Of a stretch of 40,111 bases of DNA, positions 1 to 40,111 are shown one piece after another. Each line of letters opens with the position of its first letter. The first letter of the stretch is position 1. Origin of the DNA: a virus; the IMG/VR virus record IMGVR_UViG_3300030116_003778, positions 1 to 40,111 of that record, one strand, 5' to 3'. A program made the position numbers and the translations under genes. The notes under the pieces were generated by a model, which was not told where the DNA came from, did no database searches, and was given only the letters and a program-made list of their open reading frames with translations.

Positions 1-1
1 T

Positions 2-1279
2 GGCATTATAGGAGACCTTACTGGTGATGTTACTGGAGATTTAACAGGTAACGTTACAGGAAATGTTACTGGTAATGTTAGCGGAAGTGCGGCAACAGTT
101 ACAGGAGCAGCTCAAACCGCTATTACTTCAGTAGGCACACTTAGTTCGTTAACGCTAGGTGGAGATTTATTAGTACCTCAATACATAAAGCACGTTGGCG
201 ACACTGATTGCCACATTGAATTTGGCACTGACGAAGTTAAACTTAGGACAGGAGATAGCTCTAGGCTTATTGCTCGTAATTCTAATGTAGAGCTTTATTC
301 TCCTCTTGTAGCTACATCAGCTACATTTTCAGGTATGCTAGGAATAGGCGGTACTGCTGTAGATAAGCTAGATATTCATGGCGGTAATGCAAGAATTAGA
401 GTAGGTGGTTTAGGTCTTATACAATTAAAAAATGATGGCAGTAATCATAGTTTAATTATTGCAAATAATAATGGCGGTAGTGAAACAATAAGATTTCATA
501 CAAACGGTAGTTCTTATTTAACAGGTGGTAATTTTGGATTGGGACATGGTAGCCCTCCATGTAAATTTACTGTTAAATCTAGCAGTGCAGGAGCTATTGC
601 GAGCGGTATTGGATTTTACAATTCAGGGGATACAAATCTTGCTGCAGCTATATTTGAAGAAAGCACTAGCCCTACAAGTGGAGAACTAAGACTTTATTCA
701 GGTGGTGCTGAAAAAGTTTATTTAAGAGCTAATAGCAGTAGTAGTAATGCTTTCCTTTTTAAAGGTGGGCAAATGCAAGATATAACTGCTAATAATACAG
801 GTATACAATATAGAGCTAATTGGGATACAGGGTTTATAAATAGAATAGATAATAACTTTGATGGAGCAAGTGCATACTCATCTTATATGAGATTTAAGAT
901 CGCTAGTGGTGCAGGCAGTCAAACTACAGCACTAACTTTGCATGGTGACGGTAATGTTACAGCAGGCAGTATTATGCAATCTCCAAATTTTAGAACTGGT
1001 AGAAATACAACATCAGTGCCTAATACAACATGGACACAATTAACTGGTTTAACAAATTTAGCTGTAGGTCTTTATACAATACATGCTTACATAGCAGATT
1101 ATCAAGCTACTCAATGGTCTGTTCATGGCGTTGTAGAGCATACAGGACACAATACAATGCACGGAGTTTTTCAAAACCATAGTACAATGGAATTGAGAAC
1201 TAACAATAAAGACATAGAGTTGTGGCACTCCGCAGGAGGTACGTTCACTATTCAAGTATCTTGGACTAAACAAGCATAA
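2..1279 (+). CDS. Tail fibre protein, C-terminal part (5' end outside window)
   Basis: This reading frame is open from the left edge, so the start codon lies outside the window; 425 residues are visible. It opens with six Gly-Asp/Asn-Leu/Val-Thr tetrapeptides, then an ITSVGTLSSLTLGG segment that also occurs in the fibre genes at 37607 and 39391, then Gly/Asn/Ser-rich beta-type sequence typical of trimeric phage fibre shafts. From about residue 108 it is nearly identical to the end of the partial gene at the right edge. The last 100 residues (TWTQLTGLTNL onward) look like a compact beta-sandwich tip, possibly the receptor-binding end. There is no S74 chaperone domain, unlike the fibre at 37607. 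The role as a host-recognition fibre is inferred from composition and from the fibre array. Confidence 0.8.
   Translation, partial: GIIGDLTGDVTGDLTGNVTGNVTGNVSGSAATVTGAAQTAITSVGTLSSLTLGGDLLVPQYIKHVGDTDCHIEFGTDEVKLRTGDSSRLIARNSNVELYSPLVATSATFSGMLGIGGTAVDKLDIHGGNARIRVGGLGLIQLKNDGSNHSLIIANNNGGSETIRFHTNGSSYLTGGNFGLGHGSPPCKFTVKSSSAGAIASGIGFYNSGDTNLAAAIFEESTSPTSGELRLYSGGAEKVYLRANSSSSNAFLFKGGQMQDITANNTGIQYRANWDTGFINRIDNNFDGASAYSSYMRFKIASGAGSQTTALTLHGDGNVTAGSIMQSPNFRTGRNTTSVPNTTWTQLTGLTNLAVGLYTIHAYIADYQATQWSVHGVVEHTGHNTMHGVFQNHSTMELRTNNKDIELWHSAGGTFTIQVSWTKQA
11..82 (+). repeat. Tandem 12-nt repeats coding for G(D/N)(L/V)T units
   Basis: Six consecutive 12-base units encode GDLT, GDVT, GDLT, GNVT, GNVT and GNVS. 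The units differ mostly at third codon positions, so the repeat is old or under protein-level selection. Such short Gly-containing repeats are common in extended shafts of phage fibres, and unit number may change by slippage. The repeat may begin before the window. Confidence 0.75.
321..563 (+). repeat. Near-duplicate of the right end of the window (39869-40111)
   Basis: These 243 bases match 39869-40111 without gaps, with about 12 mismatches by eye; nearly all are synonymous, the visible protein changes being Val to Ile and Asn to Ser. Both copies are in the same reading frame of fibre genes. The match stops at the right edge only because the window ends there. It is either a terminal overlap of a circular genome (with sequence variation) or a shared module of two tandem fibre genes. 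Confidence 0.9.
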
Positions 1280-1299
1280 TAGGTAAATAATGAAAGAAT

Positions 1300-1575
1300 G
1301 TGATTGTTGTAACTGTGAATGTTGCTAAGACTATTAGAGGAATTAATAAGTTTTATTTTGGTATGCTTACTGGTATTTGTCTTGTTGTCATGGTCACTGC
1401 TTGTGCTGATGAATACTATTTTGGAAAAGACGTACATGAGCTTGAAGCAGAGATTTATGAAGATTTATATCAGTTGCAAAAACGCACTGACTCATTAAGA
1501 TTTTTTTTAGAACCCCTAAATAACGAAAGGAAACCTCTAAATGACTCTACAAGAACGATTAGAGAGCTTGACTAA
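1300..1575 (+). CDS. Small membrane or lipoprotein with coiled coil; candidate outer spanin
   Basis: A 91-residue protein starting at GTG. Residues 21-36 are hydrophobic and end in V-T-A-C (Cys35), which fits a lipobox, so it could be a signal-peptidase-II lipoprotein; basic residues (Arg13, Lys17) precede the segment. Residues 45-70 are heptad-like and charged (coiled coil). A membrane-anchored coiled-coil protein ahead of the endolysin fits a spanin subunit or another lysis accessory, but no spanin family is recognised by sequence. The gene overlaps the next one (start 1541) by 35 bases. The GTG start is uncertain: no other start keeps the basic N-terminus, and an ATG at 1363 would leave only the hydrophobic core. 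Confidence 0.5.
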   Translation: MIVVTVNVAKTIRGINKFYFGMLTGICLVVMVTACADEYYFGKDVHELEAEIYEDLYQLQKRTDSLRFFLEPLNNERKPLNDSTRTIRELD

Positions 1576-1708
1576 TCAATATAAGGAAGTATCAGAACAG
1601 GCAGCAAATTTCAATACAATGAAGGTCAAACTTGAAGGAGCTATTGAAATTACCCAGGCAATGATACAAGAAGAAGAACAAGCCAAAGAAACTAAAAAGA
1701 AAAAATAA
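1541..1708 (+). CDS. Small coiled-coil protein (55 aa)
   Basis: A 55-residue protein with a purine-rich GAAAGGA ribosome-binding site about 11 bases upstream of its ATG. It is a predicted continuous helix with heptads of Leu, Val and Met and ends in a Lys-rich tail (TKKKK). Its TAA shares an A with the ATG of the next gene (TAATG at 1706-1710), so translation is probably coupled. The same style of short coiled-coil protein often sits in phage lysis or virion-accessory blocks. No family is recognised. Confidence 0.6.
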   Translation: MTLQERLESLTNQYKEVSEQAANFNTMKVKLEGAIEITQAMIQEEEQAKETKKKK

Positions 1709-1944
1709 TGTCTTCTACTCTCAACATACCACCTGTGCCTGATGATCTAGATGAATACCGCAGCAAGATATGGGTTGAAGTACATATGCTTAGAACAGAT
1801 TTTCACAGAGTGGAAATGTTAGAAGCAGAGGTTGGTGAGTTAAGAGAGGATATAAATACAGCAAAGACCTGGGCTAGGGCTTTTGGGGTTTTTCTTAGTT
1901 CAGTCGTTGCTGTTTTGGAATACATTAGAAGATCGTTTCCTTAG
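1708..1944 (+). CDS. XhlA-like coiled-coil/TM protein (holin-associated)
   Basis: A 78-residue protein: residues 15-52 are charged and heptad-like (EMLEAEVGELREDI), followed by a single hydrophobic segment at about 58-73 and a basic tail (RRSFP). This order, a cytoplasmic coiled coil followed by one C-terminal membrane span, is the layout of XhlA-type haemolysin/holin-associated proteins. Its place four genes before the endolysin supports a lysis role. The assignment rests on architecture rather than conserved residues. Confidence 0.55.
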   Translation: MSSTLNIPPVPDDLDEYRSKIWVEVHMLRTDFHRVEMLEAEVGELREDINTAKTWARAFGVFLSSVVAVLEYIRRSFP

Positions 1945-1975
1945 TTTAAAAATATAAATAATCGGAATATTAGAT

Positions 1976-2095
1976 ATGTACAGCAAGAAAAAAAATGTCA
2001 GTTATTCTTTTGGTATGCGTAAAGATAAAAAGAAAATGTATGAGAAGATGAGTAAGCAGCTAAAAGAAATGATGATGAAAAAGAAAAAGAAGTAA
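1976..2095 (+). CDS. Very basic 39-aa protein
   Basis: A 39-residue protein made largely of Lys and Met, ending in KKKKK. Its TAA overlaps the ATG of the following gene (TAATG at 2093-2097), which is the main reason to accept it as real; a short AT-rich gap follows the previous gene. No strong ribosome-binding site is visible. A nucleic-acid or membrane-surface contact is conceivable but nothing in the sequence proves it. Similar Lys-rich minigenes appear at 13324 and 37433. Confidence 0.45.
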   Translation: MYSKKKNVSYSFGMRKDKKKMYEKMSKQLKEMMMKKKKK

Positions 2096-2403
2096 TGGAT
2101 TTAATAGATGCCTACCTGCAAATGGGTATGGCAGGTTTGGTTGCAGTGTTGTTTGGTTATATGATACTAAACTTAATGCAATCACAAAAATCACAAAATG
2201 AAGACCTAGATGAAATTCGCCAGGCAAATGCAAAACTAGAAACTAAAATGAGTAATGTCGAAAGTATTGTTTTGAAGATGCTTGACAGATGGAATAAGTC
2301 TGATGAAACAAGTCAGCGTCACAGAGAAGCGATCGTGTCTGAGATGAATGACGTTACTGATGACTTGTCCTACATCAAAGGTCGAATGAATGGCAAAGGA
2401 TAA
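2095..2403 (+). CDS. N-terminal TM, coiled-coil protein; BhlA/UviB-like holin or inner-spanin candidate
   Basis: A 102-residue protein with one membrane span at about residues 12-28 (AGLVAVLFGYMIL) followed by a long coiled coil (about 35-95) with regular hydrophobic heptads. This resembles BhlA/UviB holin-like proteins in order and size; the same layout (membrane anchor in, coiled coil in the periplasm) also fits an Rz-type inner spanin. The start overlaps the stop of the previous gene, and the next gene begins two bases after its stop. It is most likely part of the lysis apparatus acting at the inner membrane. Confidence 0.5.
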   Translation: MDLIDAYLQMGMAGLVAVLFGYMILNLMQSQKSQNEDLDEIRQANAKLETKMSNVESIVLKMLDRWNKSDETSQRHREAIVSEMNDVTDDLSYIKGRMNGKG

Positions 2404-2405
2404 TT

Positions 2406-2582
2406 ATGGATTATTTAATTGAGAATTGGGCTGCTATACTATCCGCACTTACAAGTATTGTAGGCGGCTTTAGTATCTTAGCTACCCTTACACCAAACGA
2501 AGCTGACAATATGTTGGTTGATAAACTTATGAAAATGATAAACTTGCTAGGTGCAAATTTAGGAAAGGCTAAAAATGCTTAA
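2406..2582 (+). CDS. Small single-span membrane protein, holin-like
   Basis: A 58-residue protein with a hydrophobic segment at about 8-28 ending in A-T-L-T-P, then a hydrophilic helix (NMLVDKLMKMINLLGANLGKA). The layout of one membrane span, a T-P turn, and a short amphipathic helix ending in Gly-(Lys/Arg)-Ala-Lys is a recurring small phage protein placed next to endolysins and usually annotated as a membrane or putative holin protein. It overlaps the next start by eight bases. Which of the membrane proteins at 1708, 2095 and 2406 forms the lethal hole cannot be decided from sequence. Confidence 0.55.
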   Translation: MDYLIENWAAILSALTSIVGGFSILATLTPNEADNMLVDKLMKMINLLGANLGKAKNA

Positions 2583-2736
2583 AAGAGTAATACAAAGGCT
2601 AGTTAAAAAACATGGCATGAAAGGATTGCTTTTGATGATAGGTGATTGGGCTGTTAAAACATCTAAGTCAAAAGACGATGACAAGATATGGCATGATGAA
2701 GTAAAGCCCTTTATTCAAGAACATTTTAATGGCTAA
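2575..2736 (+). CDS. Small basic protein next to endolysin (53 aa)
   Basis: A 53-residue protein with an amphipathic basic N-terminus, a mildly hydrophobic middle (GMKGLLLMIGDWAVK, about 14-28) and an acidic C-terminal helix. It overlaps the gene before it (ATG inside the last codons) and the endolysin after it (ATGGCTAAG at 2729), so it is translated within the lysis operon. No family is recognised; a partner or regulator of the holin-like proteins is an inference from position only. Confidence 0.55.
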   Translation: MLKRVIQRLVKKHGMKGLLLMIGDWAVKTSKSKDDDKIWHDEVKPFIQEHFNG

Positions 2737-3127
2737 GCTAGGCAAAAGATCGCTATCCAGGCTTGAGGGTGTAGACCCCAGGCTTATTACACTTTGCCAT
2801 GCAGTATGCAAAGATTTCGACATAACTGTTATTGAAGGCTTTAGAACATTAGAAACACAAAAAGAGTATGTAAAGAAGGGTGTATCTAAAACACTTAATT
2901 CAAAGCATTTAAAAGGTTTAGCTGTAGACGTAGCACCATACCCAGTAGATTGGGATAATGATTCCAGGTTCTATTTTATGGGAGGCTTATTTAAAGCATA
3001 TGCTGCTGCATTAGGAATCAATATAAGACTTGGACTTGATTGGGATGGTGACGGTAAGTTTGGAGTAAGAGGTAAATATACTGGTAAGGAAAAGTTTAAA
3101 GACCTTGTTCACGTCGAATTAGTTTAG
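2729..3127 (+). CDS. Endolysin, peptidase M15-type (VanY/L-Ala-D-Glu or D-Ala-D-Ala type)
   Basis: A 132-residue single-domain zinc peptidase that would cleave the peptide part of peptidoglycan to release progeny. Visible motifs: GFRT (37-40), S-K-H-L-K-G-L-A-V-D at 58-67 giving the His60 and Asp67 zinc ligands, G-L-D-W-D-G-D-G at 102-109, and H-V-E at 128-130 giving His128 as the third ligand with Glu130 close by. The length fits the T5-type endolysins, which lack a separate cell-wall binding domain, consistent with a Gram-negative host. No signal peptide is seen, so it needs a holin to cross the inner membrane. It is the last gene of the lysis operon and is followed by a strong terminator. 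Confidence 0.85.
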   Translation: MAKLGKRSLSRLEGVDPRLITLCHAVCKDFDITVIEGFRTLETQKEYVKKGVSKTLNSKHLKGLAVDVAPYPVDWDNDSRFYFMGGLFKAYAAALGINIRLGLDWDGDGKFGVRGKYTGKEKFKDLVHVELV

Positions 3128-3177
3128 TAACTTTAACTAAGGAAAGAGAAGTAATTTATAATTATTTCTATTTTGTT

Positions 3178-3203
3178 TAACCCCCTAAGAAATTAGGGGG
3201 TTA
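3178..3203. terminator. Bidirectional intrinsic terminator between endolysin and integrase
   Basis: A perfect 11-bp inverted repeat, TAACCCCCTAA and TTAGGGGGTTA, with a GAAA loop; T-rich sequence follows on the plus strand and A-rich sequence precedes it for the other direction. It separates two convergent genes, so it probably ends transcription from both sides. Confidence 0.85.
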
Positions 3204-3297
3204 GTTGTTTAATAACCGCAAGTCGCCCAATAAAACCAAAGCTGAAACAATAAAAATCTAATGATCTCTATGGCTATACCTTTAGCTTTATTGAGCA
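3204..3297. other. Candidate attP region downstream of the integrase
   Basis: This 94-base stretch lies between the terminator and the 3' end of the integrase gene. Phage attachment sites are commonly next to the integrase gene, so it is a reasonable place for attP. I do not see a tRNA 3' end (no T-loop consensus) or a clear core repeat, so the exact site is unknown. The region at 4342-4425 upstream of the integrase is the alternative. Confidence 0.25.
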
Positions 3298-4341
3298 TTA
3301 AGCAGTGAACCGAGTAAAGTTGCTTGAGATAACATCAACTGCTCTGTTGAAATCTGTTTCCGCATATGTTCCTACACTACTTATTGTTCCTAAGATTTCT
3401 CCAACTTGACTTCTATCAAAGCCATTGTTTACCAGGTATGTGAAAGTGGTATGTCGAATTTCGTGTAAAACAGTATGGTATCCATCGTGCTTATCGGCTA
3501 TGTACTTTTGAAACCGCTCCCTGGACTTACGTTGTAAGTGCTTTGTAGGGCAGATACCATATATTATATCACCAAACTCAAGTATAGTCGGTGTTATCAT
3601 TAACTTGCGATATTTTTTTGTTTTTTCCTGAAAGATACCTAGCTCTATATCTTCAGGTGTTAGATTGCCGCCATCATTAGCTCTGCATCCTGTATGAAGC
3701 AGTATAGTCCAATATACTTTATCTTCATATCGTTCAGCATTTTGTATAGCATCCTCAACCCAGGCTAGAGGTAGTGCTTTTCTTGGGGCTGTAGCCTCCG
3801 TTGATGGCATAAAACCTTTTTCTTTCAATGGATTGTAACTAGCATACTTCATTTTAATACACCAGGAAACAAGCTGCTTTACTTCTGCTAAATAGTTATG
3901 AACTGTTTTTTGTGTACGCAGCCTTCCAGTATGTTGCACAACTTCTTCTGATAGTAATAACTTGTATTCACTAGCTGCTTCATAGTCAAACCCACGAATC
4001 TTTAAGCTGCCGCAGTGCTGCATGAAATGATCTAACTTAATTTTGTAGTAATTATACTTAGATTTTCTTTTATCTTTTACTACTGCTGCAACCTTTGGCT
4101 TGATTTCAAGCTGCATATACTTTTCATATATACTATTAAAACATAGCTGCTTCTTTACTTTAACTGATAATTCAGAATAAGAAATTTCTCCATTTAAATA
4201 CTGCTCTATTTTACTTTCTTCTTTTGCCATTAGTATTTTAGCTCTATGCTTGTCTTTTGTGTGCAATGATTTTCGTGGAATCAAGCCTTTGTGTTCATAA
4301 TACCAACTAGGACTATTCTTTCTTTTAAATATTGTACCCAA
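3298..4341 (-). CDS. int: Tyrosine recombinase integrase
   Basis: A 347-residue phage integrase that would recombine attP with a host attB. An N-terminal arm-binding region and a SAM-like core-binding domain (about 68-170) precede the catalytic domain. Catalytic residues seen: Arg220 in HTGCRANDGGNL, a Lys-rich strand at 240-246, His293 and Arg296 in HEIRHT, and nucleophile Tyr326 in VGTYAETD. The usual second His of the LGH motif is Thr319 (E-I-L-G-T) here. The start is TTG (complement of 4339-4341), chosen because an AGGAGGG site lies five bases upstream (4346-4352) and the sequence begins MGTIFKR. It is alone on the minus strand, divergent from the excisionase-like gene. Confidence 0.93.
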   Translation of the reverse strand: MGTIFKRKNSPSWYYEHKGLIPRKSLHTKDKHRAKILMAKEESKIEQYLNGEISYSELSVKVKKQLCFNSIYEKYMQLEIKPKVAAVVKDKRKSKYNYYKIKLDHFMQHCGSLKIRGFDYEAASEYKLLLSEEVVQHTGRLRTQKTVHNYLAEVKQLVSWCIKMKYASYNPLKEKGFMPSTEATAPRKALPLAWVEDAIQNAERYEDKVYWTILLHTGCRANDGGNLTPEDIELGIFQEKTKKYRKLMITPTILEFGDIIYGICPTKHLQRKSRERFQKYIADKHDGYHTVLHEIRHTTFTYLVNNGFDRSQVGEILGTISSVGTYAETDFNRAVDVISSNFTRFTA

Positions 4342-4354
4342 AATTCCCTCCTAT

Positions 4355-4383
4355 TTGACAGTTAATTAATAGCTTGTTATATA
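4355..4383 (+). promoter_or_regulatory. Sigma70-type promoter for the early operon
   Basis: The plus strand has TTGACA (4355-4360), a 17-base spacer, and TATATA (4378-4383), close to the bacterial consensus; transcription would start near 4390 and read into the gene at 4426. A 10-bp palindrome, ATATGCATAT (4381-4390), overlaps the -10 and start region and might bind a regulator. The promoter is in the divergent region just upstream of the integrase ribosome-binding site, so it could couple early transcription to integrase control. Confidence 0.75.
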
Positions 4384-4425
4384 TGCATATCCTTTATATA
4401 TTCTTACAACATATCAAAGGCTTAC

Positions 4426-4635
4426 ATGGTAGCTAAAGTACACAAAGACACTCAAAAAACACAAGAAGTATTTTATAAGGTCAATGATGTAGCAGAAATA
4501 TTAAAGACTACACCAAAGACAGTGCGGACTTATATACACACTCGGAAACTCGATGCCCATAAGCTACCTAATGGTGGTTACCGAATAAGTTATAAAGACC
4601 TGCATGACTTTATTCATGGGTTAAGAGTTGTCTAA
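4426..4635 (+). CDS. Excisionase-like winged-HTH DNA-binding protein
   Basis: A 69-residue protein. Residues 17-66 match the HTH_17/excisionase (MerR-like) pattern: a Y-K-V-N-D-V-A-E-I-L first helix, a T-P-K-T-V-R-T-Y-I recognition helix, then K-L-x-A-H-K-L-P-N-G-G-Y-R-I wing and a D-L-H-D-F-I end helix. An AAAGG site lies six bases before the ATG. Being divergent from the integrase, it is a good candidate for the recombination directionality factor or a regulator of the divergent promoters; these roles cannot be told apart from sequence. Its end overlaps the next gene. Confidence 0.75.
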   Translation: MVAKVHKDTQKTQEVFYKVNDVAEILKTTPKTVRTYIHTRKLDAHKLPNGGYRISYKDLHDFIHGLRVV

Positions 4636-5434
4636 TTATTTAAATAACTATTATCCTAATTGCGTTCGTCAAACTACCCCACTGGGTCGTGCATATAAAG
4701 ACCCGAAAGACGAGTCGAAGCACCCACATCTAGCTTTATCAGTTACTACCATACTGGGCTTATTACTTAACAAGGGAGTGAGTTTTCACACCTGGTTAAA
4801 AACACATGGTAGACATTCTGATACAATTAGGGATTATAAAGCTAATCTTGGTACAGTTGTTCACCTTCTATGCGAAGACCTGTTTAATCTTCAGCGTGTG
4901 ACTCTCTCCCACACAAAGGAGCGTATTAATAATATATTAAGCGATGCAGATATTCGTGAAGGTGGGGGATTTTATTCGACCCTTCTTTCTGTTCAACTGT
5001 ACCTTGAGAGCTTTTGCAAGTGGTATGATGATCATGATGTTAAAACATACGAAACAGAGTTGCAGCTTTATGATAATCGTGTACCATATGCAGGTACTGT
5101 TGATTGGATAGGGGAGATTAGTGGTGTACCAAGTATCCTGGATATAAAAACAGGTATGCCGCATGACGAACATGGTTATCAGCTAGTTGCTTATGGTATG
5201 CTGCACAACTTTATGTTTCCTAAAAATAAAATTAAAGACCTGTACGTGCTTTATCTTAAAAGTGGATACAGAAAAGAGCCTACTTATACAATGAAGAAAA
5301 TTAGTTGGGATTTAAAAGACACCTGGAAATCTCAATTAAGATTGGCAATAGATATGTATGGCAAAGAAGGTAAGTGGGTATTTAAAGAGAAGTTTAAGCC
5401 ACGAGAAGAATTTCAACTAAAGGAGTCAAAGTAA
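4628..5434 (+). CDS. PD-(D/E)XK nuclease of RecB/Cas4-like exonuclease type
   Basis: A 268-residue nuclease. Visible motif order is the RecB-family one: His79 in G-T-V-V-H, Asp159 in AGTVDW, Asp172-x-Lys174 in SILDIKTG, and Q185-x-x-x-Y189 in YQLVAY. It would degrade or resect DNA ends using magnesium, probably in phage recombination with the SSB-like product of the next gene. The start is TTG at 4628, overlapping the TAA of the previous gene; the next in-frame Met is far inside the protein and would remove the conserved SVTTIL and His regions. No cysteine cluster for a Cas4 iron-sulphur centre is visible, so a plain exonuclease is favoured. Confidence 0.82.
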   Translation: MSNYLNNYYPNCVRQTTPLGRAYKDPKDESKHPHLALSVTTILGLLLNKGVSFHTWLKTHGRHSDTIRDYKANLGTVVHLLCEDLFNLQRVTLSHTKERINNILSDADIREGGGFYSTLLSVQLYLESFCKWYDDHDVKTYETELQLYDNRVPYAGTVDWIGEISGVPSILDIKTGMPHDEHGYQLVAYGMLHNFMFPKNKIKDLYVLYLKSGYRKEPTYTMKKISWDLKDTWKSQLRLAIDMYGKEGKWVFKEKFKPREEFQLKESK

Positions 5435-5435
5435 A

Positions 5436-5669
5436 ATGGCATACGAAGTAAAAGAAGGTAATGGAACTTTATTTCCTAATGACAAAAAAGGTAATCAAAG
5501 TTCACCTGACTACACTGGCAATTTTAAAATAGGCGGCAAAATGTGGAATATTGCAGGGTGGGTAGGTAAAACTAAAAGCGGTCAATCTAAGATGGGCTTG
5601 AAGATTAGTGAGCCACAGGCTAAAGGGCAGTCTAATAATCAACAAGCTAACGACGATTTACCATTTTAA
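5436..5669 (+). CDS. SSB-like single-stranded DNA-binding protein (DUF736-like) with acidic tip
   Basis: A 77-residue protein. The core has a beta-rich, OB-like pattern: N-G-T-L-F-P-N at 9-15, P-D-Y-T-G-N-F-K-I at 24-32, then W-N-I-A-G-W-V and K-M-G-L-K-I-S. The last five residues, DDLPF, match the acidic C-terminal tip by which bacterial SSB recruits repair and replication partners. A Gln/Asn-rich linker joins the two parts, as in SSB. It starts two bases after the nuclease gene with an AAAGGAG site, and probably protects single strands during phage replication and recombination. Confidence 0.7.
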   Translation: MAYEVKEGNGTLFPNDKKGNQSSPDYTGNFKIGGKMWNIAGWVGKTKSGQSKMGLKISEPQAKGQSNNQQANDDLPF

Positions 5670-5848
5670 TGACCTATGATAAATTATGCGAGTTGGCTGA
5701 AACGATGAGCGTCGACGAACAAATATCTTTATTTAAAGAATATCGTGACGAAGACTGTACTGCTTGTCGTGAAGGTCACTCGTATGATTTTGAGACTGGC
5801 TATGTTGAGCCATGTTGGTGTTTGAAAGTTGAGTATGAAAAGACATAG
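5669..5848 (+). CDS. Small zinc-binding protein (59 aa)
   Basis: A 59-residue protein beginning in a TAATG overlap with the SSB-like gene. Cys30 and Cys33 (C-T-A-C) and Cys49 and Cys51 (C-W-C), with His37 between, could bind one zinc ion. The N-terminal 25 residues look helical. No family is recognised; in this position, between recombination genes, it may be a DNA- or protein-contact module. Confidence 0.6.
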   Translation: MTYDKLCELAETMSVDEQISLFKEYRDEDCTACREGHSYDFETGYVEPCWCLKVEYEKT

Positions 5849-6056
5849 TTACAGCAATGAAGTGTTTGGAGTGCATTGTGATGATATACATAGAATACTT
5901 CTTGCAGATAATGAGTGGTATAAGATTAATGTTGCTATACAGGTAATGGATGATAAATATTTTTCTGCATGGTGTATAAGAGAACGTGATGGTGCATCCT
6001 TAAAAGTAATAGGTAGTATTGACAAAATATTACTAGCAGAGGCAGAATACTCATAA
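5835..6056 (+). CDS. Hypothetical protein (73 aa)
   Basis: A 73-residue protein starting at ATG 5835 inside the end of the previous gene. A TTG at 5829 could add two residues. Sequence is beta-like in the middle (WYKINVAIQV, SAWCIRERDGASLKVIG) with an acidic end helix; no motif is recognised. It is followed by the non-coding inverted-repeat region at 6057-6159. Confidence 0.5.
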   Translation: MKRHSYSNEVFGVHCDDIHRILLADNEWYKINVAIQVMDDKYFSAWCIRERDGASLKVIGSIDKILLAEAEYS

Positions 6057-6068
6057 TAATGGACAAGG

Positions 6069-6154
6069 ATTGAGGTCAAGACACAACTAAAATGTATTGA
6101 TTAAATGAAGTTTAATTTCACAGTTAGTCATTTGAAATCAGTTTTGACCTCAAT
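6069..6154. promoter_or_regulatory. Long-spaced inverted repeat in an early intergenic gap
   Basis: ATTGAGGTCAA (6069-6079) and TTGACCTCAAT (6144-6154) are perfect inverted copies, extending to 13 of 14 bases with one mismatch. Inside, GATTAAATGA and TCATTTGAAATC form a second, imperfect complementary pair, so an RNA of this region could fold as a long interrupted hairpin. The right arm ends just before the start at 6160, which has no clear ribosome-binding site. It could be a two-site operator or an mRNA structure that controls the next gene. Confidence 0.6.
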
Positions 6155-6159
6155 GAACA

Positions 6160-6618
6160 ATGCCTGATTTTGAGGAACAATTAGCTATCGGCTTAGCGGA
6201 GGAGTCGAGATTTTTGAGACTATTAAATAAACATTATAAACACGCAGTAAAGATAGAAGGCAGCTTTAAAAGATTTGACTTTTATGTACCTGAATTAGAT
6301 ATGAAAGTCGAATTAAAGACTGACAAGAAATCTAATCATACAGGCAATTTTGTTATAGAAACATACCACTACGGAAAACCAAGCGGCATCACTACAACCA
6401 CTGCAGATTTTTGGGTCTTCAATGATGGTCGCTATTATTATTGGATTTCACCTGAGATTATAAAAGACATGATATTGACTTCAGGTATAGATCAAAAGAG
6501 ATTCATAGGCAATGGAGATACCGTTGAAAAAAGAGCCTACCTTATGAGTAAAAGTTGGATAGAAAAGAAATCAGCATTTAAGTGGGAGGTAGAGGTACAT
6601 GAAGTCCAAAGCGTTTGA
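6160..6618 (+). CDS. PD-(D/E)XK-like endonuclease or resolvase-like protein
   Basis: A 152-residue protein with a compact nuclease-like core: Glu14/Glu15 in an N-terminal helix, Asp40 in F-K-R-F-D-F-Y-V, and E51-L-K53 in K-V-E-L-K-T-D, matching the D-(x)n-(E)-x-K signature. Y-Y-W-I-S and W-V-F strands follow. In a replication/recombination operon it could be a Holliday-junction resolvase or a DNA repair or restriction-type nuclease. The start lacks a ribosome-binding site, and the reading frame overlaps the next gene by 20 bases. Confidence 0.6.
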   Translation: MPDFEEQLAIGLAEESRFLRLLNKHYKHAVKIEGSFKRFDFYVPELDMKVELKTDKKSNHTGNFVIETYHYGKPSGITTTTADFWVFNDGRYYYWISPEIIKDMILTSGIDQKRFIGNGDTVEKRAYLMSKSWIEKKSAFKWEVEVHEVQSV

Positions 6619-7294
6619 AGGTGTATGGATACCTAAAGAAGTGCTATGCGATGAGAATCTTACGCTCCACCAAAAAGTTATCTTCTCTATGATACAAGCA
6701 CTAAGCAGCGATCAGCCTTGCTATGCGGGGAATGAATACTTTGCTGACCAATGCGGAACGTCAACAAGAAGTGTAAGTGGTCATATTACAAAATTAAAAG
6801 ACCTGGAATATATTAATGTAGACATTCAGCATGGCTCTGATGGCAAGGTTAAGCAGCGAATTATAACCACTCGCAACTTGAAGGAACTTTCCACTGGTAA
6901 ATACCAAAACTTTCCACTGGATGATAGAGGAGAACCACTGGAAAAAACTTTCTTATACCATAATAAAGAGATAATAAATAAACATACTAAAGGTGAAAAA
7001 GAGATTGTCAAGGAAAGAGAAGTAGCATTAAAAAACTTATATAAGCAGTTGGTAAAGATATATCCTGCTAGAGGAACTCAAACAGTGGGTATGGTGAAAG
7101 GTCAGTTAAGAAAAAGTTTGAAGGAGGGGGCGACAAAGGAAGGGCTGCTGAAAGCTGCGGAGGATTGGAAGCAGCAGAAGTTTCATTATAGTTTATATAA
7201 TTGGTTAAAGCAGAAGGCTTGGCATAAAGACCATCCTTACTATCCTGTAAAAGATAACTCTCCTTTCGCTGTAAGAGATATGGAGTATAGATAA
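6599..7294 (+). CDS. Replication initiator-like protein with N-terminal winged helix
   Basis: A 231-residue protein. Residues 18-85 carry a winged-helix pattern (L-T-L-H-Q-K-V-I-F, G-N-E-Y-F-A-D-Q-C-G-T-S-T-R-S-V-S-G-H, then a basic strand pair), as in HTH_36/lambda O-like initiators. The middle is charged and likely flexible; the C-terminal part (LYNWLKQKAWHKD) resembles the end of phage replication-organiser proteins. A GGGAGG site lies upstream of the ATG at 6599. It probably binds the phage origin and recruits the loader made by the next gene; the origin may lie within this gene, as in lambda, but no iterons were recognised. Confidence 0.65.
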   Translation: MKSKAFEGVWIPKEVLCDENLTLHQKVIFSMIQALSSDQPCYAGNEYFADQCGTSTRSVSGHITKLKDLEYINVDIQHGSDGKVKQRIITTRNLKELSTGKYQNFPLDDRGEPLEKTFLYHNKEIINKHTKGEKEIVKEREVALKNLYKQLVKIYPARGTQTVGMVKGQLRKSLKEGATKEGLLKAAEDWKQQKFHYSLYNWLKQKAWHKDHPYYPVKDNSPFAVRDMEYR

Positions 7295-7899
7295 TGAGCC
7301 TGGAGAATACATTAGATAGGATGTTTGCAGTTCATAATAGAAAACCTATGAACCTGCAGTACGATGAGTACATGAATATATTTAAGATAATTGGAGATGA
7401 GGCTGCAGAAAAAGTATTTGTTCATGTCAGGGATGAAGAAGATAGGTTTCCTACAATCAAGCAGCTATGGGCTATCATTCATTCGCTTGGTGTGTATAAG
7501 AATGAAGTAAGACAAGTTGTTTATGAGGATTGTTATTATTGCTGCAGCACAGGATATATACCATACTTAATCAGTCCAAAAAGAGATAAGAGTGTAGTCA
7601 GTTACAATACCCAGGTGTATGCCTGTAAGTGTAGAGCAGGGATCGACCTACCAAAATATGTACCCAGGTATTTTGAAAAGTTTAACCAGGTTCAGTTTGA
7701 ACCTATAAAAGACTATCCATATCCTATCGTGGTGTCTATAAATCAAAAGAAATATAACGAACAATACAGGATGGAGGCTAAAAATGACAGTATCAAAAGA
7801 CCAGGAGGAGCTTCTACGCAAACAATGGGAGCTAATGAACTTAGAGAAGGAATTAAAAAGGTTACAGAACACTATGCTGTCTCTGAAAATGGAGCATAA
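7294..7899 (+). CDS. Putative helicase loader with zinc-binding cysteines
   Basis: A 201-residue protein starting in a TAATG overlap with the initiator gene. The N-terminal helical part ends with R-F-P-T-I-K-Q-L-W at 51-59, the pattern seen in G39P/DnaI-type loader domains and lambda P-like proteins. Cys80, Cys83 and Cys84 followed by Cys111 and Cys113 (C-x-x-C-C and C-K-C) would form a zinc site. There is no Walker ATPase motif, so it would act as an adaptor that brings the host DnaB helicase to the initiator. The C-terminal 39 residues overlap another frame (7784-7981). The loader role is inferred from gene order and the short motif. Confidence 0.5.
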   Translation: MSLENTLDRMFAVHNRKPMNLQYDEYMNIFKIIGDEAAEKVFVHVRDEEDRFPTIKQLWAIIHSLGVYKNEVRQVVYEDCYYCCSTGYIPYLISPKRDKSVVSYNTQVYACKCRAGIDLPKYVPRYFEKFNQVQFEPIKDYPYPIVVSINQKKYNEQYRMEAKNDSIKRPGGASTQTMGANELREGIKKVTEHYAVSENGA

Positions 7900-7981
7900 T
7901 GAAGATACTAAAATGCAAATACAGAAATGTCAGCAGCAAATAGACAGTACAATAGAAAGTATTCAAGATAACAATGCCTAA
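7784..7981 (+). CDS. Small coiled-coil protein nested across the end of the previous gene
   Basis: A 65-residue, almost entirely helical protein (Leu/Lys/Gln heptads). A strong GGAGG site (7773-7777) sits six bases before its ATG, although the ATG is 116 bases inside the previous gene in another frame; its TAA also overlaps the start of the HNH gene (7974). These signals make it likely to be translated. Function is unknown; it could form a dimer or bind the loader. Confidence 0.6.
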   Translation: MTVSKDQEELLRKQWELMNLEKELKRLQNTMLSLKMEHNEDTKMQIQKCQQQIDSTIESIQDNNA

Positions 7982-8396
7982 AAATTTTTATAGCGGCTTT
8001 CCTCAAAAAATAAAACGCTCCTGGACTGACCAATTGTTTAGCGACTACATAAGGGAACGAGCTAATTGGACTTGCCAAAATCCAAAGTGCAACAAAAAGT
8101 TTGATAAAAAGGATGGTAAGCAAAAAAGAAAGCTGCATTGTTGTCATCTAGGTTATGGTAGGGGTCACGTACCCACGAGATGGAATGAATATAATTGCCT
8201 GGCTTTGTGTAGTGGATGTCATTTATGGGTAGACCAACATCCATTTAGAGCGAATTGGCTAATGAATCAGCACTTTACTTTAGATCAGATTATGTTTGTA
8301 AAAGACCAATACAGAAAAAAGGTTAAGAAAAAAGAATTTGAAATACTCGAGAGAGAGCGTATTAAAAAATTAATAAAGGAGATTGATAATGTATAA
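7974..8396 (+). CDS. HNH/NinG-like endonuclease with zinc site
   Basis: A 140-residue protein. Cys34 and Cys39 (WTCQNPKC), a central L-H-C-C-H-L (54-59) followed by G-H-V-P-T-R-W-N, and C79-x-x-C82-H83 (CSGCH) form the layout of HNH nucleases with a structural zinc, most like NinG/Rap-type recombination nucleases: a C-x4-C pair, a His in the ββα active site, an Asn, and a C-x-x-C pair. The end is a long basic helix. It would cut branched DNA or act in recombination during replication. It overlaps genes on both sides. Confidence 0.75.
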   Translation: MPKNFYSGFPQKIKRSWTDQLFSDYIRERANWTCQNPKCNKKFDKKDGKQKRKLHCCHLGYGRGHVPTRWNEYNCLALCSGCHLWVDQHPFRANWLMNQHFTLDQIMFVKDQYRKKVKKKEFEILERERIKKLIKEIDNV

Positions 8397-8580
8397 ATGG
8401 AATGTATCTGACCGCAAAATAAATGTCATGCTAAAGTCTTTACAAGTCTTTGAGAAGTATGGCTACAAATACCCTAGTGTTATATCGCAGCAGGATATAA
8501 ATGAAGGTGATGAGATAAGGAGGGAGTTAACGCTTATACAATCAGAGAGGAGCAATGAAGAAAAGCAAAAACAAACTTGA
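8389..8580 (+). CDS. Hypothetical protein (63 aa)
   Basis: A 63-residue protein with ATG at 8389, preceded by AAAGGAGA seven bases upstream (an in-frame TTG at 8383 falls too near this site). The N-terminal W-x-V-S-D-R-K-I-N-V-M-L-K-S-L is helix-like and the C-terminus is highly charged. It overlaps the HNH gene by eight bases and the next gene by 26. No family is recognised. Confidence 0.55.
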   Translation: MYKWNVSDRKINVMLKSLQVFEKYGYKYPSVISQQDINEGDEIRRELTLIQSERSNEEKQKQT

Positions 8581-8764
8581 ATCATTAGAGGCTGATTTGA
8601 TTTACATAAGGGGAGTCTATAAAAAGAAAATCATGGACAATGTCCTGGTAAATAAACCAACGGAGAGATTAGTGAAAAGGTATCAAGCAATAGAAATACA
8701 ACTATGGAATCTTCGAGAAGACATGAAAAATGGAGCAAAGCAGATAGCATCCAATGGGTCTTAG
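8555..8764 (+). CDS. Hypothetical helical protein (69 aa)
   Basis: A 69-residue charged, mostly helical protein with an AGAGGAG ribosome-binding site eight bases before its ATG, inside the end of the previous gene. It overlaps the following gene by 61 bases. No conserved motif is recognised. Confidence 0.55.
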   Translation: MKKSKNKLESLEADLIYIRGVYKKKIMDNVLVNKPTERLVKRYQAIEIQLWNLREDMKNGAKQIASNGS

Positions 8765-8985
8765 ACCAACTAGATAAAAGTGTTGTCCAGGAAGTAAAAC
8801 CTGACGGTAAACTAAGTATTAATTATGACAAGAGCTTAGCTGATAAGCATCTTGTTTGGTGTGGAATTTGCGGTGATGTATATGACAGTGTTTATGGAGA
8901 TATATATCCCGATTTTCCAAAGATTGGAAAGGAAAGAATAGATCATGACAAAAATTGTCAAAGAACCTTCACTCGACGTAACTGA
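8704..8985 (+). CDS. Small C2HC zinc-finger-like protein (93 aa)
   Basis: A 93-residue protein with Cys53, Cys56 (W-C-G-I-C-G), His81 and Cys85 spaced as a C-x2-C...H-x3-C zinc finger. The first 25 residues are basic and helical. It begins 61 bases inside the previous gene and the next gene begins 41 bases before its end. It may be a DNA-binding or adaptor protein of the early operon. Confidence 0.6.
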   Translation: MESSRRHEKWSKADSIQWVLDQLDKSVVQEVKPDGKLSINYDKSLADKHLVWCGICGDVYDSVYGDIYPDFPKIGKERIDHDKNCQRTFTRRN

Positions 8986-9286
8986 TTTTATGATGAAGGA
9001 ATATCCTACGTTGATGAAGAGCATAAAGAAGCATTTTAATGAATGTTTTACATTATTTGCTGAGAAACAAATGGATTATGGCTTAGGTAACATAGCTATG
9101 AATGGAAACAAAAGACTCGCTCTTTTAGGTATCTGCATACGTTTAAATGATAAAGTGCAAAGGGCATTGAATATATTGGAGAAAGACCAAAGCCCTAACA
9201 ATGAAAGTTTAAAGGATACTGCTTTGGATATAACTAATTATGGTGCGATATTTAATACGGTGTTGAAAGATGAGTGGAAAAAATGA
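8945..9286 (+). CDS. DUF1599 / nucleotide-modification-associated (Nmad1-like) protein
   Basis: A 113-residue protein. The family pattern is visible in order: F-A-E-K-Q-M-D-Y-G-L-G-N, then L-L-G-I-C-I-R-L-N-D-K-V-Q-R, then E-S-L-K-D-T-A-L-D-I-T-N-Y. This is the signature of DUF1599, a small helical family found in phages and linked by comparative genomics to nucleotide modification. The E-K-x-x-D-Y-G and D-x-x-D-x-x-N-Y residues probably line a metal/nucleotide site as in related all-alpha pyrophosphatases. No partner modification enzyme is seen here. A GGAAAGGAAAG site precedes the ATG. Confidence 0.8.
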   Translation: MTKIVKEPSLDVTDFMMKEYPTLMKSIKKHFNECFTLFAEKQMDYGLGNIAMNGNKRLALLGICIRLNDKVQRALNILEKDQSPNNESLKDTALDITNYGAIFNTVLKDEWKK

Positions 9287-9575
9287 TGGTCTACGACGAA
9301 AACGAACCAAGTATAGAAGTAACGAAGGCTATACAAGAAGAGCAGTCCAGGACAATAATTTCTTTATTGACTACTCTAACGATAAAACTTGGTGGGCTTG
9401 TATTGAACGAATTGCGATTGCTCAGTCTAAGATTGGGGTCAAGGACTCGATGCGTTGTGTTGAAAGTATCGTCATGGATCGTGAGCAGCGTAGGGAGGGT
9501 TATATCTTTTGTTCGCCGCAACAATTAAATGCAGCATTAAGATTGATGCGAGAAATTTACCTAATGAAAAAGTGA
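9270..9575 (+). CDS. Hypothetical protein (101 aa), last gene of the early operon
   Basis: A 101-residue protein starting 17 bases before the end of the DUF1599 gene. The N-terminus is very basic (LRRKRTKYR); the rest has T-W-W-A-C-I-E-R-I and R-R-E-G-Y-I-F-C-S-P-Q-Q-L-N-A-A-L-R patterns of a small alpha/beta fold. An out-of-phase frame over the same bases (9274-9528) begins with GTG and has biased composition, so it was left out. It is followed by two hairpins. Confidence 0.6.
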   Translation: MSGKNDGLRRKRTKYRSNEGYTRRAVQDNNFFIDYSNDKTWWACIERIAIAQSKIGVKDSMRCVESIVMDREQRREGYIFCSPQQLNAALRLMREIYLMKK

Positions 9576-9601
9576 TATGCCTGGTTTGGCGTTAGGCATA
9601 T
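9575..9601. terminator. Hairpin after the early operon
   Basis: ATATGCCT and AGGCATAT are an 8-bp inverted repeat with an 11-base loop, beginning at the stop codon of the last plus-strand early gene. It has no strong T-run, so it may only slow or protect the 3' end. Confidence 0.45.
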
Positions 9602-9612
9602 ATAGGTAAAAC

Positions 9613-9659
9613 GAAAGGGGTACAGGCATGCATGGAAACGCCCTCCTAGTACCCCTTTC
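9613..9659. terminator. Bidirectional hairpin between convergent early operons
   Basis: GAAAGGGGTAC (9613-9623) and GTACCCCTTTC (9649-9659) form a perfect 11-bp stem with a 25-base loop. It lies between the ends of the plus operon (to 9575) and the minus operon (to 9665) and is the best candidate to stop both. Confidence 0.6.
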
Positions 9660-9664
9660 ACTTG

Positions 9665-9850
9665 TTAGTCGACCATATCCTTGATTCGTTGGAAGTTCTC
9701 GTCATTAACGGTCGATTTACTGCTCCAATCCTTAAGTATATGACCAATCAATTGTTCTTGGGATAGTCCAAGTTGTCTTGCTCTTAAATATATTACATCC
9801 ATCGTGGATTTATGAGCCTTTATCCAATAGCTCTTACGTTCTAATTTCAT
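9665..9850 (-). CDS. Hypothetical protein (61 aa), last gene of reverse operon
   Basis: A 61-residue protein. A longer frame from 9889 exists, but the ATG at 9850 is preferred: it follows the stop of the upstream gene (9853-9855) by two bases and has an AAAGGAAG site upstream, while the 9889 ATG has none. Residues 15-45 look like two helices around a Q-L-G-L-S-Q-E-Q-L turn, which could be a helix-turn-helix, but the match is too weak to call it a repressor. Confidence 0.55.
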   Translation of the reverse strand: MKLERKSYWIKAHKSTMDVIYLRARQLGLSQEQLIGHILKDWSSKSTVNDENFQRIKDMVD

Positions 9851-9852
9851 TT

Positions 9853-10017
9853 CTACAAACTTCCTTTCTTTCCTTTTAATATTTTCCATTCTGCAGGATT
9901 ACCTTCTATCATTATTTGATGCAGTTTTACCCATGCTTTTAATTCGCTCTTAGCTAGTATAACAATTAAAGTAGAGCCATGCGTAAAAGCATATTCCTTT
10001 AGTCTAAGTATGTTCAT
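9853..10017 (-). CDS. Hypothetical protein (54 aa)
   Basis: A 54-residue basic protein (MNILRLKEYAFTHG...) whose ATG overlaps the TGA of the upstream gene (10014-10016) and whose TAG lies two bases before the next start. GGAG precedes the start. It has alternating helix- and strand-like hydrophobic positions (STLIVILAKSE). No family is recognised; its evidence is the tight coupling on both sides. Confidence 0.55.
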   Translation of the reverse strand: MNILRLKEYAFTHGSTLIVILAKSELKAWVKLHQIMIEGNPAEWKILKGKKGSL

Positions 10018-10232
10018 TGCTCCTCCTCATTTTGTGCGTACTCTTCGGGATATGCTGCTTCGTGCAATGTATCGTAATTGTCCATGCAGAATTGCCATTG
10101 GGATCTACTCAAATTTGTTAACCTTCTTGCTCGTGGGTCGAACATATTGTACATGCCGCTTCTTCTTACGGACTCAAATTGCTTAAATTGCTTCTTCCTG
10201 GTTTCCCAGTTCAATGTTTTTTCTTTTGACAT
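10014..10232 (-). CDS. Hypothetical protein (72 aa)
   Basis: A 72-residue protein with a basic N-terminal half (KTLNWETRKKQFKQFESVRRSG) and an acidic end (EEYAQNEEEQ). W-Q-F-C-M-D-N-Y suggests a helical core. Its start overlaps the stop of the upstream gene (TAATG) and its stop overlaps the next start. No family is recognised. Confidence 0.55.
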   Translation of the reverse strand: MSKEKTLNWETRKKQFKQFESVRRSGMYNMFDPRARRLTNLSRSQWQFCMDNYDTLHEAAYPEEYAQNEEEQ

Positions 10233-10444
10233 TATATTAGCTCCTGTTTATTAAACCATTCATCTGACTCTTCATCATTTTCAAAGTATAAGAACCCATC
10301 TAATGAATTCTCAAAGTTGGATACCCATCCTAATTCAAAGGCGTTGTTCACTATCCATTCGTCAGAGCAATGCTGCTCTTCTTCGCAGGTATCCTCCTCC
10401 CTTAGTTTTTTAACTAGCTCCTCCTCTGTTGTAAAGAATATCAT
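10232..10444 (-). CDS. Acidic hypothetical protein (70 aa)
   Basis: A 70-residue strongly acidic protein with W-I-V-N-N-A-F-E-L-G-W-V and FENSLDGFLYF patterns. A GGAAGGAG site lies upstream. Strong acidity and small size are shared with DNA-mimic inhibitors, but that is only a thought; there is no motif that proves it. It is coupled by overlap to both neighbours. Confidence 0.5.
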   Translation of the reverse strand: MIFFTTEEELVKKLREEDTCEEEQHCSDEWIVNNAFELGWVSNFENSLDGFLYFENDEESDEWFNKQELI

Positions 10445-10620
10445 TGTTCAACTCCTTCCCTGGTATCCTCAATTATTTCGTAGTGATCTAAAGTTAAATT
10501 GTAATGCTCGTTCCATCGTGAGTTGCAGTCATCACACTCCATTTTATAGATAATGCAGCCATCATCAAACATTGTGCGACCTATGTCAGTGTTAGTGCTT
10601 TCACAAATAGGGCAATCCAT
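10441..10620 (-). CDS. Zinc-ribbon protein (59 aa)
   Basis: A 59-residue protein with Cys3-x-x-Cys6 and Cys29-x-x-Cys32, the two knuckles of a zinc ribbon, followed by an acidic tail. It starts in a TAATG overlap with the gene at 10620-11159 and stops in an ATGA overlap with the next. Zinc ribbons of this type bind nucleic acid or RNA polymerase partners; which applies is unknown. Confidence 0.65.
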   Translation of the reverse strand: MDCPICESTNTDIGRTMFDDGCIIYKMECDDCNSRWNEHYNLTLDHYEIIEDTREGVEQ

Positions 10621-11159
10621 TACAATACCCTCCTTAACATTTTGATTAATAATTCCTTTTTATCTTGCGGAAGTTCAGTGCAGGGTATCCAAGCATCTTT
10701 TACATCAATATCATCCAAGACTATACCTTGTTCATCTCTATATGCACTAAAATTGCTCCAATCATTGTAGATGTATGGGTAATTATGTTTTTCAAATTCA
10801 AACTCGCCTGTATCTATCCAATACAGGACAAAGTCAGTCTCGTAAAGCTCGGGGTCATAATCTTTATCGGTGAATAGCTTGCCTACGCAGGGAGTGCAAT
10901 AGGTATGGTCATCCGCTCCTGCAGGCATCTCATTTTCATCGCAATCAACACAAAGTTCAATATCACAATTCCAACAACTATGCACGTCATCGCCTATTGC
11001 ATTGCACTTTTTGCATTTATAGTATCCATCATCAATTGCATCCTGTTCACATTTAAATGTTGGATGCTCCTCCAGGGTAACTTTTATCGGTTTTTCGTCT
11101 TGATCCCATATTAAAAATCCGCCTCCTGGTATATATTGATTTAATAAAGCTCTACTCAT
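10620..11159 (-). CDS. Multi-cysteine zinc-binding protein (179 aa)
   Basis: The longest gene of the reverse operon. Cys49, 52, 62, 65, 70, 73, 88 and 91 (C-K-K-C, C-W-N-C, C-V-D-C, C-T-P-C) make a cross-braced RING- or treble-clef-like cluster able to hold two zinc ions. Before it is a short beta region (FLIWDQDEKPIKVTL); after it an acidic, aromatic-rich part. A role in protein-protein contact, perhaps with a host enzyme, is plausible but not shown. Confidence 0.6.
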   Translation of the reverse strand: MSRALLNQYIPGGGFLIWDQDEKPIKVTLEEHPTFKCEQDAIDDGYYKCKKCNAIGDDVHSCWNCDIELCVDCDENEMPAGADDHTYCTPCVGKLFTDKDYDPELYETDFVLYWIDTGEFEFEKHNYPYIYNDWSNFSAYRDEQGIVLDDIDVKDAWIPCTELPQDKKELLIKMLRRVL

Positions 11160-11512
11160 TTTATCACCTCACTTTCTTCTATCTCTGCGGCACACTCAGC
11201 ACGTCTAACCCGCTCTACTTCTATCTCATAATATTTGCCTGTTAGCTTGTTATGCCATATTTCTGTTCCATTACCTCCATCTATATCATCAAAGTCTATA
11301 TATTCCCAATGTCCTGTATCTCCGCAATCCTGGAAGCCTTGCTCAAAAAGATTTACAGTCTCTTTCGGCTGCTGCAATTCATAATATGGGTCATCCTCAA
11401 TCATACGTTGTTTCCAGGCACGCAATTCAATAAGCTCCTCCTCCTGCTCCTTTATTTTGGCTTCCATGTCTTTAATTAATTTGTCGTGTAATTCTTTAAA
11501 AAATGTGTTCAT
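11156..11512 (-). CDS. Coiled-coil hypothetical protein (118 aa)
   Basis: A 118-residue protein. Residues 5-40 form a clear coiled coil (KLIKDMEAKIKEQEEELIELR); the rest is acidic with G-H-W-E-Y-I-D-F-D-D-I-D-G and T-E-I-W-H-N-K-L-T-G-K-Y-Y-E-I patterns of a small beta fold. AAGGAG precedes its start, four bases after the stop of the upstream gene. No family is recognised. Confidence 0.55.
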   Translation of the reverse strand: MNTFFKELHDKLIKDMEAKIKEQEEELIELRAWKQRMIEDDPYYELQQPKETVNLFEQGFQDCGDTGHWEYIDFDDIDGGNGTEIWHNKLTGKYYEIEVERVRRAECAAEIEESEVIK

Positions 11513-11516
11513 TGTT

Positions 11517-11657
11517 TTATCTCCTTGTCCATTTTGTAAAGCTATTCATTGTGTAGTGGCATTTAATACATATTAAATAGCCGCTACCTAGTCTCACCCA
11601 ATTGGTTTGATTTATTGCTATGTTACATCTAGCGCATTTTTTATTAATTAATTTCAT
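11517..11657 (-). CDS. Small zinc-ribbon protein (46 aa)
   Basis: A 46-residue basic protein with Cys8-x-x-Cys11 and Cys30-x-x-Cys33 and a basic C-terminus (TKWTRR). Its ATG follows the previous stop by one base, with GGAG upstream. It fills what would otherwise be a gap in the reverse operon. Likely binds zinc; target unknown. Confidence 0.6.
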   Translation of the reverse strand: MKLINKKCARCNIAINQTNWVRLGSGYLICIKCHYTMNSFTKWTRR

Positions 11658-11658
11658 T

Positions 11659-11907
11659 TTAGCATCTCCAATCTTTTATATAATTTTTAATTGTTTCTAT
11701 CGTCAGTTTTTGGTTTTTGTATCCATTTGGCGTATACGTCCAATGATTGCCAACCTCGTCAATATTTATATAACAGCGTGTAAATTTGTCCTTGTATAAA
11801 TGTATTGTTGAGCCATTGGCGGAAGTTTCTGTTCCCATGTACATAAATCTAGGGATCAAATGAAAATGGCGTATCCTTTTAAGAAATTGTTCTAATGGTT
11901 GCCACAT
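11659..11907 (-). CDS. Hypothetical protein (82 aa)
   Basis: An 82-residue basic, aromatic-rich protein, with M-Y-M-G-T-E-T and C-Y-I-N-I-D-E-V-G-N-H-W-T-Y suggesting a beta-sheet, and an end helix. Its ATG shares an A with the TAA of the gene before. No family is recognised. Confidence 0.55.
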   Translation of the reverse strand: MWQPLEQFLKRIRHFHLIPRFMYMGTETSANGSTIHLYKDKFTRCYINIDEVGNHWTYTPNGYKNQKLTIETIKNYIKDWRC

Positions 11908-12116
11908 TAATTGACCTCCTTAAATATTTTGTATTGGTCGGGGTCTTCTTGCTCAGTAATTACAAAGACCTTTGGCGGTTCTTGATTTAGCTGCTGCTTT
12001 TTGTAATTGTCATCCTGGAGTTGTTTTTTCAGTTCGGCAGCTTGTATTATTGGAAGGTTACCTTTGACCACATCATATGACATGGTCAAAGGATTTAGAA
12101 CTAATACGTTAAACAT
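11907..12116 (-). CDS. Hypothetical protein (69 aa)
   Basis: A 69-residue protein. An ATG at 12143 would add nine residues, but the ATG at 12116 is chosen because it has an AAAGGAGG site and overlaps the stop of the first gene (TAATG). The sequence opens with F-N-V-L-V-L-N-P-L and M-S-Y-D-V-V-K-G, then a charged helix, then K-V-F-V-I-T. No family is recognised. Confidence 0.55.
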   Translation of the reverse strand: MFNVLVLNPLTMSYDVVKGNLPIIQAAELKKQLQDDNYKKQQLNQEPPKVFVITEQEDPDQYKIFKEVN

Positions 12117-12592
12117 TATACAACCTCCTTTTCTACTCCGCAAAAATCTAAGACCAGGCTGTAATCGTGTTCACTTAAAGTCATCCTACAGGTAGGAATC
12201 ATTGAGCTTGGGACTTTGCGGTCAATTACCATATAGGCGTAGGCTATTTCATCGCTCATGTCTTGACCACAGCCAGACAAGGCAATAACATGACTTTCAA
12301 TGCTTTCTATATATAAAATACATATATTGGGAGCGTGTTCTGTAATAAGCTCAATTTGTCCTTCGGTGGGTTCATATTGTAGAACGTGAGCATAATTATA
12401 AATAGGCTCAAAACCATCTTGCCATTCATAAAAGCAAGATGAATCTTCGAACTCTTGGAGGTTGTCGTATCCGTATTCTTCAGCGATCCCTAGCGTTGGC
12501 TTGAGGTTGTCAACTGTTAAATTGTCATAATTGAATTCTTCTGATTCATATCTTTTTGTTATGTAATCAGATATATTGATATTGTAACTCAT
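12116..12592 (-). CDS. First gene of the reverse-strand operon (158 aa, acidic)
   Basis: A 158-residue acidic, Tyr-rich protein with no recognised family. Sequence such as I-C-I-L-Y-I-E-S-I-E-S-H-V-I-A-L-S-G-C-G-Q-D-M-S-D-E-I-A-Y-A-Y-M-V-I-D looks like an alpha/beta core. It is read from the promoter at 12643-12670, and the ten following genes are all coupled to it. Being first in an operon controlled by a palindromic operator makes it a candidate for host takeover or regulation, but this is inference. Confidence 0.6.
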   Translation of the reverse strand: MSYNINISDYITKRYESEEFNYDNLTVDNLKPTLGIAEEYGYDNLQEFEDSSCFYEWQDGFEPIYNYAHVLQYEPTEGQIELITEHAPNICILYIESIESHVIALSGCGQDMSDEIAYAYMVIDRKVPSSMIPTCRMTLSEHDYSLVLDFCGVEKEVV

Positions 12593-12642
12593 AAGTATTA
12601 TTTCCTATTTTGTTTGTTGTTGTGCCATTTCTGACCCTCTAT

Positions 12643-12670
12643 ATTATATCAATTGATACAATTGAGTCAA
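12643..12670 (-). promoter_or_regulatory. Promoter of the reverse operon with palindromic operator
   Basis: On the minus strand, TTGACT (complement of 12665-12670), a 16-base spacer, and TATAAT (complement of 12643-12648) form a near-consensus sigma70 promoter. Between them is a perfect 7-bp inverted repeat, TCAATTG-ATA-CAATTGA (12649-12665), that almost fills the spacer. A protein bound there would block RNA polymerase, so it is a likely operator. Confidence 0.75.
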
Positions 12671-13002
12671 TACTTATTTTAAAATAAATTAAAATAATTA
12701 CTGTTTGTCGTCGATAAAATAGCATTTAATATTGTGTTAGTTTTGAAGTATTAAAAGAGTTATTATTTACCGAAATGAGGCACATTTTTTTGATTTCAAA
12801 ATTAAAGCAGCTTAATAAATCGGTTAGCCTGGGAAGGGTTTTTAACCCTCGGTGGCTCGTCGAGAAAGTTGTTTTTGGTGGTAAAATTGGCAGTAAATTG
12901 CTTTTTTTTAATATAATTGAGCAGTTGACCCCCGTTGCCGCCGAATCGCACCTCAGCCCTGTGTGTCCGTTACATAATTTATCGTGAGACAGAATATTTA
13001 AT
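12671..13002. other. Non-coding region upstream of the packaging genes
   Basis: About 330 bases without a convincing gene. It starts AT-rich, with weak promoter-like TTGTCG and TAATAT sequences near 12710-12735 on the plus strand. It then has two GC-richer patches: 12811-12870, with hairpin AGGGTT-TTT-AACCCT (12835-12849), and about 12920-12972. Just before the terminase genes, it is a candidate for the late promoter and for a cos/pac site or a small structured RNA. A 70-codon frame at 12775-12987 has poor composition and no ribosome-binding site and is not accepted. Confidence 0.4.
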
Positions 13003-13323
13003 ATGAAAAAGACTAAGACTAAAAAAGAAATGTTAGCAAAATCCTGGGGAGAATGGATACGTAACCACCCCCAGACCCCTGTATTGCTGCAAAAGATTTT
13101 TGACACCGCTATGACAGATGGAGATGAGAACCAGTTCAAAGCCATTAATATGTTAATTGATCGTATTGCCCCACACTTAAAAGCTGTGGAAATGGATGTT
13201 AAGGGAGAAATCTCGCAAGGCGTTATAGTTTTACCTGAAAAAAAGAAACGTACCCCTGTGCAGCCTAGTAAACTAGACAAGGCTACTGAGGAGGTAATAA
13301 AAGATATAAGTGCGGAGGCATAA
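13003..13323 (+). CDS. Putative small terminase subunit
   Basis: A 106-residue protein: basic N-terminus (MKKTKTKKE), a helical middle with D-G-D-E-N-Q-F-K-A-I-N-M-L-I-D-R-I-A-P-H-L-K, and a V-I-V-L-P-E-K-K-K strand end. This D-G-D-x-x-x-x-K-x-x-x-D-R-x-x-P pattern occurs in short TerS proteins of podovirus-like phages, where the protein recognises the packaging site. Its place three genes before TerL supports the call. Confidence 0.6.
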   Translation: MKKTKTKKEMLAKSWGEWIRNHPQTPVLLQKIFDTAMTDGDENQFKAINMLIDRIAPHLKAVEMDVKGEISQGVIVLPEKKKRTPVQPSKLDKATEEVIKDISAEA

Positions 13324-13479
13324 ATGAGTCTATATGAAAACATCAATAAACGTAAAAAGGCAGGTACTAGCCGCTCAAAAGCCAATACTACCATTGACCC
13401 CGATACCTATGCTAAGATGAAAGCTAAAAAAGGTGGGTTTGCCCCTAAGAAAAAGAAGAAGAAAGCTAAGATGGTATAA
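13324..13479 (+). CDS. Small conserved basic phage protein (51 aa)
   Basis: A 51-residue Lys-rich protein (MSLYENINKRKKAGTSRSKA at the start, KKGGF then a Lys run). The N-terminal pattern is a recurring one in phage genomes, usually beside the terminase. It starts one base after the TerS stop (TAAATG) and ends in a TAATG overlap with the next gene. Function unknown; binding to DNA or the procapsid is possible given the charge. Confidence 0.7.
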   Translation: MSLYENINKRKKAGTSRSKANTTIDPDTYAKMKAKKGGFAPKKKKKKAKMV

Positions 13480-13751
13480 TGGCATCACCTGCATGGACAA
13501 GAAAAGAAGGTCAAAGTAAATCAGGAGGCTTAAACGCCCGAGGTAGAGCATCTTACAAACGAGCTACAGGTGGTACGCTTAAACCTCCTGTGACCGAGTC
13601 TAAGCCTAAAGGTGAACGAAAGACACGCCGCAAGAAGTTTTGTGCAAGAATGTGTGGTATGAAAAAAAGGAGAACAGGTAGAGCTACTGCAAAAGACCCT
13701 AATTCACGCATTAACAAGGCATTGCGTAAATGGAAGTGTCGCTGCGTTTAA
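13479..13751 (+). CDS. DUF6321-like basic protein (90 aa)
   Basis: A 90-residue basic protein. MASPAWTRKEGQSKSGGLNA followed by a G-R-A-S-Y-K and L-K-P-P-V segment matches the small DUF6321 family seen in many phages near the terminase. The C-terminal half is Arg/Lys-rich with Cys55, Cys59 and a final C-R-C, which could bind metal or nucleic acid. It is followed directly by the large terminase gene (stop TAA, ATG). Confidence 0.7.
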   Translation: MASPAWTRKEGQSKSGGLNARGRASYKRATGGTLKPPVTESKPKGERKTRRKKFCARMCGMKKRRTGRATAKDPNSRINKALRKWKCRCV

Positions 13752-15131
13752 ATGTCACAAAAGATTTTATGGAAACCACACGAAGGTCAGCAGACTAAAG
13801 CATTACAACAGACTGCATTTGAGTGTTGCTATGGTGGCAGCAGGGGAGGTGGAAAATCGGCTGCAGGTCTAGCTTGGATGATAGAACCTGACTACTTGAA
13901 CAACCCCCTATATCGTGGTCTAGTAATTCGTAGAAATTACGATGATTTACGTGACTGGATTGACAGGGCAACTCTTTTTTATCGTTCACTTGGTGTAAAG
14001 GTCAGAGGGAATCCTGCTGAGTTTACATTTCCTAGTGGTGCAAAGATCAGGACTGGTCACTTAGCTGATAGTGACGCAACATATAAATACTTAGGTCACG
14101 AATATCATAAGATATTGATAGAAGAGCTGACCATTATCCCTGAAGAAGAAAACTATTTACGATTAATATCTACCTGTCGTTCTACAGTAAAAGGATTAGA
14201 GCCGCAAGTATTTGCAACTACTAATCCAGGAGGTGTAGGGCATATGTGGGTAAAGCAGCGTTTTGTAGATGTTGCAAGAGAAAAAGAGTTTGTAGACCCT
14301 GTTACTGGCAGAACTAGAATATTTATACCTGCAACTGTCTACGATAACCCCACCCTTATGAAAAACGACCCTATGTATGTAAAAACCCTCGAAGGTTTAC
14401 CTGAAGATTTAAGAAGAGCTTGGTTAGATGGCGATTGGGATGTATTCTCAGGACAATACTTTAATAAGTGGAGATATGAGAAGCACGTTATTAAACCCTT
14501 TAAAATACCTGATGAATGGCATCGTTATCGCTGTATTGATTATGGCTATTCAGCTCCTTTTGTGTGCCTATGGATTTGTGTTGATTATGACGGTAATGCT
14601 TACGTTTACAGAGAACATTATGAAAAAGGTCAGCCGCTATCACACCACATAGCTAAGATAAACGAATTAAGCGGCGATGAGAAATATATGAACACTCTTG
14701 CCGACCCCTCTATGTGGATCAAGAATCCTCAAAATACTAACAATTGGTCTAGACCTATGCCCTCACATATGTCAATAGCAGATATAATGCTGCAAGAAGG
14801 CATACCAGTAAATAGGGCTAATAACGACAGATTGAGCGGTGCTAACCTGGTAAGGGAGTATTTAGAGTGGAATGATTCGGATAAACCTGAACCTAGACTT
14901 AAATTTTTTAGCAATTGTGAAGACACCATAAGGTCAATACCTATGCTTGTTCATTCACAGAAAAGACCTGAAGATGTAGATACAACCCAGGATGACCACT
15001 GTTTTGACGCACTAAAATATGGTCTGCAATACATTGGCTCTCCATCCAAAGATAAACAAAAACCTGCTTTGCAGCGTGAACTAGAAAGGTTGTTAGCATT
15101 AGACAGTCAGTACATGGGGATAAGAAATTGA
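13752..15131 (+). CDS. terL: Terminase large subunit (ATPase and nuclease)
   Basis: A 459-residue packaging motor. The ATPase has Walker A G-G-S-R-G-G-G-K-S (28-36) and Walker B I-L-I-E-E (Glu124/Glu125), with the coupling region at T-T-N-P-G-G. The RNase H-like nuclease has Asp263 in R-C-I-D-Y-G, Asp318 in L-A-D-P-S, and a C-terminal acidic motif D-D-H-C-F-D (414-419). Length fits short Terminase_6-type TerL proteins. It would cut concatemers and pump DNA through the portal made two genes later. A TTG-started small gene overlaps its end. Confidence 0.95.
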   Translation: MSQKILWKPHEGQQTKALQQTAFECCYGGSRGGGKSAAGLAWMIEPDYLNNPLYRGLVIRRNYDDLRDWIDRATLFYRSLGVKVRGNPAEFTFPSGAKIRTGHLADSDATYKYLGHEYHKILIEELTIIPEEENYLRLISTCRSTVKGLEPQVFATTNPGGVGHMWVKQRFVDVAREKEFVDPVTGRTRIFIPATVYDNPTLMKNDPMYVKTLEGLPEDLRRAWLDGDWDVFSGQYFNKWRYEKHVIKPFKIPDEWHRYRCIDYGYSAPFVCLWICVDYDGNAYVYREHYEKGQPLSHHIAKINELSGDEKYMNTLADPSMWIKNPQNTNNWSRPMPSHMSIADIMLQEGIPVNRANNDRLSGANLVREYLEWNDSDKPEPRLKFFSNCEDTIRSIPMLVHSQKRPEDVDTTQDDHCFDALKYGLQYIGSPSKDKQKPALQRELERLLALDSQYMGIRN

Positions 15132-15310
15132 TAAAGATTATACTTTTCGATGAATACGGAGAGTATGAAATAAATTTACCAACAGATGATGCGTCAGAAG
15201 TAGAGCTAGATGACGTTTCTATGTTAGACTATGAAAAGGCTATCTGCATGATAGCAACAAGATTTTTAGATATACAAAGCGTAAACCAAACATTAGGCAC
15301 ATTATGTTAG
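15128..15310 (+). CDS. Small acidic protein between terminase and portal (60 aa)
   Basis: A 60-residue acidic protein starting at TTG (15128), overlapping the terminase TGA, with GGGG upstream; it ends inside the start of the portal gene (15304). Two strands (IKIILF, EYEINLP) and a helix (YEKAICMIATRFLDI) suggest a small alpha/beta fold. No family is recognised; it may be a packaging accessory. Confidence 0.55.
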   Translation: MIKIILFDEYGEYEINLPTDDASEVELDDVSMLDYEKAICMIATRFLDIQSVNQTLGTLC

Positions 15311-17052
15311 ACTACAAACCTACACCACAAGAAAAAGAAATTATAAATCGTACAAATAATATGTTTCAGATGGCTAGAAAAGCTCGTTCAGAGGTTACTA
15401 AGCTATGGAGAGAAGCAGAATCTTTGTACCAGGGTAAACATTGGGAGGGTATGAATATGCCTTCCTATCAAAATCAAATCACAGTTGACCTAATTGCATC
15501 TGCAATTGACACTATGATCCCTATTTTAACATCAAGACCCCCTAAAATTGACATAATTAGCGTCAGTGGTGACGATAAAGGTATGAATGTAGCTGAAACA
15601 TTGCAGTCTTTTATGGATGAATTATGGCAAATCAGAGATATGCAAAACCTTATACCTGAGTTTTTGCTTGATTATTTGGTTTATGGTACTGGAATATTGA
15701 AGACACAATGGAATAATGCTGATGAAATGCCTGATTGCGATATTGTTGACCCCTTTAATTTTTATGTAAACCCTTCTGCTACTAAGTTAGAGAACGCAGA
15801 ATGGGTGTGTTTAGCATCTGCTATGCCTATTTATGAGATAAGAGACAGGTTTGAGAACGGTAAGTACGTAAAAGCTATGTCTGATCTAGAAAAATACTCA
15901 TCTACAAAAATGGGTATATCAAACTTCCAGGATAATAAGATACAGGTTACAGATACAAAAGGCGAAGAAACCAACTATTATGATAGCTATGGTAAAGCAA
16001 TGGAGGACTTAGAACCTAAGTCTTTAGTTATTGAGTGTTATATGCGTGACCCATCTAAAGAATACGTAATGGAAGAAGGTAAAGAGGTAGAGAAAAGAAA
16101 ATATCCTAATGGTGTTAGACAGGTAATTATTAGTAACGGAGTAATGCTTTATGACGGACAAACAAAATACCCATTCTACAATAAAGAGAATCACTGTCCG
16201 CACCCTTTTCCTTTTGTTACGATTAAAAATACTGGTTCGCCTCACTCGTTTTGGGGTAAGCCCGAGCCAAAAAGGCTCAAATCGCTCAACTTAGCAATGG
16301 ATAGAATAAGCAGCCAAATATCTGACAATATCTCATTGACCAGTAATCCTATGTTTATTGTTGACGAAACCACTGGTGTAGATAGTCAAATATCTAACAA
16401 ACCTGGTCAAATTATAAGAAAGAAGGGAGCAGGTCAGGTACAGATGGTGCAGCCTCCTAGTATGCCAAACTATGTATTTAATTTTTATTCGTTATTGAAT
16501 GATGTGTTTGAAACAGTGTCAGGTGTAAACAAGGCAACACAAGGAAAAGAAGCATCAAATGTAACAAGCGGCGTACAAGCTCAAATATACCGCCAGGCAA
16601 GTACAACTAAGATTGACTTTAAATCTCGCACTCTAGACCAAGCTATCAGCGTTCTAGGGGCTATGTGGGTTGCTATGTTTAAAAACTTAGGTAGTTCTGT
16701 AGTACGTGTAAACTTTGTAGGAGTAGATGGACTTCCTGAAGCAAGGGATATGATAGGTGTTATGTTTAGAGATGTAGATTTGTTAGTCAGGTCTAGAGCA
16801 GGTTCAATGCTGCCTGAAAACAGAATGTTTATAGAAAACAAGATATTACAACTTGCCCAACTAGGTATTGTAACCGACCCTGAATATATTGTAGAAAATA
16901 TGGAAATGCCTTCAAAAGAAAGATTATTAGCTAAGATTCGTGAACAGAAAGAACAGCAGCAGCAACCTATGCAGCCTGACGATCTAGGTGGCAATGAAGA
17001 TGAGATATATGAAACACTAAGAAATAACCCTGAATTAGCTAATCAAGTATAA
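15304..17052 (+). CDS. Portal protein (head-to-tail connector)
   Basis: A 582-residue portal. It has the typical mixed alpha/beta start (S-E-V-T-K-L-W-R-E-A-E-S-L-Y-Q-G), the stretch around P-H-S-F-W-G-K-P-E-P-K-R-L and M-D-R-I-S-S-Q-I-S-D-N (wing/stem), the Q-Q-x-Q-Q crown-like end, and an acidic tail. Length and place between TerL and scaffold/capsid genes are those of podovirus portals. Twelve subunits would form the ring through which DNA is packaged and released. Confidence 0.9.
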   Translation: MLDYKPTPQEKEIINRTNNMFQMARKARSEVTKLWREAESLYQGKHWEGMNMPSYQNQITVDLIASAIDTMIPILTSRPPKIDIISVSGDDKGMNVAETLQSFMDELWQIRDMQNLIPEFLLDYLVYGTGILKTQWNNADEMPDCDIVDPFNFYVNPSATKLENAEWVCLASAMPIYEIRDRFENGKYVKAMSDLEKYSSTKMGISNFQDNKIQVTDTKGEETNYYDSYGKAMEDLEPKSLVIECYMRDPSKEYVMEEGKEVEKRKYPNGVRQVIISNGVMLYDGQTKYPFYNKENHCPHPFPFVTIKNTGSPHSFWGKPEPKRLKSLNLAMDRISSQISDNISLTSNPMFIVDETTGVDSQISNKPGQIIRKKGAGQVQMVQPPSMPNYVFNFYSLLNDVFETVSGVNKATQGKEASNVTSGVQAQIYRQASTTKIDFKSRTLDQAISVLGAMWVAMFKNLGSSVVRVNFVGVDGLPEARDMIGVMFRDVDLLVRSRAGSMLPENRMFIENKILQLAQLGIVTDPEYIVENMEMPSKERLLAKIREQKEQQQQPMQPDDLGGNEDEIYETLRNNPELANQV

Positions 17053-17133
17053 AAAACACTTTTACTATGTTAGATATGTAGATGGAACAAGATTTTATAG
17101 TACAGTTTTCGCACATTAAGGAGTTTTATCACT

Positions 17134-18042
17134 ATGAGTGAAAGCATATTTGGAGGTACTTACGGACAAGAAGTAACAAGCGAAGTCGCTGCCTCGTTAA
17201 TAACACCAACAGATAACGAGCAACAGCAGACCGAGCCTGTAAGTACAACCGACAGTGAGGATGCGACTGTAGAACCTGTAGAGACTCAGGAAACTGAGCA
17301 ACCTGAAAGTTCAAATGAAACAGCACCTACAGAAGACAGTGAACCTGAAATCGTAGAGTTTAACGAGATTGAGATTGACGGAGTCACTTATACAACTGAG
17401 CAGCTACAATCTGCCTTACAAGACTCGAACAATAGAAGCGAGTGGCAGAAAAGTAACACGCAGAAAGCACAAGAAATTGCTGAGCGTGAAAAGCTCCTAA
17501 AAGCTGAGTTCGACCGCATAAATGGTGTTATGAAGGACGAAGAAGTTGTAGAATCTTTAAAAGACATATTAGGCGATGATCATGCGTTTTTTAAAGAGTC
17601 ACCTGTAAAGTTTTCTGAAAATGTAGAATCACAGCCTGAAGTAGCTCCCACCACACCACAGAGTGACGATAGGGTGGCTACGCTCGAAGCTCAGGTACAG
17701 GAAATGCAATTGAAAGAAGAAGTTACTTCTGAAATCAATAATCTTGTACAAGCACACCCAGAGCTAAAAGAGGATGGGAACGCAATAGCCGAGGTGTTGG
17801 ATATTGCCTCAGATAGGAACATAAGTGACCTAGAAGATGCCTACCTCATTGCACAAGCACGAGCAACTGAAGAATCTGCTATTATGAAAGCAATGAAAAA
17901 ACTGAAAGAAGCTGACGAGTTAAAGTCAATTCCTGAAGTGGATACAAATAAAAAGGGCGATCATAGTCCAAAGGTTGAGAAATCACCTGATTTTGACCAT
18001 GCTAGGAATATTGGATTAAGCGAGTATCAGCTATTTAAATAA
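17134..18042 (+). CDS. Scaffolding protein
   Basis: A 302-residue, strongly acidic, low-complexity protein (Glu/Thr/Ser/Gln-rich N-terminus), with helical charged middle parts and a basic C-terminal patch (KKGDHSPKVEK), as in scaffolds that assemble capsid protein into procapsids. AAGGAG lies upstream of the ATG. It sits directly between the portal and the major capsid protein, the usual place. Sequence families of scaffolds diverge quickly, so the call rests on composition and position. Confidence 0.85.
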   Translation: MSESIFGGTYGQEVTSEVAASLITPTDNEQQQTEPVSTTDSEDATVEPVETQETEQPESSNETAPTEDSEPEIVEFNEIEIDGVTYTTEQLQSALQDSNNRSEWQKSNTQKAQEIAEREKLLKAEFDRINGVMKDEEVVESLKDILGDDHAFFKESPVKFSENVESQPEVAPTTPQSDDRVATLEAQVQEMQLKEEVTSEINNLVQAHPELKEDGNAIAEVLDIASDRNISDLEDAYLIAQARATEESAIMKAMKKLKEADELKSIPEVDTNKKGDHSPKVEKSPDFDHARNIGLSEYQLFK

Positions 18043-18064
18043 TTAAAATTAAGGAAAAGTCAAA

Positions 18065-19045
18065 ATGTCATTAAATTATGATAACTTGTCTGCCTTGACA
18101 AAGAATCAATATATCCCTTTGTTGGTAGACAACATTTTTAAAAGCAATGTCTTGACTGACCGCCTTTTGAGAAAAAGTAAAGCAGGTGCTTCAGGAATGA
18201 AAGTTCTACAGCCTGTTGAGTACGCAAAAAATACATCACATGGATTTTATAGTTCTTATGATGTCCTTAATACTGCACCTGAAGAAATTATCTCAGATGC
18301 AGAATTTGAATGGAAGCAAATGTACGCTACTATTTCTATTTCAGGTAGGGAAGAAGCATTGAACGATGGAGCTGAAAGAGTAATTGATTTACTAGAAGCT
18401 AAAGTTAAGAACGCAGAAAAGTCTATGATGTCTTTATTTGGAGATACTATGTATGGTACATCTAATGGAAGTGGTAGCACTTTTGTTGGATTGCAGCATA
18501 TAATCTCAACAGGTCGTAGCTTGGGCGGTATTGACACTTCAGGTAGTAATTACACATGGTGGGATGCAGGTTACGTTTCTGCTTTATCAAGTGGTAATTC
18601 TTACGCAAATATCACTGATAGCACACACGCTAACTTCATTCAAGATCAACTTAGAAAAGCTGTAACCGCATTGACCATAGGAAATCAAAGACCGACTGTC
18701 ATCATAACCACTCCAATTGTACTCGATGCACTAGAAGAGTCAATGGTTGCACAAAAGAGATTCCAAGCTGCAGCAGGTTCTACTGCTGATGCAGGTTTTA
18801 GGCAATTAACATTCAGAGATATTCCAGTAATATCTGATGACCATTGCCCTGCAGGTATGATGTTCTTCTTAAATGAGAACTACATCCAGTTTAGGCATCA
18901 CAGAAAGAGAAACTTTACATTCGAGCCATTCCAAAAGCCGATTAATCAAGACGCTCGTGTTGCAAAGATTCTATGGTTAGGAGCATTAACCTGTTCTGCT
19001 CCTCGCTACTTTGGTAAGATAACAGGTCTTCCAACCTCATATTAA
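18065..19045 (+). CDS. Major capsid protein (HK97-fold)
   Basis: A 326-residue capsid protein, preceded by AAGGAAA. It starts with an N-terminal arm and long helix (Y-I-P-L-L-V-D-N-I-F-K-S-N-V-L-T-D-R-L-L), has the E-loop-like S-G-M-K-V-L-Q-P-V-E-Y region, a spine helix (LLEAKVKNAEKSMMSLFGDT), a G-L-Q-H-I-I segment, and a C-terminal A-domain (PTVIITTP). This is the HK97-type arrangement. It follows the scaffold and is highly expressed in such phages. Confidence 0.9.
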   Translation: MSLNYDNLSALTKNQYIPLLVDNIFKSNVLTDRLLRKSKAGASGMKVLQPVEYAKNTSHGFYSSYDVLNTAPEEIISDAEFEWKQMYATISISGREEALNDGAERVIDLLEAKVKNAEKSMMSLFGDTMYGTSNGSGSTFVGLQHIISTGRSLGGIDTSGSNYTWWDAGYVSALSSGNSYANITDSTHANFIQDQLRKAVTALTIGNQRPTVIITTPIVLDALEESMVAQKRFQAAAGSTADAGFRQLTFRDIPVISDDHCPAGMMFFLNENYIQFRHHRKRNFTFEPFQKPINQDARVAKILWLGALTCSAPRYFGKITGLPTSY

Positions 19046-19057
19046 TAGGAGTATACA

Positions 19058-19300
19058 ATGGCAACAGCACAAGTAGACGCAGATAAAAAAACCGTTGGGA
19101 TGCTGACTGAGAAAGATGCAGGTAGCTTCGTCTACACTGCTATCGGTGGAATTAGATTCTACACAGGTCAAGGCGCTCCTAGTCACGCAAGTGTAAAAGG
19201 TTCGCTATACATGGACACTACTGCTGCAGAAATGTACATATGTGTCACAGCAAACACTGCAAACACTTCGTCGTGGAAGAAGATCACTAGAGCATCTTAA
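19058..19300 (+). CDS. Small head-decoration or head-fibre-like protein (80 aa)
   Basis: An 80-residue protein with AATAGGAG upstream, directly after the capsid gene. The segment A-P-S-H-A-S-V-K-G-S-L-Y-M-D and A-E-M-Y-I-C-V-T-A ... S-S-W-K-K-I is a short beta motif also found in phage fibre and surface proteins. With one gene between capsid and neck genes it is likely a capsid decoration protein or head fibre base, but this is inferred. Confidence 0.6.
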   Translation: MATAQVDADKKTVGMLTEKDAGSFVYTAIGGIRFYTGQGAPSHASVKGSLYMDTTAAEMYICVTANTANTSSWKKITRAS

Positions 19301-19312
19301 TAAACCGTAATT

Positions 19313-19335
19313 GTGGGGTGTGTTAAACACCCCAC
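19313..19335 (+). terminator. Hairpin after the capsid genes
   Basis: GTGGGGTGT and ACACCCCAC pair perfectly (9 bp) around a five-base GTTAA loop, between the decoration gene and the first neck gene. The following sequence is only mildly T-rich, so it may be a partial terminator that lets capsid mRNA exceed tail mRNA, or a 3' stabiliser. Confidence 0.7.
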
Positions 19336-19356
19336 TTTACATTAATAGGAAAAAAA

Positions 19357-20055
19357 ATGACTGGAACAGAGTTAATAGATATGTTAGGATTGCGGCTAGA
19401 AGACCCTTCTGAAGCAAACTTTACCAGTGCTACAAAAATAAAAGCATTGAATATCGCACAACGTACCGTTGTAAACTTAATAGATAATGCGTATTTAACC
19501 GAATTGCAAGAGATAGATGCAGCTACATTTGCTAACACTGTGTATAACGACACTACTGGCAATGGATTGGACGCAGATGGTAAAGCGACTTTTTCTAATT
19601 TAGGCATTGACCCAATCAGAGGTGGCGTTATTGCTATCAATGTATACGACATTAATAGTAGCAACGAAAGTGTTGATTTAGGTTTTGCTAACATGATAGA
19701 GCCACAAGATGCTAAAAGATTAGAAAATTCTTATTTAGCAGGTTCAGATTCAAATCCTGTAGCGTATATTTTCAATGAAGCAATATATGTTAAGCCTGTT
19801 AAGCCTTCAGGCGGCATTGACGTTTGGTATTTAAAAAACCCGACAGATATTGCAGCTAATAATACAGAGTGTGAATTGAACGTAGCATTGCATGAGGTTG
19901 TATTGGATTTTGCTGAATCACAGCTATGGAAAATGGATAACAAGCCTGAAAGAGCAGGTGTTGCATACACTAACGCAATTAATCAAATTAAGGCTCTAAA
20001 CGACAGGTATGTTGTAGAGAAGCCTAAAGGAATTGGTACGCAGGGTAGGGCATAA
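19357..20055 (+). CDS. Head-to-tail adaptor protein
   Basis: A 232-residue protein with the N-terminal helix set (T-G-T-E-L-I-D-M-L-G-L-R-L-E-D), a beta-rich middle with a V-W-Y-L-K-N-P strand, and a C-terminal helical part (L-H-E-V-V-L-D-F-A-E-S-Q-L-W). This is the usual fold of short-tail phage adaptor proteins that dock under the portal. It ends in a TAATG overlap with the next neck gene. Confidence 0.7.
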   Translation: MTGTELIDMLGLRLEDPSEANFTSATKIKALNIAQRTVVNLIDNAYLTELQEIDAATFANTVYNDTTGNGLDADGKATFSNLGIDPIRGGVIAINVYDINSSNESVDLGFANMIEPQDAKRLENSYLAGSDSNPVAYIFNEAIYVKPVKPSGGIDVWYLKNPTDIAANNTECELNVALHEVVLDFAESQLWKMDNKPERAGVAYTNAINQIKALNDRYVVEKPKGIGTQGRA

Positions 20056-20990
20056 TGCTTTGGTCACAGATCGTAGACCGAGCGTCAATACCTTTTGAGC
20101 CTAGCGATGAAATAAAACAAAAGGCTAAGAAGTACGGAGAAGAAGCACAGCAAGACTTTGCTTTTCATACTAAGTCATATGAACGCACTAGGGGTGTTTT
20201 CATTGACAAAGATGATAGAGAAGTAGAGCTTCCTAGCGACTTTATAGAATTAGCATCTTATGTAGAGTTTCGCAATAGAGTTCTTGATATTTATCCTGAA
20301 CATCAAAAATTTCCGCAAAGAGATTCTAATGGTGTGTACAGGACTGGCACTCCAATTCATTATCAAATAAAAGGCAACAATCTTTGTCTTTACCCCTCTC
20401 CACACCAATCAGGTATGCTGCTTTTTAATTATGTAGCAACCATTAATAACTTAGAAGATAGTGCAACCGCATATAAAAAACTAAAATACACTAATCTTAA
20501 ATCAGGATATTGGCGAATAGGTAAGAAAATCCAGGGTGTTACTTCAGGTGCTACCGCAATAATATCTGAAGACATAAACGACAACACTACAGGTACGTTG
20601 ATTATTACTGATATTGTAGAAAGCAATAGCGGCTCTTTTCAAGCAGGAGAACAAATAGTTCAGATTGACGAAGAGCAAGTAATGGAATTGCAGCAGCAAA
20701 ATACATTCAATGATCTATTGACTAACTGGGATACAATCGGATTAGGAGCTAGAGCTACTACATCAGGGCTGTGCTATAGCTTTGGTGCAGCAGGAGATAA
20801 ACCTGCAATGCTAGAGGCATATCATCCTATGATTATTGACTACATAAAAGCAATGTTATACGAAGATTTAGGCAGGTATGACATATCAGATAGACATATG
20901 TCCAGGTATATGAATAACAGACAAATTGTTAAGGGTCAGTACGCAAATCGTGAACGCTATGGCTCATTGCAAATACAAAATGCACTATGA
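20055..20990 (+). CDS. Neck/tail adaptor protein with inserted beta domain
   Basis: A 311-residue protein. The N- and C-terminal parts (Q-K-A-K-K-Y-G-E-E-A-Q-Q-D-F; then M-L-Y-E-D-L-G-R-Y-D-I-S-D-R-H) look like a tail-adaptor helical domain with beta strands such as L-P-S-D-F-I-E-L-A-S and Y-Q-I-K-G-N-N-L-C-L-Y-P-S. Between about residues 150 and 205 lies a Gly/Thr-rich beta insert (I-Q-G-V-T-S-G-A-T-A-I-I, then F-Q-A-G-E-Q-I), similar in style to beta modules of tail proteins. The next gene starts before its end (ATGA). Confidence 0.65.
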   Translation: MLWSQIVDRASIPFEPSDEIKQKAKKYGEEAQQDFAFHTKSYERTRGVFIDKDDREVELPSDFIELASYVEFRNRVLDIYPEHQKFPQRDSNGVYRTGTPIHYQIKGNNLCLYPSPHQSGMLLFNYVATINNLEDSATAYKKLKYTNLKSGYWRIGKKIQGVTSGATAIISEDINDNTTGTLIITDIVESNSGSFQAGEQIVQIDEEQVMELQQQNTFNDLLTNWDTIGLGARATTSGLCYSFGAAGDKPAMLEAYHPMIIDYIKAMLYEDLGRYDISDRHMSRYMNNRQIVKGQYANRERYGSLQIQNAL

Positions 20991-23053
20991 TTATAGAGAT
21001 ACCAATCTTTGATGGAGGTCTTTACACAAACGTAGATGCTGAAGACATCCCTTTAAATGCTTCATCTGATACTGAAAATTTTGATATTGATGTTCTTGGT
21101 AAGATAAAAAAAAGAAAAGGATTAGAATCTACAAGTACACTGAACGGAACGCATCTTACGCAATTGTTTTACTGGTCTAACGACGATCTGTCAGGCGGTG
21201 CTAATTGGATTGGGTATGAGTCTCAAAGTAAACAAATTGTTTCATTTACTAGCAATTTCTCAACAAAAACTGTATTGCATACCTTTACAGGTTCAGACTT
21301 ACCTGCAGATATTCAAATTATTCCAATGGCAGATAGTCTACGTTTTGCAAATGGTCACAATAAAGACGTTGGATTTTTGCAATTTATTAATAGAAAATTT
21401 TTCTTTAATGCTTACACACATAATGCATTAAAATATGATTCAGCCGCTCCAAGTTATCCTACAACATGGTCGTTAAGTAGTGAATCCGTTGATCCTGGTT
21501 CATTAGCTGCAGGTAGCTATTATTATAAAGTTGTTCCTGTATTTGATGGTGTACAAGAAGCACAATTACAAGACCAGTTTGTGAAAGAAACTGTAGCAGG
21601 TGGAGATGACGCAATACATTTCTCGCTTACTGTAGATACAGATGATTATAACCCTAGAATTACAGGGGCTAATGTATATAGGCATTTTAGTTCAGATGAT
21701 ACACTTGTTCCAGTATACAGGTTAGTAAAAAGAATAAATTTGGCTACTGGAGCTACATCTAATGACAAAGATGCAGGTTTTAATAAGGCACATATTGGCA
21801 ATATTGTATATGCAGCAAATGGCGGCATATCCAGTGCTGTCACTTCTATGCTAAATACTGCTACATCAGGTAATAAAAGTAATGGACAGGTGTCAATTAC
21901 TGTAGGTGGTGTAACTAAAATATTAAAAGGATACAATGCTACTGGTAGTGATGCAGATAATTTTACTGATACATTAATTTATTTAGGAAGCAATGTATCT
22001 TCAGGTGGATGGAATGTTAATATATCTATTCAGGCATTTTGGATAAACGATAGCGATGGTAGCCAGGGCAGTGCCAGTACAAATGTAGGCAATGCATACT
22101 ATGGGAAGGATGTTGTTTATGACGCTAGGACATCAGGTAATTGGGATTGGGCTATAAATGAAAGAAATGGATATATTCAAAAGATTGGTAGTCAATATTT
22201 ATTAGTTAAGAATAGTATAGACAGAGTAATCCAATTAAATGCTGATAGCACTACGCTAGGATTAAATCAAACTGTAGGTGAACTGACTAATGGATATTAT
22301 TATGAATCATTGTCAGGAAACCAATTCAAGCTGCATATTATAGATGATGGTTATCTAAATAGCAGAACACACCCACTTACAACAACAAAGAATAAAGTAA
22401 ACTATAGTCATGGTGCTTTTGTAAATGGTAGGTTTTTCGCAGGTAATGTTACACTAGACCCTGACGATGAAGCAGAAAAGCATGATGACTTTATTATGTT
22501 CAGCTTATTTAATCAACCTGACATTATACCTGTAATAAATTTTATACAGATAAAAGACAGCCAGGGCGGCAAGATAACAGGATTGAAAAGGATTAATGAC
22601 AACCTAGTTGTGTTTATGGAAAAGGGAGTATATCAACTATATGTTCCAAGTACAGACCCAAAATCTTTTATACTCAGAGAAAGCGACGCAAATATAGGCT
22701 GCATTTCATCCAATAGTATTGTAGAGGCAGGACAATACATCTTCTTTGCAGGTTCAGATAATATATATATGACAGGGGCAGGTATGTCTAGCACACCTGT
22801 GTCTACTGCAATAAAAGATGTCTACACAGCATCAAGCAACTTGTCACAAACTATTGGTATCTATGACCCCCTAAAGAATAGAGTTTTATTTAGGTTTGGT
22901 AGCGATGGTACAAAGTTATTTGCACTAGATTTTTTGAAGATCCAAAATGGGCAAGAAGTTTGGAATAAATTAACCTTTAATTCAGCAAAGTCCGTTGACC
23001 TTTTGTCTATTGATTCTGATTTAAATATATACACAACACACAACGAAAGCTAA
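20987..23053 (+). CDS. Tail nozzle/tubular-B-like protein
   Basis: A 688-residue, mainly beta-stranded protein that opens with P-I-F-D-G-G-L-Y-T-N-V-D-A-E-D-I-P, the common start of podovirus tail nozzle proteins (T7 gp12-like in role). Repeated Gly-rich strands and an F-A-G-S-D-N-I-Y-M segment near residue 585 are seen in beta-propeller nozzles. It would form the distal tail tube that touches the cell surface. Coupled (ATGA) to the gene before it. Confidence 0.8.
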   Translation: MIIEIPIFDGGLYTNVDAEDIPLNASSDTENFDIDVLGKIKKRKGLESTSTLNGTHLTQLFYWSNDDLSGGANWIGYESQSKQIVSFTSNFSTKTVLHTFTGSDLPADIQIIPMADSLRFANGHNKDVGFLQFINRKFFFNAYTHNALKYDSAAPSYPTTWSLSSESVDPGSLAAGSYYYKVVPVFDGVQEAQLQDQFVKETVAGGDDAIHFSLTVDTDDYNPRITGANVYRHFSSDDTLVPVYRLVKRINLATGATSNDKDAGFNKAHIGNIVYAANGGISSAVTSMLNTATSGNKSNGQVSITVGGVTKILKGYNATGSDADNFTDTLIYLGSNVSSGGWNVNISIQAFWINDSDGSQGSASTNVGNAYYGKDVVYDARTSGNWDWAINERNGYIQKIGSQYLLVKNSIDRVIQLNADSTTLGLNQTVGELTNGYYYESLSGNQFKLHIIDDGYLNSRTHPLTTTKNKVNYSHGAFVNGRFFAGNVTLDPDDEAEKHDDFIMFSLFNQPDIIPVINFIQIKDSQGGKITGLKRINDNLVVFMEKGVYQLYVPSTDPKSFILRESDANIGCISSNSIVEAGQYIFFAGSDNIYMTGAGMSSTPVSTAIKDVYTASSNLSQTIGIYDPLKNRVLFRFGSDGTKLFALDFLKIQNGQEVWNKLTFNSAKSVDLLSIDSDLNIYTTHNES

Positions 23054-23056
23054 GTT

Positions 23057-23590
23057 ATGCAAGATAGTTTTAAATTTACAGGCAAGTGGAAAGCAGAGAT
23101 AAAAAGAGCAAATGGAGATATAGAAAAATTTGAGCAGCCTAATGCAATAGAAACAGACTTTAAACAAACACTTGTCGATGCAATGGTCACTTCGCAAAAT
23201 ACTTCTTTTTTGTTTGACAGCAGTGTGATGCACTCTAATGATGGCAGTGGTCAAGGATCAAACTCCAACCAACTGACTGTAAACGCTACAAACGGAAGCG
23301 GCATACAGTTAAATACTGGTGGTAGTGAATATCTAGGTATGGCAACAACAGTAAGTACAACACCAGTTGCTATAACAAGCGGTGGTAGCACAATAGGTTA
23401 TAAAGGGCAGTTTACTGGAATTGTAAGAGTGCTGCAATCGTATACTATTACTGCTATATTTCTTAAACGCAAAAAGACAACAAACACAAATCAATGGGAG
23501 ACTGACGTAGCTACTGGAACAGGGTGGAATTCTACTACAATAAACAATGGTGATCAGCTAACTATTAACTGGGAGATTAGCGTACAATGA
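23057..23590 (+). CDS. Tail-associated structural protein A (177 aa)
   Basis: A 177-residue protein three bases after the nozzle gene. It starts G-K-W-K-A-E-I-K-R-A-N-G-D with a conserved Asn-Ala-Ile (N-A-I) soon after, and ends W-E-I-S-V. The next gene has the same frame of features, so the two look like duplicated relatives. Such proteins occur as tail or head accessory proteins in marine podovirus-like phages; exact placement is unknown. Confidence 0.6.
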   Translation: MQDSFKFTGKWKAEIKRANGDIEKFEQPNAIETDFKQTLVDAMVTSQNTSFLFDSSVMHSNDGSGQGSNSNQLTVNATNGSGIQLNTGGSEYLGMATTVSTTPVAITSGGSTIGYKGQFTGIVRVLQSYTITAIFLKRKKTTNTNQWETDVATGTGWNSTTINNGDQLTINWEISVQ

Positions 23591-24171
23591 AGGGCATAGT
23601 AGATATAAATCTTATAAGAAATGGTAAGGTTATACAAGAAGTAAGAAGAAAAAATGCAATAAGCAACCTTACATCAGGTCTAAAATATAAAATTATAAAT
23701 CATATGGTGGGTGGTACTGGAGGAGGTAATACTGCATCTGCTATTTATTTAGAGCCAAACTTTTCATTTCCTTCTTTTACCTCTAACGAGTCTTCTTCTC
23801 ATGCAGTCGTAGGTCAAAATGGTATCTTTGCAGATGCTCCACAATTAGGAACATATACTGGTCAAGGCGGCAGTACAGAAACAGATGGCTCTTTGTTGTT
23901 CAAATACAACCAGTCTAAAACAGAATTCACAGCAACTAAAGCAAGGTGGAAGGCTCAGGCTATATGGCAAAATAGTGACTTTGAAGCAACAATAAGTTCA
24001 CTTGAGGGTACAAGCACTTTTATAACAAATTTTTATTTAGGTAAAAGTTTAAATGGTGCATTAGATCATTTTGATACACCCTTTTCAACCGTTGTGTTGA
24101 CAGGCAGCGACAGAGTACAACCTGCACTAAATGATATAATAGATGTTACCTGGACAATAGAAGTTAGCTAA
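23587..24171 (+). CDS. Tail-associated structural protein B (194 aa), probable paralogue
   Basis: A 194-residue protein starting in an ATGA overlap with the previous gene. Like it, it begins with I-R-N-G-K and K-N-A-I motifs and ends in I-D-V-T-W-T-I-E-V-S, matching the end of the previous protein (L-T-I-N-W-E-I-S-V). The middle differs. A gene duplication followed by divergence is the simplest reading. It ends in a TAATG overlap with the next gene. Confidence 0.6.
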   Translation: MKGIVDINLIRNGKVIQEVRRKNAISNLTSGLKYKIINHMVGGTGGGNTASAIYLEPNFSFPSFTSNESSSHAVVGQNGIFADAPQLGTYTGQGGSTETDGSLLFKYNQSKTEFTATKARWKAQAIWQNSDFEATISSLEGTSTFITNFYLGKSLNGALDHFDTPFSTVVLTGSDRVQPALNDIIDVTWTIEVS

Positions 24172-24470
24172 TGGCATCCATAACGATCACATCTCCTACT
24201 GGCACATCTAATTTTGTAAAAGGAACGACCAATACAATAAGTTGGAGTAAAAGCACATTATCAGGAACGTGGGGTAATGTTTCGATAGATTTATACAGAG
24301 ATGGAAGCTATGTTAAGAATATTGTACAAAACCTATCAGGTTCAGTGCAAAGTTATAGTTGGTCTGTTCCGTCAAATGATAGTGACATATTTGAAGATAA
24401 TGGCTATCAAGTAAGAGTTATAACATCACATGATGACGATGATGGTGGAGATGGTGGAGGTCTTGACTAA
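24171..24470 (+). CDS. Kre9/KNH-like beta-sandwich protein, cut by a stop codon
   Basis: A 99-residue protein. The sequence I-T-I-T-S-P-T-G-T-S ... T-N-T-I-S-W-S-K-S, V-S-I-D-L-Y-R-D-G, S-Y-S-W-S-V-P and Y-Q-V-R-V-I-T follows the strands of a Kre9/KNH (Ser-Thr-rich anchored) domain in order, but the last strand (Y-S-P-T-F-T-I) appears only after the TAA at 24468-24470, in the same frame. Either the protein ends early, or the stop is read through, or it is a mutation or sequencing error. Confidence 0.65.
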   Translation: MASITITSPTGTSNFVKGTTNTISWSKSTLSGTWGNVSIDLYRDGSYVKNIVQNLSGSVQSYSWSVPSNDSDIFEDNGYQVRVITSHDDDDGGDGGGLD

Positions 24471-24473
24471 TTT

Positions 24474-25685
24474 GTGCCGCAAATTGTATCAGCCTATAGT
24501 CCTACTTTTACAATTAGTGACCCTGATTCGGTTACACTGGATTCCCCTAATAGCGGTACATTTGCACACAATCAATCTATAAGTATATCCTGGACAAAAA
24601 CTAATTTTACCAATAATATAGATTTATACTGGACAACGTCTACAACATTCTCTACATCTAATAATATAGTATTCAACTATAACGCTAACTCATATACTTG
24701 GAACATCCCTTCTTCTGTTTCAGGTCAGAGTATATATATATGGGTAAGAAAAACAGGTGATTCTGCTGTAAAGGATAGAAGCAATAATGCAATATCTATT
24801 ACAGGCGTTACACTGGCTCGATCTATAAATGAAACGCTATCTAGTTCTGATTCTTTTTCTTTTACTACAAGCCAATGGAAAAAAGTTTTAAATCTATCAG
24901 ACACCTTAGCTACTGCTGACTCATTTACTCAAACACCTCATGTATACATAAAATTCAGAAATATAAATGAAACACTTACTTCAGGTGATAGCTTCACACA
25001 GCAGCAAAGAATTTTTATTGAATTTGCAAATATCAATGAAACGCTAAGCACCTCAGATAGTTTTACTTCTACGCCACGCAAATGGATATTAATAAGAACT
25101 ATAAGTGAACAGTTGTCACCTAGTGACACATTTAGTCAGTCTAGTAGGCTGTGGATCAAAGTCAGGAATATAAACGAGCAGTTAACATCTAGCGACAGTT
25201 TTACAATAACACCGAGGTCTTGGAAAAAGTTTGTAATAATAGCTGATACACTAGAACCTCAAGATACTGACTCTCAGGGTAGGATTGTTGAACCAATAGA
25301 TATATTAGCTACTTCTGATTCGTTTACTGCTAGTATACAAAAACAAAGCAATGTGTACAATTTAAGCAGCAGCAGTAGCAATGAATCTTTTGGAACACTA
25401 TATCAAACTGGATTTATTGTACCAAAGCCGCTTTCAAAGAACAGCATTTTAAGACGTTTGAATATAGACTACATTAGCGATGACGCTATAACTGTAAAGG
25501 TTTACAAGGATGATAATATGTCTACTCCGTTTACTTCTAAGACCTTTGCTGCGTCTAACGTTGTAAAGAGCGGAAGTATTAGGTTAGGCACAAGAGTTCA
25601 GTATTTTCTAATAGCGATTGAGACCACTCAATCTGCAAATGACATCGTGCAAATAGAAAAAATTGAAATAGAAGTAGATGATTAA
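24474..25685 (+). CDS. Tail fibre-like protein with KNH-like domain and 23-residue repeats (403 aa)
   Basis: A 403-residue Ser/Thr-rich protein (GTG start as annotated, same frame as the previous gene and one codon after its stop). Residues 1-15 contain the last strand of the previous KNH-like domain, residues 19-113 are a second KNH-like domain (S-P-N-S-G-T-F, S-I-S-W-T, T-W-N-I-P, V-R-K-T), residues 118-278 are seven repeats of 23 residues, and 290-403 is a C-terminal beta domain also found in the next gene. It is probably a fibre or tail-appendage protein. No ribosome-binding site precedes the GTG, so translation probably depends on coupling or read-through. Confidence 0.65.
   Translation: MPQIVSAYSPTFTISDPDSVTLDSPNSGTFAHNQSISISWTKTNFTNNIDLYWTTSTTFSTSNNIVFNYNANSYTWNIPSSVSGQSIYIWVRKTGDSAVKDRSNNAISITGVTLARSINETLSSSDSFSFTTSQWKKVLNLSDTLATADSFTQTPHVYIKFRNINETLTSGDSFTQQQRIFIEFANINETLSTSDSFTSTPRKWILIRTISEQLSPSDTFSQSSRLWIKVRNINEQLTSSDSFTITPRSWKKFVIIADTLEPQDTDSQGRIVEPIDILATSDSFTASIQKQSNVYNLSSSSSNESFGTLYQTGFIVPKPLSKNSILRRLNIDYISDDAITVKVYKDDNMSTPFTSKTFAASNVVKSGSIRLGTRVQYFLIAIETTQSANDIVQIEKIEIEVDD
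24825..25307 (+). repeat. Seven tandem 23-residue (69-nt) repeats
   Basis: Repeat units start at residues 118, 141, 164, 187, 210, 233 and 256 of the encoded protein, with consensus I-N-E-T-L-(S/T)-x-S-D-S-F-(T/S)-x-T-P-R-x-W-x-x-(I/V)-R. The spacing is exactly 23 residues throughout. The nucleotide sequence has drifted between units, so they are conserved as protein. A partial eighth unit (I-D-I-L-A-T-S-D-S-F) follows. Confidence 0.85.
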
Positions 25686-26059
25686 TGGCTAACTCTACCG
25701 TATATAAATTAGGTGGTGCTGACGGAGAAACCTTTACTACCAAACGTAAAACAGGTTGGATTCCTTTAGTTGATATGTCTAGGAATGTAACGATCAGACG
25801 CTTTAATGCACGATATAAAAGTCCTGAGTCAGTAACCACCAAAATTTATGCTAGTGGCGATGATAGCACTGAAGTAGCAACTATAACATTGCCAAGTAAT
25901 ATAGCAGCTAATGGGAGCGAACTATCCCCAAAGGTTGATAAGTTCAAAAGTTTAAAAGTGGGGCGTAGAGCAAATAACGTAATGATAGAGGTAAGCACAT
26001 CCTCTACCAATGCGACTAACATAGAAATAAGCAAAATGGAGTTAGAGATAGATGCCTAA
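25685..26059 (+). CDS. Short beta-domain protein, paralogue of the preceding C-terminus (124 aa)
   Basis: A 124-residue protein starting in a TAATG overlap. V-Y-K-L-G-G-A-D-G-E ... G-W-I-P-L ... V-T-I-R-R-F-N-A-R-Y ... V-T-T-K-I-Y and I-E-I-S-K-M-E-L-E-I-D match the end of the previous protein (V-Y-N-L-S, G-F-I-V-P, S-I-L-R-R-L-N-I-D-Y, I-T-V-K-V-Y, I-V-Q-I-E-K-I-E-I-E-V-D) strand by strand. It is a free-standing copy of that C-terminal domain, perhaps a tip or decoration subunit. Confidence 0.65.
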   Translation: MANSTVYKLGGADGETFTTKRKTGWIPLVDMSRNVTIRRFNARYKSPESVTTKIYASGDDSTEVATITLPSNIAANGSELSPKVDKFKSLKVGRRANNVMIEVSTSSTNATNIEISKMELEIDA

Positions 26060-26288
26060 AAAGAAACGCACCACTTACGGTAAAAGCGATGTTGATTTAA
26101 AACAAAATAAAATATCGTTTACTACAGATGAGATAACATCTGATAACATTGGTACAGGAGACTTTAGATTTACAAGTTTAACTAAGTTTCAATTGTCAGG
26201 AAGCGAACCTGCACAAGATGAAGGTAGATTATACATTAAAGATAAAGATGGAGTCTTATACTACATTCAAGCAACTAAGGTAGGATAA
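26052..26288 (+). CDS. Small structural protein (78 aa)
   Basis: A 78-residue protein overlapping the end of the previous gene by eight bases. Basic N-terminus (PKKKRTTYGK), then beta-like sequence ending E-G-R-L-Y-I-K-D-K-D-G-V-L-Y-Y-I-Q, similar to short fibre attachment modules (compare L-Y-F-K-D in the gene at 34978). Possibly a tail-fibre adaptor; function unproven. Confidence 0.5.
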   Translation: MPKKKRTTYGKSDVDLKQNKISFTTDEITSDNIGTGDFRFTSLTKFQLSGSEPAQDEGRLYIKDKDGVLYYIQATKVG

Positions 26289-26290
26289 AT

Positions 26291-26803
26291 ATGTCTAGAT
26301 TAGGATTAGGATTAGGATTGGCAGCTAGTTTGGTCTCACCATTAATTGACGCAACTAGAGGTACAAGCAGAGCTGAAAAAGCTATGGAGAAGTATTTAAA
26401 GACTAGAGGCATTACGGATGCAGATATACAAAGAAGGCTTTCGCAACAGGCAGGTGTTCTTGCAGACCAAACAGATTTAGCTAAAAATGCAGCTCAAGGT
26501 CAACTTGTTAGCCAGGGTTTAGGAGACAGCATAATAGGTTCACAGCTAGGTTTACAGGCAGATGCAGCCGCTAACCAGGCATTGGTTGGTGAGCAAGGTC
26601 GATTGCTAGATGCACAAAAGCAAGATCAGATGAGAAGACAAGAGATGCTGCTACAATCAAGAATGGCAAGAGAACAAGCAAAAAGACAAGGTCGAGCAGA
26701 CTTTGCGGGTAATCTTTTAGGCGGTCTAGGTCAAATTGCAATGTTTGACTGGTTGCAAAAAAAGAACAAGAATAGCAATACATCTTCAGGAGAACCTATA
26801 TAA
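26291..26803 (+). CDS. Ejection (internal virion) protein A (170 aa)
   Basis: A 170-residue protein, Ala/Gly/Gln-rich and largely helical (A-A-Q-G-Q-L-V-S-Q-G-L-G-D-S-I-I), with a Gly/Leu-rich start (R-L-G-L-G-L-G-L-A-A-S-L) and basic helices, resembling the small inner-core proteins (T7 gp14-like in role) that insert into the host envelope to let DNA in. It is directly followed by a 419-residue and the 1880-residue protein, the expected set of three. Confidence 0.65.
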   Translation: MSRLGLGLGLAASLVSPLIDATRGTSRAEKAMEKYLKTRGITDADIQRRLSQQAGVLADQTDLAKNAAQGQLVSQGLGDSIIGSQLGLQADAAANQALVGEQGRLLDAQKQDQMRRQEMLLQSRMAREQAKRQGRADFAGNLLGGLGQIAMFDWLQKKNKNSNTSSGEPI

Positions 26804-28062
26804 TGGCTGAAAATCAATACGGAACAAGAAGATTAGCTCGTAATCCAGTAAGAGAGTTATTAGAAGCCCAACAACAAAGAATGGAAGCTGAACAGCGTTC
26901 TGCTCTACAACGACGTAGAGCTTTTCCATTCCAGGATGTTGTAAAGATAGGTGACAAGTATTATAGGTATGATACAGATAATCAAGGTAGGGTCGTACAA
27001 AATCAAATATCTAAGCAATCATACGAAAACGCTATTAAGCAAAATGCATACACTAATTCTATAAGTCGAGATATGGGATTCCCTACACAAGAAACAACAC
27101 AGCCTCCTGCAGAGTCAGAAGACAAAGGTTTTTTTGCTAGAAGTGTAGACGCAATGAAAAACTATTTAAATTCTAGAAAACAAGAATCTGAGCCAAAAGC
27201 CCCTTCCACAGCTAAAAAGCCAGTTAATCTAGACCCTACAAGAATGAATCAAAGTATACAAGCAGGCAATCCTAATTTAAGAGGTTCTAATATAGATATA
27301 ACTAAGAGCGGCACTACTGGAGGTGCTGTTAAGACAGGATTAATGGATGATAAAATAGGACAAACATCTCCTATTGTTGACCCTGTCACAGAAGCAGCTT
27401 ACCAACGCAGCTTAAGTCAAAAAGGTAAACCGCCGCCTAATGTGCCTAGAAGCAAAGAAGCTCCTAAGCCAATGACCGCACAAGACTATGCTAATGTGCA
27501 AAATAGACGCACACAGCAGGTAGAACAAAAAATTAAAGATCAGGTTGCAAAAGCACAATCAATGTCACCTACTGAAAGATATGAAGCCGCTATGGATAGA
27601 AGAGTGCCTAGAAGCCCTGATAGGCTGCCTGTACCAGGTAGAAACAAAGCAATGGACATGGCAGTAGAGAGAATGATGATTAATAGGCAATTAGCTCAAG
27701 ATGAATTAAAAAAACGTATGGAAGTTGACAGTTCCCCAGAGATGTTAGCAGATATGCCTCCAAATATATTAGAGGATAATTTAAAAAATTTAGCAGACCT
27801 TTTACCAAAAGAAGACAAAAGAAGTGTAGATCAAATTATACAGGCTAGTGCAGGTAGAAAAAGAAAAGAGCGTAAATCAGCTCTTAGAAAAGCTACAGGT
27901 GAAACTTTAAGAGAATTTGGTGGGGATTTGAAAAAAGCATATGACTCTATAAGAAAATCTATACAATTTCCAAGTTCGCAGCCTAGATTTGATAAAGATG
28001 GGCAGCCTACAGCTAGATATTATAAAGACAGATATATTTCTAACTATAAATCATTTAAATAA
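26803..28062 (+). CDS. Ejection (internal virion) protein B (419 aa)
   Basis: A 419-residue, highly charged protein of low complexity with many Arg/Lys/Gln/Glu (e.g. N-R-R-T-Q-Q-V-E-Q-K-I-K-D-Q), Pro-rich in the middle, and no membrane span. Size, charge and place second in the three-gene ejection set match inner-core proteins that line the conduit (T7 gp15-like in role). It starts in a TAATG overlap with protein A and ends in a TAATG overlap with the giant gene. Sequence families here are poorly conserved. Confidence 0.6.
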   Translation: MAENQYGTRRLARNPVRELLEAQQQRMEAEQRSALQRRRAFPFQDVVKIGDKYYRYDTDNQGRVVQNQISKQSYENAIKQNAYTNSISRDMGFPTQETTQPPAESEDKGFFARSVDAMKNYLNSRKQESEPKAPSTAKKPVNLDPTRMNQSIQAGNPNLRGSNIDITKSGTTGGAVKTGLMDDKIGQTSPIVDPVTEAAYQRSLSQKGKPPPNVPRSKEAPKPMTAQDYANVQNRRTQQVEQKIKDQVAKAQSMSPTERYEAAMDRRVPRSPDRLPVPGRNKAMDMAVERMMINRQLAQDELKKRMEVDSSPEMLADMPPNILEDNLKNLADLLPKEDKRSVDQIIQASAGRKRKERKSALRKATGETLREFGGDLKKAYDSIRKSIQFPSSQPRFDKDGQPTARYYKDRYISNYKSFK

Positions 28063-31000
28063 TGCAAAATAAACTTGGTTTTCTAAATGAAACTGTAGAG
28101 CTTTTTGAATCAAGTCCTAGAGCAAGAGAGCATAATCAATATGGCTCTCACATATATACGCCTGAACTTGACGATATGTTTGGTGCTAAAAAAGGAAGAC
28201 CTTTTATTGGTGCAGATGGCAGAACTTATTACACTGCATTTTATGATGATCCTGATACTGGTAGAAAAGCTAGTGATTATATAAATGAAAAACTTTGGAA
28301 CAGGACACAAGGCGATACCTTAGAATTTTCATCCAGGTATACAGGTTTACCAAAAGACAACCCTACTGTTGTTAACTATTCAAATGAAATCAAAAGAAGA
28401 AAGAAGCTGCAAGATTTAGAAGCGGCTAAAGAGCGTTTTGCTAATTATGTAAATTTACAAGAACGCAAAGAAGAGCTGTATACAGAGTTTCCTAGCCTTG
28501 AAAGCAAGATTGACAAGTTAATAGAAACAGGTAAATACAGCGTTGATGGAATCAGAGACATTGTATCTAAGGTTAAGCTGCCTGATGATTTTGATTACGA
28601 CACTTTTAAAAATGATATGAAAACCTACTTTGACTATACAGAAGACGAAGAAGAGGGTTTCAAAAATGCGTTTCTCAGAGGTTATGGCAATCTAAAACAA
28701 ATGGTAAATGTATTAGGGTATCAATTAGGCGTAGACCCTGAAGAGAGAATAAAACAAATTGCAATAGAACAGGCAAATCTAGACGAGCTAGAATCATCTG
28801 AAGGTTTACAAAGATTTCAAAACCCTAATAACGATTTTAAAACAATAGCAGAAGAGTTAAAAGCTAATCCAGTATCAATAATATCTCAACTCACAGCAGA
28901 AAGTTTAACACAATTTTTACCAGTAGGATTTGCACTAGGTATTCCTGTATATGCTGCTACAGCCGCAGCAAGTTTACCTTTAGCTGTAGGCACTGCAACA
29001 GCAGCAGGGTTAGCATCTTTAGGTATAGAATATACAGGTGAGATTTTAAATTCATTTAGACAGCAAGGTGTTGATGTAAAGAATCCTGATGAATTAGCTG
29101 CAGCTTTTGCAGATGAGGATGTAAATGCTAAAGCTAGAACAGAAGCTATAGAAAAAGGTGTACCAGTTGCATTGTTTGATGGTATTAGTGGTGGTGTAGC
29201 AGGTAGATTTTTCAAACAAGCAAGAGGGTTAGGGTTAACAAGAAGATTGACTGCAGTGGGTAAGGAGATTGTTACCCAAGCAGGTTTAGGTGCTACTGGC
29301 GAAGCAGTAGGGCAGTTTGTAGCTTTAGATGTTGAAGAGGGCGAACAATATAATTTACCTGCTATTGTAGCGGAAGGTGTAGTAGAGATTGCAACAGGTG
29401 GCGTTGCAGGTACAGTTAATATATTGTTTGACAATGGAAATAAGATTGAGAATGTACCTGATGATGATCCTTTTGTCCAGGACGTAGCTGATGCAATGCT
29501 TGAGAACGAACAAGCACCTAGAAACGAAAAAGAAGCATTGTTCTCTAGCAGAGTGTCTAGTATGAAGAATAAGAACTTGCAGCCTTCTATTGGGTTTGCA
29601 GGTGAAATAGTACAGCCATTTACAGAAAAAGAAATAGAGTCAAAGAATTATAGCCCTTCTTTGTTTTCTGATAGTGAAATACAAAAAGGCGACCCTGATT
29701 ATATAGATGATGGTGTTACAAGGTATAGATTGCCTGTCCAGGGTCAAAACTTTGATTACAAAGATGGTAGGCGTATTGTATTGTCAGAAGACGCTACACA
29801 AGCAGATTTTGTAGAGGAAGTAGTAGAGTCAGCTAAAGTACAGATGGCAAATGAAGACCCTCAATTAGACAATGATATAGATGCATGGGTTAGAAGCAAA
29901 GAGATTGAAGCTATAGAAAATAGTATAGAGCTACCTTACAAAGATATAGAGCTGTATAGTAAAGCGGTATTGGATAGATTAGGTTATGATGTTGGATTGC
30001 CTGAAGGTTTTAACTTGCCTGAAGAATTGTTTGAAGCAACTAAAGATAAACTTGAGACAGAAGATGGAGGAAACGTCTTAGATGGAATGGAAGTGAATAC
30101 GGAATCCACCGCTACCCCTGAACCTGATCTAACTTTTAATTTCAAAGTTGGTGATATTATAAAAAGTACAGATGGTTCTAACGTTAGTTTGATTGTCACT
30201 GACGTAAGTGACAATAAATTTGTTAGAGGCGTATCTACTCAAACAGGTGACGGTAAAGTCATATCGTTTTACAAAAATAAAAATTGGAAATTAGAAGACG
30301 AAAACACTTTAAGTGAATTTCAAAAAGAAAACGTAAAAAAATACAAACCTGAGCCAGAGCCTGAAGTCAAAGAACAGCCAGAAATAGCTACTGAAAGAAA
30401 GGCAACTCCTGAAGCAAAAACTATAACAGTTGATCCAAGAACTATAGAAATAGATGAAGAAAGATTTCAACCTAGAGAAGAGTACAGTCAGGCAACTGTT
30501 GATAGTATAGCAGAAAACTTTGACCCATTAACATTTGAACCACCATTAGTATGGAAAGACCCTGCTGATGGTAAATTTTACATAGTAGGAGGACACCATA
30601 GACAATTAGGTGTCTTAAAAGGAGGCTACGAATCAATAAATTACAAGGTTATTGAAGGCTCTCTAGAAGATGCTATAGGGTATTCTGAGGAAACCAATAC
30701 AAATAGAAAAGAACAGACTGTTTTTGAGAACGCAGCAATAATTAGAAGAAGAAGAGATGCAGGTCAAACTTTTCCTGAGATAGCTGCAAAGCTAACAGGG
30801 TTAGAACAATCATTTTTACCAACACTGCATGCATTATCATTTTTAGACCCTAAAGGTTTATTTAAAGAGAATTACGAAAACACTTCAGGTTTTAGAAGAA
30901 TAAAAACTAAAGCACAGGATATAGGAAGAAAACGTAAAAGATACGATTGGATGACAGATAGGCATGAAGACGACATATTTACCTACCTTTATAAAGAAAA

Positions 31001-33704
31001 CGCTGTAGAACAAGATTACCAAAAAGTTGAGGTAAATATAGATAAGACTTTAGAAAAAGTCGATGCTATGAATGAAAAGCCTAGCACTATTTTAAATCAA
31101 TTAAGAAAAAATATAGTCGAGCTACCTGAAGATGCTGATGCAGAAACGCAAAATAAGGCGGAAGATTTTGATGCTCGTATTAGAAGTTTACAGGCTCAAC
31201 TTGATGACACAGGTACGATAGCAGAACAAGCTGAAAAGTTAGCTGCCAATGATAAAGATTTAAAAGCAACAGATGCAGCTAAACAGATAGAAGAAGATTT
31301 AATAGAAAAGAAAAAAAAGGTTTTAAAAGAAAAAGCTGATTTTATTGATTCTTTAACTGAAGAAGACCCTAATCAGTCTGTATTGTTTAGCTTAAGCCCT
31401 GACCAGGTTAAAGAGTATAGCAAGTACTATGACAAGAAAGTAACCAGGCAGGAAAGAAAGAACGCAAGAAACTCCGAAAAGCAATACAGGACAAAACAGA
31501 AAAGAGATTATTTTAGATCATTATCATCAAGGCTAGACCAAATACATCCTAAACTAAAAGAGTCTTTGCGTCGTTATCAAAAAGCTGAAGCAGATATATT
31601 GACTAGCTATTTAACTGCTGCTGAGCCTTTTGCTAAGTCTTTACAGCGTTTGCAGAAAAAAGCAAGAAGCAAAAAAGCCAGGGCTAATTATGTAGCATTA
31701 AAACTTGCTTTATTTAATGGAGATGTAGCAGGAATTGAATCTGCCCTGGGAAATAGAAGGCTTATAAAGCAATATAGAACTTGGAAAGCAGCACATCAAA
31801 ACCTGCACGATCAGGCAATGGCGGTTGGGGTTGATATGGGATTTATTGAGAATCACTTTCCAAGAGAAGTATCCAATTATGATGCATTTTTACAATATGT
31901 ATCAGGTATTACATCAAGCGGTAAGGTAAGTAAAATATCACAAGCATTTCAAGATGCACAAGCCAAACAAGGTGGAGTGCCTTTAACCAATGAACAAAAA
32001 GTGTCTATTGCTAACTTGTTATTACGTCAAAGCAAAAACCTTATGACTAAAAAAACGACTGACTGGACTAAAAGTAGAAAGATAGACGAGCTTACGCCTG
32101 AGCTATTAAAGTTCTATTCTGAGCCGCATATAGGACTAGCTAGATATGGTTCAGGATTAGCAAAGCAAATTGCTATAGCTAAATATTTAGGCGGCAGACC
32201 AAATAGATATGCAGTCAGAAAGTTTCCTAAAGCAGAAAAAATTAAAGGGTATGGATTGTATGATTTTAGAGCTAATACGTTTTTAAGATACGACAACTTT
32301 GACCTTATTGTATTCCCTAAGTTTAATGACCCTAAAGCGTTGTCTATGATGGAGATATTGCGAGAGGAAGAGCAGCGTAAAACAGGCGTTCCTTACAAAG
32401 GTATACAAGACCAAATAGGCGAGATGGTGCTGCAAATAGAATCTAGGTTTGGTATGTTAAGTAAAGGTCAAAGCCAAAGATTGACGCAGCTATTATCTGA
32501 TTATTTCAATGAGAATTCCATGAATCCGTTTGTAAGCGGTATGCGTTCTATTGGTTACATCTCTTCTATGGGTAGTTTTTTTAGTGCAATAACGCAGCTT
32601 GGTGACTTAGGTGCTGCTATTTATAGATCAGGTCAAGGTAGATTTGCAGGATTTGTAAGACCTTCTACATACACAAGGGTTCTTAGTGAATTTATAAAGA
32701 GCTTTACAAAGCTAAATAAAATAAAATTAAAAGATTTAGGGTTGGAAGACAAAGTGCTGCAAGAGTTAAGTGAGAACAGGTCTACTTTGCAAAATGCTCT
32801 TAACCTTGTTTTTAAGGCATCAGGTATAAAATTAGTAGATAGAATTGGTAAAGAAACGTATGTCAATACTGTTATGGGTAGATATACTAAGGCAGCAAAA
32901 CAATTAGTAAAGGGTCGGAAGAATAAATTAACAAGAGATTTACAAAGAAGAGTTAGCAACAAGTTTAACTCTTTAGAAACCGCTAAGGTCATACGTGACT
33001 TAGCTAATGGTAAAAAATCAGATTTAGTAGAGCTGTTAGCATATAGCGAACTATTAGATGTGCAGCCAGTGGCTAAGAGTGAAGTGCCAGTAGGATACTT
33101 AAGACATCCTAATGGTCGCATAATGTATATGTTAAAAACTTATTTCTTAAAAAGGTTTGATATATTCCAAAAAGAAACACAATTATTAAAGCAGCAAGGA
33201 AAACGTAATGCTGCATATATTAACATCGTTATGCTTGGAATGGTGTTAGCAATGGCAGAAGCTAGTGCAGATAAGATAAAAGACATGATGGCAGGTAGAC
33301 CTACTGAATTAGATGAATATGTATACAGTAATCTGTTAAAGCTCGTTGGTGTATCACGTTATCATTATTACAACTTTATTAACAGCAAACCTTCTCAAGC
33401 AATTCTTAAAATGTTAGTGCCGCCTTTTGACTACCTTGATGACCCCTGGCAGGATTTAAAATTTTTAGTCGGCAGGTTAGATAAATATAAAAATACTAGG
33501 ACACCTGCTAAGTACGCACTAGATGATTTTAAGAAAAGAGGTGCAAGGTGGATTAGGCATATACCTGTAGCAGGTAAACACTTGTATTGGATCGATGAAA
33601 GCAACTCCTGGAAAAAAACAATAGATGAATATGCACCATTTATGTCACCAGGATATGGTAAAAGAGTCTTGAAGGAAAGACGAGAAAAAGAACGGAATAA
33701 ATAG
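28062..33704 (+). CDS. Giant ejection (internal virion) protein with ParB-like domain (1880 aa)
   Basis: The largest gene. Residues about 280-325 form a hydrophobic Ala/Gly-rich region (A-L-G-I-P-V-Y-A-A-T, then A-V-G-T-A-T-A-A-G-L), and about 1718-1738 another (Y-I-N-I-V-M-L-G-M-V-L-A-M-A), as expected for a protein that spans the host membrane during infection. Residues 788-930 contain a ParB/sulfiredoxin-like core: Q-P-R at 803-805, G-G-H-H-R at 843-847, followed by a helical R-R-R-R-D-A-G-Q-T-F-P-E-I-A-A-K-L-T stretch resembling the ParB helix-turn-helix. Long coiled-coil parts fill the rest. It follows proteins A and B and is the last of the ejection set. No lytic transglycosylase motif was found, although T7 gp16-type proteins have one. 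Confidence 0.75.
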   Translation: MQNKLGFLNETVELFESSPRAREHNQYGSHIYTPELDDMFGAKKGRPFIGADGRTYYTAFYDDPDTGRKASDYINEKLWNRTQGDTLEFSSRYTGLPKDNPTVVNYSNEIKRRKKLQDLEAAKERFANYVNLQERKEELYTEFPSLESKIDKLIETGKYSVDGIRDIVSKVKLPDDFDYDTFKNDMKTYFDYTEDEEEGFKNAFLRGYGNLKQMVNVLGYQLGVDPEERIKQIAIEQANLDELESSEGLQRFQNPNNDFKTIAEELKANPVSIISQLTAESLTQFLPVGFALGIPVYAATAAASLPLAVGTATAAGLASLGIEYTGEILNSFRQQGVDVKNPDELAAAFADEDVNAKARTEAIEKGVPVALFDGISGGVAGRFFKQARGLGLTRRLTAVGKEIVTQAGLGATGEAVGQFVALDVEEGEQYNLPAIVAEGVVEIATGGVAGTVNILFDNGNKIENVPDDDPFVQDVADAMLENEQAPRNEKEALFSSRVSSMKNKNLQPSIGFAGEIVQPFTEKEIESKNYSPSLFSDSEIQKGDPDYIDDGVTRYRLPVQGQNFDYKDGRRIVLSEDATQADFVEEVVESAKVQMANEDPQLDNDIDAWVRSKEIEAIENSIELPYKDIELYSKAVLDRLGYDVGLPEGFNLPEELFEATKDKLETEDGGNVLDGMEVNTESTATPEPDLTFNFKVGDIIKSTDGSNVSLIVTDVSDNKFVRGVSTQTGDGKVISFYKNKNWKLEDENTLSEFQKENVKKYKPEPEPEVKEQPEIATERKATPEAKTITVDPRTIEIDEERFQPREEYSQATVDSIAENFDPLTFEPPLVWKDPADGKFYIVGGHHRQLGVLKGGYESINYKVIEGSLEDAIGYSEETNTNRKEQTVFENAAIIRRRRDAGQTFPEIAAKLTGLEQSFLPTLHALSFLDPKGLFKENYENTSGFRRIKTKAQDIGRKRKRYDWMTDRHEDDIFTYLYKENAVEQDYQKVEVNIDKTLEKVDAMNEKPSTILNQLRKNIVELPEDADAETQNKAEDFDARIRSLQAQLDDTGTIAEQAEKLAANDKDLKATDAAKQIEEDLIEKKKKVLKEKADFIDSLTEEDPNQSVLFSLSPDQVKEYSKYYDKKVTRQERKNARNSEKQYRTKQKRDYFRSLSSRLDQIHPKLKESLRRYQKAEADILTSYLTAAEPFAKSLQRLQKKARSKKARANYVALKLALFNGDVAGIESALGNRRLIKQYRTWKAAHQNLHDQAMAVGVDMGFIENHFPREVSNYDAFLQYVSGITSSGKVSKISQAFQDAQAKQGGVPLTNEQKVSIANLLLRQSKNLMTKKTTDWTKSRKIDELTPELLKFYSEPHIGLARYGSGLAKQIAIAKYLGGRPNRYAVRKFPKAEKIKGYGLYDFRANTFLRYDNFDLIVFPKFNDPKALSMMEILREEEQRKTGVPYKGIQDQIGEMVLQIESRFGMLSKGQSQRLTQLLSDYFNENSMNPFVSGMRSIGYISSMGSFFSAITQLGDLGAAIYRSGQGRFAGFVRPSTYTRVLSEFIKSFTKLNKIKLKDLGLEDKVLQELSENRSTLQNALNLVFKASGIKLVDRIGKETYVNTVMGRYTKAAKQLVKGRKNKLTRDLQRRVSNKFNSLETAKVIRDLANGKKSDLVELLAYSELLDVQPVAKSEVPVGYLRHPNGRIMYMLKTYFLKRFDIFQKETQLLKQQGKRNAAYINIVMLGMVLAMAEASADKIKDMMAGRPTELDEYVYSNLLKLVGVSRYHYYNFINSKPSQAILKMLVPPFDYLDDPWQDLKFLVGRLDKYKNTRTPAKYALDDFKKRGARWIRHIPVAGKHLYWIDESNSWKKTIDEYAPFMSPGYGKRVLKERREKERNK

Positions 33705-33712
33705 TTTAAAGG

Positions 33713-33718
33713 TATAAT
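33713..33718 (+). promoter_or_regulatory. Possible -10 box ahead of the fibre array
   Basis: TATAAT just after the giant gene, but the sequence 17 bases upstream (GAACGG) does not match a -35 box. It may be a weak promoter for the fibre genes from 33740, or chance in AT-rich DNA. Confidence 0.25.
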
Positions 33719-33739
33719 TAGAGCAATATTCTATACACT

Positions 33740-34078
33740 ATGGCAGGTTTAACTAATAAAACACCCGCACAAACCTACAAAGACTTGCTTACAGTTCACA
33801 CTGAGAGCAATGCTAATGAAGGTTTAGAAGCCACCGTAAAACCCATTGAAGATGGGGAGGGGGTTCAATCAGCCTTACAGATTAGCACAGTAGACGTTAA
33901 TGTTAATGGGCATGGTTCTAGTTCAGGTCTTTTGCTGAATGGAGTTAGGGTTACTACTGATGCTGCAGAATTAAATAATTTATCAGGAAGAACATTTGGA
34001 GACAATAGTGCGGTAGTAACGCTGAACGCAACGCAAGAATTAAATAACAAAACAGTTGATGGGGGTACATTTACATAA
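33740..34078 (+). CDS. Fibre or fibre-base protein (112 aa)
   Basis: A 112-residue Gly/Asn/Thr-rich protein with D-V-N-V-N-G-H-G-S-S-S-G-L-L-L and a T-Q-E-L-N-N-K-T-V-D-G-G-T-F-T end. That final phrase is common at the start of phage fibre proteins (L-x-N-K-T-x-x-x-G-T). It ends in a TAATG overlap with the next fibre gene and could form the fibre base joined to the virion. No ribosome-binding site is evident. Confidence 0.6.
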   Translation: MAGLTNKTPAQTYKDLLTVHTESNANEGLEATVKPIEDGEGVQSALQISTVDVNVNGHGSSSGLLLNGVRVTTDAAELNNLSGRTFGDNSAVVTLNATQELNNKTVDGGTFT

Positions 34079-34977
34079 TGGCATCAAACACTTTACAAAT
34101 TAAAAGAAATTCAGCCTACGATAGCTCGAGCAATCCTTCTTCGTTAGCTTATGGTGAGTTAGCATGGGCTAATAATAATAATAAGATTTTTGTTGGTAAG
34201 CAAACCAACAGTGGGGGAACAACCACACCATTCCATTTAGGAACTACAAGCGACATAACAGGCGGCGATGGTATTACAGCAACGCTTGGATCAGGGAATG
34301 GAGACAATACATTAACACTTAGTGTTACATCTAGTATAGCAGGAGATGGACTTGCTTATAGTAGCGGCGTAGTATCTGTAAATGTTGATGATAGTTCTAT
34401 AGAAACTAATAGTGATTCATTGAGAGTAAAGGCTTCAGGTATTACTAATGCTATGTTAGCAGGGTCTATTGCTAACGCCAAACTGGCTAATTCTACTTTT
34501 GCTGTTACGGATGGCAGCACATCAAGCAATATTTCTTTAGGCAATACCTTAACATTTGCAGGTGTAGCTAACGAAACTGATGTAAATGTCTCAGGCGGTA
34601 CAGTTACATATGGCATTGTATCCAACCCAACATTGACTGGTAATGTTACTATTTCAGGTAATCTAGAGGTACAAGGTACAACAACTACAGTTGACTCTAC
34701 AGTAGTTACTATAGATGACCCAGTATTTACACTTGGTGGAGACACAGCCCCATCATCGGATGATAATAAAGACAGAGGTATAGAATTTAGATATTATAAT
34801 AGTGGTTCTGCTAAAGTAGGATTCTTTGGTATGGATGATACAGACCAAGTGTTCAGATATATCCCTGACGCTACAAACACATCTGAAGTTTTTTCAGGTT
34901 CTGTAGGTAATGCAGAATTCGCATCAATTAAAGCAACAGCTATTACTGACGCTACGATTGAGTGCGGCACTTTCTAA
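34078..34977 (+). CDS. Tail fibre protein (299 aa)
   Basis: A 299-residue Ser/Thr/Gly/Asn-rich beta protein with short-repeat style shaft sequence (S-G-G-T-V-T-Y, L-T-G-N-V-T-I-S-G-N-L-E-V-Q-G). The opening, S-N-T-L-Q-I-K-R-N, and G-E-L-A-W-A-N-N-N-N-K-I-F-V-G-K are common N-terminal modules of phage fibres that attach to the tail. It ends in E-C-G-T-F. The next gene starts at the following base. Confidence 0.75.
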   Translation: MASNTLQIKRNSAYDSSSNPSSLAYGELAWANNNNKIFVGKQTNSGGTTTPFHLGTTSDITGGDGITATLGSGNGDNTLTLSVTSSIAGDGLAYSSGVVSVNVDDSSIETNSDSLRVKASGITNAMLAGSIANAKLANSTFAVTDGSTSSNISLGNTLTFAGVANETDVNVSGGTVTYGIVSNPTLTGNVTISGNLEVQGTTTTVDSTVVTIDDPVFTLGGDTAPSSDDNKDRGIEFRYYNSGSAKVGFFGMDDTDQVFRYIPDATNTSEVFSGSVGNAEFASIKATAITDATIECGTF

Positions 34978-35202
34978 ATGGCTAGTAATAAATTACAGCT
35001 AAAAAAGAGTAGTTCTGCAGGAGCTACCCCTCCAGTAAGTGGCGGTTCAACATTACTTGCAGGAGAGGTCGCTATTAATACAGCAGATAGAAAATTGTAT
35101 TTTAAGGACTCTTCAGGTAATCTCAAATATTTTGTAGAGTCTGAAGAAGCAAAACAAACAGCTATTGACGAAAGCATAGCTCTAGCTATAGGACTTGGAT
35201 AG
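34978..35202 (+). CDS. Small fibre-adaptor protein (74 aa)
   Basis: A 74-residue protein with S-N-K-L-Q-L-K-K-S (compare S-N-T-L-Q-I-K-R-N in the fibre before), then a G-E-V-A-I-N-T-A-D-R-K-L-Y-F-K-D motif that marks N-terminal attachment domains of tropism or fibre proteins. It looks like a stand-alone attachment module, perhaps a truncated fibre, with an acidic C-terminal helix. It ends in a stop overlapped by a GTG start. Confidence 0.6.
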   Translation: MASNKLQLKKSSSAGATPPVSGGSTLLAGEVAINTADRKLYFKDSSGNLKYFVESEEAKQTAIDESIALAIGLG

Positions 35203-35543
35203 TGGCAAATACATTTAAATTAAAAACAAAAGCAAACCTCACAACATCACTAGCTACTGTATACACCTCTCCTTCAGCAACTAGCACAGTTGTATTAGGT
35301 ATTGCACTAGCTAATACTTCTGCTAACAGTGTTACTGCTGATATACAGATTATATCAGATACTTCTGACACTGAAACCAATGCAAATGTTTATCTAGGTA
35401 AAAACTTACCAATACCATCAGGAGGTACACTTGAGATCATGCAGGGCAATAAATTAGTTTTACAAGCTACTGACGCTATAAAAGCTAAAGCATCCACTGG
35501 CTCTGCTGTAGACATTAGTCTATCTATAATGGAGATAACCTAA
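35202..35543 (+). CDS. Beta-sandwich structural protein (113 aa)
   Basis: A 113-residue Ser/Thr/Ala-rich protein starting at GTG (35202, overlapping the previous TAG). Regular beta strands (T-S-T-V-V-L-G-I-A-L-A-N-T, V-T-A-D-I-Q-I-I, G-T-L-E-I-M-Q-G-N-K-L-V-L-Q-A-T) are typical of a small fibre-associated or baseplate-like beta sandwich found in marine phages. It ends in a TAATG overlap with the next gene. Confidence 0.6.
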   Translation: MANTFKLKTKANLTTSLATVYTSPSATSTVVLGIALANTSANSVTADIQIISDTSDTETNANVYLGKNLPIPSGGTLEIMQGNKLVLQATDAIKAKASTGSAVDISLSIMEIT

Positions 35544-37423
35544 TGGGTTATTTAGGTAATGAACCTGCTGACGTAGCAGTAACCGTAGGTCAAGGTGTTA
35601 TAGATGCATCTCATATACAAGACTCTTCAATCACTACTGCTGACTTAGGTAATGACGCAGTAACTCCAAACAAGATAGATGATGATGGCACAGGCTTTCA
35701 AATGGGAAGTCTTGGGCTTGGTGGAGCAGTATCAAGTTCAGATAAGCTAACAGTAAGCGGAGCAACAACAATAACTGGTGCAGGTTTAAATGCATCGCCA
35801 AATCTAGCAATTGACAATACTTCTAGTAGCTCTTATATACACTCTATTGAAGCTCTTGGTGCAAACATGACCGCAGGTCAAACCAATATTATAAATCTTG
35901 GAAAAATTGGCGATTCAAAAAATAGTGGAGTAATAGGCTACAAGTGGAATGGAGCAGGTTCTAATGATAATCTTTTAACATTTGAGCATTGGGGAACTGG
36001 AGCTTTGCAAACAATTGACGGTCTAGGGAATGTAACGTTCTTAGGTAATGGCTCAGACCAAACTACCAAATGGCACAGTGGATCAGCTTATGTAAATGCA
36101 AAGTTAGATGTAAGGCAATTAGCAATAGCATTTAGTGGTACAGATAAAGTTACTTCTGATACTAGCGGTAATTTTACTTTCTCAGGATTAACTCATTTAA
36201 AAGGCTCTGCTTGGAATAGTATTTTACGACTTGGAGATACTTCAAGGTCAGAACAATTAACTCACATAAATAATGGTACAGTTAATTTTTCAATTTATAC
36301 AAGCAATGGAACAAAAGGTGTAATAACAGCAAACCACGATGGGTCTGCAATGACATTAGGGGCAGATTATACAAGCGGTGCATTAACTGTTTATCCACCA
36401 ACTACTTTTACAAATCATGTAACTATAGATGGTGTTGGTCATCCTGTGCTTAAACTTGTAGGAGATGCAAGTGCAGGAGAATCTACGCACCTGCAACTAC
36501 ACAGAAGCAATGGACATGGCTTTACAATATACGATACAGGGAGTGCGTTAGCGTTTAGGTCAGACACTTCAAGCAATGACCAAATGTTACAGTTAGCGAA
36601 TAGTAATCAAGCAGCTACTTTTTACGGAGATGTTACTATTTCTAAGTCTAATGCAAAAATGACAATCTTTGCATCTAACACAGGCGACCACGAATCATTA
36701 GTTTTTGACAGGAACACAGCTAGTAATGGAGATTCTCAGGAGATAAGATGGAAACTGCAAGGAAATAACTATCCTGGCGGTTACATATTACATGAATTTA
36801 GTGATGCTAATAACAGCAGTATGGCGTTTGGGGTTAGAGATAGCGGTACACCTGCAACTGCCCTTAGTATTAATAGTTCAAGAGATGTTACTGTAGCAAA
36901 AAGACTTTACGTTACTGCTAATTTAGATGGAAATTTTGGTACAGAACTATTTAATGCGTCTAGCACAGGACATGGTACAAAAATTAGAGGTGGAAGTTCA
37001 TCTTCTCATTATGCTTTATTTGTGTCAAACCATAACCAAACAGGTGGTTCACTTTTTCAAGTCTTAGGAGATGGTAAATGCCAAACAGGAAGTGAATTGA
37101 CTATAGGTATGAACAGTACAGGTTTTTCTGCTGTTAAAGGTTCTGCAAGTGTTCAATTAGTTAATGGTGGTTCAATTAATGTTACTACTGGTGACAATCA
37201 GTTTATAATGCTTTCAGAAAACACACTTGGAAGAGGTGCGTTGTTTCATTGCACATACCCACAAGCAACACCGAATAGAATGTCTGACCCAAATTCAATT
37301 TATTCTGCATCTGATACAGCTAATCATGTTTGCGTTTTTAGTTCAGCAAATAGCTCAACAACAACAATTAAAAACAATATGGGTTCTACGCTCAATTTTA
37401 GAATAATAGTATTTGGAGTTTAA
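35543..37423 (+). CDS. Large tail fibre protein (626 aa)
   Basis: A 626-residue protein, Gly/Ser/Asn/Thr-rich throughout. The start, M-G-Y-L-G-N-E-P-A, followed by D-S-S-I-T-T-A-D-L-G-N-D-A-V-T, is the common virion-attachment module of marine phage fibres. A shaft of short strands follows and the last 100 residues (S-A-S-V-Q-L-V-N-G-G-S-I-N-V onward) look like a compact tip. No S74 domain is seen. It is one of four large fibre genes in the array. Confidence 0.75.
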   Translation: MGYLGNEPADVAVTVGQGVIDASHIQDSSITTADLGNDAVTPNKIDDDGTGFQMGSLGLGGAVSSSDKLTVSGATTITGAGLNASPNLAIDNTSSSSYIHSIEALGANMTAGQTNIINLGKIGDSKNSGVIGYKWNGAGSNDNLLTFEHWGTGALQTIDGLGNVTFLGNGSDQTTKWHSGSAYVNAKLDVRQLAIAFSGTDKVTSDTSGNFTFSGLTHLKGSAWNSILRLGDTSRSEQLTHINNGTVNFSIYTSNGTKGVITANHDGSAMTLGADYTSGALTVYPPTTFTNHVTIDGVGHPVLKLVGDASAGESTHLQLHRSNGHGFTIYDTGSALAFRSDTSSNDQMLQLANSNQAATFYGDVTISKSNAKMTIFASNTGDHESLVFDRNTASNGDSQEIRWKLQGNNYPGGYILHEFSDANNSSMAFGVRDSGTPATALSINSSRDVTVAKRLYVTANLDGNFGTELFNASSTGHGTKIRGGSSSSHYALFVSNHNQTGGSLFQVLGDGKCQTGSELTIGMNSTGFSAVKGSASVQLVNGGSINVTTGDNQFIMLSENTLGRGALFHCTYPQATPNRMSDPNSIYSASDTANHVCVFSSANSSTTTIKNNMGSTLNFRIIVFGV

Positions 37424-37432
37424 CAAAATAAT

Positions 37433-37606
37433 ATGAAAGCAAAAATGGTAAACATGGATGGTTTGTCTGCTAAGCAAAAGGCAATGATGAAAAAACACGC
37501 TAAGCATCACAACCAGTCACATATGAAATATATGGTAGGTGTAATGAGAAACGGTAAAACCTTTAAACAGGCACACGAAATAGCTATGAAGAAGGTAGGC
37601 AAGTAA
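37433..37606 (+). CDS. Small basic His/Met-rich protein (57 aa)
   Basis: A 57-residue protein with a His-rich core (K-K-H-A-K-H-H-N-Q-S-H-M-K-Y-M) and an end G-K-T-F-K-Q-A-H-E-I-A-M-K-K-V-G. This H-x-x-H-M...M...G-x-(S/T)-F-x-x-A-H pattern is a recurrent short protein of marine and cyanophages. It sits nine bases after one fibre gene and directly before another (TAA then ATG). Function unknown; metal binding by the His cluster is conceivable. Confidence 0.65.
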   Translation: MKAKMVNMDGLSAKQKAMMKKHAKHHNQSHMKYMVGVMRNGKTFKQAHEIAMKKVGK

Positions 37607-39391
37607 ATGTATCTAGGACATTCTCCAACCAATGCAGGTAGTTTTATCTTTCTTGATGACATTGCATCAGGTTTTAATGGATCAGAGACGCAGTTTACTT
37701 TGCAGGTTGGTGGTGTCAGCATTACTCCTAACACACAAAATTTATTAATAGCATTAGATGGTATTATACAACAAGCCCCTGATGCTTACACAACTTCAGG
37801 CTCTACGATCACTTTTACTGGAGCAGTACCTAGCGGTACTGACTTCTATGGTATTCTTATGGGTCAATCAGCTAGTATTGGTCAAGGCACAATAGGTGCA
37901 GATGAATTAAAAATATCAGGCAATGGTACAAGCGGACAGTTAGTCAAGTCTGATGGAGATGGTTCATACAGTTATGTAAACCAAAGTGCTGTAACAGCAG
38001 ATGCTAATGTTTTATCAGGCACAACATTAAAAAGCACAGTAGTCAATAGCTCATTAACTTCAGTTGGTACTTTAACTAGCTTAACGACATCAGGAAATAT
38101 AATTATAAATGGTAGTTCGACAAGGCAAATAGAATTTAAAGATGGTTCTGATTCAGAAGGTGCTATTGTATTTGATGAAATTACTGATGGATTTATTTTT
38201 AAAGTTGGTGGTACTCCAAGCACTGGAAAAACTGATGCTTTAAAAATAGACAATTCAGGGTACACGCACATAACAGAACGGCTCGTTCACTCAGGAGATA
38301 CAGACACATTTTTAAGATTTACAGATAATCAAATAAACTTTTCAGCAGGCAATGTAACACCATTAGTCTTAGCATCAACAAATCAGGCTTTATTTGCTAC
38401 AGGTTCAGCATCTGACCCCTCAATATCCTTTAGTGGTGATGATGATACAGGTATATATAATGGAGGTGTTGGTGCTATAACATTTATGAATAATGGTAAT
38501 CGCTCTCTTGAATTGCAATCCTCATTAGTTGCTGAGTTTAGTGGAATTATAAGGGCAAAAGGCACATCAAATGATGACTATGGTAATACAGCTTTTGAAA
38601 CAAGAGCAGGTAATAATAGTCAGGGTTTAAAAATCTCACATGGTGGCGGTAATGGTAAACTAGAAATTTTTGGTGGAGGTCAATCAAGGACGCAATTTTA
38701 CGCTAACCAAATAACAGCGAATATTAATGGTTTAGAAATAAAAACTACTGATGGACAGTCTTTGACTTTAGGTACTAATAACACTACAAGAGTTTTAATA
38801 GATGGTAGTACAGGAGATTTTAATTTAAGCAGTCAGGCTTTTGTTCTTGGTACAAATGCATCATCTACTGATAGGCTATTAAGGATAGCTAGGTTTGCAT
38901 CAAATTCTACAGACTTAGTAATAGGCGAATTAAGATATACAGGTAGTTCTGATGGTGGTCATGCTTTCGCAGGAATAAAAACTTATGTTCATCATACTAA
39001 CGGAAGAGGTCGACTAGAGTTTTGGGTTAACGACGCATCTACCTACGCTGAGAGGATGAGTCTTTATTATGATGGGAACTTAAGTATTGATGGCAGTCTT
39101 TCTAGCTCAGATTTAACATTTAAAAAGAATGTAAAAACTATTTCTAGTGCTTTAGAGACTGTTACCAATCTTAGAGGTGTAACATATAATTGGAAAGTAT
39201 CTACAGGCAAAGATACAGAAACAAAACAATATGGAATGATAGCACAGGAAGTAGAAGAATTATTACCTGAACTTGTTAAAGACTATGGAGACAATAAAAA
39301 GAAACAGCTTAATTACACTGCAATAATTCCTGTTCTTGTTGAATCTATAAAAGAACTGTCTGCAAAAGTAACTGCTTTGGAGGGTAGCTAA
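37607..39391 (+). CDS. Tail fibre with C-terminal S74 intramolecular chaperone (594 aa)
   Basis: A 594-residue fibre. The start, M-Y-L-G-H-S-P-T, and residues 25-85 (F-T-L-Q-V-G-G-V-S-I, then L-L-I-A-L-D-G-I-I-Q) are a known attachment module. A shaft with S-V-G-T-L-T-S-L (shared with the other fibres) leads to an intramolecular chaperone at 499-594: S-S-S-D-L-T-F-K-K-N-V-K, where cleavage is expected near Ser501-Asp502, then L-R-G-V-T-Y-N-W-K, G-M-I-A-Q-E-V-E-E-L-L-P-E-L-V and L-N-Y-T-A-I-I-P-V-L-V-E-S-I-K-E-L. In other phages this Peptidase_S74 domain trimerises the fibre and then cuts itself off. It ends in a TAATG overlap with the final fibre gene. Confidence 0.9.
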   Translation: MYLGHSPTNAGSFIFLDDIASGFNGSETQFTLQVGGVSITPNTQNLLIALDGIIQQAPDAYTTSGSTITFTGAVPSGTDFYGILMGQSASIGQGTIGADELKISGNGTSGQLVKSDGDGSYSYVNQSAVTADANVLSGTTLKSTVVNSSLTSVGTLTSLTTSGNIIINGSSTRQIEFKDGSDSEGAIVFDEITDGFIFKVGGTPSTGKTDALKIDNSGYTHITERLVHSGDTDTFLRFTDNQINFSAGNVTPLVLASTNQALFATGSASDPSISFSGDDDTGIYNGGVGAITFMNNGNRSLELQSSLVAEFSGIIRAKGTSNDDYGNTAFETRAGNNSQGLKISHGGGNGKLEIFGGGQSRTQFYANQITANINGLEIKTTDGQSLTLGTNNTTRVLIDGSTGDFNLSSQAFVLGTNASSTDRLLRIARFASNSTDLVIGELRYTGSSDGGHAFAGIKTYVHHTNGRGRLEFWVNDASTYAERMSLYYDGNLSIDGSLSSSDLTFKKNVKTISSALETVTNLRGVTYNWKVSTGKDTETKQYGMIAQEVEELLPELVKDYGDNKKKQLNYTAIIPVLVESIKELSAKVTALEGS

Positions 39392-40111
39392 TGGCGTTAA
39401 CACAGATTAAAACAACAGGCATAGCAGATAATGCAGTAACCGATGCTAAGGTTGTAGATGCCATAACCTCATCTAACCACTTACCATTAGCAGGTGGCAC
39501 AATGACTGGTGCATTAAACATGAACAGTCAAAACATAACTAATGCAGGTACTATACAAGGCACACTTAGCACAGCATCACAAACTAATATAACGTCAGTT
39601 GGTACTCTTACAGGATTAACTGTTGGAGGTACAATTACTTCAAGTGCAGATATGGGTGGTGGTAGAGATACTGGAATGAATCTTAGAAGCACAAATTCAA
39701 GTGGTTATGGTTTTGCAGTTAATTTTCAAGCTAATGATGGTACAGATGATGACAGAATTGTAGCAAGACTTTATTCAGAACCAAATAATGCCACTACTTC
39801 AGATTTTAGAATAGCTACAAGATCAGGGGGAACTTTAGCAAATAGATTAACAATTACAGGTAATGACACTACATTTTCAGGTATGTTAGGTATAGGTGGT
39901 ACTGCTATAGATAAACTTGATATTCATGGCGGTAATGCTAGAATTAGAGTAGGTGGTTTAGGTCTTATACAATTAAAAAATGATGGTAGTAACCATAGTT
40001 TAATTATTGCAAATAATAATGGCGGTAGTGAAACAATAAGATTCCATACTAGCGGTAGTTCTTATTTAACAGGTGGTAATTTTGGATTGGGACATGGTAG
40101 CCCTCCATGTA
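39391..40111 (+). CDS. Tail fibre protein, N-terminal part (3' end outside window)
   Basis: A fibre gene cut by the right edge; 240 residues are visible. It starts in a TAATG overlap with the S74 fibre. It begins A-L-T-Q-I-K-T-T-G-I-A-D-N-A-V-T-D-A-K-V-V, the common fibre attachment module, then L-A-G-G-T-M-T-G-A-L-N-M-N, a shaft containing I-T-S-V-G-T-L-T-G-L-T-V-G-G, and from residue 160 sequence almost the same as residues 107-187 of the partial gene at the left edge. It could be the missing 5' end of that gene if the molecule is circular, giving a protein of 478 residues. Confidence 0.8.
   Translation, partial: MALTQIKTTGIADNAVTDAKVVDAITSSNHLPLAGGTMTGALNMNSQNITNAGTIQGTLSTASQTNITSVGTLTGLTVGGTITSSADMGGGRDTGMNLRSTNSSGYGFAVNFQANDGTDDDRIVARLYSEPNNATTSDFRIATRSGGTLANRLTITGNDTTFSGMLGIGGTAIDKLDIHGGNARIRVGGLGLIQLKNDGSNHSLIIANNNGGSETIRFHTSGSSYLTGGNFGLGHGSPPC
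39869..40111 (+). repeat. Near-duplicate of 321-563 at the right edge
   Basis: Gapless match to 321-563 with about 12 mismatches by eye, mostly synonymous, in the same reading frame. The two copies are 39548 bases apart. See the entry for 321-563. Confidence 0.9.

What the first reader, a model, noticed from the sequence alone, without database searches (positions are those of the whole stretch)
9665..12592. Eleven-gene coupled reverse operon of small zinc and acidic proteins with no known families
All eleven genes overlap or nearly touch, three have paired-cysteine zinc sites (10441, 10620, 11517) and several are very acidic. An operon with its own regulated promoter opposing the rest of the genome is typical of host-takeover, lysogenic or defence-related functions. 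None is recognised, so it is the best place in this genome for undescribed activities such as anti-defence inhibitors or superinfection exclusion.
Basis: partly seen in the sequence, partly recalled or inferred. Interest (0 to 1): 0.65.

Follow-up and report, generated by a model that had tools for sequence, protein, structure and literature searches.

The report
Variable accessory operon of uncultured phage
Eleven small genes on the reverse strand of an uncultured phage form one compact operon whose contents are swapped from relative to relative while everything around it stays the same, and because relatives carry a known anti-restriction gene in the same slot, it is probably a kit for overcoming bacterial defences, switched off by its own last gene.

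Summary
Eleven minus-strand ORFs (9665-12592) tile with gaps of -4 to +4 bases and Shine-Dalgarno sites; 500 dinucleotide shuffles never gave more than two such coupled ORFs. The operon has a near-consensus promoter (12670-12643) containing a perfect inverted repeat, and ends at a hairpin shared with the convergent operon. Related phages show what it is: a fixed-position, hypervariable accessory operon. The 15 neighbouring genes tested are conserved in nearly all relatives that cover them, but of the eleven only g1, the promoter-distal gene, is universal. g1 is modelled as a ribbon-helix-helix (CopG/Arc-type) DNA-binding protein. Eight relatives with a readable promoter-proximal end carry a HExxH zincin there, either ArdC-type antirestriction (4) or SprT-like (4); the window has neither. 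Distal DNA-binding gene plus inverted repeat inside the core promoter is the architecture of acr-aca operons, with RHH replacing HTH. Best reading: an early counter-defence/host-takeover cassette with autorepression, not a lysogeny module. No window gene has a proven anti-defence function; five have no detected homologue. Side finding: relatives carry a ~160-200-nt leader RNA with seven compensated base pairs and no Rfam match, absent from the window.

The parts
12643..12670 (-). promoter-like site TTGACT-16-TATAAT (extended -10), with an upstream block CGACGACAAACAG + A/T tract that is conserved in relatives
   Evidence: 11/12 sigma-70 match; upstream block conserved in L012, L006, L007, L034, L066, L011
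12649..12665 (.). candidate operator: perfect 17-bp inverted repeat TCAATTG-TAT-CAATTGA inside the promoter core
   Evidence: 96 of 5000 mononucleotide shuffles of the 28-bp core reach an arm of 7, so suggestive only
12116..12592 (-). g11, 158 aa, acidic; family with motif ALxGxGxxxxxxIAxAY shared with giant Caulobacter/Brevundimonas phages, a 65-kb and a 103-kb viral contig and the M. extorquens AM1 megaplasmid; function unknown
   Evidence: tblastn E 1e-5 (phages) and 1e-6 (plasmid); L025, L052; model pLDDT 64, no convincing PDB fold match
11907..12116 (-). g10, 69 aa, no homologue found in the relatives
   Evidence: SD AGGAGG, 1-base overlap with g11
11659..11907 (-). g9, 82 aa, basic, no homologue found in the relatives
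   Evidence: SD AGGAGG, 1-base overlap
11517..11657 (-). g8, 46 aa, basic, two CxxC motifs (probable zinc ribbon)
11156..11512 (-). g7, 118 aa, acidic; N-part shared with L015, C-part shared with L002/L003: two exchangeable modules
   Evidence: 65% over 52 aa; 40% over 47 aa
10620..11159 (-). g6, 179 aa, acidic, eight-cysteine array with cross-brace-like spacing; this part is 76% identical to part of a different protein in contigs L002/L003, which have another terminase
10441..10620 (-). g5, 59 aa, zinc ribbon, weakly Lar/NrdR-like; homologue in L007 operon
   Evidence: 53% over 56 aa; TIGR03655 Lar 18.7 bits vs cut-off 39.6
10232..10444 (-). g4, 70 aa, very acidic (net -17), no homologue found
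10014..10232 (-). g3, 72 aa; homologue in L006 operon; weak match to phrog_8677 (unknown function)
   Evidence: 53% over 45 aa; E 5e-4
9853..10017 (-). g2, 54 aa, basic, no homologue found
9665..9850 (-). g1, 61 aa (74 aa from ATG 9889), ribbon-helix-helix DNA-binding protein by model; only gene of the operon present in all relatives; proposed autorepressor
   Evidence: 10-member alignment A5; AF2 helices 27-40 and 44-58 of the 74-aa form; Foldseek top hit CopG-DNA prob 0.99, TMt 0.81
9613..9659 (.). hairpin between the convergent operons, probable bidirectional terminator (11-bp perfect stem GAAAGGGGTAC/GTACCCCTTTC)
   Evidence: RNA fold about -26 to -28 kcal/mol on either strand; sequence

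Best explanation
This is a fixed-position, hypervariable accessory (moron-like) operon of a phage with a tyrosine integrase and a P22/SU10-like portal. A strong sigma-70-type promoter fires on entry; eleven small proteins are made by coupled translation; most act on host defences or host machinery (counter-defence/host takeover); the last product, the RHH protein g1, then binds the inverted repeat in the promoter core and shuts the operon down, the logic of acr-aca operons. SHOWN: the operon, promoter-like site and hairpin as sequence features, synteny, content turnover, g1 universality, ArdC/SprT in the relatives' slot. SUPPORTED BY MODEL: g1 is RHH. INFERRED: early timing, autorepression, and the anti-defence role of the other window genes.
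For: 11-gene chain vs at most 2 in 500 shuffles. Flank genes 4628-9575 and 13003-15131 are conserved in the relatives that cover them (most at 45-82%), whereas only g1 is universal and g3, g5, g7 occur in one relative each. ArdC in L007, L011, L033/L034, L066: ArdcN PF08401 and MPTase-PolyVal PF18818 well above cut-off for L007, PF18818 for L011, the others by homology to these; SprT-like in L006, L012, L015, L036; never both. g1 RHH model with CopG, Arc, PutA and MazE-type hits; three members match PHROG 'Arc-like repressor' weakly. Promoter core holds an inverted repeat; relatives with g1 strand KTIRA(V/C)xxK mostly share CACATATGTG/CACAATTGTG-type sites while the window, with KSYWIKAHK, has TCAATTG..CAATTGA. 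Aca precedent: inverted repeat within the core promoter, co-transcribed repressor (PMC9410906); ArdC antirestriction precedent (PMC5512222).
Against: No window gene passes a curated anti-defence family cut-off; the window lacks the ArdC/SprT gene found in eight relatives, so the association is positional. The g1 Foldseek E-values are above 0.001 (short protein; probability and TM are high). The promoter inverted repeat is about a 2% event by shuffling. Timing and host are unknown.
Confidence: 0.6

Rival explanations
1. General early host-takeover operon: the small acidic and zinc proteins redirect host transcription, replication or metabolism rather than block immunity.
For: Small acidic ORFans are typical of early phage genes (own knowledge); SprT-like proteases of relatives could process DNA-protein crosslinks rather than counter defence.
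Against: ArdC in half of the relatives; extreme turnover of content fits an arms race with variable host defences better than conserved takeover targets.
Confidence: 0.22
2. Prophage-expressed module (lysogenic conversion, superinfection exclusion or phage-borne defence), expressed in the lysogen.
For: The phage carries a tyrosine integrase; reverse orientation; own promoter.
Against: The integrase is 5 kb away; no PADLOC match; no membrane or surface proteins evident; in relative L037 a repressor-like HTH ORF lies beside the integrase, not here.
Confidence: 0.1
3. RHH g1 is an antitoxin and the operon contains a toxin-antitoxin pair.
For: RHH proteins are common antitoxins; several Foldseek hits are antitoxins.
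Against: g1 is constant while its immediate upstream neighbour differs between most relatives, so there is no conserved toxin partner.
Confidence: 0.06

Closest known systems
acr-aca anti-CRISPR operons (Aca1-10; PMC9410906)
   Same: Short cistrons of unrelated small proteins with a small DNA-binding gene at the distal end; inverted repeat inside the core promoter.
   Different: The regulator here is ribbon-helix-helix, not HTH; no known Acr found; eleven genes.
ArdC-type antirestriction proteins (ArdcN + MPTase-PolyVal; PMC5512222)
   Same: Present in the same operon slot of relatives L007, L011, L033/L034, L066.
   Different: Absent from the window; the window's proximal slot holds g11 instead.
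Anti-defence islands of plasmid leading regions (PMC11541004)
   Same: Clusters of small, mostly uncharacterised genes around known antirestriction genes.
   Different: A phage operon behind an ordinary double-stranded promoter; no evidence for an ssDNA promoter.
CopG/Arc ribbon-helix-helix repressors
   Same: Strand-helix-helix layout and size; predicted structure matches CopG-DNA.
   Different: No Pfam-level sequence match; operator not demonstrated.
Start-Associated Sequences of cluster K mycobacteriophages (PMC3203893)
   Same: Relatives repeat near-identical RBS sequences (GAAAGYGAGGTGGAGTGATG; AACACAAACACAGGAG) before unrelated genes.
   Different: Different sequence; overlaps the upstream gene's last codons (C-terminal ESEV); the window keeps only one copy.

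Membership tests
Ribbon-helix-helix (CopG/Arc/MetJ) regulators | Short N-terminal extended segment followed by two helices | tested here: met
   AF2 helices 27-40 and 44-58 after an extended segment, block mean pLDDT 92-96 for residues 31-50; top PDB hits CopG, PutA, Arc. The strand forms only in the dimer, which was not modelled.
Ribbon-helix-helix (CopG/Arc/MetJ) regulators | Statistically significant sequence homology to a known member | tested here: inconclusive
   Pfam none; PDB sequence search gave no RHH; phrog_582 Arc-like, best E 0.039, in 3 of 10 members
Ribbon-helix-helix (CopG/Arc/MetJ) regulators | Dimer binding an operator in its own promoter | not testable with these tools
   Only a sequence-level candidate operator at 12649-12665
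Anti-CRISPR-associated (Aca) regulators | HTH domain of families Aca1-10 | tested here: not met
   g1 model is RHH
Anti-CRISPR-associated (Aca) regulators | Distal regulator gene and inverted repeat within core promoter | tested here: met
   precedent
Anti-CRISPR-associated (Aca) regulators | Adjacent known acr gene | not tested
   No dedicated Acr profile library was available; the family scans made named no Acr
ArdC antirestriction | ArdcN and/or MPTase-PolyVal domain | tested here: not met
   No hit in window proteins or window DNA; met in relatives L007 and L011
Lar restriction alleviation (g5) | Score above TIGR03655/PF14354 cut-off | tested here: not met
   18.7 vs 39.6 bits; 13.2 vs 28.6 bits
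Anti-phage defence systems | PADLOC model match | tested here: not met
   No match for ten of the eleven proteins (g2 not scanned) at E 0.5
Toxin-antitoxin operon | Conserved toxin partner next to the RHH gene | tested here: not met
   The upstream neighbour of g1 differs between most relatives

The most novel reading that the evidence does not exclude
Each phage of this uncultured group keeps one exchangeable counter-defence operon at a fixed site, always capped by an RHH 'Aca-like' autorepressor whose DNA-reading strand co-varies with the promoter operator, and in most relatives preceded by an undescribed structured leader RNA; the window's g2-g11 are then largely undescribed inhibitors of bacterial defence, and g1 is a bait for finding more in other phages.
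Probability: 0.3. Interest if true: 0.68.

Novelty: new variant of a known kind. Interest (0 to 1): 0.47.

Why it matters
It turns a list of eleven unnamed ORFs into a testable locus: a fixed-site cassette where known antirestriction genes of relatives are swapped for unknown ones, with a universal regulator gene (g1) usable as a search handle, as aca genes were for anti-CRISPRs. The relatives' leader RNA is a candidate new RNA family.

Tried and rejected
Close relatives of the window by DNA in known phages: none. Close relatives of g11 in IMG/VR by single sequence: none; found only via known phages and an alignment. g6 in phages and plasmids: none. g7 in phages: none; g5 in phages: only hits with E about 0.3. 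g11 fold search: no convincing match, low-confidence model. g1 by sequence against PDB: no RHH hit. Rfam on window and relatives: nothing. Pattern scan for the leader RNA's terminal hairpin: only this phage group; the other exact matches look like chance. Host: a terminase alignment in genome contigs hit one contig in a Flavobacteriales MAG, which may be misbinned because these phages use strong Shine-Dalgarno sites, which Bacteroidota rarely do (own knowledge); integrase search in phages empty; no tRNA. Host left open; alphaproteobacterial phages recur among g11 and ArdC hits. The ORF 12726-13394 on the minus strand is rejected as a gene: it is antisense to the conserved 13003-13323 gene and lacks a good SD. 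GC content does not set the operon apart (36.9% vs 36.9% for the record).

Full report
WHAT IS THERE. The window is an IMG/VR virus record of 40,111 bases from a phage with a tyrosine integrase (PF00589), a P22/SU10-like portal and a terminase at most about 36% identical to those listed best among GenBank phages. On the minus strand between 12592 and 9665 lie eleven ORFs whose ends overlap or nearly touch, each downstream gene preceded by an SD-like site. A chain of this kind does not arise by chance: in 500 dinucleotide shuffles the longest chain was two ORFs, 381 bases, against eleven ORFs and 2937 bases. A promoter-like site TTGACT-16-TATAAT with extended -10 sits at 12670-12643, and an 11-bp perfect hairpin at 9613-9659 separates the operon from the convergent one.

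WHAT RELATIVES SHOW. The terminase, the left flank gene and g1 brought in contigs of the same phage group. In all with a readable locus a minus-strand run of small genes sits in the same place. A window-against-relatives comparison is the central result: nearly all eleven plus-strand genes to the left (4628-9575) and the four to the right (13003-15131) are found in the relatives that cover them (26-96% identity, most 45-82%; two short right-hand genes were not found in E and G). Of the eleven operon genes only g1 is found in all; g3, g5 and g7 each occur in one relative (L006, L007, L015) and the rest in none of the group. g6's cysteine array (76% identical) and the C-part of g7 recur in two contigs with a different terminase (L002/L003), and g11 recurs in giant Caulobacter and Brevundimonas phages, in the terminal repeat of CcrPW, in two other viral contigs and on the Methylorubrum extorquens AM1 megaplasmid. 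So the operon is a hypervariable island fed by exchange with unrelated elements.

FUNCTIONAL CLUES. In relatives the promoter-proximal part carries a HExxH zincin: ArdC in L007, L011, L033/L034 and L066 (for L007 ArdcN 88 bits against a cut-off of 22.6 and MPTase-PolyVal 117.6 against 27.5), or an SprT-like protease in L006, L012, L015 and L036 (sub-threshold PF10263, 21.4 against 25.6 bits for L006). Eight relatives have one or the other, none both; the window has neither. ArdC is an antirestriction protein that protects entering DNA (PMC5512222). This gives the locus a counter-defence signature by position, not proof for each window gene.

THE REGULATOR. The ten-member g1 alignment folds as two helices after an extended segment; the best solved-structure matches are nearly all ribbon-helix-helix proteins, led by the CopG-DNA complex (probability 0.99, TM 0.81 on the target, E 0.31), and the viral library gives CopG-like proteins too. 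Sequence searches alone did not reach this, though PHROG 'Arc-like repressor' matched three members weakly. The promoter core contains TCAATTG-TAT-CAATTGA, whose arm length about 2% of shuffled cores would reach. Upstream of the -35 the promoters of the window and relatives are clearly alike (CGACGACAAACAG plus A/T tract), yet the core differs: relatives with g1 strand KTIRA(V/C)xxK mostly have CACATATGTG or CACAATTGTG, the window with KSYWIKAHK has the CAATTG pair. That is what co-evolution of an autorepressor and its operator would look like, but with few independent lineages it is suggestive only. A distal DNA-binding gene plus an inverted repeat in the core promoter is the acr-aca arrangement (PMC9410906).

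MECHANISM PROPOSED. Early burst from the strong promoter, coupled translation of an interchangeable set of small effectors, then repression by accumulating g1. Shown: anatomy, synteny, turnover, relatives' ArdC. Inferred: timing, repression, and effector functions.

SIDE FINDING. Between promoter and first gene, L006/L074, L007/L065, L012/L056, L034/L058 and L066 carry a conserved leader of about 160-200 nt; RNAalifold gives 36 pairs, seven with compensatory changes among five sequences. A sixth relative, L057, varies the last hairpin in a compensated way by eye (CAGT..ACTG to CAAT..ATTG). Single-sequence folding is not exceptional (z -1.3) and no Rfam family matches even at E 5. L033 and L034, otherwise close, differ by a swapped central module. 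The window's leader is only about 45 nt, so it lacks this element.

VERDICT. Observation confirmed; interpretation partly supported. It is a new variant of a known kind, the fixed-site phage anti-defence/takeover operon with a distal putative autorepressor, moderately interesting chiefly because g1 offers a search handle and because relatives carry an undescribed leader RNA.

Noticed in passing
L065:9101-9272 (+), L066:2976-3148 (-), L058:3342-3513 (+), L056:2405-2596 (+), L074:8755-8946 (+), L057:7871-8242 (-): Conserved structured leader RNA upstream of the relatives' operon, 7 of 36 predicted pairs compensated across five sequences, no Rfam match; absent from the window.
   Followed up: partly
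L068:5944-6259 vs L058:3342-3513 (leaders of the L033 and L034 phages): Nearly identical phages differ by replacement of a ~34-nt leader module by a ~180-nt one, the long version also in L036/L057: the RNA itself is modular.
   Followed up: partly
L007, L015, L043, L006 operons; window about 11160-11176: Near-identical RBS sequence GAAAGYGAGGTG(GAGTGATG) is reused at several junctions, so unrelated proteins end in ESEV(E/K); a possible recombination boundary. The window keeps one copy, at the g7-g6 junction.
   Followed up: partly
L007:1806-2264 (-): 152-aa operon protein with a YRG...SWT...ESE pattern reminiscent of ADP-ribosyltransferases; no Pfam or NCBIfam hit.
   Followed up: no
window 8945-9286 (+): Highly conserved left-flank gene with sub-threshold similarity to DUF1599, nucleotide modification associated domain 1.
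   Followed up: no
window about 335-570 and 39880-40110: Start and end of the record encode nearly identical tail-fibre-like segments (MLGIGGTA[VI]DKLDIHGGNARIRV...), a repeat or an assembly junction.
   Followed up: no
L024: 81% identical terminase on a contig binned in a Flavobacteriales MAG (SZUA-1004); SD usage makes that host doubtful.
   Followed up: no
window 12061-12092: 16-bp near-perfect inverted repeat (CCTTTGACC...GGTCAAAGG) inside g10.
   Followed up: no
window 10620-11159: Eight-cysteine array with cross-brace-like (FYVE/RING-like) spacing in a phage protein; shared as a module with L002/L003.
   Followed up: partly
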